DNA of 64,000 bases from Halobaculum halobium (GTDB lineage Archaea > Halobacteriota > Halobacteria > Halobacteriales > Haloferacaceae): assembly GCF_030127145.1 (NCBI RefSeq), contig NZ_CP126158.1, positions 2,356,001-2,420,000 of the forward strand, read 5' to 3'. The position numbers were made by a program, and so were the translations under genes. Below the pieces are notes generated by a model that was given only the letters and a program-made list of their open reading frames with translations, was not told the origin of the DNA and did not search any database. Positions 1 through 64,000 of this stretch are shown piece by piece; the stretch's first letter is position 1, and the number at the start of each line of letters is the position of its first letter.

Positions 1-153
1 CTCCTGGTAGTTCGCTCCCCCGAATAAGCCTTCTCCCCCCGGCAGTGTCAGTCCGCTGTCCTGCCGTCGCTCTCACCCCGAAACCCGCGGAGGAATCGTC
101 GCGGTCGGCGACAGCGACGACCGAACTCGGCCGCGGATCCGACGCACCCGCAA

Positions 154-161
154 GCGATAAG
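154..161 (+). promoter_or_regulatory. TATA-like element of the GAPDH gene
   Basis: The string GCGATAAG is centred about 28 nt before the ATG at 186. That is the spacing expected for a leaderless haloarchaeal transcript starting at the ATG, so it supports 186 over any upstream in-frame start. Inferred by eye from spacing and A/T content only. Confidence 0.4.
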
Positions 162-185
162 TCCCCGCAAATCGGTTATTCGTAT

Positions 186-1244
186 ATGAGTAAATCGTAT
201 CTAGCCGCGGGCGACGACGTCGACGAGCCGGTCCGCGTCGGACTGAACGGATTCGGTCGGATCGGCCGCAACGTCTTCCGCGCGGTGCTCGAGGACCCGC
301 GGATCGAACTCGCTGGCATCAACGACGTGATGGACGGCGAGGAGATGCGGTACCTCGCCGCCTACGACACGGTGATGGGCCGCCTCGACGGCGTCAGCTA
401 CGACGCCGACGCGCGCGAGCTGCAAATCGGCGACACCGCGGTGCCGATCCTCGACGAACAGGACCCCGCGGATCTCCCGTGGGACGAGTTCGACGTGGAC
501 GTCGCCCTGGAATGTACCGGCGTGTTCCGCACGAAGAGCGACGCCGAAAAGCACGTCGAGGCGGGCGCAGACGTGGCGGTGATCTCCGCGCCGCCGAAGG
601 GCGAGGAACCGGTTAAGCAGCTCGTGTACGGCGTCAACCACGAGGCAGAGTACGAGGGCGAGGTGGTCGTCTCGAACGCCTCCTGTACGACCAACTCAGT
701 GACGCCGGTCGCGATGGTGCTCGACGAGGAGTTCGGCATCGAGTCGGGAACGCTGACGACCGTCCACGCGTACACCGGGAGCCAGAACCTCGTCGACGGT
801 CCGAAAGCGAAGACTCGTCGCGGCCGTGCGGCCGCCGAGAACATCGTGCCCACGTCCACGGGCGCCGCCCAGGCGGCCACCGACATCCTCCCGCAGCTGA
901 AGGGCAAGCTCGACGGCATGGCGATGCGTGTCCCCGTCCCGAACGGGTCGCTCACGGAGCTCGTGGTCGACCTCGACTCGTCGCCCTCCCCGGAGGAGAT
1001 CAACGAGGCGTTCCGCGACGCCGCCGACTCGGGCCCGCTCGCTGGCGTGCTCGGTTACACCGACGACGAGGTCGTCAGCCGCGACATCCTGGGGCTGCCG
1101 TTCTCCTCGTACGTCGACCTCCGCTCGACGAACGTCGTCGGCGAGCACGACGAGGGGATCGCGAAGATCCTGACGTGGTACGACAACGAGTACGGCTTCT
1201 CGAACCGCATGCTCGACGTGGCAGCCTACGTCGACGCGTACTGA
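186..1244 (+). CDS. gap: Glyceraldehyde-3-phosphate dehydrogenase, type I (352 aa)
   Basis: Cytosolic enzyme converting glyceraldehyde 3-phosphate, NAD(P)+ and phosphate to 1,3-bisphosphoglycerate. The N-terminal Rossmann fold begins VGLNGFGRIGRN. The catalytic motif SNASCTTN places the nucleophile at Cys167, followed by the C-terminal catalytic domain (VHAYTGSQ, STGAAQAA) and the closing signature WYDNEYGFSNRM. This is the bacterial-type class I enzyme, as carried by many haloarchaea, not the archaeal class II type. The ATG at 186 is preferred because the protein starts normally there and a TATA-like element lies 28 nt upstream; the open frame reaches back to 45 but that part looks non-coding. 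It faces the histidine kinase gene tail to tail with one base between stop codons. Confidence 0.93.
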   Translation: MSKSYLAAGDDVDEPVRVGLNGFGRIGRNVFRAVLEDPRIELAGINDVMDGEEMRYLAAYDTVMGRLDGVSYDADARELQIGDTAVPILDEQDPADLPWDEFDVDVALECTGVFRTKSDAEKHVEAGADVAVISAPPKGEEPVKQLVYGVNHEAEYEGEVVVSNASCTTNSVTPVAMVLDEEFGIESGTLTTVHAYTGSQNLVDGPKAKTRRGRAAAENIVPTSTGAAQAATDILPQLKGKLDGMAMRVPVPNGSLTELVVDLDSSPSPEEINEAFRDAADSGPLAGVLGYTDDEVVSRDILGLPFSSYVDLRSTNVVGEHDEGIAKILTWYDNEYGFSNRMLDVAAYVDAY

Positions 1245-1245
1245 G

Positions 1246-2949
1246 TCACCGGGACTGCGAGGCGACCGTCTCGGAATCCGCTCCGGGTCCTGTCGCGCCG
1301 GAGCTCTGATCTGGTTCGGTACACGCCCCCCGGACCCCGATTTTGACGCCGCCGTCGTAGTCGCCATCGACGGCGGCCGTCCACCCGTGAACACGGGCGA
1401 GCGTTCGCACGTTCGGCAGTGCGATCCCCGCCTCCGCGTCGGGGACGGCGCCGCCGTACTCGAAGAACGCCTCCGGGTCCAAGTCGGCGTGCTCGTGTCC
1501 GTCGTCGGCCACCCACAGCCCACCTTCGACGAGTCGCACGTGGACCCGGCTGGCCTCGTTGTGGACGGCGAACCGGAACGCGCTCACGAGCAGCGACCGA
1601 AGCCGGTCGGGGTCGCCACGGATCGAGCCGCCGTTCTCGCGGTTGAACTCGACCCCGTCGGGGTCGAGCGAGCGCCACGCCTCGTCGGCGGCGGCGGCGA
1701 AGTCGATGTCCTCGGTCGCCTCGATCGTCTTGCCCTTGCGCGCGAGATCGGCGAAGTCTTCGACGAGCTGTCGCATCCGCTCGGCCGTTCGTGAGGCGGT
1801 CCTGAGGGAGTCACGGGCGGACTGCACGTCGCCGCGTTCCAGCTCCGAGCCGGCGATGTCGACGCGGCCGGCGACGATCTGGAGCGTGTTGAACAGCTCG
1901 TGGCGCATCGCGGCGGCGATGGACTCGAGCTGTTCGTTCTGTCTGGCCAGCTCCTGTCGCCGTCGCTCTGCCTCGGTCACGTCGCTCAGCATCACCAACC
2001 GACCGATCTTCCCTCGGGCCCGGACGAACTCGGTCGTAGTGACGAGGTAGTAGGTGCCGCCGGAATCGTCGCGCTGCTCGAGCAGTCCCTCGTCGGCGTC
2101 CAACTCGGCGGCGAGGGCCGGAAACACTTGGTCGAGGCGGGCCCCGTCGGCGCCGCGGAGCGTCGGGAACGCCTCGATGGCGTGTTCGTTCACGTCTCGG
2201 ACCCGGTCGTCCCCGTCGAGGTAGACCAGCCCGTCGTCGACCCCGTCGGATAGCTGCACTGAGAGGAATCGGTCCTCGAAGACGTACAGCGTGCCGACCG
2301 CGAACACCGCGACGCCGACCGGCTCGAGGCTGAGATCCAACAGCGATTCGCTCACGATTTCGGCGACGTCGAACGCGACCGGCAGCGCCGTCGCCCCGAC
2401 GAGCGCGGCGAGCGGTCGCGTGTCGAAGTCGGCCTCGAGGAACTGGTCGAACAACATGAAAAACCCGATCGCGACCAGTGAGTACGACAGCCCGGTGACG
2501 ACCCAGTGAACGACGCCCTGCTGGATCGCGAGGTGCGCGAACGGCGTCGAGACCCACTCGGATGTGAAGTAGTAGCCGTGAAGTGGGTTGGTCACCTTGA
2601 CCGCGACGATGGCGACGTAGGTGCCGACCGCCGCGCGTCGATACGTCGTGTTCCGGTGAAACGCCCGTCCGGTGTACGCCGAGGCGAAGTAGAGCCACGC
2701 ACCGACGGTGGTCAGGCCGATGATCAGCCCTGTGAGATACAACGCGTACTGATACGCGGGCGGCGCAAGGAGGTACGCGAGCTGTGCGGCCGCCCACCCG
2801 CCGCTGGAGAACAGCAGCCCGATAAGTCCGCGTCGGGTCTCGTCGTCGTCGATAGCGACCGCCCGCCGGAGCGCGAGCCCACAGCCGACGACCGCGACGA
2901 CGTACGCGAGGACGTAGTAGAACAGTCCAGACGTCGCTGTCCCAAGCAT
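1246..2949 (-). CDS. Membrane histidine kinase with 7TM N-terminus and PAS domain (567 aa)
   Basis: Sensor kinase. Residues 1-225 contain about seven hydrophobic helices, as in the 7TM sensor modules of haloarchaeal kinases. A PAS-like region (about 230-325, with DGLVYLDGDDRV) follows, then a dimerisation helix with the phospho-acceptor in MRHELFN (His350) and an ATPase domain (about 415-540) with VADDG and a GIALPN lid. The N-box is atypical (FAVHNEAS). A GTG three bases upstream (2952) could equally be the start. CTAAATG at 2974-2980 (a TATA-like element on the minus strand) is about 25 nt upstream, which suggests a leaderless message. No response regulator adjoins it, which is usual in haloarchaea, so its partner and ligand are unknown. 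Confidence 0.85.
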   Translation of the reverse strand: MLGTATSGLFYYVLAYVVAVVGCGLALRRAVAIDDDETRRGLIGLLFSSGGWAAAQLAYLLAPPAYQYALYLTGLIIGLTTVGAWLYFASAYTGRAFHRNTTYRRAAVGTYVAIVAVKVTNPLHGYYFTSEWVSTPFAHLAIQQGVVHWVVTGLSYSLVAIGFFMLFDQFLEADFDTRPLAALVGATALPVAFDVAEIVSESLLDLSLEPVGVAVFAVGTLYVFEDRFLSVQLSDGVDDGLVYLDGDDRVRDVNEHAIEAFPTLRGADGARLDQVFPALAAELDADEGLLEQRDDSGGTYYLVTTTEFVRARGKIGRLVMLSDVTEAERRRQELARQNEQLESIAAAMRHELFNTLQIVAGRVDIAGSELERGDVQSARDSLRTASRTAERMRQLVEDFADLARKGKTIEATEDIDFAAAADEAWRSLDPDGVEFNRENGGSIRGDPDRLRSLLVSAFRFAVHNEASRVHVRLVEGGLWVADDGHEHADLDPEAFFEYGGAVPDAEAGIALPNVRTLARVHGWTAAVDGDYDGGVKIGVRGACTEPDQSSGATGPGADSETVASQSR

Positions 2950-3085
2950 CACTCGCTCTACTTACTAGCGGCTCTAAATGTGTCGGTCCTGACTATCTGT
3001 CTTGAAATTCACGCCGGCGATCGCGCCGGCCACCTGTCGGTTCGGAATACCAAAGGATTACTCGGGGGCGACCGACGAGCCAGGT

Positions 3086-4264
3086 ATGACGCTCCGGAAC
3101 CCGCCGTTGCGCGAGGCCCACGCCGAGCGCGACGCGAAGTTCACCGAGTTCGGCGGGTGGGATATGCCCGTGGAGTTCGATTCGATCCGCGCCGAGCACG
3201 CGGCGGTGCGCGAAGCCGCCGGCGTCTTCGACGTCTCGCACATGGGCGAGATCGAGGTCGCCGGCCCCGACGCGACGGCCCTCCTGAACCGGCTCACGAC
3301 CAACGACGTGACCACGCTCGACCCCGGCGACGCTCAGTACGCCGCGATCACCCGGGAGGACGGCGTAATGCTGGATGACACTGTCGTCTATCGGCTTCCC
3401 GACGAGGAGCGACCGAGCGACGGCGCGAACGGCGGCGCCGTCGACGCGGGCGGGGACGACGCCGGCGAGCGCGAGGGCCCCGAGGCGGTCCCCGCGTACC
3501 TGTTCATCCCGAACGCGGGCCACGACGCCGAGATGCACGAGCGGTGGGTCGACCATCGCGACGAGTGGGGCCTCGACTGCGAGGTCCGCAACGTCACGGA
3601 GGACTGGGCGATGTTCGCGGTCCAGGGCCCCGACGCGCCCGACCTCGTCGCGAGCGCGGTCGACGACGGCGGTCCCGACGTGCGCGACCTCTCGCGGTTT
3701 TCGGCGACGTTCGCCCCCTTCGGCGGTGCCGAGTGTTGGGTCGCCCGCACGGGATACACCGGCGAGGACGGGTTCGAGGTGCTGTGCCCGTGGAGCGCCG
3801 CCGAGGCGGTGTGGGCGCTGTTCGCCGACGAGGCGACGCCGTGCGGCCTCGGCGCGCGCGACACGCTCCGGATCGAGCAGGGGTTCCTCCTCTCGGGACA
3901 GGACTTCAACCCCGAGGACGAGCCGCGGACGCCCTACGAGGCCGACATCGGCTTCGCGGTCGATCTGGACACCGAGTTCGTCGGACGCGACGCGCTCGCC
4001 GCGCAGGCGGAGGCGGGCGTCGAGGAGACGTTCGTCGGGATCGAACTGCTCGACCGCGGCGTCCCGCGCCACGGCTACGACGTGACCAACGAGGACGGCC
4101 ACGTCGTCGGGGCGGTCACCTCGGGGACGATGAGCCCGAGCCTCGACAAGCCGATCGCGCTCGGCTACCTCCCGGTCGACCTCACCGACCCCGGAACCGA
4201 GGTCAGCGTGGTCGTCCGCGGGCGCGAGAAGCGCGCGAAGGTCGTCTCGGTCCCGTTCGAGTAG
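3086..4264 (+). CDS. gcvT: Aminomethyltransferase, glycine cleavage T protein (392 aa)
   Basis: T protein of the glycine cleavage system. It releases ammonia from the aminomethyl group on lipoyl-H protein and transfers the one-carbon unit to a tetrahydrofolate/pterin carrier. The start MTLRNPPLREAHAE, the N-terminal EFGGWDMPVEF motif, GVFDVSHMGE, the TGYTGEDGFEV segment and RDTLRIEQGF are all typical. It is longer than the usual roughly 365 residues because of an acidic, Gly/Ala-rich loop at about residues 107-133. The ATG at 3086 is chosen because upstream in-frame sequence is not T-protein-like and an A/T-rich stretch (ACCAAAGGATTAC, about 3047-3059) lies about 30 nt before it. gcvH follows after a 199 bp gap, so it probably has its own promoter. 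Confidence 0.93.
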   Translation: MTLRNPPLREAHAERDAKFTEFGGWDMPVEFDSIRAEHAAVREAAGVFDVSHMGEIEVAGPDATALLNRLTTNDVTTLDPGDAQYAAITREDGVMLDDTVVYRLPDEERPSDGANGGAVDAGGDDAGEREGPEAVPAYLFIPNAGHDAEMHERWVDHRDEWGLDCEVRNVTEDWAMFAVQGPDAPDLVASAVDDGGPDVRDLSRFSATFAPFGGAECWVARTGYTGEDGFEVLCPWSAAEAVWALFADEATPCGLGARDTLRIEQGFLLSGQDFNPEDEPRTPYEADIGFAVDLDTEFVGRDALAAQAEAGVEETFVGIELLDRGVPRHGYDVTNEDGHVVGAVTSGTMSPSLDKPIALGYLPVDLTDPGTEVSVVVRGREKRAKVVSVPFE

Positions 4265-4463
4265 CCCTTCGTTCCGTTCGAGCAGCGCGGCGAGTTGCCG
4301 GCGCTGTCGGTGAGTCGCCGCCGCGATCATCGAGCTGCCATCGCCGTCATCGACCGGCCCGAACGGGCACCGAGCCGCCGGCGCGCTCGCCGGTTCACCC
4401 CCGGCGATCCCGCGCGGGTTCGGATACACCCAAGTACCCCCGCCCCGCCAGTTCCGATAGACG

Positions 4464-4838
4464 ATGAGCTTCGACGTTCCCGACGACCTGCGCTACCGCG
4501 AGTCACACGAGTGGATCGACCCGGAGACCGGCCGCGTCGGCATCTCCGAGTTCGCACAGGACGAACTGGGCGACGTGGTGTTCGTCGAGCTCCCGGGGGA
4601 GGGCGACGCCGTCGACGCCGGCGGCGAGTTCGGCGTCGTCGAGTCGATCAAGGCGGTTTCGGACCTCTACGCGCCCGTCTCGGGCGAGGTCGTCGGCGTC
4701 AACGAGGCGCTGTTCGACGCGCCCGAACTCGTCAACGACGACCCGTTCGGCGACGGCTGGATGCTCGAACTGGAGTTCGACGAGGGCGATCTCGACGACC
4801 TCCTCTCGGCCGACGAGTACGCCGATCAGATCGCGTAG
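4464..4838 (+). CDS. gcvH: Glycine cleavage system H protein (124 aa)
   Basis: Small lipoyl carrier that shuttles the aminomethyl intermediate between the P, T and L proteins. The start [10 protein letters not shown] is diagnostic. The lipoylation motif [19 protein letters not shown] has the modified lysine at Lys63, and the C-terminal [10 protein letters not shown] follows. Length matches the family. The sequence before the ATG (CCAAGTACC, near 4430) could be a promoter element. The next gene on this strand is an unrelated lipoprotein, and the P-protein genes lie 1.5 kb downstream. The L protein (dihydrolipoamide dehydrogenase) is not in the window. Confidence 0.95.
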
Positions 4839-4914
4839 CGACGCGATACCCGTCCCTGAAACGGTCGTTTTCGCCTCCGGATACTTCTTGCCGGGCTGTC
4901 GTGTACCGGCGCCC

Positions 4915-5943
4915 ATGCCTCTCGACCGCCGATCGTTCCTCGCGACGACGGCGACGCTGGCCGTGACCGCCACCGGCGGCTGTACCGGCTGTGCGCCCTC
5001 CCCAACCGCCTCCCTCCGGATGGCCGCGGCCGACGACGCCGACATCGCCCGCGCGGCCCTCCACGCGTTCGGCGCGGGCGACGGTGCCGACGACGACCCC
5101 GAGAATCCGGACGCACTCGCCCGCGAAGTCGTCGAGACGGGCTCGGCGACCGTCGAGGACACCGACGAACCCCTTCCGACCGACGAGGCGGTCGTCGTCG
5201 ACGACGGCGTGTACCGCTTCGCGGCCGAGACAGTCGACTCCCGCGAGATGCGCTCGTTCGGCGTGACGATCAACCCCATCCGGGTCGACGAGGGCGAGGA
5301 GACGCCCGGCCCGGACGAGCGCATCCGGTACGAGAACCTCCCCGCGGTCGACCGGGGGGTGCTGGCGAGTCGCGGCTACGACGACGGCCGCCCCGTGGGG
5401 ATCGGGACGAGCCTGTCGTACCGTCCCGAGGCCGTTCCCGACTCGGCACTGGTTCCCGAGCCGGAGTATCCCGTGATCGTGTGGCCGGACGGCCCGGCGC
5501 GCTTCGAGGTGGACAGCGACAACACCTACACGGTGTACACGTACGAGCTGACGGCCGAGCGCGTCTCCTCGGCGGCCGCCTTCGGCGCCGACGTGCGCGA
5601 GCGGTTCGGCTTCGCGCTCGACGAGCTCCCCGCCGAGGAACGCGAGATCCTCGACACGGCCATCGACTCCGGGACGGCCGAACCCGACGGCGGGCCGCAT
5701 CCCCGCGCCGGAACCGATTACCACGTCGCCCACGACGAGGAACCGTCACCGGCGTTCCGGTCGCTCGTGGACCGCTTCCGCGCCCGCGACCGGGTCGTCG
5801 TCCACGAGTGGCAAGCGGAGGCGTACGAGGAGTGGGAGGCCAGCGGCGAGTACGTCGTCGCCTACGACGGGACCACCTACTGGACGCGGCTGGTCGTGGA
5901 CGAGTCCGTCTTCACCGAGACCCCGACGGACGGCGACTCCTGA
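4915..5943 (+). CDS. Predicted Tat-exported lipoprotein of unknown function (342 aa)
   Basis: The N-terminus DRRSFLATTATLAVTATGGC has twin arginines, a hydrophobic stretch and a lipobox-like Cys, as in Tat-exported haloarchaeal lipoproteins, so the mature protein is probably anchored outside the membrane. The rest is acidic, about 320 residues, rich in beta-prone segments, without motifs I recognise. The ATG at 4915 is preferred over an in-frame start at 4888 because it puts the RR signal near the N-terminus. It sits between gcvH and gcvP. Whether it has anything to do with glycine metabolism cannot be told from sequence. Confidence 0.75.
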   Translation: MPLDRRSFLATTATLAVTATGGCTGCAPSPTASLRMAAADDADIARAALHAFGAGDGADDDPENPDALAREVVETGSATVEDTDEPLPTDEAVVVDDGVYRFAAETVDSREMRSFGVTINPIRVDEGEETPGPDERIRYENLPAVDRGVLASRGYDDGRPVGIGTSLSYRPEAVPDSALVPEPEYPVIVWPDGPARFEVDSDNTYTVYTYELTAERVSSAAAFGADVRERFGFALDELPAEEREILDTAIDSGTAEPDGGPHPRAGTDYHVAHDEEPSPAFRSLVDRFRARDRVVVHEWQAEAYEEWEASGEYVVAYDGTTYWTRLVVDESVFTETPTDGDS

Positions 5944-5951
5944 CTGCCCGA

Positions 5952-6149
5952 CTACGCCCACCGGGCCAGCAGGAACCGCTCGGCCGCCTCGCGCCCGCGT
6001 TCGTCCACCCAGTTCTCGGCGAGGGGCTTCGAACAGTCGCGCGCCTCCATCACGCCCGTGACGAGGTCCGCGTACGGCCGCGGCGACACGGCGGGATCGT
6101 CGTCGACGTCGAGCGGGTCGGTCTTCGGCGGGTCGACGGGGTCGGCCAT
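5952..6149 (-). CDS. Small conserved-type acidic protein, function unknown (65 aa)
   Basis: An intact short frame with ATG start and TAG stop on the opposite strand from the gcv genes. It starts [12 protein letters not shown] and ends ERFLLARWA. It has a single Cys, no membrane segment and no recognised domain. Acidic composition and codon use match the neighbours, and no better frame covers this interval. It ends 8 bp from the end of the lipoprotein gene (tail to tail) and shares a 199 bp intergenic region with gcvPA. Confidence 0.6.
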
Positions 6150-6348
6150 ACGGGAACTGGGAGCCGCGGCGGCAAACGCTTCACGCCACCCGTACCGACG
6201 ACGCCCTGCTCACGTCGTACGCGACGACAGCCGGCCACGCCGCCCGGGAACGAACGACTCTTGGTGGGCGCGCCGTAGGCACATCTATGGACAGACGTGG
6301 ACACGCGGCGGCGTCGAACCCACACGGACGTGTCGGGGTGGTCCCCCG

Positions 6349-7689
6349 ATGAGCGGACGCAGCGCGGGAACGGGCGGCTCGCCGTTCGCCCCCCACACCG
6401 CCGACGAGACGGCGGCGATGCTCGACGCGCTCGGCGTCGACGACGAGGCCGACCTGTTCGACATCCCCGAGGCGGTCGCCTTCGACGGCGAGTTCGGCAT
6501 CCCACAACGCGGCGAGCGGGCGGTCGTCGGCGACCTCCGGGAGACGTTCGCGCGCAACGACGACCTCACCGAGTTCCTCGGACGGGGGCACTACTCGCAT
6601 TACGTGCCCGCAGTCGTCGACGACCTCTCCTCGCGCTCGGAGTTCCTCACGAGCTACACGCAGTACCAACCGGAGATCACCCAAGGGTTCCTCCAGGCGC
6701 TGTTCGAGTACCAGTCGATCCTCGTCGAGTTGACGGGGCTCCCGATCGCCAACTGCTCGATGTACGACGCGGCGGCGGCGCTCGCGGAGGCGGCGCTGCT
6801 CTCGGACCGCGTCCGCTCGACCACCGGGTCGACCGTGCTCGTCCCCGCGGACCTGCGCGACGGCAAGCGGGGAACGCTCGACAACTACGTCGACGGCTCG
6901 GATCTGACCGTCGAGACGTACCCCTACGCCGACAACACCGCGGACCTCGACGCGCTCGCGGACGCGGTCGACGGGGACACCGCGTTCGTGTACGCGGAGT
7001 CGCCGACCGTGACTGGCGCCATCGAGCCCGAACTGGCGGCGATCGGCGACCTCGCGGACGAGCACGACGCGCTGTTTTGCGTCGGGTCTGACCCGGTCGC
7101 GCTGTCGCTGCTGGAGGAGCCGGCGTCGGTCGGCGCCGACGTGGTCGTCGGCGAGGCCGGGGCGCTCGGCCTGCCCGCGAGCTACGGGATGGGCCTCGGG
7201 CTGTTCGCCTGCAAGGAGGAGTTCCTCCGGCAGGTGCCCGGCCGCCTCGTCGGGAAAAGCGAGGACGCCGAGGACCGGCGGGCGTTCACGCTGACGCTGC
7301 AGACGCGCGAGCAGCACATCCGGAAGGAGCGCGCCACCTCGAACATCTGCACGAATCAGGCGTGGGTGGCGCTGCGGGCGGCGATGCACGCGGCGTACCT
7401 CGGCCCCGAGGGCCTCGTCGGTCTGGCCGAGGACTGTGTCCGCGACGCGGCGTCGGTTGCGGCCTCCCTCGACGCGCTCGACGGCGTGACCGCGCCGCTG
7501 GACGACCGGCACCACTTCCGCGAGTTCTCCGTCGGCGTCGAGGACGCGCCCGGCGTCGCAGCCGGCCTCGAGGACCGCGGGTTCGCCGTCCACGTCCTCG
7601 ACGACGAGACGCTGCAAGTGTGCGTGACCGACCTGAACGTCGACGCGGCCGACGATCTGGTCGCCGCGTTCGCGGAGGTGACAGCATGA
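6349..7689 (+). CDS. gcvPA: Glycine dehydrogenase (decarboxylating) subunit 1 (446 aa)
   Basis: N-terminal half of the P protein, encoded separately as in archaea and many bacteria. Together with subunit 2 it decarboxylates glycine using PLP and loads the aminomethyl group on H protein. Recognisable segments are [78 protein letters not shown]. The ATG at 6349 gives a normal-length protein; an open frame extends upstream to 6058 but is not family-like. Its TGA overlaps the ATG of gcvPB (ATGA), so the two subunits are translationally coupled. I see no clear TATA element at the expected spacing. Confidence 0.93.
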
Positions 7690-9218
7690 ATTATGATCAG
7701 GCCCGCTACGGCGACGAGACGCGAAACGAGCCGCTGCTGTCGGAGAAGAACGCCACGGCACTCGACCCCGGCGAGGGCTCCGCGCTCCCGGACGATCTGA
7801 CGCGCGATTCGCTGGAGCTGCCCGGGCTGTCGGAGCCGGAGCTGGCGCGACACTACACCCGGCTGTCGCAGATGAACTGGAGCGTCGAGGCGGGACCGTA
7901 CCCGCTGGGGTCGTGCACGATGAAGTACAACCCCTCGTTCGCGGACGCCGTCGCCGCGGACCCGAACGCGGCTGTCCACCCCGACCGCGACCCCGAGACC
8001 GTGCAGGGGAACCTCGAACTCCTTCACGGGCTCCAGGAGTACCTCGCGACGATCGGTGGGATGGACGCCGTGACGCTCCAGCCGCCCGCGGGCGCCGCCG
8101 GCGAGTTCACCGGTATCGCCGTCGCGAAGGCGTACCACGAGCACCACGGCAACGACCGCAGCGAGGTGATCATCCCCGCGTCCGCGCACGGCACCAACTT
8201 CGCCACCGCGGCGATGGCCGGGTACGACGTGGTGGAGCTACCCTCCGGGGAGGACGGCCGCGTCGACGTGGAGGCGCTGGAGGCCGCCGTATCGGAGGAC
8301 ACCGCCGCGCTGATGCTCACCAACCCCAACACGGTGGGGCTGTTCGAGCGCGACATCGTCGAGATCGCCGACATGGTTCACGACGCCGGCGGCCTGCTGT
8401 ACTACGACGGCGCGAACCTCAACGCCCTGCTGGGTCGGGCCCGCCCCGGCGACATGGGCTTCGACATCATGCACTACAACGTCCACAAGACGTTCGCCAC
8501 GCCACACGGCGGCGGCGGCCCCGGCGCGGGGCCGGTCGGCGTCGTCGAGGAGCTGAGCGAGTTCCTCCCGCGGCCGCGGGTGCGCGAGGTGCCCGGTTCG
8601 GGCGGTGCCACTGACGCGGACACCGCCACCGCCGCGGACGGCGGCGAACTGGCGGATCACAGCCACGACCGCGGGCACGGACACGCGGACGACGCCGACG
8701 GCGACACCGAGTACGAACTGTTCGACCCCGAGCACTCGATCGGCAAGGTCCACGGCTTCTCGGGCAACTGGCTCGTGTTGATACGCGCGTACGCCTACAT
8801 CCGACGCCTCGGCGACGAGGGGCTGCTCGACGCCTCCGCGAAGGCGACGCTGAACGCGAACTACCTCGCGAGCCTGCTCGACATGGACGTCCCGTACGGC
8901 CCGTTCCACCACGAGTTCGCCGCGACCGCGGGCGAGCGCGACGCCGCGGACGTGGCGAAGGGGATGCTCGACTACGGCGTCCACCCGCCGACGACGAAGT
9001 GGCCCGAGATGGTGCCCGAGGCGATGTTGACCGAGCCGACCGAGGTCGAGAACAAGCGCTCGCTGGAGGACCTGGCGCACGCGTTCAACGAGGCGTTCGC
9101 CGACACCGACGAGGAGTTGGACGCGGCGCCGACGAAGACCGCCTCGCGCCGGGTCGACCAGACCTCGGCGGCGCGCAACCCGCGGCTGTCGTGGCACGCG
9201 CTGGAAGGAGACGAGTAG
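7686..9218 (+). CDS. gcvPB: Glycine dehydrogenase (decarboxylating) subunit 2, with His-rich insert (510 aa)
   Basis: PLP-bearing half of the P protein. The PLP lysine is Lys268 in [39 protein letters not shown] and [14 protein letters not shown] are family signatures. An insert at about residues 308-342, between [13 protein letters not shown] and [16 protein letters not shown], is rich in Asp, Ala and His ([12 protein letters not shown]) where most P2 proteins have a short linker. The start is fixed by the ATGA overlap with gcvPA. Together with gcvT and gcvH this supplies every glycine cleavage part except the L protein. Confidence 0.94.
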
Positions 9219-9265
9219 GTCGCCGGGGCCGACGCCGCAGCTCCGGGGCGAGTGGGACGCGCTAA

Positions 9266-9302
9266 AATCGAAGTACCCGTCCTCCGTCGCCGTCAGGCGA
9301 CG
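9266..9302 (-). terminator. Hairpin and T-tract after cold-shock gene 1
   Basis: On the minus strand, 12 nt after the cspA stop, a perfect 7-bp stem (CGTCGCC/GGCGACG) with a 4-nt loop lies at 9285-9302. It is followed about 10-15 nt later by GATTTTAG. It resembles an intrinsic terminator and also separates this gene from the convergent gcvPB. Confidence 0.5.
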
Positions 9303-9313
9303 AGCGAACCGGC

Positions 9314-9508
9314 TTAGTTGCGGACGACGTTCGTCGCGCGCGGGCCCTTGGGGGCCTGTTCGATGTCGAATTCAATCTCCTCACCCTCCGTCAGATCCGG
9401 ACCGCCAACGTCCTCCATGTGGAAGAACACGTCGTCGTCCTCGTCCTCAGTCGAAATGAAACCGTAGCCGCCAGTGTCGTTGAAGAAATCAACTTTTCCG
9501 TTTGCCAT
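9314..9508 (-). CDS. cspA: Cold-shock domain protein 1 (64 aa)
   Basis: Single OB-fold nucleic-acid-binding protein. RNP1-like GGYGFIS and RNP2-like DVFFHM are present, with KVDFFNDTGGYGF at the start and GPRATNVV at the end. It probably acts as an RNA chaperone at low temperature or in stationary phase. The ATG at 9508 is preferred over an in-frame start at 9538 because the protein then begins MANGKVDFF, like the second copy at 16747. It shares a 12-base promoter element with that copy (9537-9548). Confidence 0.93.
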   Translation of the reverse strand: MANGKVDFFNDTGGYGFISTEDEDDDVFFHMEDVGGPDLTEGEEIEFDIEQAPKGPRATNVVRN

Positions 9509-9536
9509 TGCAAACAAGTGTACAGGCCTTCGGGTC

Positions 9537-9548
9537 ATAACCCTTCCG
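9537..9548 (-). promoter_or_regulatory. Promoter element shared with second csp gene
   Basis: The minus strand reads CGGAAGGGTTAT, ending 28 nt before the ATG of the cold-shock gene. The identical 12 bases occur before the other csp gene at 16711-16722, ending 24 nt before its ATG. The layout (purine-rich part then TTAT) fits a BRE/TATA pair for a leaderless message. Confidence 0.6.
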
Positions 9549-9584
9549 AGGGTCGTGGTACCACGAGGGTTCGACCCGGTCCGA

Positions 9585-11120
9585 TCATGCCGTCGTCGGC
9601 CGTCGAGCCCGCAACTCGGGGAAGTACCGCCCGTGGAAGTCGAACGGCACCGCGTGCGGTAGTCGCGCCCGCGCCCGCTCCGTGAACGTCTCGCCGTCCA
9701 GCACCACGAGCGCCGAGCGGCCGGTCGTCGCGTCGCCGTCGACGCCGACGCCCTCCTCGAGCGTCACCGCGAGCACGACGCCGTCGTCCTCGGCCTCCCC
9801 GTCGGGGTTCGGCACGAAGATCGGCTCCCCGAAGTAGCCGCCGTCGTCGAACTCGACGGCCTCGCCGGTCTCGACGTCCAGCTTCAGGACCCTCCTCGCC
9901 CACTCGTTCACCGGACGGTCGGTGCCCATCGCGTAGACGTAGCGGTGCTCGCGACACCACCGCGCCGGCGACACGGTCGGGAGCGCGGTGCCGCCGTCGT
10001 ACAGCGTCTCTCGGGTCACGGTCGCGTCGCCGACGCGGTACCGGCCCGACCCGCTCGCGCTCCCGAGGTCGACGACGAAGCGGTCGACCTGCGCGCCGAG
10101 CGCCCCGAAGCTCCCCGCCCGCAACTCGTCGAGGTACAGCGAGTCGATGGTCGTCGCGTCAGGCACCGTCTCCAGATCGAAGACGATCTCCCGGCCGCCG
10201 TCGCGCTCGAAGGCGTTCACGTGGTGGAAGCCGAACACGGCGTCGGTCACCGGGTCGGCGACCACCTCGCCGGTCGTGCGGTCCACGACGATCACCCGGG
10301 TCCCGCGCTCGGGCTCCCACTCGAACTGCTCGATGAACGGGCGCTGGCGCCCCGGCTTGAACAGCCGGACGGGGTCGAGCCGCAGCGGGAACTCCGCGAT
10401 CACGACGTACCGCGGCGTCAGCGCGAAACTGTGGAGGTACGCGGGCTGCTCCGTCTCGACGCTGCCGACGTGTCGACGCTCGCCGTCGGGCGTGAGTGCG
10501 TGGACGAGATACCTGCTCGTGCGCCCGAACCGCGTCTCGACGGCGAGGAGCGCGCCCGTGGCGGGGTCGCGCTTGACGTGTGCGCACGCGAGGTGTCCGA
10601 CGGGGCCGTCGTCGCCGTCGCCGGCGTCGTCGGTCCCGAGCGTGTCGAGGTCGTTCGGGTCGAATCGGACCCGCCGCGGCGACTCCGTGAGCGCGAGGTA
10701 GTCGTCGCCGACGCGCTCGGCGACGATGTTGGTGTTGTCGTACGGCTCTCGGAGGAAGGTGGCGAGCCGCGAGCGCAGGGTGGTCTCGCCGGTGGCGAAG
10801 CCGCCGTCGAACTCCCCGGCGCGGGCGGCCTCGTAGGCGTCGGTGCGGAGGAAGCGGTTGCGGTAGTGGACCGCGTCGCCGTCGACGGCGTCGCCGCCGG
10901 CGTCCCGCCCGCCGCCGCGGTTCCCGGGGTCGAAGGTGAACCGGTACAGCATCGCCAGCCCGTCGAACCAGTGGTCGACGGCGCTGCCGTCGGGGAACGA
11001 GAACGCCCCCGGACCGTTCCGGATCAGGCTGCCCGCGAGCCAGTCCGGGAGCGACCCCTCGACCGGGAGCGTCTCGGCGGTCTCCTCGTGCAGCGAGTGG
11101 AAGCCGGGGTGGGCGGTCAC
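9585..11120 (-). CDS. Carotenoid oxygenase (RPE65/CCD family) (511 aa)
   Basis: Non-haem iron dioxygenase that cleaves a double bond of a carotenoid or apocarotenoid. The seven-bladed propeller family is recognised by LPDWLAGSLIRNGPGAF near the N-terminus and the four spaced iron-ligand histidines: HLACAHVK, AYLHSFALTPRYVVIAE, FGFHHVNAFE and the C-terminal FDFHGRYFPE. Length is normal. The start is a GTG at 11120. It is unrelated in sequence to the Brp/Blh membrane enzymes that make retinal in haloarchaea, and no opsin, crtB or brp gene is nearby, so substrate and product are open. The nearest gene, a Usp protein, is 46 bp upstream on the same strand. Confidence 0.87.
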   Translation of the reverse strand: MTAHPGFHSLHEETAETLPVEGSLPDWLAGSLIRNGPGAFSFPDGSAVDHWFDGLAMLYRFTFDPGNRGGGRDAGGDAVDGDAVHYRNRFLRTDAYEAARAGEFDGGFATGETTLRSRLATFLREPYDNTNIVAERVGDDYLALTESPRRVRFDPNDLDTLGTDDAGDGDDGPVGHLACAHVKRDPATGALLAVETRFGRTSRYLVHALTPDGERRHVGSVETEQPAYLHSFALTPRYVVIAEFPLRLDPVRLFKPGRQRPFIEQFEWEPERGTRVIVVDRTTGEVVADPVTDAVFGFHHVNAFERDGGREIVFDLETVPDATTIDSLYLDELRAGSFGALGAQVDRFVVDLGSASGSGRYRVGDATVTRETLYDGGTALPTVSPARWCREHRYVYAMGTDRPVNEWARRVLKLDVETGEAVEFDDGGYFGEPIFVPNPDGEAEDDGVVLAVTLEEGVGVDGDATTGRSALVVLDGETFTERARARLPHAVPFDFHGRYFPELRARRPTTA

Positions 11121-11166
11121 ATGGACACCACGACGGCGAGGGGCTAATCGGTGTCGGCGGGTCGGC

Positions 11167-11607
11167 TCACCGAACGACCGTCACCGGAACCGACGACCGC
11201 CGCGTCACCTTCTCGGCGACGCTGCCCATGAGGACGCGGCTGAGCCCCCTCCGCCCGTGACTTCCCATCACCACCTGATCGACGTTCTCGCCCTCGTCGT
11301 CGAGGTAGTCGAGGATGGACTGGGCGGGCCCGCCGACCAGTCGAACCGTCTCCGCGTCGACGCCGGCCTCGTCGGCGCGCTCGGCCGCCGATTCGAGCAG
11401 CTCGTCGCTCGCTTCCTTCGCGGACTCCTCGAGCTCCTTCGAGTAGAACGCGTCCATGCCCTCGCCGTCGCCGGCGGACACCCACCGCGTCGGGTCGACG
11501 ACGTTGACGAGGACGAGCGTCGCGTCCTCGTGGACCGCCAGCGCGTGATCGAGCGCCTTCGTGGACTGATCGGACCGATCGAGCGCGACAAGTACGCGTC
11601 GTGACAT
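11167..11607 (-). CDS. Universal stress protein, UspA family (146 aa)
   Basis: Single Usp domain, start MSRRVLVALDRSD. The ATP-binding signature near the C-terminus is MGSHGRRGLSRVLMGSVAEKV followed by PVTVV, so it is probably an ATP-binding member. The ATG at 11607 is preferred over an in-frame upstream start at 11682 since the Usp fold begins with beta-1 at RRVLVALD. It may be co-transcribed with the carotenoid oxygenase gene downstream. The role, a general stress response, is a family-level inference. Confidence 0.9.
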   Translation of the reverse strand: MSRRVLVALDRSDQSTKALDHALAVHEDATLVLVNVVDPTRWVSAGDGEGMDAFYSKELEESAKEASDELLESAAERADEAGVDAETVRLVGGPAQSILDYLDDEGENVDQVVMGSHGRRGLSRVLMGSVAEKVTRRSSVPVTVVR

Positions 11608-11686
11608 ACGCGCAACGACGCCGGGGAGGGACTCGGGCGTTTCGGTCGCGACGGAATCGGCGCCGCTTCTCGGGACAGTCACCCGC

Positions 11687-12091
11687 TCACACCGCGCCGG
11701 CGAGAACGGCCGCGAGCCCGACTGCGCCCCCGGCGAGGAGGGTGTTGCCGGCGACGAAGGCGACTGCGCGTCCGCGCTCGCCGCGGTCCCACAGCCGCAC
11801 CGTCGCCACCGAGAACGACGAGAACGTGGTGAAGGCGCCGCAGGCGCCCGTCCCCGCCAGCAGGAGGGCGTCGCCGCCGACGGGCCAGAAGACGAGCAGC
11901 CCGAGCAGGAAGCTCCCGAGGACGTTGACCGTCAGCGTCCCCAGCGGGAACTCCTCCCGGTTGACAGCCGACCCGATCAGGTGACGCGCGACGGCGCCGG
12001 CGGCGCCGCCGACGGCGACGAGTGCGGGATCGGGCACGGTCGCGAGCACCCCCACGGACGCGAGCGCCGGCGCGGCGGTCGTGAGGGTCAC
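11687..12091 (-). CDS. crcB: CrcB-family fluoride channel, second copy (134 aa)
   Basis: Small four-helix membrane protein of the CrcB/Fluc family, which exports fluoride as a dual-topology dimer. Motifs are GGAAGAVARHLIG, GTLTVNVLGSFLLGLL, and TGACGAFTTFSSFSVATV with the conserved phenylalanines. It starts with GTG at 12091, which overlaps the stop of the upstream crcB copy (GTGA), so the pair is translationally coupled. Paired CrcB proteins usually form heterodimers with opposite orientation. Confidence 0.9.
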   Translation of the reverse strand: MTLTTAAPALASVGVLATVPDPALVAVGGAAGAVARHLIGSAVNREEFPLGTLTVNVLGSFLLGLLVFWPVGGDALLLAGTGACGAFTTFSSFSVATVRLWDRGERGRAVAFVAGNTLLAGGAVGLAAVLAGAV

Positions 12092-12483
12092 GCGCGCACC
12101 TCCCGGTCGGGCCGCGGGTCGACGCGGGCGGCGAGGTCGCGCCCGGCGAGCGCGGCCGCGAACCCGAGCCCGTAGCTGCCGAGGAGGTACGCCACGCCGA
12201 CGAGCGGCGCCGCCTGTATCGTCTCGACGGTGAACGTGCTGTAGGTGGTGTACGACGAGAGCACGCCCGTCGCCAGCAGCGTCCGCGTCCGGTCGCCCAG
12301 CCGGTCGGTGCGAAGCGCCTCGTACAGCAGAACGCCGAGCAGCAGACTGCCGGAGACGTTCGCCGCGAGCGTCCCCCACAAGCCCGGGAGCGCCCCGCCG
12401 ACGGCGTGGCGGGCCGACGCGCCGACGGCGCCGCCGGCAGCAACGAGCGAGCCAGTGAGCCAGGCGGGGTCCCGCTGCGACAT
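12088..12483 (-). CDS. crcB: CrcB-family fluoride channel, first copy (131 aa)
   Basis: Partner of the next gene in a fluoride-efflux pair. It has AGGAVGASARHAVGG, GTLAANVSGSLLLGVLL and TGVLSSYTTYSTFTVETI. It ends in a basic/acidic tail (RVDPRPDREVRA), while the second copy ends hydrophobic, consistent with opposite membrane orientation. The ATG at 12483 is used; a GTG three codons upstream is possible. No fluoride riboswitch signature was found in the leader. Confidence 0.9.
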   Translation of the reverse strand: MSQRDPAWLTGSLVAAGGAVGASARHAVGGALPGLWGTLAANVSGSLLLGVLLYEALRTDRLGDRTRTLLATGVLSSYTTYSTFTVETIQAAPLVGVAYLLGSYGLGFAAALAGRDLAARVDPRPDREVRA

Positions 12484-12540
12484 ACGCGGCACCTCTTCGG
12501 TGGGGCGTATCGCCCTGTCGGTCTCGTCTCGCTCACGTCT

Positions 12541-12627
12541 GTGACAACCAGTGACAATTAAGGCTCCTTCAGGAGTCGAAACCGATTATAGAATATTATC
12601 ATTATAGTTCGTTACATTTATTGTATC
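12541..12627 (+). promoter_or_regulatory. A/T-rich promoter island of the isocitrate lyase operon
   Basis: Sharply A/T-rich DNA in a G/C-rich context. It holds a direct repeat GTGACAA at 12541-12547 and 12551-12557, a short imperfect hairpin (about 12561-12577), then ATTATAGAATATTATCATTA and TTACATTTATTG (about 12611-12622). The last could serve as TATA element for a start near 12640. The GTGACAA pair could be an activator or repressor site; this is inference from position. Confidence 0.45.
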
Positions 12628-12642
12628 CTCCCGACTCGAACC

Positions 12643-12648
12643 AGGTGA
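12643..12648 (+). promoter_or_regulatory. Shine-Dalgarno-like site before the first micro-ORF
   Basis: AGGTGA matches the anti-SD core and lies 12 nt before the ATG at 12660. A clear SD is unusual among the mostly leaderless genes of this window and supports translation of the first micro-ORF. Confidence 0.45.
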
Positions 12649-12659
12649 GGCGACACAGC

Positions 12660-12764
12660 ATGGGTGTACACGACCGCAAATCCGCAGCAGAACACGCACA
12701 GGCCGCTCCGACCGACTGCGACCCGCCGACGCCACCTACACCACCCGAACGACCCACCCCATGA
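12660..12764 (+). CDS. Micro-ORF 1 of the isocitrate lyase operon (34 aa)
   Basis: A short frame beginning MGVHDRKSAAEHAQ and ending in a proline/threonine-rich tail ([13 protein letters not shown]). It has one Cys and no known domain. It is supported by an SD-like AGGTGA, its place just after the A/T-rich promoter island, and the 4-base ATGA overlap of its stop with the start of the next micro-ORF. Alone it would be dismissed as noise; the chain of overlaps into aceA is the reason to list it. It could be a leader peptide or a real microprotein. Confidence 0.4.
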   Translation: MGVHDRKSAAEHAQAAPTDCDPPTPPTPPERPTP

Positions 12765-12850
12765 CATTCAACCCGAACCCCGAAACCGACCTCGACGAAA
12801 TCGACGACCGCGAACTGAGCCTGTTCTCCACGGAGGGCGACGACCGATGA
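12761..12850 (+). CDS. Micro-ORF 2 of the isocitrate lyase operon (29 aa)
   Basis: Starts [20 protein letters not shown] and ends FSTEGDDR. It is strongly acidic with an amphipathic middle, typical of haloarchaeal coding composition. It overlaps the stop of micro-ORF 1 and the start of micro-ORF 3, both through ATGA, so ribosomes could pass along the chain by termination-reinitiation. No family recognised. Confidence 0.5.
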
Positions 12851-13062
12851 GCCGTCGCGCCACCCGCTCCACCGCCGGCACCCGACCGACCGAAGAGACC
12901 GACGCGCCGCTGGTCCCGGATCTGGGGACGCGAACGGGCCGCACCGACACGACGACCGACACCGCAACCATCACCGACACCGCAGACGCCGGACGCGACC
13001 GCGCCGAGCGCCGCCGTCGCCGCGACCCGTTCGAGATCGCGCTCATGGAGGACTCCGAATAA
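12847..13062 (+). CDS. Small protein upstream of isocitrate lyase (71 aa)
   Basis: N-terminal half is Thr/Arg/Asp-rich and low in complexity; then comes an arginine cluster ([10 protein letters not shown]) and the end [10 protein letters not shown]. No Cys, no membrane segment, no recognised domain. Its start overlaps micro-ORF 2 (ATGA) and its TAA overlaps the aceA ATG (TAATG), so it is almost certainly in the aceA operon. The basic patch inside an acidic protein could bind nucleic acid or a partner protein; this is speculation. Confidence 0.6.
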
Positions 13063-14099
13063 TGCACCCCTCAGAACTCGACCAAGACGTCTTCACGAAG
13101 GACATCGACAACCCGCAGGGCGCGAAGCTGCGCCGCATGCTGGACGAACAGGACTACGTCTTCGCCCCCGGCATGTACCACGCGCTCGACGCCCGCCTCG
13201 CGGAGATGGCCGACCTCGACGCCGCGTACATGTCCGGCTATTCCACCGTTCTGGGCCAGTTCGGCTTCCCGGACCTGGAGATGGTGACGATGACCGAGAT
13301 GGTCGAGAACGCCAAGCGCATGGTCGAGGCGACGAACCTGCCGGTCATCGCCGACTGCGACACCGGCTACGGCGGCACCCACAACGTCCGCCGCGCCGTC
13401 CGCGAGTACGAGAAGGCCGGCGTCGCCGCCGTCCACATCGAAGACCAGACGACGCCCAAGCGCTGCGGCCACATCGCTGGCAAGCAGATCATCTCCCGCG
13501 AGAAGGCCCGCTCGCGCTTCGAGGCGGCCGTCGACGCGAAGCAGAGCGAGGACACGGTCGTCATCGCCCGGACGGACGCCTACGGCTCTGCCAACGGCGA
13601 CTGGGAGGAGCACCTCGAACGCGGGCGGATCTACGCCGACGCCGGCGTCGACCTCGTCTGGCCGGAGATGCCCGACCCCTCGCGCGAGGACGCCGTCGAG
13701 TACGCCGAGACGATCCACGAGACGCACCCCGACTTAGATCTGGCGTTCAACTACTCGTCGTCGTTCGAGTGGGGCGCCGAGGAGGACCCGCTCACGTTCG
13801 AGGAGCTGGGCGACCTGGGCTACAAGTACCAGTTCATCACGCTGTACGCCCTGCACTCGGGCGCACACGCGGTCTACGAGGACATGCAGAACATCGCCGA
13901 GAACGGCGCCGAGGCCCAGTGGGACCTCGAGGAGCGCTACATCGGCCACGAGACCGAGAGCCACCACGCGCTCTCGTTCGTCGACCGCTATCAGGACATC
14001 GAGACGCAGTTCGACCCCGAGGCCAAAGAGCGCATCGAGGAGTCCGAGGGCTTCGCCGAGGACCGCTCCGAGCCGATCACCTCGAACGACGACGACTGA
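13062..14099 (+). CDS. aceA: Isocitrate lyase (345 aa)
   Basis: Cleaves isocitrate to succinate and glyoxylate, the first step of the glyoxylate shunt used on acetate or fatty acids. Of the ICL/PEP-mutase superfamily: [11 protein letters not shown] holds the metal-binding Asp cluster, [17 protein letters not shown] the catalytic Cys loop (KRCGH against KKCGH in most ICLs), then [21 protein letters not shown]. The short 345-residue form without the large bacterial insert is usual in haloarchaea. Translation appears coupled to the 71-residue gene before it. Malate synthase, the other shunt enzyme, is not adjacent. Confidence 0.9.
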
Positions 14100-14124
14100 T
14101 CGGCGACCAGTCTCGAACTGCTCC

Positions 14125-14155
14125 GACCGCTGCGGTCTCCGTTTTTTTTTTTTTT
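14125..14155 (+). terminator. Intrinsic-type terminator of the aceA operon
   Basis: A stem GACCGC/GCGGTC (14125-14137) is followed after 4 nt by an uninterrupted run of 14 T (14142-14155), right after aceA and before the convergent zinc-ribbon gene. Strong by appearance. The T run is also the longest homopolymer in the window. Confidence 0.8.
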
Positions 14156-14269
14156 CACCGTGCTTCTGCCGCGACACCGCGAGTCGCGGATGCGTCGCGC
14201 GAGACAGCGCAGCCGCTTCGACGACGCGATCGCCGAGCGGTCGAAAACGAGGGCCGGTCGCGGGACGCC

Positions 14270-14440
14270 CTACGCCTCGATCGGGGAGGCGCGGTCGCCG
14301 TTGATCCGCGTGAGACCGTAGTCGCAGTCGTTGCACCGCCACTTCGTCTTCTCGCCGAGGTGCAGCGTCATCGCGGCGACGCGCCAGAAGTCGCGGTCCT
14401 CGCCGCAGTTCGGGCAGTAGAACTCCATCTCGAGGCTCAT
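14270..14440 (-). CDS. Small zinc-ribbon protein (56 aa)
   Basis: Starts MSLEMEFYCPNCGEDRDFW. Two CxxC knuckles (CPNCG near residue 9 and CNDCD near residue 36) spaced by 23 residues make a single zinc ribbon. Short conserved-type haloarchaeal protein of unknown role, possibly nucleic acid or protein binding. The ATG at 14440 is preferred to the longer frame from 14524 because the upstream part is not coding-like. It converges on aceA. Confidence 0.75.
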   Translation of the reverse strand: MSLEMEFYCPNCGEDRDFWRVAAMTLHLGEKTKWRCNDCDYGLTRINGDRASPIEA

Positions 14441-14566
14441 ACCTCCCGATGTGTGGGCCGGGACTTTCAAGACACCGGTCGCTGTCCGCGGGGATACTCG
14501 TCCGCGCTCGGTGGGCCCGGGCACGGACCGTCGGGTTCATTCGCGTCGAGGTCGCCAGTCGCCACC

Positions 14567-15075
14567 GTGTCGTCACGCTCTGAGGCCGTCGCCGACGCGG
14601 TCCACGCCGCGGGGCTCCTCGCGGTCGCCGGCGCGCTCGCGTGGGCGACCGGCCGCCCGTTCGTGTTCCCGAGTCTCGGTCCGTCAGCGTACCTGATCGC
14701 CGCCGGGTCCGGCCGCCCGAGCGCGCGGTCGCTGCTGGGGGGACACGCCGTCGGAATCGTGGCGGGGCTGCTCGCGTACCACGGCCTCGCCGACGGCGCG
14801 GTCATCACCGGCGCGCTCGCCGCGGGGAGTCGGCGGGGGCGCGCCTCGCCGCCAGCGCCGTCGTCTCGGTCGGGGCGACGACCGCCGGAATGGCGCTGAC
14901 GGACACGCGGCACGCTCCGGCGTGCGCGACGACGCTCATCGTCTCGCTGGGGCTGCTCCCCTCGGTTGCAGACGCCGCGGTGATCGCGCTGGGAGTGGTC
15001 GCGCTGTGGGGGGCGTCGCTGGCGACGAGGGTCGCCTCCCGTGCTGCTGTGGCAACCGCGTCCGGGGAACGATAG
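14567..15075 (+). pseudogene. HPP-family membrane protein, interrupted by a -1 frameshift
   Basis: The first part (GTG 14567, EAVADAVHAAGLLAVAGALAW, FVFPSLGPSAYLIA, HAVGIVAGLLAYHGLA) and the second part (ESAGARLAASAVVSVGATT, then ALTDTRHAPACATTLIVSLGLLP) form one HPP protein of about 170 residues with four membrane helices. They are in different frames. One extra G in the run at 14824-14827 would join them as AAGESAGARLAAS. The rest shows no decay, so a sequence error is as likely as a true mutation. HPP proteins have been linked to nitrite transport in some organisms; its role here is unknown. Confidence 0.75.
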
Positions 15076-15105
15076 CTCGAAAGGCCCGCACGCCCACCAC
15101 CGAGT

Positions 15106-15492
15106 ATGACATTCGAGACGACGGTTCCGGTCCGCTACCGCGACCTCGACCCGATGGGCCACGTGAACAACGCGGTGTACGCGACCTACTTCGAGGAGGT
15201 CCGAACCGCCTTCTTCAGCGAGGAGGTCGGCGTCGACCTGGCCGATTCGCGGGCGGCGCTCGCGTCGCTTTCGATCGACTTTCGCGCTCCCATCGAGGGA
15301 ACCGGCGCCGTTCGGGCGGCCGTGGACGTGCAAGACGTGGGGACGACCAGTCTCACCTTCGGCTACGAGTTGCACTTCGAGGACCGCCTCGTCGCCGAGG
15401 GGGAGACCGTCCAGGTCGCGATGGGCGAAGACGGTCCCGAACCGCTCCCGGACCGGGTCCGCGCGGCCGCCGAACGCCACGTGACCGAATGA
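15106..15492 (+). CDS. Hotdog-fold acyl-CoA thioesterase (128 aa)
   Basis: 4-hydroxybenzoyl-CoA thioesterase-like family. YRDLDPMGHVNNAVYATYFEEVR holds the catalytic Asp-Met-Gly-His-Val-Asn-Asn loop near residues 13-21; one hotdog domain ending with a short tail. It hydrolyses an acyl-CoA; the substrate cannot be told. Its TGA overlaps the ATG of the MFS gene (ATGA), so the two are coupled. Confidence 0.88.
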   Translation: MTFETTVPVRYRDLDPMGHVNNAVYATYFEEVRTAFFSEEVGVDLADSRAALASLSIDFRAPIEGTGAVRAAVDVQDVGTTSLTFGYELHFEDRLVAEGETVQVAMGEDGPEPLPDRVRAAAERHVTE

Positions 15493-16660
15493 GCGGCGGT
15501 CGCCGTCGGTTCGCGCTCGCGGCGGTGAGCGCGGGGAACTTCAGCCAACTCGGCGCGCGGTTGCTCCTCGGTGCGGTCGTCCCCTTCGTCCTCGTCGACT
15601 TCGGGACGACCGAGGCGACTGTCGGGCTGGCGCTCACCGGGATGTGGGCGATGTACGCGCTGTTGCAGTTCCCCAGCGGCGTGCTCGCCGACCGGTTCGG
15701 TGAGCGGCCGGTCGTCCTCGCGGGGATCGTCGGGGCGGGCGTCGGCACCGCCCTCGTGGCGCTGTCGGCGTCCGTGCTCGCGTTCGGTGCAGCGACGCTC
15801 GTGCTCGGTGCGGGCGCGGGGCTGTTTTTCTCGCCGGGCACGTCGCTGCTGTCGCGACTGTACGACGAGCGCGGCGGCGCCCTGAGCGTCCTCACCGGTG
15901 CGGGCGCCGTCGCCGGCGCGGCGTTCCCCTGGCCGGGGGCGTGCTCGCCGAGCGGTTCGGGTGGGAGGTGGCCGTCGGCGCGGGCGCGGGCGTCGCGGTC
16001 CCCGTTGCCGCCGCGACGCTGCTGTTCGTGCCGTCGTTGCCGCCCGCTAACCCCGATCGAAACTTTCGGGCGGCGGTCGATCCGCGGCGCATCGCCGACG
16101 TGATCACTCGACCGCCACTGGCGTACACGACCGCCATCGCCGTGCTGTGCGGGTTCACCTTCCAGGCGGTGTCGTCGTTCCTGGCGGCGTTTCTCGTCGC
16201 CCACCGCGGCCTGGCGCCGTCGACGGCGGCGACCGCCTTCGGCGCGGTGTTCGCGATCAGCGCGGTCGCCCAACCAGTGAACGGCCGAGTGTCGGACGCG
16301 CTCTCGCGCGACGCCGCCGTCGCGATCAGCGTCACCCTCGCAGGCGCCGCCATCGCGACGCTCGTGTTCGTTCCCGGGACCGCCGGGATCGTCGCCGGCG
16401 TCGCGGTGCTCGGTGCGGGGATCTCCTGGCCCGGGCCGATACAGGCGCGGTTCATGGACCGACTGACCGACGCCGAACGGGGCTACGGCTTCGGCCTGCT
16501 GCGGACCGTGTACATGTTCCTCGCAGCCTCCGGGTCGGTCGTCACCGGCGCGGTCGCGAGCGCCGCGGGCTGGGCCGCCGCCTACGGACTCGTCGTCGCG
16601 CTGCTTGGAACGTGTCTCGCGCTACTCGGCGCGAACCGGGCGCTCGGACTGGAGCTGTGA
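15489..16660 (+). pseudogene. MFS transporter, interrupted by a -1 frameshift
   Basis: The N-terminal six helices (SAGNFSQLGARLLLGAVVPF, GVLADRFGERPVVLAG, the MFS motif between helices 2 and 3) run in one frame to about 15929. The C-terminal half (LAERFGWEVAVGAG through VVALLGTCLALLGANRALG) is in another frame. Adding one C to the CCCC at 15926-15929 restores AAFPLAGGVLAERFGW and a normal protein of about 390 residues. The two halves are otherwise intact. Likely a drug or metabolite exporter; the substrate is unknown. Co-transcribed with the thioesterase gene. Confidence 0.8.
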
Positions 16661-16710
16661 CCGTGTCACCGAGTCGCGCGCGAGAGGCGTTGTCGCGCCA
16701 GAACGCGTGA

Positions 16711-16722
16711 CGGAAGGGTTAT
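16711..16722 (+). promoter_or_regulatory. Promoter element shared with first csp gene
   Basis: CGGAAGGGTTAT, identical to the element before the other csp gene (9537-9548, minus strand). It ends 24 nt before the ATG at 16747, right for a BRE/TATA pair of a leaderless transcript. Confidence 0.6.
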
Positions 16723-16746
16723 CAGCGATCGTCGACTCCGACTGGT

Positions 16747-16941
16747 ATGGCGAAAGGGAAGGTTGACTTCTTCAACGACACTGGCGGCTACGGTTTCATC
16801 GCGACTGACGACTCCGACGACGACGTCTTCGTCCACATGGACGACATCGAGGGCGGCGATCTGGAGGAGGGCGAGGAGCTCGAATTCGACATCGAGACGG
16901 CCGAGAAAGGCCCGCGCGCGACGAACGTTACCCGCCTGTAA
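16747..16941 (+). CDS. cspA: Cold-shock domain protein 2 (64 aa)
   Basis: Near-identical in design to the protein at 9314: KVDFFNDTGGYGFIATDD, DDVFVHMDDIEGG, GPRATNVTRL. RNP1 (GGYGFI) and RNP2 (DVFVHM) are intact. OB-fold RNA/ssDNA-binding protein. It is monocistronic: its own promoter element upstream and a hairpin terminator 20 nt downstream. Confidence 0.94.
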   Translation: MAKGKVDFFNDTGGYGFIATDDSDDDVFVHMDDIEGGDLEEGEELEFDIETAEKGPRATNVTRL

Positions 16942-16961
16942 GGCACCCTCAGCGAACTACC

Positions 16962-16985
16962 GCACCCCTCGGGTGCGCTTTTCCG
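16962..16985 (+). terminator. Intrinsic-type terminator after cold-shock gene 2
   Basis: A perfect GCACCC/GGGTGC stem with a CTC loop, followed by CTTTTCC, begins 20 nt after the csp stop codon. It also separates the gene from the convergent S9 peptidase. Confidence 0.6.
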
Positions 16986-17098
16986 TTCTTTCACATCCGG
17001 TAGCGACGGCCGCGTCGGGCGACGGCGAGGCGGCTCGGTAGCGGCGGGCAGCAGCCGGTAGCGCCCACGCATCCGCGCCGGCTCCGACGGCCGCGGAC

Positions 17099-19297
17099 TC
17101 AGTCGCGCACTTCGTTCGCCTCCCCGTCCACGCCCGGATCATGGGTCTCGAACCACTCGGTCAGCTCCTCGATTCGATGCGTCGCCCGCTGGGGAGTTCC
17201 GATGTTGTGGTGCTCGTCCGGGTAGATGACGAGCTTCGCGTCGACGCCCCGCTTGCGGACGCTGACGTACAACTGTTCGGCCTGCGTCGGCGGACACCGC
17301 CAGTCCTGCTCGCCCGCGGTGATCAACAGCGGGGTGTCGATCTCGTCGACGCGAGTGATCGAGGAGATGTCGCGATACAGCGCCTCGTTCTCCCACGGCA
17401 TCCCGAACTCCCACTGGTGCCAGTTGTGGTTGTCGTCGGTCCCGAAGTTGCTGTAGAAGTCGTAGATGCCGTGTTCTGGCGCGGCGGCGGCGAACATGTC
17501 CGTCCGGGTGACGACGTGCGCGGTCGTGATGCCGCCGTAGCTGAACCCCGTGCAGAAGAGCCGGTCGGGGTCTGCGACCCCCTCGCCGACCAGGTGTTCC
17601 ATCGCCGCGATCACGTCCTCGGACTCCAGTTCTCCGCGGCTCCCCTTCAGCGCCTCCGAGAACGCCCGACCGTAGGAGGTCGACCCGCGGTAGTTCGGCT
17701 TCGCGACGACGTACCCCTTGCTCGTCCAGTACGTCACGTCGAACCGGAACCCCGGCGCGTCGTAGCTCATCGGGCCGCCGTGGATCGCGCAGACCGCCGG
17801 CGCCGTGTCGTCGCCGTCGGGGTCGAAGTCGGCGGGGTAGTAGACGACCGCCTCGATCTCCTCACCGTCGTCGGAAACGGACGCGCCCGATTGGCTCGCG
17901 GGAGCGTCGCTCCCGCGAACCTCGCCGGTCTCGCAGGCGACGACCTCGCAGTCCGGGAGCGCAGCACCGTGCTCGTCGAGCCACTCGTCGTTGAGCGCCG
18001 AGAGGCGCTTCGTGGGGCCGCCGGCGTCGTTCTCGCGCAGTTCGGCGCCGGGAACGGCGTACACGTCCGGCGGCTGGTCGGCGGCCGTGAGGCCGAGTGC
18101 GACCGCGTCGCCGGCGAGATCGAAGGCGGCGACCGTCCGGTCGCGACCCTGGCGGGCGAACGCCCGCCGCGGCTCCCCGTCCAGCGGGCACACCGCGAGC
18201 CGAGTCCACGCCTCGTCCGCGATCGGCGCGACGATCGTGTCTTGGTCCAGCCACCGCGGCGCGCCGGCGCGCGCGAGCGTGCGGTCCAACTCCGCGGACA
18301 CGGACTCGAAGTCGGCGCCGGCCTCGTCGCGCGCGACGTACGCCTCGTTGGGCTCGTACCAGTTGTCGTAGTTGCTGCCGTCGAACGCGAGACGCTCGCC
18401 GTCGGGCGACCACGTCGGCGATGCACACCGGAGGCTCCCGTCGGTGACCACCCGGCGTTCGGCGCCGTCTGGCGCGATCGTGCACACGTCGTAGGCGCCG
18501 GAGTCGTCGGGGTTCTCGTCGACGCAGGTGGTGAAGGCGACGCGGTCGGTCGGTCCCCAGGCGGGCTGGAGCCCGGCGAGCGGTTCGGCCGATCCGGCGC
18601 CGGCGGCGTCGTCGAGGCGCCTGAACGCGGCTGCGTCGGCCGCCTCCGCGTCGAGGTCGCCGACGAAGAGGTACGTCGTCACGTCGTCGAGCCAGCCCGC
18701 GCCGTCGCGCTTGTGCTGGAGTCGAGTCACCTCGATGGGGCCGCCGTCTTCGCGCTGGTCGACGTACTCCGCCTCCTCCTCTGTCGGGTCGCGCGCGGCG
18801 ACGACGAGCCGCTCCCCGTCGGGCGCTAGATCGACCCCGTCGACGCCGTGTTCGAAGGCGGTCAGCTGTCTGGCGTCGCCCCCGAGCGCGAGGTCGAACG
18901 CCCACACCTGCGGCTTCGGCTCAGCGTCGCCATCGTCGCCGGCGCCGTTGCCGCCGCCGTTCCTGTCGCCGCCGCCGTTCCCGTCGGCCGCCGACTCGTC
19001 GCCCCCGTCGTCGACTCGGCCGCGCTTGCGGTCGAGGTCTTCCTCGCGCGCGGCGAGAAACGCGAGCGTGTCGCCGTCGGGCCCCCACGTCGGCGACGAC
19101 GCGGACGAGGCTCGGGTGAGCCGATGCGGGTCGCGGCTCCCGTCCACCGGAGCGACGTACAATCCCGTTCGGTGTTCGTCGGCCGCCGGGTCGGACTCCT
19201 GTGCGGTGAAGGCGACGCGTTCGCCATCCGGCGACACCGACACCTCCGAGAGCAGCCGCAGATCGTAGTACGACTCGAGATCGACTCCGTGCTGCAT
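17099..19297 (-). CDS. S9-family serine peptidase, prolyl oligopeptidase type (732 aa)
   Basis: An N-terminal beta-propeller of WD40/TolB-like repeats (VSPDGERVAFTA, SPTWGPDGDTLAF, LAPDGERLVVAA) gates a C-terminal alpha/beta-hydrolase. The catalytic triad is visible: Ser586 in GFSYGG, Asp665 in GEQDWRCPP, His696 or His697 in PDEHHNIG. Nearest families are acylaminoacyl-peptidase and dipeptidyl-peptidase; probably cytosolic, no signal peptide. A Gly/Asn/Asp-rich linker sits inside the propeller (about residues 95-130, coding DNA near 18930-19020). The ATG at 19297 gives MQHGVDLESYYDL, the usual start. Confidence 0.92.
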   Translation of the reverse strand: MQHGVDLESYYDLRLLSEVSVSPDGERVAFTAQESDPAADEHRTGLYVAPVDGSRDPHRLTRASSASSPTWGPDGDTLAFLAAREEDLDRKRGRVDDGGDESAADGNGGGDRNGGGNGAGDDGDAEPKPQVWAFDLALGGDARQLTAFEHGVDGVDLAPDGERLVVAARDPTEEEAEYVDQREDGGPIEVTRLQHKRDGAGWLDDVTTYLFVGDLDAEAADAAAFRRLDDAAGAGSAEPLAGLQPAWGPTDRVAFTTCVDENPDDSGAYDVCTIAPDGAERRVVTDGSLRCASPTWSPDGERLAFDGSNYDNWYEPNEAYVARDEAGADFESVSAELDRTLARAGAPRWLDQDTIVAPIADEAWTRLAVCPLDGEPRRAFARQGRDRTVAAFDLAGDAVALGLTAADQPPDVYAVPGAELRENDAGGPTKRLSALNDEWLDEHGAALPDCEVVACETGEVRGSDAPASQSGASVSDDGEEIEAVVYYPADFDPDGDDTAPAVCAIHGGPMSYDAPGFRFDVTYWTSKGYVVAKPNYRGSTSYGRAFSEALKGSRGELESEDVIAAMEHLVGEGVADPDRLFCTGFSYGGITTAHVVTRTDMFAAAAPEHGIYDFYSNFGTDDNHNWHQWEFGMPWENEALYRDISSITRVDEIDTPLLITAGEQDWRCPPTQAEQLYVSVRKRGVDAKLVIYPDEHHNIGTPQRATHRIEELTEWFETHDPGVDGEANEVRD

Positions 19298-19471
19298 ACG
19301 CGGCGATGTGGTGACGAGCACTTGACCGTTCTGGAACCAGCGGGTTCGGGCGCGGTGTCCGATTCAGGGCCGTCGCCGGGACCCGGCTCCGCGACCACAC
19401 CGCGACGGGCGACCGGCGACGGGGTCACCGGCGTGGCAAGCTACTTGCCGCCGGCGACCCACCCCAGGTGT

Positions 19472-19711
19472 ATGTCCATCACGTTGTATGCGCTGGACGG
19501 CTGTCCGTGGTGCGAGAAGGTCCACGACGCGCTGCAGGCGGCCGACGTGGAGTACGAGACCGTCTGGACCGAGGCGCTCCACTCGAAGCGCGACGAGGTC
19601 GCCCGCGCCAGCGGGCAGCGCGGCGTCCCCGTGCTCGTCGACGACGAGCGCGGGGTGACGATGAACGAGTCGGCGAACATCCTGGAGTACGTCGAGCGAA
19701 CCCTCGCGTGA
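19472..19711 (+). CDS. Glutaredoxin-like protein (79 aa)
   Basis: Thioredoxin-fold redox protein. ITLYALDGCPWCEKV has the CPWC active site at residues 11-14, then GVPVLVDDERG with the cis-Pro, and SANILEYVERTLA. Length is normal for a minimal glutaredoxin. The ATG at 19472 is the first codon before the beta-1 strand; upstream in-frame sequence is antisense to the S9 gene region and not coding-like. Followed after 7 bp by the adenosyltransferase gene, so a two-gene operon is likely. Confidence 0.88.
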   Translation: MSITLYALDGCPWCEKVHDALQAADVEYETVWTEALHSKRDEVARASGQRGVPVLVDDERGVTMNESANILEYVERTLA

Positions 19712-19718
19712 GTCGGCG

Positions 19719-20255
19719 ATGACGATCTACACGGGCCGCGGCGACGAGGGGAAGACCGATCTCAGCGACATGTCGCGGGTGTCGAAGACCTCCCCCCGGA
19801 TCGAGGCGTACGGGACCGTCGACGAGGCGAACGCGCTCATCGGGACGATCCGCCCGACAGGGTACGACGACGTGGACGAGATGCTGCGGTCCGTCCAGGA
19901 CCACCTCCACGTCCTGCAGGCGGACTTCGCCAACCCCGACCCGGACGAGGACGACCCCGCCGTCCGCGAGCGCCACACCGAACAGTTGGAGGACTGGATC
20001 GACGAGTTGGACGAGGAACTGGAGCCGCTCCGGCACTTCGTGTTGCCCTCCGGGAGCGAGGCCGGCGCGACGCTCCACCACGCGCGGACGGTCGTCCGCC
20101 GAGCCGAGCGTCGCGCGGTCGACCTCGCCGACGACGAGCCGGTGAACGCCGAGGCCGTGACGTATCTCAACCGGCTGTCGGACGCGCTGTTCACCTTCGC
20201 GCGCGTCGTCAACGCCCGCGATGGCGTCCCCGAGGACGCCCCCGACTACGCGTAG
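19719..20255 (+). CDS. Cob(I)alamin adenosyltransferase, PduO type (178 aa)
   Basis: Transfers the adenosyl group of ATP to cob(I)alamin to make adenosylcobalamin. PduO signatures are present: TGRGDEGKTDL near the N-terminus (ATP binding), EAYGTVDEANALIG, FVLPSGSEAGATLHHARTVVRRAERR, and LNRLSDALFTFAR at the end. Length is normal for the family. It follows the glutaredoxin gene closely; other cobalamin genes are not in the window, so it may serve salvage. Confidence 0.93.
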   Translation: MTIYTGRGDEGKTDLSDMSRVSKTSPRIEAYGTVDEANALIGTIRPTGYDDVDEMLRSVQDHLHVLQADFANPDPDEDDPAVRERHTEQLEDWIDELDEELEPLRHFVLPSGSEAGATLHHARTVVRRAERRAVDLADDEPVNAEAVTYLNRLSDALFTFARVVNARDGVPEDAPDYA

Positions 20256-20341
20256 CGAGGACCGGCTGACCGCAACCCAACGGCCCCGCGACGGCGTCGA
20301 CCCCCACAAACGGTTTATCCGTCCTTCCACACGGGACAAGT

Positions 20342-20608
20342 ATGCCCAAGCACTTCGAGGACGCGCGATACTATCTCGGCCGTGCCGCAGACCACGCGAA
20401 AGCCGGCGTGAAGGAGGAACTGGAACCGGTCGAAGAGCGGGTGCGCGAGATCGTCGGTCGCGAGAAGGAGCCGGAGCCCTCCCGGCTCGACCGCCTCGAG
20501 GCTGACTTGACGGAGCTGTCGAAGCGGGCAGAGGGAGAAGCGAAAGAGGCCGTCCAGCAGGCACGCGACCGCCTCCGCGACTACCGAACCGAGGGCGACG
20601 AGGGGTAA
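20342..20608 (+). CDS. Small charged helical protein, function unknown (88 aa)
   Basis: Starts MPKHFEDARYYLGRAADHAK; almost wholly helical and rich in Glu, Lys and Arg, with heptad-like spacing (LDRLEADLTELSKRAEGEAK). No membrane segment or Cys. GTTTATC at 20313-20319, 29 nt before the ATG, fits a leaderless promoter. Looks like a conserved haloarchaeal family, but I cannot assign a function. Confidence 0.75.
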   Translation: MPKHFEDARYYLGRAADHAKAGVKEELEPVEERVREIVGREKEPEPSRLDRLEADLTELSKRAEGEAKEAVQQARDRLRDYRTEGDEG

Positions 20609-20683
20609 CGTCGCCGCCCGACGGTCAGCGATTTTTCGAGCAAAGAGCCGGGAAAGACCGCCAGGATCGACGAACCGCTCCGA

Positions 20684-20935
20684 TCAGAACGTCGGCTCGT
20701 CGCCCATATCGTCGTCGAGGGCTGCCGGGTCCTGTTGTTCGTCGATCGCGTCGGTGAAGAGGTCGCCGTCGGCCTCTCCTTCGGAGCTCGCGTCGCTTTC
20801 CACGTCGTACGCCTTGAGGCCGCGGGTGAGGAAGTCCTCGATGGCTTCGTTTCGATTGAGGAACTCCCCCTGCTCGGCGAGGCGCGAGATCTCGCTGTCA
20901 ATTCGGTCGGGCAGGTCGACTTCGATCTTCGTCAC
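20684..20935 (-). CDS. Ribbon-helix-helix regulator (83 aa)
   Basis: An N-terminal RHH/CopG-type DNA-binding domain of about 45 residues (TKIEVDLPDRIDSEISRLAEQGEFLNRNEAIEDFLTRGL in two pieces) is followed by an acidic tail. It starts with GTG at 20935. ATTAATCC about 27-33 nt upstream on the minus strand suits a leaderless promoter. Probably a dimeric transcription factor; the target is unknown. Confidence 0.8.
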   Translation of the reverse strand: MTKIEVDLPDRIDSEISRLAEQGEFLNRNEAIEDFLTRGLKAYDVESDASSEGEADGDLFTDAIDEQQDPAALDDDMGDEPTF

Positions 20936-21012
20936 GCCCGCTCGTCGGTCGTCGGACGGGATTAATCCTCGGGTCGCTCTCGGCGACGAGCGGCGTCGCG
21001 GTCACGGACGGT

Positions 21013-21022
21013 AAGCCTTAAG
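21013..21022 (+). promoter_or_regulatory. TATA-like element of tRNA-Val
   Basis: AAGCCTTAAG lies about 30 nt before the first base of the tRNA-Val gene, the expected place for an archaeal tRNA promoter. Confidence 0.5.
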
Positions 21023-21048
21023 CGTTCGACCGGGATATCCTCAGGTGC

Positions 21049-21123
21049 GGGTTGGTGGTCTAGTCCGGTTATGACGGCTCCTTCACACGGAGCAGGTCGG
21101 CGGTTCGAATCCGCCCCAACCCA
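21049..21123 (+). tRNA. tRNA-Val (anticodon CAC)
   Basis: Full cloverleaf. Acceptor GGGTTGG pairs with CCAACCC plus A discriminator. Anticodon stem GCTCC/GGAGC has loop TTCACAC (anticodon CAC). The T arm GGCGG-TTCGAAT-CCGCC is standard. CCA is not encoded. The 3' part is copied at 21795-21832 (see repeats), marking this as a former integration target. Confidence 0.95.
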
Positions 21124-21135
21124 CTCGTTTTCCTG
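21098..21135 (+). repeat. att-like direct repeat, tRNA-side copy
   Basis: Covers the T arm and 3' acceptor strand of tRNA-Val plus 12 bases beyond. Matches 21795-21832 except for three mismatches, all in the acceptor strand. Confidence 0.65.
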
Positions 21136-21177
21136 TCGCTTCTGAGGATACAGTGTTGCCGACAGCGTCTCCTCTTC

Positions 21178-21639
21178 TCACGGCTCTCCGAGCACTTCGT
21201 GGCGGCGGTACAGGTAGAACGCCGCGATGACCACATTACCGGGGTATAGGAAGAACAGCGCGACTTGCCAGGCAAGAGATGGGTCCCACGTTGAGTTCGC
21301 GCGAACGTACTGTCGGTCGAAGTACGCGCCGATAATCGGAGCGAACACCGACGCGAGGAACGCGAAAATGAACACGAACGACAGCCCGGTAGTCTGTGCG
21401 GACGATTGCTGGCTAAACAGTACGAATGACGGAATCGTGAACAGCGTCGGGACGGCGATCGCGTAATACCAGCTCGGTCCCACGGTCGTCTCGTAGTTCA
21501 CGGGGTTGTGACTACTCCCAACTGCTGCGGCGTCTCCTGCGTTCCGAACGCCGCAGTGTGGACACAACTCTGCTCGCTCCTTGATCGCCTTGCCACAGGC
21601 TTCACAGAACACTTCATCTGGCTCCTTCGTCCGTCCCAT
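21178..21639 (-). CDS. Zinc-ribbon membrane protein inside the att-flanked insert (153 aa)
   Basis: An N-terminal zinc ribbon (FCEACGKAIKERAELCPHCG) is followed by about three hydrophobic helices (WYYAIAVPTLFTIPSFVLF; LSFVFIFAFLASVFAPIIGAY; LAWQVALFFLYPGNVVIAAF) and a short basic tail. Soluble-zinc-ribbon plus membrane layout is common among haloarchaeal accessory proteins. The ATG at 21639 is chosen as the frame upstream runs through non-coding repeat DNA. Codon use is less G/C-biased than in neighbours, in line with acquisition by transfer. Function unknown. Confidence 0.75.
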   Translation of the reverse strand: MGRTKEPDEVFCEACGKAIKERAELCPHCGVRNAGDAAAVGSSHNPVNYETTVGPSWYYAIAVPTLFTIPSFVLFSQQSSAQTTGLSFVFIFAFLASVFAPIIGAYFDRQYVRANSTWDPSLAWQVALFFLYPGNVVIAAFYLYRRHEVLGEP

Positions 21640-21794
21640 TCTCTGGACCGTCGTTTCGCGGACGCCTCTGTATACGCGACGGTCGACTGTCGGTGCGGAG
21701 TGCATGTATCCGAGATAACGAACCAGCACCTCCAATGAGTTCTCGCTGCCGGATACTACTCGCCTCGCTGATGAGACGATTCCGTACGCAATCC

Positions 21795-21832
21795 GGCGGT
21801 TCGAATCCGCCTCGATCCACTCGTTTTCCTGC
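21795..21832 (+). repeat. att-like direct repeat, distal copy
   Basis: Copy of the tRNA-Val 3' end without the rest of the tRNA. The T-arm block of 18 bases and the last 15 bases are exact. The three mismatches fall where the acceptor strand would pair, so this is not a second working tRNA. Confidence 0.65.
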
Positions 21833-21901
21833 TGTTCTCGACCGACTACCGGAGCCGTCGCGTCAGAGGAATTTTGTATTCGGATCCGGTGAATGCGCAC
21901 G

Positions 21902-22618
21902 ATGGCAGCGCCGTCGACGATCGACCTCGGGGGTGAGACCGTCGCCTACGAGGTGCGTCACAGCGCGCGCGCCGAGCGATCTCGCATCGACGTGGGACTC
22001 GGGGGGGTGACGGTCGTGATCCCGGACGGCGCGGTCGTCACCCCGACAGCGGTGCTCCGCTCGCACGCCGAGTGGGTCCTTGAGCGCGAACGCGAGGCCG
22101 CCGCCCGGCGGGAGCGACTCCCGGAGCGTCGGTTCGAGGCGGGGGCGACGTTCCCGTACCTCGGCGAACCGCACGAGGTGGTCGTCGAGACGCGGTCGTA
22201 CTCGGTTGCCAGCGACGACGCCCTCCGACTGGCGGCCCACCACGTCGAAGACACGTCGGTGAAGCGGGCGCTGGAGACGCTGTACCGACGGCTGGCGAGC
22301 GAGCGGTTCGAGTCTCTCGCCGACCGCCACGCGGCGGCCATGGGCGTGGACTACCGCCGGATCGAGGTGCGGAACCAGCGGACGAAGTGGGGGAGCTGCT
22401 CGACGTCGGGGACGGTCAGCCTGAACTGGCGGCTGCTGTTCGCGCCGCCGGCGATCAGCGAGTACGTCGTGATCCACGAGCTCGCACACCGCCGCGAGCT
22501 GAACCACTCCGACGCGTTCTGGTCGATCGTCGAGGAGCGCGACCCGGCGTATGCGAGCCACCGCGAGTGGCTCCGGGAGAACAGCCTCCAGTTGGTGTTC
22601 GACCCGGCGGACCTGTGA
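21902..22618 (+). CDS. YgjP/SprT-like metallopeptidase-fold protein (238 aa)
   Basis: M48-related DUF45/YgjP family. The zinc site is VIHELAHRRELNHSDAFW near the C-terminus (HExxH plus a third His), preceded by the family motif RNQRTKWGSCSTSGTVSLNWRL split over two segments. Possibly a protease or a DNA-protein-crosslink related enzyme; the true substrate is unknown. ATG codons at 21893 and 21902 are both possible. ATTTTGTATT at 21871-21880 suits a transcript starting at about 21902, so that start is used. Confidence 0.85.
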   Translation: MAAPSTIDLGGETVAYEVRHSARAERSRIDVGLGGVTVVIPDGAVVTPTAVLRSHAEWVLEREREAAARRERLPERRFEAGATFPYLGEPHEVVVETRSYSVASDDALRLAAHHVEDTSVKRALETLYRRLASERFESLADRHAAAMGVDYRRIEVRNQRTKWGSCSTSGTVSLNWRLLFAPPAISEYVVIHELAHRRELNHSDAFWSIVEERDPAYASHREWLRENSLQLVFDPADL

Positions 22619-22633
22619 CCGCCGGCGACCGGG

Positions 22634-22996
22634 TCAGGATGCGAGCGCGCTTTCGACCTCCGAGCGCAGCGTGTCCTCTTCGACCGGCTTCGTGACGTAG
22701 CCGTCGGCGCCCGCCTTCACCGCCTGCCGCATCTGGTCGCGCTGCTCGACGCTGGTACACATCACGACGCACGCGCCGGGATCGCGCTCTTTGATGTCGC
22801 TGGTCGCCTCGATCCCGTTCACCTCGGGCATCATGATGTCCATCGTGACCAGATCCGGCCGGGTCTCCTCGAACAGGTCGACCGCCTCAGAACCGTTCTC
22901 GGCCTCGCCGACGACATCGAAGTCGTCCTCGAGGATCCCCCGGATGAGCGTTCGCTGAAAGCCGGAGTCGTCCACGATGAGGATCCGTCTCGCCAT
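22634..22996 (-). CDS. CheY-like single-domain response regulator (120 aa)
   Basis: Receiver domain only. Acidic pocket Asp9/Asp10, phospho-acceptor Asp53 (LVTMDIMMP), Thr81 and Lys103 (TKP) are all in place. The start MARRILIVDDSG at 22996 is preferred to an upstream in-frame Met at 23032. ATAAGC at 23021-23026 fits a leaderless promoter. It diverges from the HemAT-type transducer gene, so it may act in the same chemotaxis pathway, but no cheA, cheB or other che gene is nearby. Confidence 0.9.
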   Translation of the reverse strand: MARRILIVDDSGFQRTLIRGILEDDFDVVGEAENGSEAVDLFEETRPDLVTMDIMMPEVNGIEATSDIKERDPGACVVMCTSVEQRDQMRQAVKAGADGYVTKPVEEDTLRSEVESALAS

Positions 22997-23020
22997 GGAC
23001 GACTCTACTCCGTCCCGGGG

Positions 23021-23073
23021 ATAAGCATTCACCTGGCGGATCCGGGTGTGATAATCGGGGCGCTCGGGTTAAG
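23021..23073. promoter_or_regulatory. Divergent promoters of the CheY-like and HemAT-like genes
   Basis: The minus-strand element (ATAAGC at 23021-23026) is about 27 nt from the ATG at 22996. The plus-strand element (GGTTAAG, 23067-23073) is about 28 nt before the ATG at 23100. The two core promoters are only about 40 bp apart and could be co-regulated. Confidence 0.45.
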
Positions 23074-23099
23074 ACGCGGTGGCGGGGACGCTCGGGTAC

Positions 23100-24785
23100 A
23101 TGGGATCGCGGGAACCACGGACCGACGCCGAAGCGGGCGGCGATCGCAGTCGAGCAACCGAACGACGCGACGACGCAGGGCGAGCGGACGACCGGACGAA
23201 ACAGGGCAGACACTCGGGGACGCAAACGGACGGCGGCGTCGCGGGCGCCGGCGGGTCGCCCCTGGACGGACCGGGCACCGACGGACCGCCAGGCGGCTCA
23301 TCCGGCTTCATGGTGAGCGATGCCGATCGCCGCGGCGTCGACGGGGCCGACCTGGCCGCGCGGCTCGGCCTCGACGAGGCTGACATCCGAAAGCGAAAGC
23401 GGTACAGCAGACTCTCTCCGAGCGACGAGGAGACGCTCTCGTCGCTCGAACCGCTGCTGGAAGACCTCGCGCCGGCGTTGGTCGACGAGTTCTACGACCA
23501 CTTCACCGACCACGAGGAGACGAACGCGATCTTCGGCCGGTCGAGTAAGGGGATCGAGGCGCTGAAGCGGACCCAGCGACAGTACCTGACCGACCTCGCC
23601 GGCGGCGATTACGGGGAGGACTACTTCCAGCGGCGCGCCCGGATCGGAAAGCTCCACGACATGCTGGACCTGGGCCCGCGGGTGTACTTCTCGGGCTACA
23701 GCATCTACTACGAGGGACTGATGGACGCACTCGCCGACGAGGCCCGTTCCGAGGCGGGCGTGGAGCCGGCGTCGCCGGGCGACGACGCCCTCGCGCGGTT
23801 TACCGACCGACTGCTCCCGCTGTTGAAACTGCTGCTGTTGGACCAGCAGGTCGCGATGGACACGTACATCGACTCGTACGTCCAGCAGATGGAGACGGAG
23901 ATCGAACGACGACGGGAACTAACCGACGAGGTGACGCGGGAAGTCGAGGCGCCGCTCGACGACATCGGCGACGCGGCCGCCGGCGTTGCGAGCAACGCCG
24001 ACGAGCTGGCGGGGTTGGCGGAGCTGCAGGCCGATCGGATGGCCGACGCGGAGGCCGAGGTCGGGACGCTCTCGGCGAACGTCGAGGAGGTGGCCGCGAG
24101 CGCCGAACAGGTCGCCCAGGTCTCCGGAGACGCCGAGACGCTCGCCGAGGAGGGCGTCGACGCCGCCGGCGACGCTCGCGACACGATGGAGGACATCGAG
24201 GCGGCGACCGACGAGGTGACCGACGACCTCGACGACCTCCGCGAGCGGGTGGGCGAGATCGACGAGGTCGTGTCGGTCCTCGACGGGATCGCCGACCAGA
24301 CGAACCTCCTCGCGCTCAACGCGAACATCGAGGCGGCCCGCGCGGGCGAGGCGGGCGACGGCTTCGCGGTCGTCGCAGACGAGGTGAAAAGCCTCGCTGA
24401 GGAGTCCCAACAGCGCGCCGGGGAGATCGAATCACTCGTCGAGAACATCCAGACCGGCGCCGAGGACACCGTCGAGAGCCTCGAACGGACCGAAGAGCGG
24501 ATTCAGGACGGAGTCGACCGCGTCGACGAGGCGATGGAGCGACTCGATAGCATCGCCGAGGCGATCCGGGAAGCCGCCTCCGGCGTGGAGGAGGTGGCGC
24601 GAGCCGCCGACTCTCAGGCGTCGACAACCGAAGCGGTCGCTTCGCTGGTCGAGGAGGCCAGCACCGAGGCCGCGGCGGTTCGGCGCAACGTCGAGGAGAT
24701 CGCCGACGCGGCCGACGACCAACGGGTCCGGCTCGACCGCGTCAGCGACGCTGTCGGCCGACTCACCGACGAGTCTAGCCAGTGA
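23100..24785 (+). CDS. HemAT-like globin-coupled aerotaxis transducer (561 aa)
   Basis: Soluble oxygen sensor. The globin domain (about residues 75-275) has the proximal haem His186 in [17 protein letters not shown]. The C-terminal part (about 290-560) is a methyl-accepting signalling domain with the hairpin tip [29 protein letters not shown] in pieces and [10 protein letters not shown]. No membrane helix. It should signal oxygen level to CheA and the archaellum motor. A 70-residue Gly/Arg/Asp-rich tail precedes the globin if ATG 23100 is used; an ATG at 23310 would give a protein like the Halobacterium HemAT. The TATA-like element favours 23100. Confidence 0.9.
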
Positions 24786-24824
24786 TACGGAAGGCTTAGT
24801 AACTCATCGCCCTTCAATTAATAC

Positions 24825-25244
24825 ATGGGTGTCGTCAGCGTCTCGATGCCGGACAGCCTCGTCGACCGAATCGACGAGTTCACTGAGGAGCACGGCTACA
24901 CCGGTCGCAGCGAGTTCCTCCGTGAGGCAGCCAGGGACCTCCTCGGCGAGTTCGAAGACCGCACGCTCGAGGACCGCGAGCTGATGGGTATCGTCACCGT
25001 GGTGTTCGACTACGAGGGGACGGCCGTCGAGGAACGGATGATGCAGCTTCGACACGAACACGAGGAGATCGTCGCCTCGAACTTCCACAGCCACGTCGGC
25101 GACCACAACTGCATGGAGCTGTTCATCCTCGAGGGCAACCTCGAACAGATCTCGACGTTCGTCGGGAAGATCCGCGCGACGACGGACACGAAGACGGTCG
25201 ACTACTCGGTCACGCCCATCGGCGACGCCGAGGGGATCGTCTGA
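24825..25244 (+). CDS. nikR: NikR-type metal-responsive RHH regulator (139 aa)
   Basis: An N-terminal ribbon-helix-helix DNA-binding domain ([31 protein letters not shown]) is joined to a C-terminal ACT-like domain with the nickel site: His in LRHEHEE, HSH in NFHSHVG and Cys in [10 protein letters not shown]. The family represses nickel uptake genes when Ni2+ is bound. ATG at 24825 with GGCTTAGT at 24793-24800 as likely TATA element. No nickel transporter or urease gene adjoins, so its targets lie elsewhere. Confidence 0.88.
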
Positions 25245-25570
25245 CCCACGCCCGCCGGCTTTGGTCGCGGACGGCGTCGACTACCGTCGAATCCGCGGCC
25301 GAGTTCGTCACCGACCTGCACGTATTGTACGGTACTGACGTTCGCGACTCAGCCTGCGTCGTTGACGGTGGCGCTGTCGCCTCCGATCCAGTTCTGACTT
25401 ATCAGCCAGGCGAACGGTGGGCCGGCGTGTCTTCGTCGGTTGGATCCGGTTGAATCATCCCGCTGTTTGGGGGTTTTACTGCGTCTGCTGGTAGCACAGC
25501 ACACACATTCAGTATCCGGGATCCGAACCAAGCTTCAATACACGGGGGATCGTACCCCCGTATTGGAGTT
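25245..25570. other. Intergenic region without a gene
   Basis: No convincing coding frame on either strand. Composition is less G/C-rich than the coding neighbours. It holds a GGGGGTTTTAC stretch near 25470 that could end the upstream transcript, and the inverted repeat directly before the CBS gene. Confidence 0.5.
25536..25565. promoter_or_regulatory. Inverted repeat over the core promoter of the CBS gene
   Basis: Arms CAATAC..CGGGGG and CCCCCGTATTG around a 6-nt centre ATCGTA, with a 2-nt bulge in the left arm. The repeat ends 5 nt before the ATG at 25571, and its left arm sits where the TATA element of a leaderless message would be. It could be an operator or a hairpin at the 5' end of the RNA. 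Confidence 0.55.
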
Positions 25571-26713
25571 ATGGACATCTCAGATATCGCCGTGCCGGAG
25601 TTCGTAGAGGTGGACGCGGGCAAACGACTCGGGAAGATCCGCGCCATCTTCGATCGCGAGAATCCGAAGGGCATCATTGTGATGGAGAACGGCGAGTACG
25701 CGGGCGTCATCGGCGAGCGCGAACTGATCAACTCGCGCGTCGACGACGACACCAAAGCCGCGGCGCTGATGAAGTCGGCGCCGGAGGTCGCCCGCACCGA
25801 GGACGTACGCGAGGTCGCGCGCGTGCTGGTCGAGGGTAACGTGAAGATCGCGCCCGTCTACGAGGGCGAGCGACTGTACGGTATCGTCACCGTCGACGAC
25901 ATCCTCGCGGCCGTCCTCGACAACCTGGACGCGCTGGCCGTCGACGACATCTACACCGAGGACGTGGTCACCGTCCCCGAGGACGCCCACGTCGGCCAGG
26001 CGATCAACCGGCTGCGTGAGAACGGTATCTCGCGGCTCCCGGTCGTCAACGAGAACGGCCACCTGCAGGGTATCCTCACGACCCACGACATCGTGGACTT
26101 CGTCGTTCGCGACGACGAGCGGCAGGGCAGCGGCGACCGCAGCGGCGACCTCGACCGCATGCTCGACCTGCCGGTGTACGACATGATGTCGTCGCCGGTG
26201 CTCACCGTCACCGCCGAGATGTCGGTGCGTGCGGCGGTCGAGCTGATGATGGACAACGACGTGAGCGGGCTGGTCGTCACCCCCGGGGAGCGCGACGATC
26301 TGGTCGCCGGCGTGCTCACCAAGACCGACGTGTTGCGCGCGCTCACGTTCACCGAGGAGGACGCGATGGACGTGCAGGTGACGAACGTCCGCCTGCTCGA
26401 CACGCTCTCGCGCGAGGACATCCGCGAAGCCATCGGGCAGGTGTCGAACAAGTACCAGGAGATGCGCGTGCTCCACGCGCACGTCCGCTTCCACGAGCAC
26501 AAAGAGAAACTCCGGGGAACGCCGCTCATCCAGGCACAGATCCGGCTGCGGACCACGCACGGTCAGGTCGCCGGCTCGGGCGAGGGGTACGGCGCCGAGC
26601 ACGCGTTCCACGTCGCACTCGACAAGTTGGAGCGCAACGTCCTCGAAGTGAAGGGCGTCACCGCCGACGAGCGCTACCGCGGTCAGCTCCTCCGGAAGCT
26701 CGGGGAGCTGTGA
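25571..26713 (+). CDS. Four-CBS protein with hibernation-factor-like C-terminus (380 aa)
   Basis: Two Bateman modules: CBS repeats at about residues 1-60, 65-120, 125-185 and 200-265, each ending in a variant of GIVTVDDIL or GILTTHDIV. Such modules bind adenine nucleotides. The last 100 residues (RVLHAHVRFHEHKEKLRGTP, IQAQIRLRTTHG, then GYGAEHAFHVALDKLERNV) have the alternating strands and long helix of an S30AE/HPF-like fold, which in bacteria silences ribosomes. The assignment of that tail is by eye and needs structure comparison. Monocistronic, with a palindrome over its promoter. Confidence 0.8.
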   Translation: MDISDIAVPEFVEVDAGKRLGKIRAIFDRENPKGIIVMENGEYAGVIGERELINSRVDDDTKAAALMKSAPEVARTEDVREVARVLVEGNVKIAPVYEGERLYGIVTVDDILAAVLDNLDALAVDDIYTEDVVTVPEDAHVGQAINRLRENGISRLPVVNENGHLQGILTTHDIVDFVVRDDERQGSGDRSGDLDRMLDLPVYDMMSSPVLTVTAEMSVRAAVELMMDNDVSGLVVTPGERDDLVAGVLTKTDVLRALTFTEEDAMDVQVTNVRLLDTLSREDIREAIGQVSNKYQEMRVLHAHVRFHEHKEKLRGTPLIQAQIRLRTTHGQVAGSGEGYGAEHAFHVALDKLERNVLEVKGVTADERYRGQLLRKLGEL

Positions 26714-26804
26714 CCCGGTAGCCGTCTCGTCGAAGTCCCGCAGCACGGCTGATCCGCGGCGGCGCGATTCGCCGTCGGTCTTCGCGCGGTCCCGCCGTCG
26801 CGTT

Positions 26805-27671
26805 CTATCGACCGAGCAGCCGAGCCAACGTCCCGGTCGACCGTTCCTCCTCGACGCCGGCCTCCGTTCGGAACCGCTCGATCGCTCCGTCGTCGATGCC
26901 GTCGGCGTCGAGCCGAAGGGTGTCCGCGTCGCCTTCGGTCTCGACGACGACCTCGCGACCGCGAGTCGCGAGATAGACGCCCATTAACGCCACGCCGAGG
27001 AGGAGGACGAGCGCGCCGCCGACCCGGAGTGCGTCGTCGACGAGCGAGAGCACCGAGAGCACGCCGCCGACCATCGAGAGGAGTCCGCCGAGGCCGGCCG
27101 CGCCGGCGCCCTCGGGCGTCGCCGCGTTCATCGAATCGAGCGAGACCGTCGAGCCGCCGAGCACCATCGCGAGTCCACCGACCACGGCGTAGGCGATGGG
27201 CCGGACGAGCCAGTCGGTCGCGGTCGACGACGGCGACACGGCCGTTACGTTGACGCGGTGGACCCCGCGGAGGGTCGCGCGCTCGTCCGGGTCCGCGTGG
27301 GGCGCGTACGCGAGCACCCGGTGGCTCGTCGCCACGAGGCGACCGTCGGCGGCAGGGAGGTCCGCACGGACCTCCTCGCCGGCGTAGAGGTGCGACTCGA
27401 CGGGATCGGAAGCCGGCGCCCCCACCGCCCGGTCGCCGGCGGCGACGCCGGAAGCTACATCGCCGTCGCCGCCGCTGACGACATGGTCGGTCGAACCGAG
27501 AGAATCGGGGTCGTCGAGCGGCGACGGCTCGGCGGGCGAAACGACCGTGTCGGCGCCGTCGGCGCCGAACGAGCCGCCGTCGGTCGGTGGCTCGACCGCC
27601 GACCCGTCGTGACCGTCGGCCGGCCGGTCGCGGTCGTCGTCCGCGTCGCCCTCGAAGTCGAAGCCGCTCAT
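26805..27671 (-). CDS. PH-like membrane protein, third gene of the actin operon (288 aa)
   Basis: Residues 1-90 are acidic, Gly/Asp/Ser-rich and probably disordered. Residues 90-155 resemble a bacterial PH-like fold (LYAGEEVRADLPAADGRLVATSHRVLAY). Two to three membrane helices follow (IAYAVVGGLAMVLGG; LGGLLSMVGGVLSVLSLV; VGGALVLLLGVALMGVYLA), then a short acidic cytosolic tail. It starts 7 nt after the stop of the actin-like gene, so it is almost certainly in that operon. A role as membrane anchor is inference. Confidence 0.75.
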   Translation of the reverse strand: MSGFDFEGDADDDRDRPADGHDGSAVEPPTDGGSFGADGADTVVSPAEPSPLDDPDSLGSTDHVVSGGDGDVASGVAAGDRAVGAPASDPVESHLYAGEEVRADLPAADGRLVATSHRVLAYAPHADPDERATLRGVHRVNVTAVSPSSTATDWLVRPIAYAVVGGLAMVLGGSTVSLDSMNAATPEGAGAAGLGGLLSMVGGVLSVLSLVDDALRVGGALVLLLGVALMGVYLATRGREVVVETEGDADTLRLDADGIDDGAIERFRTEAGVEEERSTGTLARLLGR

Positions 27672-27678
27672 CGGCCCC

Positions 27679-28752
27679 TTACTGGCCCGCGAGCTTCTCG
27701 GCGATGCGCCGAGCGCCCTCCGCGGCCGCGAGGTCGGGCTCGTCGGGCACGACCACGGTCACGTCGCGGTCGAGCTCCTCGCACAGCCGACGCTCGAACT
27801 CCTCGGCGAGGCCGGGGATGCACGCCATGCCGCCCGTGACGGCGATCTCGTTGTTCAGCGAGAGCTGGTACACCTTCATGTAGTCGTTGGCGAGCTCCGG
27901 GAGGAACTCGTTGGCCACCTCGTCGACGGCGGCGTCGAGATACCAGTCGAGCGCGTCGACGACGCTGTCCTCGATGGTGAACTCGTGGGAGCCGCCGCCG
28001 GGCTGCTGGATCACGTCCGAGAACGGCTCGAAGTTGCCGACGTTGCCGTGCTCCTCTTTGTACTCTCGGGCGGTCGTCAGGTCGACGTGCACCCGCCCTT
28101 GCGTCTCCTCTTCGACGTTGGCGACGATGCGGCGGTCCACGTCGTTACCCGTCACCGAACCGGTGGAGAAGGGCACGAGCTGGTCGCCGCGGCGGTAGGC
28201 GCAGGCCTCGAGGTTCGTCGATCCCATGTTCACGGAGATGAACACGTCGTCGACGGCCTCGACCCCGCCGCCCATCGCAGGGATGGCACCGCACAGCGAC
28301 TCGGGGTACGCTCGCATGGTGTCTGCGCCGATGTCCGAGGACTCGATGACCTCGGTGAGGTTCTCCAAGCCGGCGTCGTTCTCCATCGTCGGGATGGCGT
28401 ACACGACCGCCGAGTCGGCGGGGACGTCGTTTGCCGCGAGCAGTTCTCGGAAGAACCGGCCGGCGAGCTCGGCTCGTTCGTCGTCCTCCGGGAGTCCGGA
28501 GCGGAGCATGTACTCGACGCGGTCGGGGTACTCTGTGGCGGCCTGCTCCCCGAACAGGGCCTTCTCGCTCCCGGTGATCGCGTCCTCGTACAGCGCGAGA
28601 CACGTGAGCGTCCGCACCGTCGTGAGGGCGTCGCTGTCGGCGTCCTCGGGGTACCGGAGCACGGTCCGCGTGGAGCCGAGCTTCACGCCGATCGGGGTCG
28701 GATTGCTGGACTCGAAACTGTCGTCGTCTGCGGATTCAGATTCTGCTGCCAT
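27679..28752 (-). CDS. Actin/MreB-superfamily protein, salactin-like (357 aa)
   Basis: Actin-fold ATPase. Phosphate-1 loop PIGVKLGSTRTVLRY, phosphate-2 loop DDVFISVNMGSTNLEACAYRRGD, and adenosine loop EIAVTGGMACIPGLAEEF are in order. An acidic Ser-rich start (MAAESESADDD) precedes. It is closest in design to salactin, the filament-forming actin homologue of Halobacterium salinarum, and to similar Haloferax proteins. The ATG at 28752 lies 2 nt after the stop of the ArlD/E-like gene. It likely forms filaments; cargo or shape role is not visible in sequence. Confidence 0.82.
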   Translation of the reverse strand: MAAESESADDDSFESSNPTPIGVKLGSTRTVLRYPEDADSDALTTVRTLTCLALYEDAITGSEKALFGEQAATEYPDRVEYMLRSGLPEDDERAELAGRFFRELLAANDVPADSAVVYAIPTMENDAGLENLTEVIESSDIGADTMRAYPESLCGAIPAMGGGVEAVDDVFISVNMGSTNLEACAYRRGDQLVPFSTGSVTGNDVDRRIVANVEEETQGRVHVDLTTAREYKEEHGNVGNFEPFSDVIQQPGGGSHEFTIEDSVVDALDWYLDAAVDEVANEFLPELANDYMKVYQLSLNNEIAVTGGMACIPGLAEEFERRLCEELDRDVTVVVPDEPDLAAAEGARRIAEKLAGQ

Positions 28753-28754
28753 GG

Positions 28755-29213
28755 TTATCGGAGCGCGGCGAGGCGGGCGACGAACAGCAGGCTCGTGCGA
28801 TGGTGGCCGACGGAGAGCCGCGAGCCGTCGGTGTCGTCGAAGGCTTCGAGGTACGCCGCGAGGGCGTCCTCGACGGACTCGTCGAGCCACTCCACGTCCC
28901 GATAGAAGGCGAGCGCCTCGCGGGCGCGTTCGCGCCCGCCGACGCCGACGAGGTAGCGTAACCAGTCGAGCACGAGCTGGGTCCCGACCACCGAGTCCGG
29001 AAGACTCGGCAGGTAGGGCCTGCTCGCGCCGCCGGCCGCCGCCTGAAGGAGGAAGGCGTCTTCCACCTGCGCCGCCCGCACGCGCGCGTCCGCTCGACCG
29101 AGGAAATCGTCCGGCTGCGTCCACCGGTCGGGTTCCTCGTCGGCGTGCGTCGGCGCCGCCGCTCCCGTCAACGCTCGCAACTCCTTCGGGTCGTAATCGC
29201 TCGGTCTGAGCAT
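28755..29213 (-). CDS. ArlD/ArlE (FlaD/E) family protein (152 aa)
   Basis: The C-terminal 90 residues match the archaellum-associated FlaD/E domain: YLPSLPDSVVGTQLVLDWLRYLV, then ALAFYRDVEWLDESVEDALAAYLEAF. The N-terminus begins LRPSDYDPKELRAL. In archaella the ArlCDE proteins form a cytosolic ring that links motor and chemotaxis. No other arl gene is here, so this is a paralogue in a different setting, directly ahead of the actin homologue. A GTG at 29231 is an alternative start. TATTTATG at 29266-29274 is the likely TATA element of the three-gene operon. Confidence 0.78.
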   Translation of the reverse strand: MLRPSDYDPKELRALTGAAAPTHADEEPDRWTQPDDFLGRADARVRAAQVEDAFLLQAAAGGASRPYLPSLPDSVVGTQLVLDWLRYLVGVGGRERAREALAFYRDVEWLDESVEDALAAYLEAFDDTDGSRLSVGHHRTSLLFVARLAALR

Positions 29214-29265
29214 GTCCTGGTTCGTCCGCACTCCCTGTGCCGCTGGCAGTCGCTACCCGGAACTG

Positions 29266-29274
29266 TCATAAATA
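29266..29274 (-). promoter_or_regulatory. TATA element of the ArlD/E-actin-PH operon
   Basis: The minus strand reads CTATTTATGA across 29266-29274, one of the better TATA elements in the window. It implies a transcript start near 29243, leaving a short leader before the first gene. Confidence 0.5.
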
Positions 29275-29336
29275 GCTGCGCTCCTGAATATCACGTCTGA
29301 AATAGCGGCCGGGGACGGGCAGGTCGTCAGCGACGG

Positions 29337-30374
29337 TCAGGCGCGAACCAGCGAGTCTGCGCCGTGGTCGTCGACCCACGCGAACGCGAACAGGCGGCGC
29401 GCGGGGAGCCGCTCCAGCGCGTCGCCGACGGACGCCGCCCCGGTGTGGGCCGCCGGCTGATCGACCGTCTCGCCGGTCGCGCCGTTCCACAGCGCGTCGC
29501 CGCCGCGGAATCCGCCGGAACGGGGCTCCCAGTCGTATCCGGGATCGCGGAAGGCGTGGACGCCGCGGTCGTCGGTGGCGAACACGACGACGTCGACGGC
29601 TCCGACGGCGAGCGTCACGAGGCCGCCCGCGTCGGCGACGACCGGTTCGGGCACGCCGACGGACTCCCGGTCCCCGTTCGCGTCGTCGAACGAGAGGCCG
29701 CAGACGACGGCCTTCGGGTCGAGCCAGTCCAGGTCCCACGTGCGGGAACCGGACCCGTCGCCGCGGTGAGCCTCCAGTCCGAACCCCTCCGTGTCGAAGT
29801 ACGCCTCGTACGGCCCGGCGTCGTAGTCGATGCTCGCGGGCCTGTCGTCGTCGCTGGCGGCCTCGCTCGCCCCGCCGGGCGGGGCCATGACCGCGCCCTC
29901 GGGGTGGTGGTCGCGAAAGCATGATAGCGTGTACAGCGACGCGGCCAAGACGTCGAGGCGCGTCCCGCGGAGTTTCCCGCCGATAGCGACACCGGCCGAC
30001 TGCTTCCACTCCGACCCCGTCTCGCGGTCGTACATGACGAGGTCGTCGTCCGCGAGCTTTCCCGAGACGCCGAACTCGAGGGTTCGCCCGTCGACGACGC
30101 GGTCGTAGACGACGGCGCTGCCACACAGCGGGCACCACGTGACTGCGACCGGCCGACCGGCGATCTCGTCGTTGACGATCTCGTGGTAGTGCAGGTACCG
30201 GACGGGGTAAGCTCGGGCCTCTCCGTCGATCTCGAGGGCGATCACCTCCTCGTCGGGATCGAGTTCGCCGTCCGCGACCGCGACGAACGTCGGGTCGTCG
30301 ACCGACGGGATAGCGTCGCGCGGGATCACCTGCCGGACCTCGCCGGGTTCGCGGATCAGTGCGTCGTCGCTCAC
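29337..30374 (-). CDS. DUF3179 domain protein (345 aa)
   Basis: Typical DUF3179 signatures: HEIVNDEIAGRPVAVTWCPLCGSAVVYDR with the conserved CPLCG, LEFGVSGKLADDDLVMYDRETGSEWKQ, and a late GYDWEPRSGGFRGGDALWNGATGE. No signal peptide. Function of the family is unproven. It starts with GTG at 30374, which overlaps the stop of the alanyl-tRNA editing gene (GTGA), so the two are translationally coupled. Confidence 0.85.
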   Translation of the reverse strand: MSDDALIREPGEVRQVIPRDAIPSVDDPTFVAVADGELDPDEEVIALEIDGEARAYPVRYLHYHEIVNDEIAGRPVAVTWCPLCGSAVVYDRVVDGRTLEFGVSGKLADDDLVMYDRETGSEWKQSAGVAIGGKLRGTRLDVLAASLYTLSCFRDHHPEGAVMAPPGGASEAASDDDRPASIDYDAGPYEAYFDTEGFGLEAHRGDGSGSRTWDLDWLDPKAVVCGLSFDDANGDRESVGVPEPVVADAGGLVTLAVGAVDVVVFATDDRGVHAFRDPGYDWEPRSGGFRGGDALWNGATGETVDQPAAHTGAASVGDALERLPARRLFAFAWVDDHGADSLVRA

Positions 30375-31177
30375 GTGTCCGCGAGCGTGAACTCCACGCG
30401 TTCCTTCTCGCCGCCCTGCGTCGTTCGACCCTCGACGGTCACCTCGCCGAGCGCGTCGGTCCCGTCGACGTGGGTACCGGCACAGGCGGTTCGGTCGAAC
30501 GGGTCGTCCGCCCCGGCTGCTCGCGCGTCGCCCCCCTCCCCGCTCGCGCTTCCCGGGGCGCTCCGCGCCCCGCCGATCTCCACGATCCGAAGCTCGGTGA
30601 TCGAACTCGGGAGCAGGTCGATCCGCGTGCGCTCGGTGTCCAGTTCTGCCTCGGCGACCTCCCGGTCCATCGTGTAGTGGCGCACGGGGAGCGCGTCGTC
30701 GACGAGGGCGTTCATGCGCGCCTCGATGTCGGCGAGGTCGGTCTCGGAGAACTTCGGGTGCTCGGCGTCGAGGCGCGCGCGGTCGGCGTAGAGCTGGTTG
30801 CCGACCGTCCGGGCGTCGAAGTCTGCCAGCAGGACCGCCGAGAGGAGGTGCTGGGCGGTGTGGTAGCGCATATGGGCGTGCCGGCGGTCCCAGTCGACGA
30901 CGCCGCGGACGCGCGTGCCCTCGGGCGGCGCCGCGCCGTCGAGGTGATGGTACACCGTGTCCGTCTTCTCCACGTCGGTGACGGCGAACTCGGCGCCGTC
31001 AGCGTCGCCGCCGGTGGCAGCGTCGAGCGCGCGGAGCGTCCCCGTGTCGTTGGGCTGGCCGCCGCCAGTCGGGTAGAAGTGCGTCCGGTCGAGGACGACG
31101 CGGTCGTCGAGCGCGCGATCGACAGTCGCCTCGAACTCGCCGACGGTGCTGTCCGCGAGATACAGCTGTTCGGTCAC
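30371..31177 (-). CDS. Alanyl-tRNA editing protein, AlaX type (268 aa)
   Basis: Free-standing editing domain that hydrolyses Ser or Gly mis-attached to tRNA-Ala. The zinc motifs HTAQHLLS and CAGTHV are intact. THFYPTGGGQPNDTG marks the N-terminal beta-barrel, and IDLLPSSITELRIVEI lies between. A low-complexity acidic/Gly insert precedes the CAGTH motif. A GTG at 31177 (VTEQLYLAD) is the best start. No alanyl-tRNA synthetase gene nearby. Confidence 0.88.
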   Translation of the reverse strand: MTEQLYLADSTVGEFEATVDRALDDRVVLDRTHFYPTGGGQPNDTGTLRALDAATGGDADGAEFAVTDVEKTDTVYHHLDGAAPPEGTRVRGVVDWDRRHAHMRYHTAQHLLSAVLLADFDARTVGNQLYADRARLDAEHPKFSETDLADIEARMNALVDDALPVRHYTMDREVAEAELDTERTRIDLLPSSITELRIVEIGGARSAPGSASGEGGDARAAGADDPFDRTACAGTHVDGTDALGEVTVEGRTTQGGEKERVEFTLADT

Positions 31178-31370
31178 GCCCGAACGTGGGCGACGGGCGC
31201 ACTTAGCGGTTCGTGAGGCGGCCGTTCGGGCCCCGCGTCGCCGAGTCGGTCGGTTCGGCTCGGTTCGCCGCGCCGGGTCCGACCTGTCGTAACGACTAAG
31301 GACGAAACAGGCCGTATCATTCCGTAATGAGAATATCATTCGTCTCTTCGCGAACTGATCTACACCGGGG

Positions 31371-32075
31371 GTGGACACCGTGGGCGTCGAAATAAAGGGC
31401 TCGCGCGTCACCTCCGAGGAGATCGCGGACATGGAGCACTTCGTTCGCGAGTACCTCGCGGCGTCCGTCGAGAGCGAGGACGACGGCGGCCGGATGCGGT
31501 GGTACCCGTGGCACTCCGCCGAGTACCGCTTCAACCACATCCTGAACGTGGTCGACATCGCCGAGCAGATCGCCGCCAAGGAGGGCGCGGACACCGACGT
31601 GGTGCGCGTCGCCGCGCTGTTTCACGACGTGTCGAAGCTGGAGGCCGACCAGGACGTCCACGCCGAAGAGGGTGCCCGCGTCGCGCGGCAGTACCTCGAA
31701 ACGCACGGCGAATACCCGGAGTCGTTCGTCGCCGAGGTGTGCTCGTCCGTCGAGGACCACTCGTATCAGGGGCCGGTGACGGACCTCTCGCTTGAGACGC
31801 AGTGTCTCATCGAGGCCGACCTGCTCGACAAGGTGGGTGCCAACGGCACCACGCTGATGATCCTCCGGATGGGATACGAGGCGCGGACGCACATGGACGC
31901 CGCCGAGATGGTTCAGCGCGTGTTAGAGCGCGGCCGCGAGCACGCCTCGCGCGTCGAGAGCGACACCGCCGAGTCGATCGCACACGAGCGAATCAAGCGC
32001 GTGAAGTGGTTCCGCGAGTGGCTCGAGGACGAGGTCGCCGAGATGAGCCACGACCGCGAGTTCGACGCGAGCTGA
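31371..32075 (+). CDS. HD-domain phosphohydrolase (234 aa)
   Basis: Metal-dependent HD superfamily. The ligand set is visible: HSAEYRFNHILNVV, then ALFHDVSKLEADQDVHAEEGA, CSSVEDHSYQG and LIEADLLDKVG. The C-terminal helices are charged. GTG starts at 31371 or 31380 are both possible. Substrate, nucleotide or otherwise, cannot be deduced. Stands alone, facing the twin epimerase genes. Confidence 0.82.
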   Translation: MDTVGVEIKGSRVTSEEIADMEHFVREYLAASVESEDDGGRMRWYPWHSAEYRFNHILNVVDIAEQIAAKEGADTDVVRVAALFHDVSKLEADQDVHAEEGARVARQYLETHGEYPESFVAEVCSSVEDHSYQGPVTDLSLETQCLIEADLLDKVGANGTTLMILRMGYEARTHMDAAEMVQRVLERGREHASRVESDTAESIAHERIKRVKWFREWLEDEVAEMSHDREFDAS

Positions 32076-32112
32076 CGCGACCAGTCGACGGCAGCGACGC
32101 CGACTCCCGGCT

Positions 32113-33105
32113 TCAGAGCGTGTCGAGCACGCCGAGCACGCGCTCTTCTGCGTCCCGCCCGGGATCGTGTTCGCTCCCGTCGCGGTCGCTGTCGCGGTGT
32201 TCGGCCACCGTGGCCTCCATCGCCTCCGACAGCGGCGTCGACTCCCAGCCCAGGCCGGCCAGCTTGTCCGTGTCGAGCACGTGCGGGTAGTCGCGATAGA
32301 GCACGAAGTCCTCGGGCGCGAGGTCGGCGGCCGCGAGTTCCCGTTCGCCGGCGTGGACGACCGCGCAGTCTGTGTCGGCGGCGTCGGCGATCAGGTTTAT
32401 CATCTCCTCCATCGTGACCAGTCGGCGGTCGCCGACGTTGTACGCCTCGCCGGGCTCGCCCGCCTCGGCGACGATCCGCAGGGCGCTCGCCACGTCCTCG
32501 ACGTACGCGCGATGCCAGAGGTTCTGCCCGTCGCCGGGGACGACCACGCGGTCGTGATCCAGCACGCGGTCGATCCAGTAGTCCAGCCGCTCGGTGTAGT
32601 CGTGCGGGCCGTAGACGATGCACGGCCGGACAGACATGGCGTTCACGCCCTCCTCGGCGGCGGCGGCGATCTCGCGATCGCCCTCCGCCTTGCGCGGGCC
32701 GTAGGAGTCGTGGGAGTCGTCGGTCGCCTGCTCGTCGGTGCACTCGCACAGCTCGGTCTCGCCCTCGCGCTTAGGAATCTCCTCGACGCCGTAGGCCGAC
32801 CCCGAGGAGATGTACACGTAGCCGTCGACGTCGGCGAACACGTCGGTGGCGACGCGAACGTCTTCGGGGTAGTAGGCGACGCAGTCGATGACGACGTCGG
32901 GCTCGACCGAGAGCTTCGCCGTCTTCAGGTCCAGCTCCTCGCGGCGGTCGCCCTCGACGTGCTGTACCGTGTCGTGTCCGTCGAACGGGTTCTCGTGGTT
33001 CCCGCGGTTGAATATCGTGACCTCGTAGCCGTGGTCGAGCAGGTCGTCGACGACGTGTCGCCCGATGAAGCGCGTGCCGCCGATGACGAGCGCGGTGTCT
33101 GCCAT
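32113..33105 (-). CDS. NAD-dependent epimerase/dehydratase family protein, copy A (330 aa)
   Basis: Extended SDR fold. NAD-binding LVIGGTRFIGRHVVDDL at the N-terminus, then DVVIDCVAYYPEDV, YISSGSAYG, SYGPRKAEGDREI (the YxxxK-like motif is Tyr-Gly-Pro-Arg-Lys), RPCIVYGPHDYTERLDYW. The sugar-nucleotide or other substrate is unknown. It is a tandem paralogue of the gene at 33214, same strand, 108 bp apart. Confidence 0.85.
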   Translation of the reverse strand: MADTALVIGGTRFIGRHVVDDLLDHGYEVTIFNRGNHENPFDGHDTVQHVEGDRREELDLKTAKLSVEPDVVIDCVAYYPEDVRVATDVFADVDGYVYISSGSAYGVEEIPKREGETELCECTDEQATDDSHDSYGPRKAEGDREIAAAAEEGVNAMSVRPCIVYGPHDYTERLDYWIDRVLDHDRVVVPGDGQNLWHRAYVEDVASALRIVAEAGEPGEAYNVGDRRLVTMEEMINLIADAADTDCAVVHAGERELAAADLAPEDFVLYRDYPHVLDTDKLAGLGWESTPLSEAMEATVAEHRDSDRDGSEHDPGRDAEERVLGVLDTL

Positions 33106-33213
33106 ACGCGGGGCGTCGCGCGCGGCGGCCGAAAACCTCGCGGTCCCCGGACGGATCTCCGGTTCGCGGCGGGGTGCGCGGGCGAGCGAGCGCCCGACAC
33201 GTCGCCGGCGGCG

Positions 33214-34209
33214 CTACTCGTCGGCCACCGCCGCGATAACGGCTTCCTCGGTCCGTCGGTCGAGCGACTCCTCGGGGCCGGTGACGCCCGCCTCGACGTG
33301 CGCCTGAACCGTGTTGGCGACGTACTCCGCCGGCGGCGTCGACTCCCATCCGAGGGCCGCGAGCTTCTCGGTCGACACGAGCATCGGGTCGGGGGCGTAG
33401 AGGGGCACGTCGATCGGGGCCACGTCGTGGGCGGCGAGTTCGCGCGCGCTCGCGTGGACTGGCTCCACCTCCGTGTCGAGTGCGTCTGCGATCAACTCCA
33501 GCGAGCGATCGAGGGAGTAGGCGGATCGGTCGGCGGCGTTGTACGCCTCGCCGGGCGCTCCCTCCTCGGCGACCAACAGGAGCGCGCGAGCGAGGTCGCG
33601 CACGGACACCCGGTGGAGCAGCGATCCGCCGTCACCGGGGACGAGTACCTCGTCATGCTCGGCGACGCGGTTCACCCAGTAGCCGAAGCGCTCTGTGTAG
33701 TCGTGCGGCCCCTGCACGAGCACCGGGCGGACCGCCATCGCCTCGACGCCCTCGTCGGCGGCCGCGAACACCGCGCGGTCGCACTCGGCCTTGCGCGGGC
33801 CGTACGTTTCGACGGAGTCGTCGTCCTCCTGTTCGGGGTCGCACGGGTGGAGGGGCGTCTCGCCCTCGCGCATCGGCACGTCGCCGGGGACGTACGCCGA
33901 CCCCGAGGAGACGTACACGTAGCGCGCGTCGGCGAACACGTCGGTCGCCTCGCGAACCTCGCCCGGGTGGAGCCCGATGAAGTCGACGACGACGTCGGGA
34001 TCGACGGCGTCGCGGGCGTCCACCAGATCCGCGCGCTCGGTTCGGTCGCCGCGCAGGTTCTCCGCGCCGTCGCGGTCGGCGAAGGGGTCGCCGTGCTCGC
34101 CGCGCGTAACGGTCGTGACGTCGTAGCCGGCGCCGAGGAACGCCTCGACGGCGTGCCGGCCGATGAAGCGGGTGCCGCCGACGAACAGCGCGGTGTCGTA
34201 GCTGGGCAT
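33214..34209 (-). CDS. NAD-dependent epimerase/dehydratase family protein, copy B (331 aa)
   Basis: Same layout as copy A: ALFVGGTRFIGRHAVEAF, DVVVDFIGLHPGEV, YVSSGSAYVPGDV, TYGPRKAECDRAV, RPVLVQGPHDYTERFGYW. The ATG at 34209 is used since upstream in-frame sequence is not coding-like. The local duplication looks old because the two copies differ at many positions. No glycosyltransferase or sugar gene adjoins. Confidence 0.85.
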   Translation of the reverse strand: MPSYDTALFVGGTRFIGRHAVEAFLGAGYDVTTVTRGEHGDPFADRDGAENLRGDRTERADLVDARDAVDPDVVVDFIGLHPGEVREATDVFADARYVYVSSGSAYVPGDVPMREGETPLHPCDPEQEDDDSVETYGPRKAECDRAVFAAADEGVEAMAVRPVLVQGPHDYTERFGYWVNRVAEHDEVLVPGDGGSLLHRVSVRDLARALLLVAEEGAPGEAYNAADRSAYSLDRSLELIADALDTEVEPVHASARELAAHDVAPIDVPLYAPDPMLVSTEKLAALGWESTPPAEYVANTVQAHVEAGVTGPEESLDRRTEEAVIAAVADE

Positions 34210-34320
34210 GTGGTCGCGTGCGCGAGAACCATGAAAACCGTTCGCTTCCCGGCGGTTCAGCACCCGAGCGAGGTGGGGACGGCGGCGGTGCCGGACGGAG
34301 ACGGCGTCGGCGGCGGAATC

Positions 34321-34773
34321 TCAGACGATCGCGCTCCAGAGCGGTTGGATGACGAAGAACAGCGCCTGATACCCGGCGTAGGCGATCACGAGCACCGAGG
34401 CGACGAGCGCGCTGTTGGGGCGGTCGATCTCTAGGTTGTTCCGCGCCTCGACGCGGCGGGACTCGTACTCGAAGAAGTCCGAGATGACCATCCCGATGAC
34501 GAGGATGGACAGCACCATCCCCCCGTGCGGCTCGACGATCATGAACGCGAACGACAGCACCACGAGCAGGACGTTCGCCGTCTCGTGGGGGAGATACCGG
34601 CTCATCGCTTCGTCGTCGTCTCCATCGGCCGCAGCTTGCACGTAGCTCCGCTGTGCGAGCAGCCGCGTAACGACGTTCACGAGCACGACCGCGAGGATGG
34701 CGAACGGCAGCACATCCGCCACGGACTCCAACGCCCCGAGCGGGACGAGGAACTCCAGCGGTGACGGTAACAT
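34321..34773 (-). CDS. Small membrane protein, function unknown (150 aa)
   Basis: Starts MLPSPLEFLVPLGALESV. Four hydrophobic helices: VADVLPFAILAVVLVNVV, NVLLVVLSFAFMIV, MVLSILVIGMVISDFF and ALVASVLVIAYAGYQALFFV. A charged loop RSYVQAAADGDDDEAMSRYLP lies between helices 1 and 2. No known motif. The ATG at 34773 is chosen over an in-frame start at 34791. Confidence 0.75.
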   Translation of the reverse strand: MLPSPLEFLVPLGALESVADVLPFAILAVVLVNVVTRLLAQRSYVQAAADGDDDEAMSRYLPHETANVLLVVLSFAFMIVEPHGGMVLSILVIGMVISDFFEYESRRVEARNNLEIDRPNSALVASVLVIAYAGYQALFFVIQPLWSAIV

Positions 34774-34849
34774 ATGGGGAAATCGGTCCACGACTCATTA
34801 GAAGCTTTCCAATCCCGTGCGAGGCGGAGCCCGGATCGGGAACGCCGAC

Positions 34850-35575
34850 TCAGCGTCGCGACCGGGACCACCCAGTCGCCGGCGGGGCCCGAAGGAACGG
34901 GACGTGTCCGTCGACCGCGACGCGGATGTCGGCCTTCGGCGGGACGACGCCGGCGACCTCGCCGTCGACGATCAGCCGCACGTCGCAGTCGTCGCGCTCG
35001 ACGCGCACGACCGCCTCATCGGCGACCACCCACGTATCGGCGGTCGTCGCGAACGGCGAGACCGGGACCACCGAAAGGCCGGTCCCCGGCGTGAGCACGG
35101 ACCCGCCGGCGGCGCGCGCGTACCCGCTGGATCCCGCGGGCGTCGCGACCACGACGCCGTCGGAACGGACGCGAGCGATCGGCTCCCCGTCGGCGCCCGC
35201 GCTGACGGCGTACTCCGAGATGCGCGCCGCCTCGGCCGTCATCAGGGTCGCGTCCAGCACGGCCCGCGCGCGGCGGTCGCCGTCGACCGTCACCGAGAGC
35301 GTCGCTCGCGACTCTGTCCGGCTGCGCCCGGCCGCGAGCGCCTCCAGCGCTGTCTCGGCGTCGACTCGTTGGACGGCGTGTGGCCCGCCACCGGCGTCGA
35401 CCGGGAGCACCGGCGCGGCGGGATCGTCGAGGACGGTGTCGACGAGCGCGCGCTCACCCATGGTAACGACCGCGTCCGGATCGGCGGCGCCGTCGACGAC
35501 CACGCCGCCGGCGGCCTCGACCGCGTCACGGAGGGTGCCGTCGTCGCCCGCCAGCGCCGCGCGGAACTCGGTCAT
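34850..35575 (-). CDS. NAD kinase-like protein with degenerate catalytic motif (241 aa)
   Basis: The C-terminal half has the NAD-kinase signature DGVVVATPAGSSGYARAAGG, followed by the beta-rich domain (LSVVPVSPF, RLIVDGEVAGVVPP). The N-terminal GGDG motif that binds ATP phosphates is absent; the corresponding place reads DAVVTMGERALVD. It may therefore have lost kinase activity and bind NAD(P) only, or be a regulatory paralogue. Length is short for NAD kinase. Stands alone, 94 bp from the divergent antiporter. Confidence 0.75.
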   Translation of the reverse strand: MTEFRAALAGDDGTLRDAVEAAGGVVVDGAADPDAVVTMGERALVDTVLDDPAAPVLPVDAGGGPHAVQRVDAETALEALAAGRSRTESRATLSVTVDGDRRARAVLDATLMTAEAARISEYAVSAGADGEPIARVRSDGVVVATPAGSSGYARAAGGSVLTPGTGLSVVPVSPFATTADTWVVADEAVVRVERDDCDVRLIVDGEVAGVVPPKADIRVAVDGHVPFLRAPPATGWSRSRR

Positions 35576-35669
35576 GGTGTCGGGGGTTGACCGGGGGTCG
35601 ACTTAACCGGCGGGGTCTGCGTCCCGGAGCCCACGGACGGTCGCAGTCGTACGGTCGGTCACCAGACTG

Positions 35670-36701
35670 ATGTCGCTCGTTCGGATAGTCGTTGACGTGC
35701 GTTCGGCTATCGGCCAACTTGCCGTCCAACTGGCCGTCGTCGCGGTCGCGGTCGTCGGGCTGTGGGTCGGCGCGCGCCTGCTCGTGGACGCCGTCGTCCG
35801 ACTGGCGAGGCGGTTCGGCCTCTCGGATCTGACCGTCGGTCTGACCGTTGTCGCGATGGGAACGTCCACGCCGGAGCTGTCGGTCACGATCGACGCGGCG
35901 CTGAAGGGACTCGGTGATCTCGGCGTCGGCAACCTCCTCGGGTCGAACATCTACAACCTCGCGTTCATCCTGGGCGTCGTCTCGCTGGTCCGGGTGATCC
36001 CGGTCGCGTCGTCGCTCGTCCGTCGCGACGGGCTCGCACTGCTCGCGAGCACCGCGGTCGGCGGTGTCGTGCTGCTCGATCTCTCGGTCACGCGGGCGGA
36101 AGGAACGGCGCTCGCGCTCGCGTTCGTCGCCTACACCGGCTACCTGCTCCACACCGGAACCGCCGTCACGGACGCGTCAGACGGCATGACCGGAGCGAAC
36201 ACTTCCGGGGGCGTCGAGATCACGAGAGAGATCACCGAGCGCGTTCAGTTCCGCGGCCGCGACGGGGCCCTCCTGGTCGTCGGCCTCGCCATCGTGCTCG
36301 TCAGCGGCGACGCGCTGGTCGCCGCGGCGTCGGGGCTGGCGCGCGGTGCGGGTGTTACCGAGTGGGTGATCGGGGGAACGATCGTCGCGGCCGGAACCTC
36401 GACCCCGGAGTTCGCCGTCTCGCTGGTGGCGCTGCGCCGCGGGAGCCTCGGCGTCTCCGTCGGCAACGTCGTCGGGAGCAACGTCTTCAACGCCGTCGCA
36501 ATCGTGGGTGTCGCGGCGGTAATCCGCCCGCTGACGGTCAGCCCGGCCGCCTTGGAGACGCTCGCGTGGCTCGCTGTCGTCTCCGTCGCGATGGTCACGG
36601 CCATGTGGACCGGGCGCGTCCTCTCGCGGGCCGAGGGAGCGTTGTTCGCCTGCTCGGAGGTCCTCCGGTGGACGCTCGGGTTGCTCGGGCGGTTCGGCTG
36701 A
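35670..36701 (+). CDS. Na+/Ca2+ exchanger-family antiporter (343 aa)
   Basis: CaCA superfamily, YrbG-like. The two inverted alpha repeats are clear: VAMGTSTPELSVTIDAAL with GNLLGSNIYNLAFILG, and VAAGTSTPEFAVSLVAL with GNVVGSNVFNAVAIVG; their Glu residues coordinate the cation. About ten membrane helices with a polar central loop (TDASDGMTGANTSGGVEI). Exchanges Ca2+ for Na+ at the cell membrane; the cation preference is family-level inference. Confidence 0.9.
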   Translation: MSLVRIVVDVRSAIGQLAVQLAVVAVAVVGLWVGARLLVDAVVRLARRFGLSDLTVGLTVVAMGTSTPELSVTIDAALKGLGDLGVGNLLGSNIYNLAFILGVVSLVRVIPVASSLVRRDGLALLASTAVGGVVLLDLSVTRAEGTALALAFVAYTGYLLHTGTAVTDASDGMTGANTSGGVEITREITERVQFRGRDGALLVVGLAIVLVSGDALVAAASGLARGAGVTEWVIGGTIVAAGTSTPEFAVSLVALRRGSLGVSVGNVVGSNVFNAVAIVGVAAVIRPLTVSPAALETLAWLAVVSVAMVTAMWTGRVLSRAEGALFACSEVLRWTLGLLGRFG

Positions 36702-36737
36702 CCGGACCATCCCGCGGAGTTCGTCGTCGGCGGCCGG

Positions 36738-38084
36738 CTACCGGACGACGGTCCCGTCGTCGTCGTACGGCCAGTCGCCGATCACTTTCATCCCGGTCGC
36801 CTTATCCTCGTCCTCCAGCGCCGCCGCGATCTCGCTCGGCTCGCGACGGGCCACCTCGGTATCGCCGTCGGCCAGATCTGCGACGAGGGCGGTCAGCAGG
36901 ATCGCCTGTTCGCGGAGGTTCCGTGCCTCCAACTTCTCCAGGGTGTCGGCCTCGGTGTGTCCCCACCCCCGCCCCCGTCCCTCGGTCTCGCCAGAGACCA
37001 TGTAGCCGGGGACGCCGTGGACCACGAACGGCCAGTGGTCGCTGTGGGGGACCTGCTCCTCGCTCGTCGACACCGGGTGGTCGAAGCGCTCGGCCAGTCG
37101 ATCGGCGGCAGCCGTGAGGTCGTCGAAGCCGTGCGTCGACAGCGACAGCGTCCGGCCGAACACGTTGGAGTCCACGTTGACGATCGCTTTGACCCCGTCG
37201 CGGTCGGCGCGCTCGGCCTCGACCCCGGAGCCGACGAGGCCGACTTCCTCGGCGCCGTAGGCGACGAACCGGACGCGGGTGTCGAGTTCGTCCGCTACAC
37301 CGGCGAGCGCGTTCGCCACCTCGACGATCGTGGCGGTGCCGGCGCCGTTGTCCATCGCGCCCTCCGCGATGTCGTGGGCGTCGACGTGCGAGGAGACCAA
37401 AACCTCCTCGTCGGTTTCAGGCCCTAACTCGGCCATCGCGTTGCCGCTCGTCGCCGCGGGCGTCTCGCAGTCGACGTCGACGGTGACCGAGTCGCCCTCC
37501 GCCCGGCGGGCGAGGCGCGTTCCGACTTCCGCGCTCACGCCGACGGCGGGGATGTCGCCGATGGGGTCGTCGTCGGTGCCGACGGAGCCTGTCGGTGGGA
37601 GACAGCCCTCCACGTGGTTGCGGAAGACGAACGCCCTGGCGCCGTGTTCGACGGCGGAGTAGTACTTTTCCGTGCGGTGGACGAACCGGTCGAAGTCGTC
37701 GGGCGTGTCCGAGGACACCATCACGACGTTCCCCTCCACGTCGCCCTCTTCGAAGTCGGACGGGACGCCGTAGCCGAGGTCGACGAAGTCGGCGGTCACC
37801 GTCCCGCTCGGCGAGCGCGGAAGCGCGATGCACGGCTCTCGACGGCGGCCGTCCGCGATCCCGGAGTCGCCCCGCTCCCAGCCCTGGATCTCGAACTCGT
37901 CGACGCGTGCGTTCCGGCAGCCCGCCTCCGCGAGCGCGTCGCGGACGAGTTCGAGCCCGTCCCGTTCGCCGGGCTGGCCCGCCATGCGGTTGCCCACGTC
38001 GACGAGGTCCTCCAGCAGGTCCCAGCCGACGTCGCTCGTGAACGCGTCGCCGATCCACTCCGTTCGCTCGCTGAGATCAGTCAC
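36738..38084 (-). CDS. M28-family aminopeptidase (448 aa)
   Basis: Zinc aminopeptidase with a PA-like domain (about residues 85-200) followed by the M28 catalytic core: SSHVDAHDIAEGAMDNGAG (first zinc ligands His and Asp), FVAYGAEEVGLVGS (catalytic Glu-Glu), IVNVDSNVFG (Asp), and VPHSDHWPF plus GWGHTEADT near the end (His). No signal peptide, so likely cytosolic. GTG at 38084 (VTDLSERTEW) is chosen since the region upstream is not coding-like. Confidence 0.88.
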   Translation of the reverse strand: MTDLSERTEWIGDAFTSDVGWDLLEDLVDVGNRMAGQPGERDGLELVRDALAEAGCRNARVDEFEIQGWERGDSGIADGRRREPCIALPRSPSGTVTADFVDLGYGVPSDFEEGDVEGNVVMVSSDTPDDFDRFVHRTEKYYSAVEHGARAFVFRNHVEGCLPPTGSVGTDDDPIGDIPAVGVSAEVGTRLARRAEGDSVTVDVDCETPAATSGNAMAELGPETDEEVLVSSHVDAHDIAEGAMDNGAGTATIVEVANALAGVADELDTRVRFVAYGAEEVGLVGSGVEAERADRDGVKAIVNVDSNVFGRTLSLSTHGFDDLTAAADRLAERFDHPVSTSEEQVPHSDHWPFVVHGVPGYMVSGETEGRGRGWGHTEADTLEKLEARNLREQAILLTALVADLADGDTEVARREPSEIAAALEDEDKATGMKVIGDWPYDDDGTVVR

Positions 38085-38219
38085 GCACGTTCGCTTCGCG
38101 CGTCCGGGCAAAGAGGTTCGGGAGCCGGCCGGCCAGACCGGTGATCGGACGTCGGTCCGGTCGGCTTGATCGACGCGGCCGCCACCGCGGTCCGGCCGCG
38201 GCGCAGTCGCCGTCGGGGC

Positions 38220-38861
38220 CTACCGCGCCACGCGAACGAACTCGTACGCGTACACCCAGTTGAGCAGCACGTAGGTGACGACGCCGAGCGTCAGCGAGAC
38301 GATCCACGTGCCGGCCGCGATCCGTCCGATCCGCTTGTGGGGCGTCTCCGTCCGCAGTTCTTCGGGCGTGTGGGTCGCCCCGAGGACGATCGCGTACAGC
38401 ACGACCGGCACGGTCACGACCGACAGCACGATGTGGATCGCGAGCATCGCGAGGTAGACGACCTCGACGGCGCCGGCGTACGCGCCGAGGAACGCGGTCT
38501 CGCGGATGACGATGTGTTTCTCACCGGGACCACCGCCGACCTTGGTGAGGTACAAGACCAGGAACACCATGATCAGGCCGAAGGAAGCGCTCATCGCGGC
38601 GGCGTGCTTGCGCACCTTACCCGCGCGGATCCACCGCCATCCGAGCACGAGCAGCGCGGTCGTCACGGTGTTGACCGCGGCGATGGCGTGGCTCAGGAGG
38701 TTCACCTCGCCCTGCGTGAGCGACGGGAACACCGAGTCGGGAACGACGCCCGCGAACGTGCCGATGACGAGCGCGTAGCCGACGACCGACACCACCGCGA
38801 CCGTCGCGCGCGGATATTGTTTCACGGTACCGAGCGGGCCGCTCGCGTCCGCTGTTGCCAT
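38220..38861 (-). CDS. DUF420 membrane protein (213 aa)
   Basis: Six hydrophobic helices. The pattern with conserved histidines inside helices (NLLSHAIAAVNTVTTALLVLG, KHAAAMSASFGLIMVFLVLY, AMLAIHIVLSVVTVPVVLYAI, ATHTPEELRTETPHKRIGRIA) is that of DUF420, a family found near cytochrome oxidase and haem genes. No respiratory gene is adjacent here. It diverges from the M48 peptidase gene with 54 bp between them. Confidence 0.82.
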   Translation of the reverse strand: MATADASGPLGTVKQYPRATVAVVSVVGYALVIGTFAGVVPDSVFPSLTQGEVNLLSHAIAAVNTVTTALLVLGWRWIRAGKVRKHAAAMSASFGLIMVFLVLYLTKVGGGPGEKHIVIRETAFLGAYAGAVEVVYLAMLAIHIVLSVVTVPVVLYAIVLGATHTPEELRTETPHKRIGRIAAGTWIVSLTLGVVTYVLLNWVYAYEFVRVAR

Positions 38862-38915
38862 TACCCGCGGTTGGGGCGGCGCCGACTTGCGTCTTCGGGT
38901 TCCCGCCCAAACGGA

Positions 38916-39854
38916 GTGGATCTCGTTCCCTTGCCCACCACTGCCGGGCGTGTGCCCGACGCCTCTCGCGTCGCCATCGACACCCTGGATCGGCCAACGC
39001 TGTTCCGGCTGTACGTGCCCTTCCGCGCCGACTCTCGGCTGTCCCTTCGAGCTGGGCGAAAAGCCTACACGCGCGGACGCGAAGCCACCGATGTGTTCCT
39101 CTTTGCCCTCCCCTCACCGCTTCCTGCCGTCATCTCGTGGGCGGGCGACTGGTGGGAGCTGTGGGCGCTCATCGCGGTCGGATTCCTCGGCGTTCGCCTC
39201 GCCCCGGCGCTCGTCTCGCGGGCCGAGCGCCCGGCCCCGCTCCCCGCGGAGGTCGCCCGCGCGGTCGAGCGCGAGGGCGTCCCGGCCGACCGCGTCGGCG
39301 TCCTTCGGCGCGACGGCCGGGTGCTCGCGTACGCCGCCGGGCTGACGGCCGGTCACGGCCGCGTGTTCGTCTCGACGGGGCTGTTGCGCGAACTCGATCC
39401 GGCGGGCGTCGCTGCCGTCGTCCGCCACGAGCACGCCCACCTCGCCAGGGGACACGTCCCGCTGCGGGTCGGCATCCCCTGTGCGTACGCCGTCGCGTGG
39501 GCGATCGACGCGACGCTGTTCGGCCGCGCGGGGCTCGTCGCCGGCGCAGCGCTCGCGGTTCCGCTGGCGTATCTCTCGGTGCGCACCGCACGCTGGACCG
39601 AGTACGACGCCGACGCGGTCGCCGCCCGCGGCTCCGGAGACGACTTCCGCGACGCGCTCGCCCGGCTCGCCGCCGGCGGGCACCTGGGCCGGCCGGCACC
39701 CGCCGGCGGCCGACTTCGGCGGGTGCTCGCCTCCCTGTCGATGCACCCGCCGCTCGGCGAGCGGCTCAAGAGACTCGACGATCACTCGGAGACTGAAACC
39801 GGGGTCGGCCCGTCGGCCGGCGCTGTCGCCGGCGGCGCCCGCGGCGACGACTGA
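38916..39854 (+). CDS. M48-family (HtpX-like) membrane metallopeptidase (312 aa)
   Basis: Zinc site VVRHEHAHLARGH (HExxH) with third ligand in WTEYDADAVAARGS. Two hydrophobic regions flank it: WELWALIAVGFLGVRLAPALV before and GLVAGAALAVPLAYLSV after. It ends in a Gly/Ala-rich acidic tail. Membrane protein quality control is the family role. The start is uncertain: GTG at 38916 or 38952, both in frame; the first is used. Confidence 0.8.
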   Translation: MDLVPLPTTAGRVPDASRVAIDTLDRPTLFRLYVPFRADSRLSLRAGRKAYTRGREATDVFLFALPSPLPAVISWAGDWWELWALIAVGFLGVRLAPALVSRAERPAPLPAEVARAVEREGVPADRVGVLRRDGRVLAYAAGLTAGHGRVFVSTGLLRELDPAGVAAVVRHEHAHLARGHVPLRVGIPCAYAVAWAIDATLFGRAGLVAGAALAVPLAYLSVRTARWTEYDADAVAARGSGDDFRDALARLAAGGHLGRPAPAGGRLRRVLASLSMHPPLGERLKRLDDHSETETGVGPSAGAVAGGARGDD

Positions 39855-39879
39855 CCGGCGCTCGGCGGAGCCGCCCGCC

Positions 39880-40926
39880 TCAGATGACGCCCGTGAACGA
39901 CGCGACCTCGATCGCGGCGTCCTCGTTGACGCCGTCGCCGAGGATGGTGTAGCGGTCGCGGATGGTGTGGGCGGTCGTGAGCGCCTCGATCACCGTCTCG
40001 TCGTCGATGCCGAGTTCGGCGGCCGTCGTCGGGGCGCCGATGGCCGTTAGCGCGTCGCGGATGGCGCGCCACTGGCCGTTCTCGCCGGTGTGGAGGAACT
40101 CCGTGAGGATGGAGCCGACGCCGACCTGGTGACCGTGGAGCCCGGGCGACTCGGCGATCCGGTCGAGTTGGTGCGAAAAGAGGTGCTCTGCGCCCGAGGC
40201 CGGCCGCGACGACCCCGCGATCGACATGGCGACGCCCGAGGAGACGAGCGCCTTCGAGACGATCCACGCCGACTCCTCCAACCCCTGCTTGATCGAGTCG
40301 GCGTTGTCGACGAGCATCTCGGCGGTCATCTCCGAGAGCGCGCCGGCGTACTCGCTGTACTCCACGTTCTTCAGCCGCCGTGCGAGCCGCCAGTCCTTGA
40401 CGGCGGTGTAGTTCGAGATGATGTCGGCGCAGCCGGCGGTGGTGAGTTCCCACGGCGCGTTCGCCATGATCTCCGTGTCGGCGATGACCGCGAGGGGCGG
40501 GTCGGCGGCGACGGAGTGGCGCGTGTCTCCCTCGGGGATCGACGACCGTCCGGAGACGATGCCGTCGTGGCTCGCGGCCGTCGGCACCGAGACGAAACCG
40601 ACGCCCAGCTCGTCGGCAGCCATCTTCGCGAGGTCGATCGGCTTGCCGCCCCCGAGCGCGACGAGGAACGTCGCCCCGGCCGCCTCGGCCGCCTCGACGA
40701 TCTCGGCGACGGCGCCGAAGCTCGCCGAGTCGACCGTAACTGTCTCCACGCCGTCGAACTGTGCGCGCAGCCGGTCGCCCGCGAGCTCGTTCGGGGTCGG
40801 CGAGGTGACCAGCAGCGGTGTCCCGGCCAGCGACAGCTCCGCGACCGCCGTCCCGGCGTCGTCGAGCACGCCGTGTCCGACGAGGACGTTCCGCGGGAGC
40901 TTGATCCACGTCGACTTCGCGAACAT
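39880..40926 (-). CDS. egsA: Glycerol-1-phosphate dehydrogenase (348 aa)
   Basis: Reduces dihydroxyacetone phosphate to sn-glycerol 1-phosphate, the backbone of archaeal ether lipids. Iron-ADH/G1PDH fold: FLVALGGGKPIDLAKMAA (nucleotide), VPTAASHDGIVSGRSS, SNYTAVKDWRLA (metal Asp), SRPASGAEHLFSHQLD and GLHGHQVGVGS (metal His residues). Length is right. TTTACA about 23-28 nt upstream suits a leaderless promoter. An archaeal hallmark enzyme. Confidence 0.95.
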   Translation of the reverse strand: MFAKSTWIKLPRNVLVGHGVLDDAGTAVAELSLAGTPLLVTSPTPNELAGDRLRAQFDGVETVTVDSASFGAVAEIVEAAEAAGATFLVALGGGKPIDLAKMAADELGVGFVSVPTAASHDGIVSGRSSIPEGDTRHSVAADPPLAVIADTEIMANAPWELTTAGCADIISNYTAVKDWRLARRLKNVEYSEYAGALSEMTAEMLVDNADSIKQGLEESAWIVSKALVSSGVAMSIAGSSRPASGAEHLFSHQLDRIAESPGLHGHQVGVGSILTEFLHTGENGQWRAIRDALTAIGAPTTAAELGIDDETVIEALTTAHTIRDRYTILGDGVNEDAAIEVASFTGVI

Positions 40927-41020
40927 GGACGCTCGTTCCGCGTCGGGGTGTAAAGGGGTTGCCGTGTCGTCGGGTGCTGGCGGCTGACCGCCGACCCGGC
41001 CCGGCAGTAGCGGGGCGGAA

Positions 41021-41030
41021 GTTCTTATAC
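41021..41030 (+). promoter_or_regulatory. Promoter-like element with no gene behind it
   Basis: GGCGGAAGTTCTTATACC across about 41014-41031 looks like a strong BRE/TATA pair on the plus strand. The next plus-strand gene is almost 4 kb away. It could drive a short RNA beginning near 41055, or be chance. Confidence 0.25.
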
Positions 41031-41192
41031 CGAGATGGGACCACCGTCGCCGATGCAGTAACCACCGCCCCGGCGCGCCAGCGGGTGTGCGACCACGCGC
41101 GTCGGGAAAGCGCGCCCCGAGTCGGCGAATTGGCGACGCGCACGAGACGGTCGCCTGTCAGCCCAACCGGACGCAGGGACAGCCGCGGCGAC

Positions 41193-41879
41193 TCAGATGA
41201 GCGGGCCGAGCGTCCGCGCCGCGTCGAACAGGAACGCGACGCCGAAGCCGCCGAGCAACAGCGCCGACAGCGCGGCGACGACGGGTGCGAGCGCCTCGAC
41301 GCGCCGCTTCGCCGCGACGAGGGCGCCGGGGAACCCCGTCACCCACAGGCCGATGCCGCCGAAGAAGCCGAGCACCAGCGCCGGGCTCCCGGTCTGGACG
41401 ACGAGCGTCCCCGCGAGCTCCGTCACGTCGGCCGCGCCGAACACGTCGATCTCTCCGGGTTCGAGCAGCCCCACGCCGACGGTGAGCCAGAACACCACTT
41501 GGTAGGGGTTCGCCAGCGCCAGCGCCAGCGCCTTTCGGAAGCCCGCCGACTCCTCGTCGACCAGATCCGTGTCGACGCCGAGGAACGAGCCACGGATCTC
41601 GCGGGCCGCGCCGTACGCGTAATACAGCATGAGGACGCCGCCAACGCCGACCATGACCCCCTTCACCAGCGGCGCGTCGTTCAGGAAGCCGACGACGCCG
41701 ACGAGCGACAGCAGGAAGAAAATCGCGTCCGCGGTCGCCGCGCCGAGGCCGGCGCGCACGCCCGCGGTCCATCCCCGAAGCACGCTCTCCTCGGCGATGA
41801 CGGCGTTCATGGGGCCGGGCGGCGCGGCCAGCGCGAGGCCGAACACGACGCCGGCGAGCAGCGAAGCGGCGACTGTCAC
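41193..41879 (-). CDS. LysE-family exporter (228 aa)
   Basis: Six-helix LysE/RhtB-type efflux protein. FGLALAAPPGPMNAVIAEESVLRGW carries the family motif (PGPxN), then AGLGAATADAIFFLL, KALALALANPYQVVFWLTVG and FFGGIGLWVTGFPGALVA. It exports an amino acid or similar solute. GTG start at 41879. Between it and the egsA gene lies 266 bp without a protein gene. A LysR-type regulator, common beside lysE, is absent. Confidence 0.85.
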   Translation of the reverse strand: MTVAASLLAGVVFGLALAAPPGPMNAVIAEESVLRGWTAGVRAGLGAATADAIFFLLSLVGVVGFLNDAPLVKGVMVGVGGVLMLYYAYGAAREIRGSFLGVDTDLVDEESAGFRKALALALANPYQVVFWLTVGVGLLEPGEIDVFGAADVTELAGTLVVQTGSPALVLGFFGGIGLWVTGFPGALVAAKRRVEALAPVVAALSALLLGGFGVAFLFDAARTLGPLI

Positions 41880-41952
41880 GGCTGAGCAGAAGGCACGCTG
41901 CCGTGAATAACGCCTCGATTCACGTCCGCCGTCGGTCGTGAGCGTCCGTCCG

Positions 41953-42654
41953 CTACGCGAGCGCCAGAATGGCGGAGGACACGGCAGTGACGACCTCCTC
42001 CCAGACGGAGAAGCCGGTGACCAGCGCGAGCACCGTGTCGAGCCCGAAGAAGGCGAACAGCGCCGCGCCGGCGAGGTGCGCCTTCCGCGCGTCGAACCGG
42101 TGGCTGAAGCGGTGGAAGACGTACGCGTTCGCCAGGCTCACCGGAACGATGACCGCCATCTCGCCCACCCAGATCGCCGGCGTGACGCCGTACTGCGCGG
42201 CGAGACTGATCGTCACCAGCTGGGTCTTGTCGCCGAACTCGCCGGCGGCCATCATCGTGAAGATGGAGAGGAAGCTCCCGAGCCGGCCGGATATCTCGTG
42301 TCCGAACAGGCTCACCGTGCCGTCCAGACCGGAAACGATGGTTCCGCCGTCCGGTTCCGCCGCGTACGGCGACGCGTCGGCTGCGGGAGCCGACCGCAGG
42401 AGGATCACGGCGAACGCGAGGAACATCACGGCGGTGAACGCGTCGAGCATCGCCCCCGACAGCACCGACTGGAGCGCGGCGCCGAACCAGATCTCGAGCG
42501 CCGTCCAGCCGGCGAACGCCGTTCCTGCGGCGGCGACGACGACCGCGGGGCGGTACCGCGTCGACAGCCCGGCGATGATGAACTGGACCTTCTCGCCAGG
42601 AAGCACCGCCAACTGTGCGACCGCCGCGACGACGACGATCTCCCAGAAACTCAC
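41953..42654 (-). CDS. GDT1/TMEM165-family cation transporter (233 aa)
   Basis: UPF0016 family, which moves Mn2+ or Ca2+. The second repeat has the canonical E-x-G-D-K-T motif (AAGEFGDKTQLVTISL); the first repeat is altered (LAVLPGEKVQFIIAGLS). About six helices with an acidic central loop. The GTG at 42654 overlaps the stop of the DtxR-type regulator (GTGA), so both are made from one message. The pairing with a manganese/iron regulator argues for a manganese export role. Confidence 0.88.
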   Translation of the reverse strand: MSFWEIVVVAAVAQLAVLPGEKVQFIIAGLSTRYRPAVVVAAAGTAFAGWTALEIWFGAALQSVLSGAMLDAFTAVMFLAFAVILLRSAPAADASPYAAEPDGGTIVSGLDGTVSLFGHEISGRLGSFLSIFTMMAAGEFGDKTQLVTISLAAQYGVTPAIWVGEMAVIVPVSLANAYVFHRFSHRFDARKAHLAGAALFAFFGLDTVLALVTGFSVWEEVVTAVSSAILALA

Positions 42655-43445
42655 GCGCCGCCCACCCCCGCGTCGGTCGCGGCGGCGCCGTTCACCTCCT
42701 CGACCGGGCGGACCCGGACCGCGGCGGCGATCGTCTCGGGGAGACTCTGCTCGCGACCGGAGTCGGCGGCGGCGCCGCTGCCGGTTCCGTCGCGGCTGGT
42801 GTCGGTTCCCTCGTCGTCGTTCGCGCCGACGATCTCGTCACTGTCCGGCCCTACCTCGACGGTCACCATTCCGAACGGGGCGACGTCCAGCACTTCGATC
42901 GTCGTCCCCGGGGTGATGCCCGCGCGGTCGAGGTATTCGAGCTCCTCGTCGTCGCGGTCGCTGACGCGTGCGATGACGACGCGGTCGCCGACCGCGACTT
43001 CGGTGAGCGGGCGAGCGTCGTCGTCGGCCGGCGGTTCGAGATCGACTCCGGGGATGGGGTCTCCGTGCGGATCGACGGCGGGGTCGCCCAGCGCCGCGGC
43101 CACGCGGCGCTCGAACTCCTCGCTGATGTGGTGTTCGAGCGCGTCGGCCTCGTCGTGGACCTCGCTCCACGAGTAATCGAGGTGCTCCGCGAGATACGCC
43201 TCGAGCAGCCGGTGGTGCCGGAGCACCTCCAGCGCGACGGTCCGCCCCTCCTCGGTCAACTCGGTCCCCTTGTACTTCTCGCGCTCGACGAGCCCGCGAT
43301 CCTCGAGAGTCTCCAGCATGCTCGTCACCGTCGGCGGCGTCTTCCCGACCCGCTCGGCGATGGCCGAGGTCGACACCGGCGGCCCGCTCTCGGTCTGGAG
43401 CACGTAGATGGCCTTCAGGTAGTCCTCCATCACGTCGCTCAGCAT
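42651..43445 (-). CDS. DtxR/MntR-family metal-dependent regulator (264 aa)
   Basis: Winged-helix DNA-binding domain (MLSDVMEDYLKAIYVLQTES, STSAIAERVGKTPPTVTSMLETLEDRGLVER in parts), then the dimerisation/metal domain (VLRHHRLLEAYLAEHL, ALEHHISEEFERRV with His/Glu ligands) and an SH3-like FeoA domain (PLTEVAVGDRVVIARVSDRDDEELEYL). An extra acidic Gly/Ser-rich loop interrupts the FeoA part. ATG at 43445. A TTAGA/TCTAA palindrome lies between its TATA element and start, suggesting autoregulation by metal. Confidence 0.9.
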   Translation of the reverse strand: MLSDVMEDYLKAIYVLQTESGPPVSTSAIAERVGKTPPTVTSMLETLEDRGLVEREKYKGTELTEEGRTVALEVLRHHRLLEAYLAEHLDYSWSEVHDEADALEHHISEEFERRVAAALGDPAVDPHGDPIPGVDLEPPADDDARPLTEVAVGDRVVIARVSDRDDEELEYLDRAGITPGTTIEVLDVAPFGMVTVEVGPDSDEIVGANDDEGTDTSRDGTGSGAAADSGREQSLPETIAAAVRVRPVEEVNGAAATDAGVGGA

Positions 43446-43458
43446 CGGTTGTCGTGAA

Positions 43459-43481
43459 TTAGACGGATCTAACTGATATAT
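43459..43481 (-). promoter_or_regulatory. Promoter and candidate operator of the DtxR-GDT1 operon
   Basis: The TATA-like TATATCAG (minus strand, 43473-43480) is followed by the palindrome TTAGACGGATCTAA (43459-43472; 5-bp arms, 4-bp centre) placed just before the transcript start. DtxR/IdeR operators contain TTAGG..CCTAA half sites, so this is a plausible autoregulatory site. Confidence 0.5.
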
Positions 43482-43582
43482 GCTGTGGCTCGAATACGCG
43501 GCGGCGGTCGGCGAACTGGTGGTCTGGCGGGGTGGTCGGAGTGGACGAATCGACGGACGATCGGGGTCGGCGACCGCTCCGG

Positions 43583-44766
43583 TCAGATACCTTTGCCCAT
43601 CAGGTGACTCCGGAGCACGTCCGGCGTCTTCACGCCCGCGTCCGGGTTCACGACGACGACCTCGTCGTCGCTCCCGAGCGATTCGGATTCGGCGAGCCGC
43701 CACGCGCCGGCGAGCGCGACGCCGCCGGCGCCCCCGACCTCGATGACTTCCGTCTGGGCGACGGTGACGGCGCTTTCGAGCGCGTCGTCGTCCTCGACGG
43801 TGAGCGTGTCGCCGTCGACGTCGCGGAGCGCAGCCAGTGCGAGGTCGCCGCCGGCGGGCGCTTCGATCTCCAGTTCGCCGACGATGGTGTCGGGGCCGTT
43901 CCACGCCTCGACGGCGTCGGCGCTGGACTCGAACGCGGTCGCGATCGGTGCGCAGCCGGCGGGTTGCACGGCGTACACGTCCGGAACCGCGTCGGCGAGC
44001 CCGAGGTCCACGAGGTCCTCGAGCCCCCGAGCGACGCCGACGACGAGCTCACCCGTGCTCGCGGGGAGGACGACCGCGTCGGGCAGCGCGGACGCGGTCG
44101 CGTCGAGCAGCTCGTACGCGATCGTCTTCGCCCCGTCGTGGCGGTACGGGGTGGTGAACTCCTGGAGCGAGTGGTACTCGGCGGCCAGCTGCTCGTCGAC
44201 CGCGGCGGCCGCGTCGCCGTAGCGCCCGCCGACGACGCGCATCTCGCCGCCGTGGACGTTCACCATCGCCTTGTTGGAGAACGCGGTCCGCGAGGGGACG
44301 AACGCGTACGATCGCAGGTCAGTGCGCCCGGCGTAGGCGGCGGCCGACTGCCCGGCGTTGCCGGCAGCCGCGAGCGCCAGCGGCTCAGCTCCCGGTCGGC
44401 GGCGGCCGTCACCGCGAGGCTCATCCCGCGGTCGACGTAGGTGCCGGTGGGGTTTCGACCCTCGTCTTTCACGTACGCGGTGGCGACGCCGAGTTCCTCC
44501 GCGAGGCGGTCCGTCCGCACGAGGGGCGTGTCGCCCTCGCCGGCGGCGACTGCGGCCTCGGCCGGGAACGGCAGGAGGTCGCCGAAGCGGTACTGTCCCG
44601 GGGCGGGATCGTCGCGGTCGCCGAAGGCGCCGGCGTCGACTGCGTCGAGGTCGTAGGTCGGGGACAGCGGCGCCCCGCAGTCGGGACAGCGGCCGTGTTC
44701 GTCGACGCCGAACGACTCCCCGCAGTCGGTACACGACAGGCCGTCGAACGCGTCCGTCGTCTGCAT
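43583..44766 (-). pseudogene. Threonine synthase-like PLP enzyme, interrupted by a -1 frameshift
   Basis: N-terminal zinc ribbon (CTDCGE, CPDCGAP), GDTPLVRTDRLAEELG and the PLP lysine region AYVKDEGRNPTGTYVDRGMS are in one frame. LALAAAGNAGQSAAAYAGR, then PASTGELVVGVARGLEDL, are in another. One more G in the GGG at 44401-44403 (minus strand) would give DRGAEPLALAAAGN and a protein of about 395 residues. Otherwise intact, so a sequence error is likely. It belongs to the threonine synthase/cysteate synthase-like fold type II group; the true reaction is uncertain. Confidence 0.8.
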
Positions 44767-44930
44767 TCACCCGCGGTTGGGGCCGCCGCCGCATGGATGT
44801 GCTGGTTCCGGACCGGATTCGAACGCCGCCGGGAGCGGTGCCGACGCGACGGGAGCGATCCGCTGACCGATCGGGTCGATCCGGCGACGCGACCGGGTAG
44901 GCCTTTGTGTCGTGCGGTCAAAGCGCGGGT

Positions 44931-46262
44931 ATGTCGGACTCCCCGAACGTCGTCGTCGCGGGCGCGGGGCTCGCGGGGCTGGTCGCCGCGCGGCACCTCG
45001 CAGACGCGGGCGCCGCGGTCACCGTGTACGAGCGCCGGCCCGAGGTCGGCGGTCGCGTCCGGACGCGCCACGAGAACGGCTTCACGCTCGACCGCGGCTT
45101 TCAGGTGCTGTTCACGGGCTACCCTGCGGTACAGCGCGAACTCGACGTGGGCGCGCTCGATCTGCGGGAGTTCCGCCCCGGCGCCGTCATCTGCTCGACC
45201 GACGAGGGAACACGGAGCGTCCTCTCGGACCCCCTTCGGGACCCGCGGGCGCTGGTCGAGTCGGCGCTCAACCGCCGGGTGACCACGACGGACAAGCTCC
45301 GAACGCTCGCGCTCCGGCAGGACCTCTCACAGCGCGAGGAGTCGTGGTTCTTCTCGGGCCCGGACGCGAGCATCCGCGAGTACCTCCGCGACTGGGGCTT
45401 CTCCGAGAAGTACATCGAGAACTTCGTCGCGCCCTTCTACGGCGGCATCACACTCGACCGCTCGCTGTCGACCTCGAAGCACGTCTTCGCGTACACCTTC
45501 CGCGCGCTCTCGAACGGTCGGATCGGCGTGCCGAGCCAGGGGATGGCCGCGATCCCCGACCAGCTCCGGGCGTCGGCGGAGGCCGCCGGCGCGACGGTCG
45601 TCACCGGCGAGGGCGTCGAGGGGATCGACCGCGACGGCACCGGATCGGACGCCGAGGCCCGGAGCGGCGCCGCCGCGGGCGTCACCGTCGAGACGACCGA
45701 GCGCGCCGTCGACGCGGACGCGGTCGTCGTCGCCACCGATCCGAAGACTGCGAGGCGGCTGACGGACGTCGAGGCCATCCCGACGGAAGGCGTCCCGTCG
45801 ACGACCCAGTACTATCGGCTGCCGGCGTCGACGCCGATCTCGACGGGAAAGAAGATCCTGCTCAACAGCGACGGTCCCGCGCCGAACGTGGTCGTCCCGC
45901 TCACCGACGTTGCGCCCGAGTACGCGCCCGACGGCGAGCAGCTGCTGTGTGCGACGTTCCTCGGCGACGACGCGCGCTTCCGCGACGCCGACGACCTCGC
46001 GGCCGACACGCGCGCGGCGCTTTCCGCGTGGTATCCCGAGCGCAGCGTGGACGGACTGGAGCCCGTCCACACCGAGCGCATCGAGTTCGCGCAGTTCGCG
46101 CAGCCCCCGGGCGTCCACGAGACGCTCCCGGACGCGACCGATCCCGAGGGACGGATCTACCTCGCCGGCGACTCCACCGAGTGGTCGTCGATCCAGGGGG
46201 CGATGAAGAGCGGTCGCGTCGCTGCCGAGGCGGTACTGGACGGCGAGAACCTCGGGGACTGA
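44931..46262 (+). CDS. FAD-dependent oxidoreductase, phytoene desaturase-like (443 aa)
   Basis: Rossmann FAD motif VVVAGAGLAGLVAARHLADAG with E in VYERRPEVGGRVRT, the flavin-containing amine oxidase/phytoene desaturase fold, LDRGFQVLFTGYPAVQ, and the C-terminal FAD motif GRIYLAGDSTEWSSIQGAMKSGRVAA. Acts on a hydrophobic substrate, perhaps a carotenoid or porphyrin, but no crt or hem gene is near. ATG at 44931. Confidence 0.87.
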   Translation: MSDSPNVVVAGAGLAGLVAARHLADAGAAVTVYERRPEVGGRVRTRHENGFTLDRGFQVLFTGYPAVQRELDVGALDLREFRPGAVICSTDEGTRSVLSDPLRDPRALVESALNRRVTTTDKLRTLALRQDLSQREESWFFSGPDASIREYLRDWGFSEKYIENFVAPFYGGITLDRSLSTSKHVFAYTFRALSNGRIGVPSQGMAAIPDQLRASAEAAGATVVTGEGVEGIDRDGTGSDAEARSGAAAGVTVETTERAVDADAVVVATDPKTARRLTDVEAIPTEGVPSTTQYYRLPASTPISTGKKILLNSDGPAPNVVVPLTDVAPEYAPDGEQLLCATFLGDDARFRDADDLAADTRAALSAWYPERSVDGLEPVHTERIEFAQFAQPPGVHETLPDATDPEGRIYLAGDSTEWSSIQGAMKSGRVAAEAVLDGENLGD

Positions 46263-46316
46263 CCGCGAGACGCCGACGCCCGGTCGGACGGATCTGGACC
46301 GCCGAGAGAGACTACG

Positions 46317-46350
46317 CTGGAGCCGGACTACCGAACTGGAGCCGGACTAC
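46317..46350. repeat. 15-bp direct repeat overlapping a stop codon
   Basis: CTGGAGCCGGACTAC occurs at 46317-46331 and again at 46336-46350. The second copy includes the stop codon of the channel gene. A small local duplication that may have moved or duplicated the gene end. Confidence 0.5.
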
Positions 46351-48032
46351 TTCTCAAGCGGCCTCGGCGACACGTCGAACACCGAGAGGAACCGCTGGAC
46401 CGCCTCGTCGGTCCCGACGATCACCAGTCGGTCGTCGGCGGCGATAGTGCGGTCGGGATCGAGGCTCACGGTGAGCTCGCCACCGTGTTCGGCGGCGATG
46501 ACGCGACAGCCGGTCCGCTCGTAGATCCCGCTCTGGGCTAACGTCTTCCCCGCGAACGGTTCGGCGGGCACCCGGTCGATCCGGATCTGGCTGCCCGCAC
46601 CGAGCACCTCCTCGCCTCGGAGCTCGCGAGCGACCATCCGGGCGCTGATGCGCGGCACCGACAGCACGTAGTCCGCGCCCGCGCGCAGCGCCTTCGTCGT
46701 CGCGTCCGAGTCGCTCATGCGCACGAGGATCTCGACGTCGGGATTCAGCGACCGCGCGAGCACGGTCGTCAACAGCGCCGTCGAGTCGTCGGGGACGCAC
46801 ACGAGGAGCACTCCGGCAGACTCCACACCGGCTTCCCGGAGCACGTCCCGGGAGGCCACGTCGCCGACAACGTCCACGTCGGGGCCGTCGGTCACGTCGA
46901 CGGTCGTCGCCGGGATGTCGTTTTCGTCCTCGATGACCGACAGCGCGGCGTGCCCGACCTCGCCGAGCCCAGCGACGACGACCTCCTCCTCGCGGCCTCG
47001 GGAGCGGACCGGTCGGGCGGTTTCGCCGAGTTCCTCCAGGGCGTCGTGGTTGCCGGACACCAACAGCACCGTGTTGGGTCCGATGACGGCGTCGGGGTCC
47101 GGCGGAAGCTGGAGTTCGCCGTCGATCCACGCGCCGACGACGTTCGCGCCGGTTCGCTCGCGGATCCGCGAGTTGCGGATGGAGACCCCGTCGAGCGCGC
47201 TCCCGCGACGGACGGATATCTCCGTTACTTCGAGCCCCTCCGCGATACCGACGGTGTCGTGCAGTTCGGAGCTGAAAAGCGACGCCGCCTTCTGCGCCAG
47301 CCGGTGGCCCAGGACCGCACGCGGCGACAGCACGCTGTCGGCTCCTGTGGTCTCCAGCACGTCCTGCAGGGAACTGTCGTCGGTCAGCGCGATGATCTCC
47401 ACGTCGGGTCGGATCGACCGGACGGTGAGGATCGTGTCCACGTTCGCCTCGCCGGCGTCCGTGATCACCGCCCGAGCGTTCGTGATGCTCGCCCGCTCGA
47501 ACGCGCTCGTGTCCTGGGGCGAGCCGTAGATCGCAGAGTAGCCCTCGTCGGAGAGGTCGATCGCCTCCTCCTCGTCCGAGGAGATGAGCACGTAGTCGAT
47601 CCCGAGCTGTTCGAGTTCGTCGAGCAACACGGCGGAGTCCCGGTCGTATTCGCAGACGATGACGTGGTCACGCTTCGGCGACAGCCGCCTGTCGAGGTCG
47701 ATTTCGGCGCCCGTAAACAGCGGAATGATGATCACTCGGAGCGTGAAGAAGCCGACGCCGATGCCGCTCAACTGCATGAACACCATGAAGAGATTCATCC
47801 ACGGCGACTCCCACGGCGAGTCGGCGCCGTAGCCGGTCGTCGTCATCGTCTCGGTGACCGTCTGGAACGACCGGAAGATCGACTGCTCGCGCCCTTCCAG
47901 TACGCTCATCCCCGTGTTGTAGATAACCGTGTACGTCAACACGAGCGCGGCCAGCCCGAACAGGTAGTAGATGATGAGCCGGCTCCGACGCGAGAGGTCG
48001 CCGGTCCGGATCGAACGAGAGAGTAGATCCAT
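46347..48032 (-). CDS. Potassium channel with two TrkA (RCK) modules (561 aa)
   Basis: N-terminal membrane part: helix 1 (YYLFGLAALVLTYTVIYN), pore loop with filter TTTGYGADSPW, and helix 2 (MNLFMVFMQLSGIGVGFFTLRV). Then RCK module 1 (VIVCEYDRDSAVLLDEL with a TrkA-C domain) and module 2 (EVVVAGLGEVGHAALSVIE with a TrkA-C domain ending RLVIVGTDEAVQRF). Ligand-gated K+ flux, important for osmotic balance in halophiles. The filter reads GYGA where most channels have GYGD. ATG at 48032. Confidence 0.88.
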   Translation of the reverse strand: MDLLSRSIRTGDLSRRSRLIIYYLFGLAALVLTYTVIYNTGMSVLEGREQSIFRSFQTVTETMTTTGYGADSPWESPWMNLFMVFMQLSGIGVGFFTLRVIIIPLFTGAEIDLDRRLSPKRDHVIVCEYDRDSAVLLDELEQLGIDYVLISSDEEEAIDLSDEGYSAIYGSPQDTSAFERASITNARAVITDAGEANVDTILTVRSIRPDVEIIALTDDSSLQDVLETTGADSVLSPRAVLGHRLAQKAASLFSSELHDTVGIAEGLEVTEISVRRGSALDGVSIRNSRIRERTGANVVGAWIDGELQLPPDPDAVIGPNTVLLVSGNHDALEELGETARPVRSRGREEEVVVAGLGEVGHAALSVIEDENDIPATTVDVTDGPDVDVVGDVASRDVLREAGVESAGVLLVCVPDDSTALLTTVLARSLNPDVEILVRMSDSDATTKALRAGADYVLSVPRISARMVARELRGEEVLGAGSQIRIDRVPAEPFAGKTLAQSGIYERTGCRVIAAEHGGELTVSLDPDRTIAADDRLVIVGTDEAVQRFLSVFDVSPRPLEK

Positions 48033-48121
48033 GACGCGTTGCCCCCGCTTCTGTCGGGGGCCACGAAACGTTTTCCGTCGGCTCCGCAGTCGGCGCTTCT
48101 CCGCTCGCACCGCCGGCGCCT

Positions 48122-49321
48122 CTACTCCTCGCGCAGGAACGCGCCCTCGCCGTGCCGATCGATCGCCGCGAGCAACCCCTCGCGCTGGCGCTCCAGTTCG
48201 GGCGTCGTCTCGGCGTACACGTCGTCGAACATGCTCGCGGGGTCGGCCTCGAAGCGCTCGGCGGCGTCGATGACCTCGGCGACCCGGGCGTCGGCCTCCT
48301 CGCGAACCGACTCGATCAGGTCGTCGTCCGCGATCCCCTGCCGGCGGAGGAACCCCTCCATCCGCGGGATCGGGTCCCACGCGCGCCACGGCTCGCCCTC
48401 GTCCTCCTCGCGGTACACGCTGGGGTCGTCAGCGGTCGTGTGGGCGCCGAAGCGGTACTCGACGGTCTCGATCAGCGTGGGGCGGTGGTCGTAGCCGCCG
48501 GCGTCGGAGTCGCCGTCGGCGCCCTCCGTGTCCGTGTCACTCACACCGTCGCCGCCGGCCCGTGCCTTCCGGGCCGCCTCCGCGACGACTGCGTACACCG
48601 CCAGCGGGTCCATCCCGTCGACGCGGACGCCCTCGAAGCCGTAGGCCTCGGCCTTCTCCGCGAGCGTTGCGCTCGCGGTCTGGGCTTCACGGGGGATCGA
48701 GATCGCCCACTGGTTGTTGTGACAGACGAAAACGCTCGGCGCGTCGAACACGCCCGCGAAGTTCATCGCCTCGTGGAAGTCGCCCTCCGAGGTCGCGCCG
48801 TCGCCGAAGTGGGCGCACGCGACGCGGTCGTCGCCGCGGTAGTCGAACGCCATCGCCGCGCCCACCGCGTGCGGGAGGTGCGCGCCGATCCCGATGTTGA
48901 GCGGGAACACGTCGATGTCGGCCAACCCCGCGGTTCCGGACTCGTGGCCCATCCAGTACGCGAGGTACTCGGGGGGGAACCCGCGGACGACGACGGCGCC
49001 GTGCTCGCGGTACTGGTAGAAGACGGGGTCGTCGTCACGGAGGGCGTGGGTGGCGGCGACGGAGCTCGCCTCTTGCCCCTCGATGGCGGCGTAGGTGCCG
49101 ATCCGCCCCTGTCGCTGCAGGCTGATCGCCCGCTCGTCGAAACGGCGCGCGGTCACCATGTCGCGGTAGATGTCGACCAGCACCTCGTCCGCGACGTCCG
49201 GTACCTCTCCGACGACCTCGCCGTCGGGACCCAGCACGCGGTACACGTCTTCCATCGGATCCGCCGGCGCGTCGGCGTCTGTCCCATCGCCCGCGTCGGA
49301 TCCGGCGTCGCCGTCGCTCAT
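48122..49321 (-). CDS. 2-oxo acid / pyruvate dehydrogenase E1 alpha subunit (399 aa)
   Basis: Thiamine-diphosphate enzyme subunit. The TPP motif HFGDGATSEGDFHEAMNFAGVF and CHNNQWAISIPREAQTAS are clear, with GQEASSVAATHALRDDD and IGIGAHLPHAVGAAMAF before and the phosphorylation-loop equivalent YRFGAHTTADDPSVYR after. The first 20 residues are acidic and disordered. Normally encoded with E1 beta, E2 and E3, but neither side carries them, so the partner subunit must be elsewhere. The substrate could be pyruvate or a branched-chain 2-oxo acid. Confidence 0.88.
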   Translation of the reverse strand: MSDGDAGSDAGDGTDADAPADPMEDVYRVLGPDGEVVGEVPDVADEVLVDIYRDMVTARRFDERAISLQRQGRIGTYAAIEGQEASSVAATHALRDDDPVFYQYREHGAVVVRGFPPEYLAYWMGHESGTAGLADIDVFPLNIGIGAHLPHAVGAAMAFDYRGDDRVACAHFGDGATSEGDFHEAMNFAGVFDAPSVFVCHNNQWAISIPREAQTASATLAEKAEAYGFEGVRVDGMDPLAVYAVVAEAARKARAGGDGVSDTDTEGADGDSDAGGYDHRPTLIETVEYRFGAHTTADDPSVYREEDEGEPWRAWDPIPRMEGFLRRQGIADDDLIESVREEADARVAEVIDAAERFEADPASMFDDVYAETTPELERQREGLLAAIDRHGEGAFLREE

Positions 49322-49578
49322 ACGGGCGTGTCAGGATGCAACAGGGTAGCCGTTTCGGCACCGGCAGCGACCGAACGGCGACACCGATCGCACGGGGCCG
49401 ACGAAGTCGATCACCTGCCGTGCACCACCTCGTCGATACTGAGCGCGTTCTCTATCTCGTCCGTATACTCGTGAAGCCTGGCCGCTTGCATCCGGGGTGT
49501 CAACACGGGACACGAAAAATTGCAATTCTGACATGGATGGCGGGAATTCAGCGTTCGCGCCGGCCCGTGGAACGGCGA

Positions 49579-50331
49579 TTACAACAGCCGGCGGAACTCG
49601 CCCAGCGGCGGAAACACGAGCGGGTCGTCGGACGCCGTCTCGGCGTCGCTCGATTCGCCTGAGGCGTCGGCGGCGCCGGCCGCGACGATCGGGCGGAGCG
49701 CGTCCGCGTCGGTGACGAACGGCGACTGGAACTCCCAGGCGGACCTGTCGTTCACCTCGACGCCGGCGGCGAGTCGGGTAAACGCCGGCAGCATCAACAC
49801 GTCCGCGTCGCGGAAGCCGCCCTCCGCGTACAGCCAGCAGGGTCGGCGGCGACCCTCGATGTCGATCGTCGGGTGGTCGTGGCCGACGACGTACAGCCCC
49901 GCCGACTCCGTCGCCGGCGGCGCCTCGTGGCCGTGGCGGACGACGACCGGCCCGCCGCAAACGCTCGCATCGAGTTCGTACGCGTCGTGAACGGGGCCGT
50001 CCCACGCCTCCGACAGCGCGGTGTCGTGGTTCCCGCGGACGAACACCGCCCGCGCGCCGGCGTCGCGACAGGCGTCGACCAGTTCCGAAAGCGCCCGCTC
50101 GTCGTCGACCGAGACGCGGTCGAACCGGTGAGTCGCGTCGCCGGCGAACACGACCTCGACCGGCTCGAAGCGGTCGAGCAGCGACCGAAGGCGCTCGGAC
50201 AGGTCTGCCGCCTCCCCAAGCGGATACGCCACGTCCGAGGCGGCCGCGCGGCCGACGTGGAGGTCCGCCACGACGAGCGCGTCCGCGTCCCGGACGTACG
50301 CGCCGCGATCGCGGAAGTCGGCGTTCAACAC
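49579..50331 (-). CDS. Calcineurin-like metallophosphoesterase (250 aa)
   Basis: All motifs of the fold are present: ALVVADLHVGRAA, EVVFAGDATHRF, VFVRGNHDTALSE, VVVRHGHEAPP and YVVGHDHPTIDI. Resembles the archaeal and bacterial phosphoesterases often linked to DNA repair helicases. The GTG at 50331 (VLNADFRDRG) is preferred; a GTG at 50457 would make the gene overlap the PsiE gene by 71 bp. Phosphodiester substrate unknown. Confidence 0.85.
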   Translation of the reverse strand: MLNADFRDRGAYVRDADALVVADLHVGRAAASDVAYPLGEAADLSERLRSLLDRFEPVEVVFAGDATHRFDRVSVDDERALSELVDACRDAGARAVFVRGNHDTALSEAWDGPVHDAYELDASVCGGPVVVRHGHEAPPATESAGLYVVGHDHPTIDIEGRRRPCWLYAEGGFRDADVLMLPAFTRLAAGVEVNDRSAWEFQSPFVTDADALRPIVAAGAADASGESSDAETASDDPLVFPPLGEFRRLL

Positions 50332-50386
50332 GGGGTCACGTCGGGTGCGCCCGCGCGTAGCGCTGCCGATCTCGAGTGGTCGCGTC

Positions 50387-50914
50387 TCACCCGTCTCCCC
50401 CTCGGCCGGCGTCGGTCCTGTTCCCGGGTCCGGCTCCGCCGTCGCCTTCGTTCCCACCGCCGCCGCTCACGAACGAGTCGGGGGTCACCGCGTCGGTGTC
50501 CACTCGGCGGACGACGAAGAACGCGGCGACGAGCACGCCCAGCAGGAGCGAGAACGCGACGGCCGCGACGAACGCGTCGTCGATCGTGGCGTACTCGCCG
50601 GGGCGAAACGAGATCACCTTCCGCGTGATCGCGATCAGCGCGGCGCTGATGACGATCCGAACGACCGGCTCGTTGCGCGAGAACGCCACCACGGTCTGGT
50701 GGATCTCGACGATGATCAGCAGCACGAGCACGGTGTCGATGATATCGATCACCTGGTTCGGGTCGGTGAACTCACCGCTCAACAGGAGGTCCACCAACAC
50801 CAACAGCAGGTCGAGGAATCCGATGGCGAACAGCGCCAGCAGGAAGTACGCCGTGCCGACCTCCAGGAGCTTCATCCCGCGTTCGGACGGCTCGACGGCG
50901 TCTTCGATTCGCAC
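50387..50914 (-). CDS. PsiE-family membrane protein (175 aa)
   Basis: Four helices: TAYFLLALFAIGFLDLLLVL, VIDIIDTVLVLLIIVEIHQTV, VVRIVISAALIAITRKVI and AFVAAVAFSLLLGVLVAAFFV. This is the pattern of phosphate-starvation-inducible PsiE. The Gly/Asn-rich C-tail (GGGGNEGDGGAGPG) is probably disordered. GTG start at 50914. Its role is unknown even in bacteria. It lies 55 bp upstream of the phosphoesterase gene and may share its message. Confidence 0.82.
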   Translation of the reverse strand: MRIEDAVEPSERGMKLLEVGTAYFLLALFAIGFLDLLLVLVDLLLSGEFTDPNQVIDIIDTVLVLLIIVEIHQTVVAFSRNEPVVRIVISAALIAITRKVISFRPGEYATIDDAFVAAVAFSLLLGVLVAAFFVVRRVDTDAVTPDSFVSGGGGNEGDGGAGPGNRTDAGRGGDG

Positions 50915-50998
50915 AGGGGTTCATCGAACGCCTCGCGAGTAAACCCTACGGGGCCGCGAAGCGACACGCGCTTGCCCCTCGGGCCGGTTGAGTGAACC

Positions 50999-51820
50999 AT
51001 GGACGAGCGCGACGATCCCGACGCGGTCGACCCGTGGGCCGGCGACGGCGACTGGGTCGGAGCCGCCGAGGGGACGACGACCGAAACCGCCGCCGGGAGC
51101 GCCACAGACCCCGCAGACGCCGGTGGCGTCGCCGACGGGACCGACGCCGGCCGGGAGGGCGACGCCGAGGGTCTCGGCCCCCGACGCTACCGCGTGCTCG
51201 ACCGGACCGAGCGCGCGCTGGTGTTCGTTGACCTCGACACCCCCGATCCCGGTCCCGGGCCGGAACCCGACGAGGGGTTCGAGCCGGTCCGGGTCGCGGC
51301 CGGCGACGACGAGGCCGTCGCCGACGCGGTCGCGGCGCTGGAGCCGGGGCACGTCGTGACGGCGACGCTGCGGTGGCCCGACGCGGCGACCGAGGCCGAC
51401 ACAGGCGCCAACGGCGACAGCCCGCTCGCGCGCGTCGAGTCGGTGACCGTCGAGCGGGAGAGCCGTTACCGGTTCCTCGACGACGCCGAGCCGATGTTCG
51501 AAGCCGCCCGCGACGCATGGCGCGACGCGGCCGCCGCGGGCGACGGGATGGTCTCGCGCGTGACGCGCGACACCGACGGCGAGCCCAACGGCGCGCTGTA
51601 CGTGTTCAGCGAGGCCGGCGCCCGCGACCTGCTCGGAGAGTTCCGGTCGGGAACGACGCCGCTGGAGCCGCTGGTCGATCGCGTGAACGACGACCTCGAC
51701 GACGACGGCCCGCGGGCGGTGTTCGTCCTCCGGCCCCCGGACGGCGCGTTTGTCGCCGTCTACATCGCCTTCGAGAAGGACGGGCTGCTCGCGCGGACCG
51801 TCCGCGACACGTATCTCTGA
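50999..51820 (+). CDS. Acidic protein of unknown function (273 aa)
   Basis: Residues 1-60 are Asp/Gly/Ala-rich and disordered. Two globular parts follow: RRYRVLDRTERALVFVDLDTP and SVTVERESRYRFLDDAEPMFEAARDAW, then [21 protein letters not shown] and RAVFVLRPPDGAFVAVYIAFEKDG. No Cys and no membrane helix. It looks like a conserved haloarchaeal family, but no function can be offered. Confidence 0.72.
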   Translation: MDERDDPDAVDPWAGDGDWVGAAEGTTTETAAGSATDPADAGGVADGTDAGREGDAEGLGPRRYRVLDRTERALVFVDLDTPDPGPGPEPDEGFEPVRVAAGDDEAVADAVAALEPGHVVTATLRWPDAATEADTGANGDSPLARVESVTVERESRYRFLDDAEPMFEAARDAWRDAAAAGDGMVSRVTRDTDGEPNGALYVFSEAGARDLLGEFRSGTTPLEPLVDRVNDDLDDDGPRAVFVLRPPDGAFVAVYIAFEKDGLLARTVRDTYL

Positions 51821-51987
51821 ATGGACGCGCGGGTGACGCGAGTCGGGGTCGCGCGCCCGGGGACTGAGCCCAGAGGGGTTCGACCCACGGTCGTTCCACG
51901 CTGCTCCACTCCCTGCTTCGAATCCTTCTCGTGCCACGGACGCGGCACGGACTCGTCACTCCGCTCCTCGTCGTCGTGCCGCAATAC

Positions 51988-52091
51988 TGGGCCCAGAGGG
52001 ATTCGAACCCTCGACCGCCCGGTGACTCATCCGGCGGCCGGAACCGACCGGAGTATGAGCCGGGTGCTATACCAGACTAAGCTATGGGCCC
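51988..52091 (-). tRNA. Elongator tRNA-Met (CAT) with 30-nt intron
   Basis: On the minus strand, acceptor GGGCCCA pairs with TGGGCCC plus A. The anticodon stem is CCCGG/CCGGG and the mature loop is CTCATAA. A 30-nt intron beginning CTCCGG and ending GATGAGTC lies after position 37. Its ATGAG can pair with CTCAT of the anticodon region, as in a bulge-helix-bulge splice site. The T arm is GAGGG-TTCGAAT-CCCTC. Haloarchaeal elongator tRNA-Met is known to carry an intron; this one is short. CCA not encoded. Confidence 0.92.
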
Positions 52092-52193
52092 TCGTCGCCG
52101 TGGTTGTCGGGCCGCAGTCAAGTAGTTTCCTTTCTGACCGGCGTGGTGGCTGTCGCGGACAGTCGCAACTTCGCGTTCGGAAATCGAGAGAAG

Positions 52194-52266
52194 CGCCGAA
52201 GCCAGGACTCGAACCTGGGACCACCTCGTTAACAGCGAGGCGCTCTACCAGCTGAGCTACTTCGGC
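52194..52266 (-). tRNA. tRNA-Asn (anticodon GTT)
   Basis: Acceptor GCCGAAG/CTTCGGC with G discriminator, anticodon stem CCTCG/CGAGG, loop CTGTTAA (anticodon GTT), T arm CCAGG-TTCGAGT-CCTGG. No intron, no encoded CCA. AAATTC about 25-30 nt upstream is a likely TATA element. Confidence 0.95.
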
Positions 52267-52425
52267 TCGCACTCCCTTGTACCGCGGTGAATTTGAAAGT
52301 GCTTTCGTTTCGCCCCCGCGCAAGCGGGTGATTCGCACACCGACTTCGTCGCCGGGTCCACCGGTCGCCGTGCTCACCATCGCGCGACCGACACGCTCGT
52401 TACCCGTCCGGCGGAATCCCGTCGT

Positions 52426-53862
52426 ATGACCGACCCGGACGCCGACGATCCCGGCGACAACCACGTCGCCGGTGACGACCTCGACGCGGTGCTCGAAGCG
52501 GTTCGCGAGCGGGTCACCCCCGACGCCGCCGAACGAGAGCGACTGGAAGCCGCCGCCGCCGACCTCGCTGACCGCGCTCGCGCGGCCGTCTCGGAGCTTC
52601 CGTCACCCGCGGACGAGGCCGACGTGCTCACCGTCGGCTCCACCGCGCGAGGAACGTGGCTCGCTGGCGACCGCGACATCGACCTCTTCGTTCGGTTTCC
52701 GGCCGACCTGTCGCGAGAGGAGCTGGAGCGGTTCGGCTTGCGTGTCGGCCACGCCGTGCTCCCCGACGGCGAGGAGGAGTACGCCGAACACCCGTACGTC
52801 GTCGGGACCGCCGACGGCTTCGACGTGGATCTGGTTCCCTGCTACGGCGTCGAGGCCGCGACCGAGATCCGGTCGGCCGTCGACCGCACTCCGTTCCACA
52901 ACGACTACCTCGTCGAGCGACTCACCGACGACCTCGCGGGCGACGTCCGCGCGCTCAAGGCGTTTCTGAAGGGAATCGGGGTCTACGGGAGCAATCTGCG
53001 CACCCGGGGGTTCTCGGGGTACCTCACCGAGTTGCTCGTGCTCGAACACGGCGGCGCTCGCGAGACGCTCGAAGCCGTCGCCGACTGGCACCCGCCGGTC
53101 CGACTCGACCCCGAGCGTCACGGGGCGGCGGAGTTCGACGACCCGCTCGTCGTCATCGACCCGACCGACCCCGAGCGCAACGTCGCGGCCGTGCTCTCGG
53201 GCGACAACCTCGCGCGGCTCCAGCACCACGCGCGCGACCTGCTCGCGGACCCGCGGACGGACCTGTTCTCTCCGGGCGAACCGACGGCGCTCGACTCCGC
53301 GAGCGTTCGCGGGCACGTCGCTCGCCGCGGGACCGACCCGCTCGCGGTCGCCTTCGACGCCCCGGACATCGTCGACGACCAGCTGTACCCCCAGCTGCGC
53401 CGCTCGCTGGCGGGCGTCGAACGCGAGCTCTCGGGGCTCGGCTTCGACGTGCTGCGCTCTGCAACGTTCGCGGCCGAGCGCGAGGCGGCCGGTAGCGACC
53501 GGCGCGCGGTGCTCCTCGTCGAACTCGCCGACCGCAGGCTCCCCGCAATCGAACGCCACGAGGGCCCGCCGGTCCACGTCCGCGACCACGCGGCCGGCTT
53601 CTACGACAAGTACGCAGCGGACCCGGACGCCTACGGCCCGTTCGTCGCCGACGGCCGCTACGTCGTCGAGCGCGAGCGCGACCCCGGGGCGCGCGATGCG
53701 CTCGCGGTGCTCGACTCCGATCGACTCTTCGCTGCGGCCCTCGGCGCCCGCGTCGAGTCGGCGCTCGAACGCGGATACGACGTGCTCGCGGGAGAGGCGC
53801 TTGCCGAGCTGACCGACGAGTTCGGCGTCGACTTCCGCGAGTACTTCGAGCCGGCGGTCTGA
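52426..53862 (+). CDS. cca: CCA tRNA nucleotidyltransferase, archaeal class I (478 aa)
   Basis: Adds or repairs the 3' CCA of tRNAs. The polymerase-beta-like signature VGSTARGTWLAGDRDIDLFVRF holds the catalytic carboxylates; FDVDLVPCYGV gives the third. RGFSGYLTELLVLEHGG and VIDPTDPERNVAAVLS are archaeal CCA-enzyme motifs. Slightly longer than usual by an acidic start. It lies just downstream of tRNA-Met and tRNA-Asn (opposite strand), neither of which encodes its CCA. Confidence 0.95.
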   Translation: MTDPDADDPGDNHVAGDDLDAVLEAVRERVTPDAAERERLEAAAADLADRARAAVSELPSPADEADVLTVGSTARGTWLAGDRDIDLFVRFPADLSREELERFGLRVGHAVLPDGEEEYAEHPYVVGTADGFDVDLVPCYGVEAATEIRSAVDRTPFHNDYLVERLTDDLAGDVRALKAFLKGIGVYGSNLRTRGFSGYLTELLVLEHGGARETLEAVADWHPPVRLDPERHGAAEFDDPLVVIDPTDPERNVAAVLSGDNLARLQHHARDLLADPRTDLFSPGEPTALDSASVRGHVARRGTDPLAVAFDAPDIVDDQLYPQLRRSLAGVERELSGLGFDVLRSATFAAEREAAGSDRRAVLLVELADRRLPAIERHEGPPVHVRDHAAGFYDKYAADPDAYGPFVADGRYVVERERDPGARDALAVLDSDRLFAAALGARVESALERGYDVLAGEALAELTDEFGVDFREYFEPAV

Positions 53863-53883
53863 CCGGCGGCCGATTCCCCCCTG

Positions 53884-54891
53884 CTACTCCAGGTCGAACC
53901 GCTCGCGCAGTTCCTCGATCACCGGCACGCTCTTGGATTCGGGATCTTTGTCGGGCTCGATCGGCGGGCGTCCATCGAACGTCTCGTGGACCATCGCGAC
54001 GCCCTCCGAGAGCGTGTCGAGGCCGTACCCTCCCTCCAGAACGAAGCCGAGCCCGGCGTCGACGTCCTCGGCGAGCGTGCGAACGCGGTCTGCCATCAGC
54101 GCGTACCCTTCCGAGGAGACCCGCATCCGCGAGATGGGGTCGTGGCGGTGGGCGTCGAAGCCCGCTGAGATGAGCAAGAGACCGGGGTCGAAGCGGTCGA
54201 TTACCGGGGCCAGCAGGTCGTCGATGGCGAGCAGAAAGTCCGCGTCTCCGGCGCCCGCGGGCAGTGGAACGTTGAGCGTCGCCCCCTCGCCGTCGCCCTC
54301 GCCGACCTCGGTCTCGTCGCCGGTGCCGGGGTAGAGTCCGTCCTCGTGGATCGACGCGTAGAACACGTCCCCCCGGTCAGAGAAGATGTCCTGCGTCCCG
54401 TTGCCGTGGTGAACGTCCCAGTCGAAGATCGCGACGCGGTCGACCCCCAAGTCGTCGAGCGCCGACTGGGCGGCGACCGCGGCGTTGTTGACGAAACAGA
54501 AGCCCATCGCGTCGTCGTACACGGCGTGGTGCCCCGGCGGTCGACCGAGCGCGAACGGGGTGTCGCGGCCGGGAGTACCGGCGAGCGCCTCCGCTGCGGC
54601 CCACTGCGCCTGCCCGGCGGCCGCGCGCGCGGCGTCCCAGGTGTCGCCGGAGGCGACGGTGTCGGGGTCCCAGTTGCCGCCGCCCGACTCGCAAAAGCCC
54701 ACCACCTCGTCGACGTAGTCGGTGTCGTGAACCGCGTCGATGGCGGCGCGCGAGGCGGGGTCGGCCTCGACGTAGTCGACGCCGTGTTTCCGCTTGAGCC
54801 CCTCCTTGATAGCGCGGAGGCGGTCCGGGTTCTCGGGGTGTCGATCGCCGGTGTCGTGGTCGAGGCACGCCTCGCTGTAGCCGAACCGCAT
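53884..54891 (-). CDS. Histone deacetylase family protein (335 aa)
   Basis: Zn-dependent deacetylase fold. GRPPGHHAV gives the tandem active-site His121-His122; FDWDVHHGNG gives zinc ligands Asp159 and His161; LISAGFDAHRHDP gives the third ligand; EGGYGLDTLSEG gives the late Tyr. The ATG at 54891 sits 2 nt after the stop of the histone gene, so the two are one operon. Possible substrates are acetyl-lysine on histone or other proteins, or acetyl-polyamines; the operon points to the histone. Similar to HdaI of Haloferax volcanii. Confidence 0.9.
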   Translation of the reverse strand: MRFGYSEACLDHDTGDRHPENPDRLRAIKEGLKRKHGVDYVEADPASRAAIDAVHDTDYVDEVVGFCESGGGNWDPDTVASGDTWDAARAAAGQAQWAAAEALAGTPGRDTPFALGRPPGHHAVYDDAMGFCFVNNAAVAAQSALDDLGVDRVAIFDWDVHHGNGTQDIFSDRGDVFYASIHEDGLYPGTGDETEVGEGDGEGATLNVPLPAGAGDADFLLAIDDLLAPVIDRFDPGLLLISAGFDAHRHDPISRMRVSSEGYALMADRVRTLAEDVDAGLGFVLEGGYGLDTLSEGVAMVHETFDGRPPIEPDKDPESKSVPVIEELRERFDLE

Positions 54892-54893
54892 CG

Positions 54894-55328
54894 CTACCCC
54901 TCGAAGAGCGCGAAGTACGTCTCGATGTCGTCGGCCTGGACGGTCCGGCGGTCGGCGTGGCGCGCGAGCAGCGCGGCCGCGCGGGCGACGTTGTCGGCGT
55001 AGTCCTCGAGGATGTCCGCGAGCGCGACGCGGGCGTCCATCGAAACGCGGTAGGAGTCGTCGATGTCGAGGCGGGCGATCCGGTCGACGGGCGCGATAGG
55101 GAGCGTGAGCGTCGAGCGGTCGACGACCTGCTCGACGCCGAAGTCGGCCGGCATCAGCGTCTTTCGGCCGTCCACGGCCGCCTGCTCGGCCGCGTCGGTC
55201 GCCAGCGACGCCCCGTGCCGTTGCACGCGTCCGGCCAGCTCCTCGGCCGCGCCGGCGCTGACCCGGAGGTCGCCCGCGTTCCGACGGATGACGTCGTCGA
55301 CGGGCGCGAACGGCAACTCGACAGTCAT
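54894..55328 (-). CDS. hstA: Archaeal histone with two histone folds (144 aa)
   Basis: Two fused histone folds. Fold 1 is ELPFAPVDDVIRRNAGDLRVSAGAAEEL to about residue 65; fold 2 is LPIAPVDRIARLDIDDSYRVSMDARVAL to TVQADDIETYFALF. Each has the helix-strand-helix layout, and the pair forms an internal dimer as in other haloarchaeal histones. The protein is acidic, unlike most histones, which fits high-salt cytoplasm. The ATG at 55328 is used; an in-frame start at 55388 is less likely. First gene of the histone-deacetylase operon. Confidence 0.93.
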   Translation of the reverse strand: MTVELPFAPVDDVIRRNAGDLRVSAGAAEELAGRVQRHGASLATDAAEQAAVDGRKTLMPADFGVEQVVDRSTLTLPIAPVDRIARLDIDDSYRVSMDARVALADILEDYADNVARAAALLARHADRRTVQADDIETYFALFEG

Positions 55329-55430
55329 ACACATACGCCGGTGTGTGGCGTGTATAACGCTTTCCGTTGGCGTGGTTCGCGTCGACACTCGAACCGCCCG
55401 CCCGGGTCGGCGACTGAAGCCCCCTCCCGA

Positions 55431-56858
55431 TCAGAACACGTCGTCGGCGTCGATGGTGCCGCCCTCCTCGACACCGCGGACGGTCACCTCCTCGCCGAGG
55501 CGGAGCTTCGCCGAGGTCTCGACCGACCGCGTCTGCGTTCCGTCGTCGAGGACGACCGGATCTCCCGCCTGTACGACCGTCCCAGTGAACTCCACCACGC
55601 CGCCTCCGGTTCCGTCGCCCGCGTCGGACCCGTCGTCAGTGGCGGTCGCGTCGGCGGTCGCCGCCGACCCGCCGGAGTCGAACGAGTCGAGCCCGCCTTG
55701 GCCGTCGTCGCGGTCGGCCGACCCCGCCGACGATCCGCCCGCGGCGCTGCCGTCGGCGGTCTCGAGCACGGAGACGGAGGACCGCCAACCTGCGGAGGCT
55801 TCGAGGTCGTCTTGCCAGCCGTCTTGGACCTCCACGTCGGTGAAGGCGACGCGGTCGGCGAGGCCGATGTCCCGGTCGGCCTTGTCGCCCCACAGCGCAA
55901 CCCGAATTTCACCCGTTTCGTCTTTGATCCGAACGTTGCGAACCTGGCCCTGAGAGCCGTCGTCGCGGTCGAAGGTGCGCTTCTCGCTCGTCTCGATGAC
56001 GCCGCCGGCGATGTCGACCACGTCCTCGAGTTCGAGGTCGGCGATGTCGGTCGTCTCGGGGACGTATTCCACCTCGTCGTCGACCGGCTCGATGCCGCCG
56101 CGGGAGCCGACGTGGAGTTCGAGGTCGCCGTCGCGCTCGCGGACGTACCCGTCGACGATCTCGACGGTCTCGCCGGCCGCGAGTTCCTCGACGCGGCCGG
56201 CCATGTCGTCCCACATGGTGACGCGAACGCGCCCGGTCTCGTCGCCGACGGTCATGTTCGACACCTTCCCCTCGGAGCCGTCGTCGCGATCGAACGTCCG
56301 GACGGTGTCGGTGTCCAAGATCACGCCGAGCAGGTCCACGTCGGAGGCGCCCATCGTGAGGTCCTCGACGCGGTACTCCTCGACGGCCTCCACGTCGACT
56401 TCGGCGTCGGGGTCGGGCTCGACCTTGTCGACGGCGACCTCCAGCCCGCTGTACCCTTCCTTCGGGCGACCCATGATCCGGAGGACGTCGCCCGTCTGGA
56501 GGTTCTCCTTCGCGTCGACGGCGACTTGATCCCACATCGAGATGGTGACTCGGCCGGACCCGTCGGCCACCTCGACGTTGAGCACGTGGCCGTCCTCGTC
56601 CTCGCCATCGCGCTCGAACGTGCGCACTTCGCCGACTGCCATCACCTTCGCGAGGAACTTCACGTCGTCCATCCCCGGCTCGATGTCGGCGACGCTGTTC
56701 ACCTCCTCGTCGCGTAGTTCGTGGGCGATGAGCATCGCCGCGGTCTCCTCGTCGGCCAGCCCGCCCATGTCTTCCACCTTCTGCTCGACGGCTGCCTCGA
56801 ACTCCTCGAAGGGGACGTCGGCGTCCAGGTCGTCGTAGACGTCCTCGATAGCGCCCAT
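55431..56858 (-). CDS. rpa2: Replication protein A, ssDNA-binding (475 aa)
   Basis: Three repeats of an OB-fold nucleic-acid-binding domain, at about residues 65-150, 170-260 and 285-365, each with the phrase RTF.RDDG/DEDG and WDQVAV, WDDMAG or WGDKAD. The region 375-430 is Gly/Ser/Asp-rich linker, and a fourth short beta domain ends the protein (VEFTGTVVQAGDPVVLDDG). Binds single-stranded DNA in replication and repair. Matches the stand-alone Rpa2 of Haloferax. ATG at 56858 (MGAIEDVYDDLDADVPFEEF). It lies upstream of the histone gene on the same strand, 102 bp apart. Confidence 0.88.
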   Translation of the reverse strand: MGAIEDVYDDLDADVPFEEFEAAVEQKVEDMGGLADEETAAMLIAHELRDEEVNSVADIEPGMDDVKFLAKVMAVGEVRTFERDGEDEDGHVLNVEVADGSGRVTISMWDQVAVDAKENLQTGDVLRIMGRPKEGYSGLEVAVDKVEPDPDAEVDVEAVEEYRVEDLTMGASDVDLLGVILDTDTVRTFDRDDGSEGKVSNMTVGDETGRVRVTMWDDMAGRVEELAAGETVEIVDGYVRERDGDLELHVGSRGGIEPVDDEVEYVPETTDIADLELEDVVDIAGGVIETSEKRTFDRDDGSQGQVRNVRIKDETGEIRVALWGDKADRDIGLADRVAFTDVEVQDGWQDDLEASAGWRSSVSVLETADGSAAGGSSAGSADRDDGQGGLDSFDSGGSAATADATATDDGSDAGDGTGGGVVEFTGTVVQAGDPVVLDDGTQTRSVETSAKLRLGEEVTVRGVEEGGTIDADDVF

Positions 56859-56986
56859 AGTCGTATCGGGACCCAGGCAACTCCCGCGCATAAGGGTTCT
56901 CGTTCGTCCGGATCTCGACCGACTGTCCTCGGTCTCGTTGCCCGTCATACGCGGGCTGTGTCGCGATCGTATTTGAAGCTACGCGC

Positions 56987-57487
56987 TCACCGCGTCACGT
57001 CAGTCACGGTTCGGACCTCGCCCATCGACTCGTGCTCGACGACGACGGACGCGGGGAGGCCGCCGGCGAACTCGACGCCCGCCTCGTACCGCCGGGAGAC
57101 GATCTGTTGGGTACAGGTGTCGCCGCCCTCCCGGACGGTCTCCACGCGGACGCGGAGTTCGCCCGCGTCGGCGTCGTACTCGGCGGCCGCAAGCGACGCG
57201 CGCATACAGCCGTTCTTCCCCGAGATGACGCCCGTGACGGTCACGAGGTCGTCGCCGAACGCGACGCTCGCGGACTCGCCGGGCTCGTCCGCGTCGCCGG
57301 TGCGGGCGAACGACCGGTCCGTGATTCGCGGGAACTCGCCTTCTTCGTTCGGCGTCGGGGTCGGGTCCCGCGACTCGCTCGTCTCCTCGTCGTCGCCGCC
57401 CGACCCGCCGCCTGCGCCGCCGGTGCAACCCGCCAGCGCGGCCGATCCGATTCCGGCAGCGAGCGAGAGGACGGTTCGCCTGTCCAT
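56987..57487 (-). CDS. Predicted Tat-exported lipoprotein (166 aa)
   Basis: Signal DRRTVLSLAAGIGSAALAGC has twin Arg and a lipobox Cys. A Gly/Asp/Glu linker follows, then a domain of about 115 residues with alternating strands (VTVTGVISGKNGCMRASLAAAEYD, RVRVETVREGGDTCTQQIVSRRYEAGVEF). Two Cys in this part may form a disulphide outside the cell. Function unknown. ATG at 57487. Confidence 0.78.
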   Translation of the reverse strand: MDRRTVLSLAAGIGSAALAGCTGGAGGGSGGDDEETSESRDPTPTPNEEGEFPRITDRSFARTGDADEPGESASVAFGDDLVTVTGVISGKNGCMRASLAAAEYDADAGELRVRVETVREGGDTCTQQIVSRRYEAGVEFAGGLPASVVVEHESMGEVRTVTDVTR

Positions 57488-57617
57488 GGGGCTGGAATCG
57501 ACGACTGAACGCAAAAGTTCAACGTAGACGAAAGGGTGCGTTTGTGTCACGCCGGTCGGTCGCACGGGCCGATCGGATCGGAATCCATTTACGTAACGCT
57601 GGCCTCGGTTGAGTTGA

Positions 57618-57690
57618 GTCCGGGTAGGGTAGTGGACTATCCTCTTGGCTTGCGGAGCCAGGGACCGGAGTTCAAATCTCCGTCCGGACG
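57618..57690 (+). tRNA. tRNA-Arg (anticodon GCG)
   Basis: Acceptor GTCCGGG/TCCGGAC (last pair G-T) with G discriminator, anticodon stem TTGGC/GCCAG with loop TTGCGGA (anticodon GCG), T arm CGGAG-TTCAAAT-CTCCG. TTTACGTA about 30 nt upstream is a likely TATA element. No CCA encoded. Its 3' end is duplicated 141 bp downstream. Confidence 0.93.
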
Positions 57691-57833
57691 TTCTCACCGC
57701 GCCGCCACACCGCGAGCGACTTCTGTCGCTCGCACACGCGGCGCGGTTGTCGCTCTGCACACGGAGATTTGAGCAGCGAACGAGCGAGCACCAGCGAGCG
57801 AAGTGAGTGAGTTCAAATCTCCGTCCGGACGTT
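57668..57833 (+). repeat. Exact 25-bp duplication of the tRNA-Arg 3' end
   Basis: The 25 bases 57668-57692 recur exactly at 57809-57833. A 12-base inverted piece of the same sequence (ACGGAGATTTGA) sits between them at 57761-57772. Such duplications mark integration and excision at tRNA genes. The 116 bp between holds no gene. Confidence 0.65.
57712..57733. other. Perfect hairpin between the tRNA-Arg repeats
   Basis: GCGAGCGAC-TTCT-GTCGCTCGC, a perfect 9-bp stem with a 4-nt loop, lies 21 bp after the tRNA. It could be a terminator for the tRNA or a site used by an element. No T run follows on the plus strand. Confidence 0.45.
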
Positions 57834-57957
57834 TTCGCGGCACAACCGAGCGAGCGAAGCGAGCGCATGCGCCAACTGCCGGTCTACACGCGGAGGTGCG
57901 CAGCGAACGGGCCACCGCCACGGACAGACTGAAACGCGCGCCGGTCCGACGCTGGGT

Positions 57958-58628
57958 ATGACCACCAGCGACGCCCCGGACGAGCCCACCCGGACCGCGG
58001 CGCTCCGCGCCGGCCTCGCCCTCTACGGTGCTGGGGAATTCCACGCCGCCCACGATCCGTGGGAGAGCGTCTGGCTCGACCTGAAGGACGGCGGCGACGA
58101 CGCCCCCGAGTCCGACGCTCGCGACGAGGCGCTGTTCCACGGGCTGATCCAATTCACCGCCGCTCAGTACCACGCCCGCGACCGCAACTGGTCGGGTGTC
58201 GACGGGCTCGCGAAGAGCGCCCGCGAGCACTTCTCCGCCGTTCCCGACGACTACCGCGGCGTCGACGTGGCGGCCGTACGCCGCGCGCTCGACCGACTGT
58301 CGGCCGACCCCGAGCGCGTCGAGCGCTTCCCCGCGCCGACGGTCCGACACGGGGGGACCGCGTCGCCCCCGAGTCGCTGTCGCTTGATGCCGCGGGGCGT
58401 GCGGCGGAGGCGCTCGCAGAGGAGTACGACCTCGACGCCGACGCGGTCGCGGACGCGGCGCGGTTCGCGCGCGAGGAGGAGACCGTCGGGCGCTCCCGGT
58501 TCGCCGCGTTGCTGTTCGACCTCCTGCGCGTGGACACGCCGCAAGAACGACGGCTGGTGTACGACCGACTGTCGGGGTTAGTCGACACCGAGCGGCGAAA
58601 GGAGAAGGACGTGGAGGGACTGTTCTGA
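57958..58628 (+). pseudogene. DUF309-family protein, interrupted by a -1 frameshift
   Basis: The N-terminal part has the DUF309 signature: LRAGLALYGAGEFHAAHDPWESVWLD and ALFHGLIQFTAAQYHARDRN. The second part (APESLSLDAAGRAAEALAEEY, RFAALLFDLLRVDTPQERRLV) is in another frame. Adding one G to the GGGGGG at 58351-58356 joins them (GGDRVAPESLSL) to a protein of about 223 residues. No other damage is seen. Family function is unknown. Probably a sequence error or a recent mutation. Confidence 0.75.
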
Positions 58629-58673
58629 GCGGGAGCGGACGGCCGACACCGCGTCAGCGACGCGAGCGGGCGG

Positions 58674-59477
58674 TCACGCCGAGTCGGGCTCGGCTTCCTC
58701 CTTCGGTTCCCCGCCGAAGGTGTACTCCGCGGAGTTGTCCTGCGGGTCGTAGCCGAGCGCCTCGCGGGCGCGCTCGATGGAGTAGTACTTGCGGTCGTTG
58801 TCGGAGATGCCGTACACGATCTCGTAGTCGTAGTCCGCGGCGAGACAGCGGTCGAACAGGTGCGCGCAGTCGCGGTGAGAGAGCCACATCGCTTGCCCGC
58901 GCTCGTACTCCTTGGGCGGGTGGCCCTTCGTGAGGTTGCCGATGCGGACGCACGCGACCGACAGATCGTGGTGGTCGTGGTAGTAGCGCCCGAGCGTCTC
59001 GCCGGCCGCCTTCGAGACGCCGTAGAGGTTCGATGGCCGGGGGAGTTCGGTCCCGTCGAGGCGGAATCGGTCGTCCCTGCGGTACATGTCGGGCGTGCGC
59101 TCGTCGGTCTCGTAGGCGCCGACCGCGTGGTTGGAGGAGGCGAAGACGAACCGGTCGACACCGGCGTCGACGGCGGCTTCCAGGACCGTCTGCGTGCCGT
59201 CGATGTTGTTCGAGAGCACGGAGTCCCACGGCGCGTTCGGACGGGGGTCGCCGGCGAGGTGGACGACCGCATCGACGCCGTCGACGGCCTCGCGAACCGC
59301 CCGCTCGTCGGTCACGTCGGCGACGATCACGTCCTCGTCGGCGACGCCGTCGGGCAGCGCGTCGGCGGCGAGCGGCTCGCGGTCGATGAGCCGCCAGTCG
59401 TACGCCCCGCCGATGCCGGTGAGGATGGCGCGGCCGACACGGCCGCCCGCTCCGGTGAGCAAGACCGATGCGTCCAT
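58674..59477 (-). CDS. azf: NAD-dependent glucose-6-phosphate dehydrogenase, Azf type (267 aa)
   Basis: Extended SDR. VLLTGAGGRVGRAILTGIGG binds NAD, DAVVHLAGDPRPNAPW, FASSNHAVGAYETDE, and NLYGVSKAAGETLGRYY gives the catalytic Tyr and Lys. This set matches Azf, the archaeal glucose-6-phosphate dehydrogenase of the oxidative pentose phosphate path found in Haloferax volcanii, and the related uronate dehydrogenases. The nearby rpa, hstA and deacetylase genes are near azf in Haloferax too, which supports the call. Uronate dehydrogenase is the main alternative. Confidence 0.75.
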   Translation of the reverse strand: MDASVLLTGAGGRVGRAILTGIGGAYDWRLIDREPLAADALPDGVADEDVIVADVTDERAVREAVDGVDAVVHLAGDPRPNAPWDSVLSNNIDGTQTVLEAAVDAGVDRFVFASSNHAVGAYETDERTPDMYRRDDRFRLDGTELPRPSNLYGVSKAAGETLGRYYHDHHDLSVACVRIGNLTKGHPPKEYERGQAMWLSHRDCAHLFDRCLAADYDYEIVYGISDNDRKYYSIERAREALGYDPQDNSAEYTFGGEPKEEAEPDSA

Positions 59478-59638
59478 TCGGTGCGATATCCGACGAGCGC
59501 GGGTAAGTAAGGTGCGGTTCGACCGGGGGACTCACCTCCGCTGACAGGTCGATCCGGCGACCCGCCGCACGTCCGCCCGCCGCAGCTCTGGGGCGGTTAC
59601 TCGGTACGCCTTTGGCCGCTCATACAGACCACTACACC

Positions 59639-59989
59639 ATGGTCACCGACGCTCAGCAGGCGTGTTTCGAAGCCGGCATCAAGTTTGGCTCGCTGTACCA
59701 CCAGTTCGCGGGGACCCCCGTTTCTCCGCGGAGCACGCGCTCTCTGGAGACGGCGATCGCCGAGTCGATCGAGAACCAGCCCTACTGCGAGTCCGTGACT
59801 GTCGCCGTCGACGACGACGCGGTTGCCGACGACATCGACCACGAGAACGGCTACACGGAGCTCTCGGGGCATCTCATGGAGGTTTCCATGCGAATTACGT
59901 ACGAGGGCGTCACCGTCCGCACGCGCATGGAGATGGAGGACGGCTACCCGCTGATGAAACTGGTCGAGGTCGTCGACGCTGGCGACTGA
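59639..59989 (+). CDS. MptD-like archaeal dihydroneopterin aldolase (116 aa)
   Basis: Starts MVTDAQQACFEAGIKFGSLYHQFAGTP in two short runs, a phrase typical of the archaeal MptD/DUF381 family. This family splits 7,8-dihydroneopterin on the way to 6-hydroxymethyl-dihydropterin for folate-like cofactors. ITYEGVTVRTRMEMEDGYPLMKL ends the protein. Length is right. Links to one-carbon carrier supply, which the glycine cleavage T protein in this window also needs. Function assigned by family memory. Confidence 0.75.
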   Translation: MVTDAQQACFEAGIKFGSLYHQFAGTPVSPRSTRSLETAIAESIENQPYCESVTVAVDDDAVADDIDHENGYTELSGHLMEVSMRITYEGVTVRTRMEMEDGYPLMKLVEVVDAGD

Positions 59990-60116
59990 TCGAGCGGTCC
60001 GATTCCCGACCCACGTCGACGGGGGCCCGGATTCGCCCGCACGGGTCCGCGCGGCCGACGATTTCACTTTCACGTTCGGGCGACCGCTTAAGAAGCCACC
60101 CGGCGAACGCGCGGAC

Positions 60117-60560
60117 ATGGCCCAGTCTACCTTCGACGACGACGACCTGTTCGGGGAAGCCGCCGACGAGATGCACGAGGACGTGGCGGAGCACCTCCGC
60201 GCGGCGAAGTCGACCCTGCCGAGTGCGGATGCCATCTGGGAGACGGACGCCGACAACGTGCTCGGCGCGCTCAACGGGCTCCGCTCGGCGCTGGACACCG
60301 GCGACGCCGTCGAGGAGCTTCGACAGGCGAAAAAGCAGTACGTGCTGGGCGAGCGCGCCGGCGCGTTCGAGGACGACGACGAGCTCGCTGCGGAGATCGA
60401 GGAGCTGCAGGAACTCGTCGAGACCCTGGAGGAGACACACGAGCAGGTCGGAGAGCTGACGAGTGTCGTCCCCCGAATCAAAAGCGATCTGGAGGAGGCC
60501 CACGCCGAGGGCGTCGACGCTGACGCGGACGCCGACGACGCGGAGGAGGCGGAGGCGTAA
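60117..60560 (+). CDS. Acidic helical protein of unknown function (147 aa)
   Basis: Starts MAQSTFDDDDLFGEAADEMHED. The middle and C-terminal parts are helical with heptad-like repeats (ELQELVETLEETHEQVGELTSVV), and the tail is Asp/Glu/Ala-rich. Probably a coiled coil. A conserved-looking haloarchaeal protein of unknown role. GCTTAAG about 27 nt before the ATG is a good TATA-like element for a leaderless message. Confidence 0.75.
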   Translation: MAQSTFDDDDLFGEAADEMHEDVAEHLRAAKSTLPSADAIWETDADNVLGALNGLRSALDTGDAVEELRQAKKQYVLGERAGAFEDDDELAAEIEELQELVETLEETHEQVGELTSVVPRIKSDLEEAHAEGVDADADADDAEEAEA

Positions 60561-60617
60561 CGCGCCCTCCTCGGTCAGGGTTGTCATCGGCGCCAGCCGG
60601 GAACCCGACGGCGCCGC

Positions 60618-61409
60618 CTACCGGTCCCGCTCGACGACCGCGCGGGCGACATCGCACAGCGCTTCGCTCGCGCGGTCAAGGAGTTCCTCCCCGAGCGCGG
60701 CGGTGCCCTCAGCGGGGTCGCCGACGACGCCGTTGTCGGTAAACTCGTCGCTGTCGTGGGCGAGATTCACGCCGCGAATCCACTCTCCCCACCGCGCGCT
60801 GCCGCCGTCTCTGGCCGATTCGATCCGCTCCTCGCGGACGAGGTCGGGTGCAACGTGGCGCAGCATCGCGGTTTCCAGCGGACCGCCGTGGCCCATCCGG
60901 CCGGCGTGCTCGCCCACGGCCTCGAACCAGGTGAACGCGACGGCGTAGGCGTCGGAGGCGTCGTCGCGTGAGACGCGACGGGCGACCTCCGCGAGCGCCT
61001 CGAGGTTGCCGCCGTGGCCGTTAACGAGGACGATCCGGTCGATACCGTGGTGCGCGAGGCTCTCGACGGTCTCGCGGACGTACGCGCGGAAGGTGTCGGG
61101 TGACACCCACAGCGTGCCGTCGAACGCGCGGTGCTCCTCGGCGACGCCGACGTGGACCGGCGGTGCGACGAGGAGGTCGCCGGCGACGGCGGAGCCGACC
61201 GCGTCGTCAGTCCCCTCTCCGTCATCGGTCGCTTCTGTGTCCGCGGTCGCCCACCGCTTGGCGGCCGCCTGGGCGACGGCCTCCGCGGTCATCGCGTCCG
61301 TCCCCAGGGGTGCGTGCGGGCCGTGCTGTTCGGTGCTCCCGACGGGAAGCAGCGCGGCGTCGACGTCGGCCTCGCGGACTTCCGTCCACGTCGCCTCCGA
61401 GAGCTTCAT
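60618..61409 (-). CDS. Creatininase-family amidohydrolase, ArfB-like (263 aa)
   Basis: Metal-dependent amidase fold: PVGSTEQHGPHAPLGTD (metal His and Asp), HHGIDRIVLVNGHGGNLEAL, and MGHGGPLETAMLRHVAPDLV. In archaea close members are the ArfB formamide hydrolases in riboflavin and F420 synthesis, and others are mycofactocin- or creatinine-related. An acidic low-complexity insert (ADTEATDDGEGTDDAVG) lies at about residue 55. The nearby MptD-like gene is also in GTP-derived cofactor synthesis, which mildly favours ArfB. Confidence 0.78.
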   Translation of the reverse strand: MKLSEATWTEVREADVDAALLPVGSTEQHGPHAPLGTDAMTAEAVAQAAAKRWATADTEATDDGEGTDDAVGSAVAGDLLVAPPVHVGVAEEHRAFDGTLWVSPDTFRAYVRETVESLAHHGIDRIVLVNGHGGNLEALAEVARRVSRDDASDAYAVAFTWFEAVGEHAGRMGHGGPLETAMLRHVAPDLVREERIESARDGGSARWGEWIRGVNLAHDSDEFTDNGVVGDPAEGTAALGEELLDRASEALCDVARAVVERDR

Positions 61410-61521
61410 GCGTCACCGTCGGTGGGCGGCCGACTTGTAGCCGGCTATCGGTGCGCGGGTCGCGCTGCTGCCGCCCGTGGTTCCGTGGGGGTTATGACCG
61501 GCGCGACCCAACGCGAGCGCA

Positions 61522-62163
61522 ATGGGTATCCTCGAGGACAAGGACAACGCGCGGCTGTTCTACCGGTACTTCTCGCGCGTCTACGACACGATCAACCCCT
61601 ACATCTGGGACGACCGGATGCGCAACCAGGCGCTTGAGTGGTTCGACGCCGACCGCGACGACCGCGTGCTCGACGTCGGCGCCGGGACCGGATTCGCTAC
61701 CGAGGGACTGCTCAACCACGTCGACGAGGTGTACGCGCTCGACCAGTCGCGCGGGCAGTTCGAACAGGCGTTCGAGAAGTTCGGCAAGCACGGCAAGGTC
61801 AACTTCCACATGGGCGACGCCGAGCGCCTTCCGTTCAAGGACAACTCCTTCGACAAGCTCTGGTCGTCGGGGTCGATCGAGTACTGGCCCGACCCCGTCG
61901 CCGCCCTGCGGGAGTTCCGGCGCGTGGTCAAGCCCGGGGGCACTGTGCTCGTTGTCGGTCCCGACTACCCGAAGATCCGGCTGTTCCAGCAGCTCGCGGA
62001 CGCGATCATGCTGTTCTACGGTGCAGAGGAGGCCGAGGAGATGTTCCGCGACGCCGGGTTCGAGGAAATGCGACACTTCATCCAGCAGCGCCACCGCGGC
62101 TCACCGCGGGCGATCACCACCGTTGCGACGGTGCCGGAATCAGACGACGTGGGTGAGGACTGA
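61522..62163 (+). CDS. Class I SAM methyltransferase, quinone-type (213 aa)
   Basis: Begins MGILEDKDNARLFYRYFSRVYD. SAM-binding motif I VLDVGAGTGFATEGLL, acidic loop YALDQSRGQF, motif DAERLPFKDNSFDKLWSSGSIEYW and VVKPGGTVLVVGP. The pattern resembles plastoquinone/tocopherol (MPBQ/MSBQ) methyltransferases and UbiE-type enzymes. In haloarchaea a menaquinone methylation step is a reasonable guess, unproven. Monocistronic. Confidence 0.83.
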   Translation: MGILEDKDNARLFYRYFSRVYDTINPYIWDDRMRNQALEWFDADRDDRVLDVGAGTGFATEGLLNHVDEVYALDQSRGQFEQAFEKFGKHGKVNFHMGDAERLPFKDNSFDKLWSSGSIEYWPDPVAALREFRRVVKPGGTVLVVGPDYPKIRLFQQLADAIMLFYGAEEAEEMFRDAGFEEMRHFIQQRHRGSPRAITTVATVPESDDVGED

Positions 62164-62188
62164 CTCCGACGGTCGGTCCCTCTCACGG

Positions 62189-62743
62189 TCACGTGGCGGT
62201 CGCACTCAGAGCGGCCAGTCGCTGCGAGCCGGCGAACAGCGTCACCTCGACGCGCGACCCCGGGTGAATCCGCGGGCGATTCGTCCCGGCGGGCGTCAGC
62301 GTCGTCGACTCCCCCGCGGACCACGCGTCGTCGCTCGCGGGGTTGAACGGCCCCGTTGGTCCGCTCTCGAACCCTCGGGCCGCGAAGAACGGGAGGGGCG
62401 GCTGGTGGCGCAGACGAGCCCCGTCGACGCGGATCACGACGCGCAATCGCCCAACGTCGACCGTGTCGCCGCCGCGGTGTCGCAACGTGATCGTCCCGTC
62501 CGCGACCGCGAGGTCGACCACCGCGTTCGCAGGCGCCGACCGTGACGCCCCGGATCCCGATCCCGTTGCTCCGGTGCCCGGTTCCATCGCTCCAGTCGCG
62601 GACAGCGCTGCCGCGCCGATAGTCGCCGACAGCGCGACAGCGGCGAGCACGAGCAGCGCGACGCCGACGACCGACGCAGTCGCTCGATCCCGTCCCGTCA
62701 CCTCGGCGGACCGAGCGCCCTCGGCCGCTGTCTCTCCGTTCAT
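62189..62743 (-). CDS. Type IV pilin-like N-terminal domain protein (184 aa)
   Basis: Residues 18-48 form the pilin-like class III signal and hydrophobic helix: GRDRATASVVGVALLVLAAV, then ALSATIGAAALS. The processing site would precede the helix. The mature part is Gly/Ser/Ala-rich, then beta-stranded (VVDLAVADGTITLRHRGGDTVDV, RPRIHPGSRVEVTLFAGSQ). Similar haloarchaeal proteins are surface pilins or pseudopilins. It lies 132 bp downstream of the secreted-protein gene on the same strand. Confidence 0.78.
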   Translation of the reverse strand: MNGETAAEGARSAEVTGRDRATASVVGVALLVLAAVALSATIGAAALSATGAMEPGTGATGSGSGASRSAPANAVVDLAVADGTITLRHRGGDTVDVGRLRVVIRVDGARLRHQPPLPFFAARGFESGPTGPFNPASDDAWSAGESTTLTPAGTNRPRIHPGSRVEVTLFAGSQRLAALSATAT

Positions 62744-62875
62744 CCACGGGGAGCAGTGCTCCCGTCATGTGTGATAAACGCTCGTCCGCCTTCGCCGTTC
62801 GCTATCAGTCGCGGGCTGTTATCGACCCCGACACGCCCCCGTCATCTCCCGCCTGCCGTCCGTCATCTCCCTCTC

Positions 62876-64000
62876 TCACTCGCCGCTGTCCGTCGCGTTG
62901 GGTCCGCCCGGGGATTCGAACGCGTCAGCGACCGTGACGGGCTCCGTCGGCGTGACGGAGCGGGTGGACACCTCGGTCGAGCCGACCTCAACCACGGTGA
63001 CGACGAACTCGTCGCTCGGCGAGACGGTCCAGAGAACGCCGTCCGCACCCGTCGTCCCGACGTCCGTGCTCTCGCCGCCCTCGCGGCCGATCTTCACGAC
63101 CGCGTCGACCGGTTCGCCCGTCTGCGGATCGGTGACGGCGACCCGAAGCGGTCCGCCGGGGAACGTCCGGTTCACCGTCAGCGTGAGATCGAGCGTCCTC
63201 GTCACGGCCTCGCCGGTGGAGACGGCCGCGAGGTCGACGCGCTGTTGCTCCATGAACACGCGCTCGGTTCCGCCGCCGACGAACGCAGTCAGCGTCCCAT
63301 TCGGGTACGCGAGGTCGAACAGGAACGTCCCGCCCGAGCCCTGCCCCGCGACGGAGCCGCCGGTGGCGGCCCACACCTCGGGATAGCTCCGTGCCGTCAC
63401 GTTCTGGGCTGTCTCCTCGTCGATGCTGGTGTCGTCGCGCTGGCGGAGGTCGCTCCGGAACGCCTCTCGGACGAACTGGCCGTCTGCGACGGTCGAGAGG
63501 ACGATCCCCGTCTCGGTCGTCGCGACGTACACCCGGGTCGACGCGCCGGGTTCACCGTCGAGCGCCGCGGCGGCCCGCGAGCGGACCGGCCCGTCGAACG
63601 TACGCAGGTCGTACACGACGGGGAACACGCGGCTGTCGTCCAGCGCGAGGTCGTCGGTGTCGTCGGCAAGCCTGTCGAGCATGAGCACCCGCTCTTCGAG
63701 GACCGCCGCGGTGGCGCGGATCCGTGCCAGTTCGACGAGGAACTCCTTCCCGGAGATTTCGCCGGCGTGGTAGGCGGCGATCGCCTCGCGGTGGCGGCTG
63801 TGAAGGGTGACGACGTCCTTGTCGACTTCGTTCAGTCCGTCGAGGATCCGTATCTGTCGTTCGTCGCTGTCGTTCGCGCTCGTGATTCGCTCGCGGAGGG
63901 CGATGGTCTCAATGCGTGCGGCGGACGCGTTCGCGCCGAAGCCGGTCGCGGTGCCGGCGTCGACCGTCACCACGTCGATGTCGGAGGCGACGCTGCCGTT
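62876..64000 (-). CDS. Large acidic protein, probably secreted; 5' end beyond the window
   Basis: The frame is open to the right edge, so the start is not in the window; at least 374 residues are seen. The N-terminal visible part has helix-rich segments (ERITSANDSDERQIRILDGL, EFLVELARIRATAAVLEERVLMLDRL). The C-terminal part is beta-rich, with repeated strand phrases (GTLTAFVGGGTERVF, PLRVAVTDPQTGEPVDAVVKIGREGG) like a carboxypeptidase-regulatory or Ig-like domain. No Cys is seen. A surface or exported role is likely; function unknown. Confidence 0.72.
   Translation of the reverse strand, partial: NGSVASDIDVVTVDAGTATGFGANASAARIETIALRERITSANDSDERQIRILDGLNEVDKDVVTLHSRHREAIAAYHAGEISGKEFLVELARIRATAAVLEERVLMLDRLADDTDDLALDDSRVFPVVYDLRTFDGPVRSRAAAALDGEPGASTRVYVATTETGIVLSTVADGQFVREAFRSDLRQRDDTSIDEETAQNVTARSYPEVWAATGGSVAGQGSGGTFLFDLAYPNGTLTAFVGGGTERVFMEQQRVDLAAVSTGEAVTRTLDLTLTVNRTFPGGPLRVAVTDPQTGEPVDAVVKIGREGGESTDVGTTGADGVLWTVSPSDEFVVTVVEVGSTEVSTRSVTPTEPVTVADAFESPGGPNATDSGE

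Follow-up and report, generated by a model that had tools for sequence, protein, structure and literature searches.

A likely remnant of an integrated element behind tRNA-Val(CAC) of Halobaculum halobium, and hairpin repeats behind haloarchaeal tRNA genes

The 3′ ends of tRNA genes are preferred sites of integration in Archaea, and the tRNA-Val(CAC) gene is one of the most frequent targets, according to the excerpted text of PMC8371274. The locus described here resembles the tyrosine-integrase elements of tRNA 3′ ends treated in that text in its site at tRNA-Val(CAC), in the tRNA gene left whole, in the 3′ repeat at its far end and in its foreign composition. It differs from the integrative elements presented there in measuring only 0.66 kb and in holding one gene and no integrase that we could see. 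In Haloquadratum walsbyi, a 6.7-kb integrase-less region behind tRNA-Thr has been interpreted as a remnant (PMC3119063, excerpted text). Our locus shares with that region an imperfect partial tRNA copy and the absence of an integrase nearby, but the H. walsbyi region is ten times longer and consists mostly of hypothetical genes and pseudogenes (PMC3119063), whereas the insert behind tRNA-Val holds one intact gene. We consider this insert to be, probably, the remnant of an integrated element of which a single cargo gene is left.

The window (the whole stretch of DNA analysed) comprises 64,000 nucleotides of contig NZ_CP126158.1, in a genome of 3.46 Mb and 3 contigs (G000). An intact tRNA-Val(CAC) gene lies on the plus strand at the proximal end of the insert, at 21049–21123 according to Rfam and reaching 21124 according to ARAGORN. 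As an earlier note on this DNA had claimed, the 3′ end of this gene is repeated downstream. The proximal copy (21098–21135, plus strand) comprises the T-arm, the acceptor 3′ strand and a short flank, that is, the last 26 bases of the tRNA and 12 bases beyond it; the distal copy (21794–21831, plus strand), presumably the displaced half of an att site, is identical to it at 35 of 38 positions, with 696 bp between the two starts. The 12-nt extension, CTCGTTTTCCTG, was absent from the earlier note. A chance origin of the repeat was rejected because the next-best match to the 38-mer, on either strand of the 64-kb window, reaches 24/38. The three mismatches of the distal copy do fall, as had been observed, in the acceptor-strand part; all are transitions, and one is also present in the distal copy of the congener G006. 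Drift is therefore sufficient to explain them, and the donor tRNA that had been proposed as an alternative source is unneeded. The 24-mer test places the distal copy 673 bp behind the end of the tRNA. The tRNA gene is also flanked by an inverted repeat of 14 nt (86%; 21036–21049 and 21137–21150), which could let the leader of the precursor pair with its trailer, or may be due to chance.

Between the two copies, the segment at 21136–21793 has a G+C content of 58.2%, against 69.9% for the window, a value in the lowest 0.09% of the 658-bp stretches of the window. By-eye inspection of the ORF list gave a single plausible gene in it, on the minus strand at 21178–21639, so that the description of the intervening DNA as lower in G+C and carrying one gene holds. 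The GC3 of this gene is 0.71, versus 0.83–0.96 in seven neighbouring ORFs. No integrase was seen in the ORF list, by eye, either in the segment or adjoining it.

The gene, presumed to be cargo, encodes a zinc-ribbon protein of 153 aa with predicted helices. Its similarity to Pfam Zn_ribbon_3 is weak (26.5 bits, just below the cut-off of 27), and its predicted structure shows three long helices (56–78, 85–112 and 120–150) at low confidence; with a mean pLDDT of 59.6, the model was too weak for a fold search. Nothing in NCBIfam reached its cut-off, PADLOC gave no match, and a search of genome contigs returned one irrelevant match; in PHROGs the protein matched a viral "membrane protein" family at 8e-9, along with weaker matches. 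Going by the architecture, one might guess at a small membrane-bound sensor or adaptor. Eight homologues align to the protein at 43–49% identity. The four cysteines of the ribbon are invariant among them, as is most of a YLYRRH..VL end motif, and this indicates that the frame of 21178–21639 is intact. One homologue is resident elsewhere in the H. halobium genome, and others are found in, among others, the congeners G002, G004, G005, G006 and G009. The product would be a zinc-ribbon membrane protein that has diverged from other members of an ordinary family of haloarchaea, one with a resident copy in the same genome.

The site was compared in 10 congeners, one genome per species, so that the comparison is one between species. 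The tRNA-Val gene and the DUF7120 gene upstream of it are in place in all ten, and the zinc-ribbon gene is at the site in none of them (tblastn of the loci, DNA search of the genus); a YgjP-like gene was found within the 1.5 kb covered in five. A site with a single tail is found in G035, of another genus. Since the gene is missing from all ten congeners that retain the tRNA and DUF7120 genes, and since its composition is foreign, the data support reading the segment as an insertion at a known integration hotspot. That the gene was instead inherited within the genus and lost by the congeners is highly improbable. The family is indeed chromosomal in other haloarchaea, and neither a tRNA nor, by eye, mobile genes were recognised at three homologue loci (G123, G137 and the resident H. 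halobium copy), but such a history is at odds with the absence at the site in 10/10 congeners and with the composition of the segment, and the protein is 43–46% identical to the chromosomal copies of its genus, not above the 49% that it shares with G123, from another family.

Behind the distal copy, positions 21820–21843 (plus strand) are similar to the tRNA-Val flank of other species, with ungapped matches of 20/24 to G001 and 19/24 to G029; the proximal flank scores 17/24 and 18/24 against the same two. The distal flank thus looks weakly, and not by much, the more host-like, and which copy carries the host flank is only weakly resolved because the proximal flank also resembles that of relatives. 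A distal-type flank follows tRNA-Val directly in G029, where an additional tail copy stands ~100 bp further on, and as a variant without a second tail in G035 (both other genera); in G001 it comes after one hairpin unit of the kind described below, and in G078 after an isolated tail. The flank pattern matches 21 of 147 genomes. It is common to few of them, since 20 loci examined included only four at tRNA-Val (H. halobium among them) and one at an isolated tail, the other 15 being elsewhere. The isolated tRNA-Val tail of G078, with a flank like that of H. halobium, is at 17302 of L202 (G078:C1:2184000-2203000), a locus with no tRNA in 19 kb; an ORF read by eye as integrase-like lies at 11569–12495 of the same locus.

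The earlier note had proposed an inserted element, either a remnant or a minimal satellite mobilised by another integrase. The remnant stands as the best reading, given the insertion, the composition and the congeners; for the satellite no positive evidence was obtained. A 0.7-kb unit still mobile, excised and moved in trans by the integrase of another element, would agree with two well-matched repeats around one intact gene, but the repeat is its sole ground, because no integrase was seen and a second copy of the unit was not found by DNA search of the 10 congeners, nor in phages and viral contigs; plasmids gave no DNA match and one weak protein match (33% over 63% of the query). The gene family was also followed across the order, where 28 loci occur in 21 of 392 genomes. 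When all 28 were scanned for tRNAs, only one of the other 27 had a tRNA within 1.5 kb (~1.2 expected by chance), namely L213 of G378, next to tRNA-Gly(TCC); at that locus, 18 kb of sequence contained no tail copy, and no integrase was recognised by eye. The small unit was thus not met a second time among the congeners, plasmids, phages, viral contigs and homologue loci searched, and we regard a mobile satellite as very unlikely. The gene family was likewise rejected as a marker of small mobile units, its proximity to tRNAs being close to chance and the G378 locus lacking a tail copy. In G378 (L228, G378:C1:1895500-1914500, 570 onward) the homologue is convergent with, and close behind, tRNA-Gly(TCC), and lies beside a second zinc-ribbon gene. 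Another gene with a zinc-ribbon start, of ~200 aa and otherwise unlike the one at tRNA-Val, is found in H. halobium itself behind tRNA-Lys(TTT), after a tail-hairpin unit (L146, G000:C1:1457166-1459239, from base 538).

Copies of tRNA tails proved to be frequent behind haloarchaeal tRNA genes. In six of the 10 congeners a second tRNA-Val tail (≤7/24 mismatches) starts 112–153 bp behind the tRNA, and G007 has three further copies; arrays in other genera hold three further copies in L029 and two in L014. In H. halobium, a tail copy of 19/24 or better is present within 1.6 kb of 7 of the 45 other tRNA genes, always at 74–118 bp, the 99th percentile of 2070 control comparisons between tails and the downstream DNA of other tRNAs being 18/24. 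Tail copies at loci not chosen by hairpin pattern were then scored for the inverted T-arm of their own tRNA (≤1 mismatch in nine) at 25–85 bp upstream: 16 of 25 had it and 9 did not, although the 25 are not independent, several coming from one array. At control positions, 5 of 350 windows qualified and 31 of 350 ran off the locus. Four of the seven H. halobium copies carry the inverted T-arm. Tail repeats 74–153 bp behind tRNA genes thus appear to be common in the order for a reason other than integration and, being common, make a tail repeat alone weak evidence of integration.

Within the window, outside the insert, a unit of this type lies behind tRNA-Arg(GCG) on the plus strand at 57766–57831, with the inverted T-arm starting at 57766 and the tail copy at 57808–57831 (23/24); over 57618–57831 the order is tRNA, strong hairpin, tail-hairpin unit. 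An intron-bearing tRNA-Met on the minus strand (51988–52091) has a tail copy at 51888–51865 (19/24) preceded by a stretch resembling an inverted T-arm (window positions 51865–52091). Tandem arrays of such units were seen in L007 (G007), L029 and L069 (G024), and L110 and L111 (G024), the tRNAs concerned being tRNA-Val, tRNA-Arg(CCT) and tRNA-Gly(TCC); units of differing core classes can adjoin behind one tRNA.

In each unit the left arm is an inverted T-arm of the resident tRNA, followed by a core and by a copy of the tRNA tail that closes the hairpin. The matched pattern GATTCGA-N-TTCGAATC occurs in 49 of 60 genomes (131 forward and 143 reverse matches, largely the same sites) and GATTTGA-N-TTCAAATC in 51 of 60 (244 forward matches), while reversed-pattern controls gave none for the former and one for the latter. 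The mismatched pair GATTTGA-N-TTCGAATC gave 36 sites, counted over both strands, in 26 of 60 genomes; many resemble units that carry a single base change, the G006 unit at tRNA-Val included. Of 24 loci listed for the GATTCGA pattern, 16 lie within 350 bp downstream of a same-strand tRNA, for eight amino acids, a placement expected by chance at ~0.5% of sites. The eight others are L072, L083, L086, L087, L088, L091, L092 and L093, of which L087 is behind a tRNA-Thr with the pattern fitting the other strand only. When the pattern was loosened and genomes were drawn from the whole phylum, forward matches (median 7) turned up in 51 of 53 genomes of the order. Of 241 genomes outside it, 104 had at least one match on either strand, at unplaced sites and with 0–3 forward matches each, so that the units may extend beyond the order. 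One match was found in viral contigs, with no tRNA there, and looks like chance; a stricter pattern gave none in these contigs. At the 12 loci compared with Rfam, none of its families extends over the units, and a literature search over the titles and abstract openings of open-licence papers returned no description of them.

Pairing was assessed on 22 hand-picked hairpins of one core class, with the structure of the L007 unit as reference. The 18 pairs of this structure are 97.6% paired, versus 17–43% for slid versions. Cells changed on both sides numbered 30 versus 9.9 in shuffles, in a set where the outer arm was pre-selected by the search pattern; outside that arm, two-sided changes occur at columns 14/45, 17/42, 18/41 and 26/33. 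Pairs changed on both sides numbered 5 versus 3.5, a figure attained in 56 of 500 shuffles; for additional pair types there was no excess (10 versus 11.6). As read from the alignment, the commonest core class has two Watson-Crick pairs alternating with GA/GA steps, an arrangement reminiscent of sheared G.A pairing, and additional core classes occur. Cores folded better on the sense than on the antisense strand in 35 of 49 cases, a weak effect with a mean core z of −0.76.

Against this background the repeat around the zinc-ribbon gene can be evaluated. The distal copy at 21794 contains a full T-arm, has the 12-nt flank in common with its proximal counterpart and lies at a spacing of 696 bp, compared with ~70–155 bp for the hairpin units, and when the sequence was read by eye no inverted T-arm was seen before 21794–21831. 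A decayed hairpin unit is accordingly disfavoured as its origin, and the two copies appear to resemble an att pair rather than tail-hairpin units. The same features bear on a further alternative, in which a second tail would have been present before the gene arrived, and foreign DNA would have entered beside the repeats or between them through homologous or illegitimate recombination, with no integrase involved. The further tails at 112–153 bp in 6/10 congeners, the base change common to the distal copies of H. halobium and G006, and the likeness of both flanks to the flank of relatives would all suit such a course; the full T-arm, the absence of a visible inverted T-arm and the common flank would not, as the units lack these traits or have them in part. 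We regard it as the main rival of the remnant, though rather doubtful.

In the preferred reading, a mobile element would have entered the chromosome at the 3′ end of tRNA-Val(CAC) by site-specific recombination, presumably catalysed by a tyrosine integrase. At the proximal att copy the tRNA gene would have remained complete, and the host flank would have been displaced to the distal copy. The element would later have lost its integrase, or never have had one, along with nearly everything else, leaving ~0.66 kb and one intact cargo gene. The points against a remnant are the lack of a visible integrase, the lack of a unit copy elsewhere, the frequency of integration-free tail repeats at tRNA-Val, the likeness of the proximal flank to that of relatives, the small number of genomes with such a flank at tRNA-Val, the additional tail copy in G029 and the comparison of a single genome per species.

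The hairpin units themselves, as distinct from the gene insert, have outward parallels. The rtT repeats behind E. coli tyrT each carry a copy of the tRNA 3′ end, and the units resemble them as repeats behind a tRNA gene with 3′-end copies; they differ in the pairing of their tail copy with an inverted T-arm, and in their occurrence at many isotypes across the order. In integron cassette arrays, too, units with imperfect hairpins stand in tandem at a fixed site, a likeness that is outward only; the arms of our units follow the resident tRNA. The units would behave like cassettes fitted to tRNA ends, because their arms follow the resident tRNA and their core classes cross isotypes and genera. 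We judge the evidence evenly poised on whether haloarchaeal tRNAs commonly bear an undescribed unit family, made up of a first hairpin and then a second one (inverted T-arm of the own tRNA, a core of few classes, most commonly G.A-rich, and a fresh tail), tandem in places and cassette-like, which would act as RNA in the tRNA trailer or as folded DNA, and which at tRNA-Val would occupy the spot taken here by the zinc-ribbon gene.

The insert at tRNA-Val is a tidy but ordinary case, an island at this tRNA reduced to one gene. It comes with a warning: tail repeats that stand a short distance behind haloarchaeal tRNA genes are often no scars of integration. The tail-hairpin units are more surprising than the gene insert. 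Present at many isotypes, with arms that co-vary with the tRNA, they suggest a trailer structure or a cassette system, which could matter for the processing of tRNA 3′ ends, for integration at these ends, or for both.
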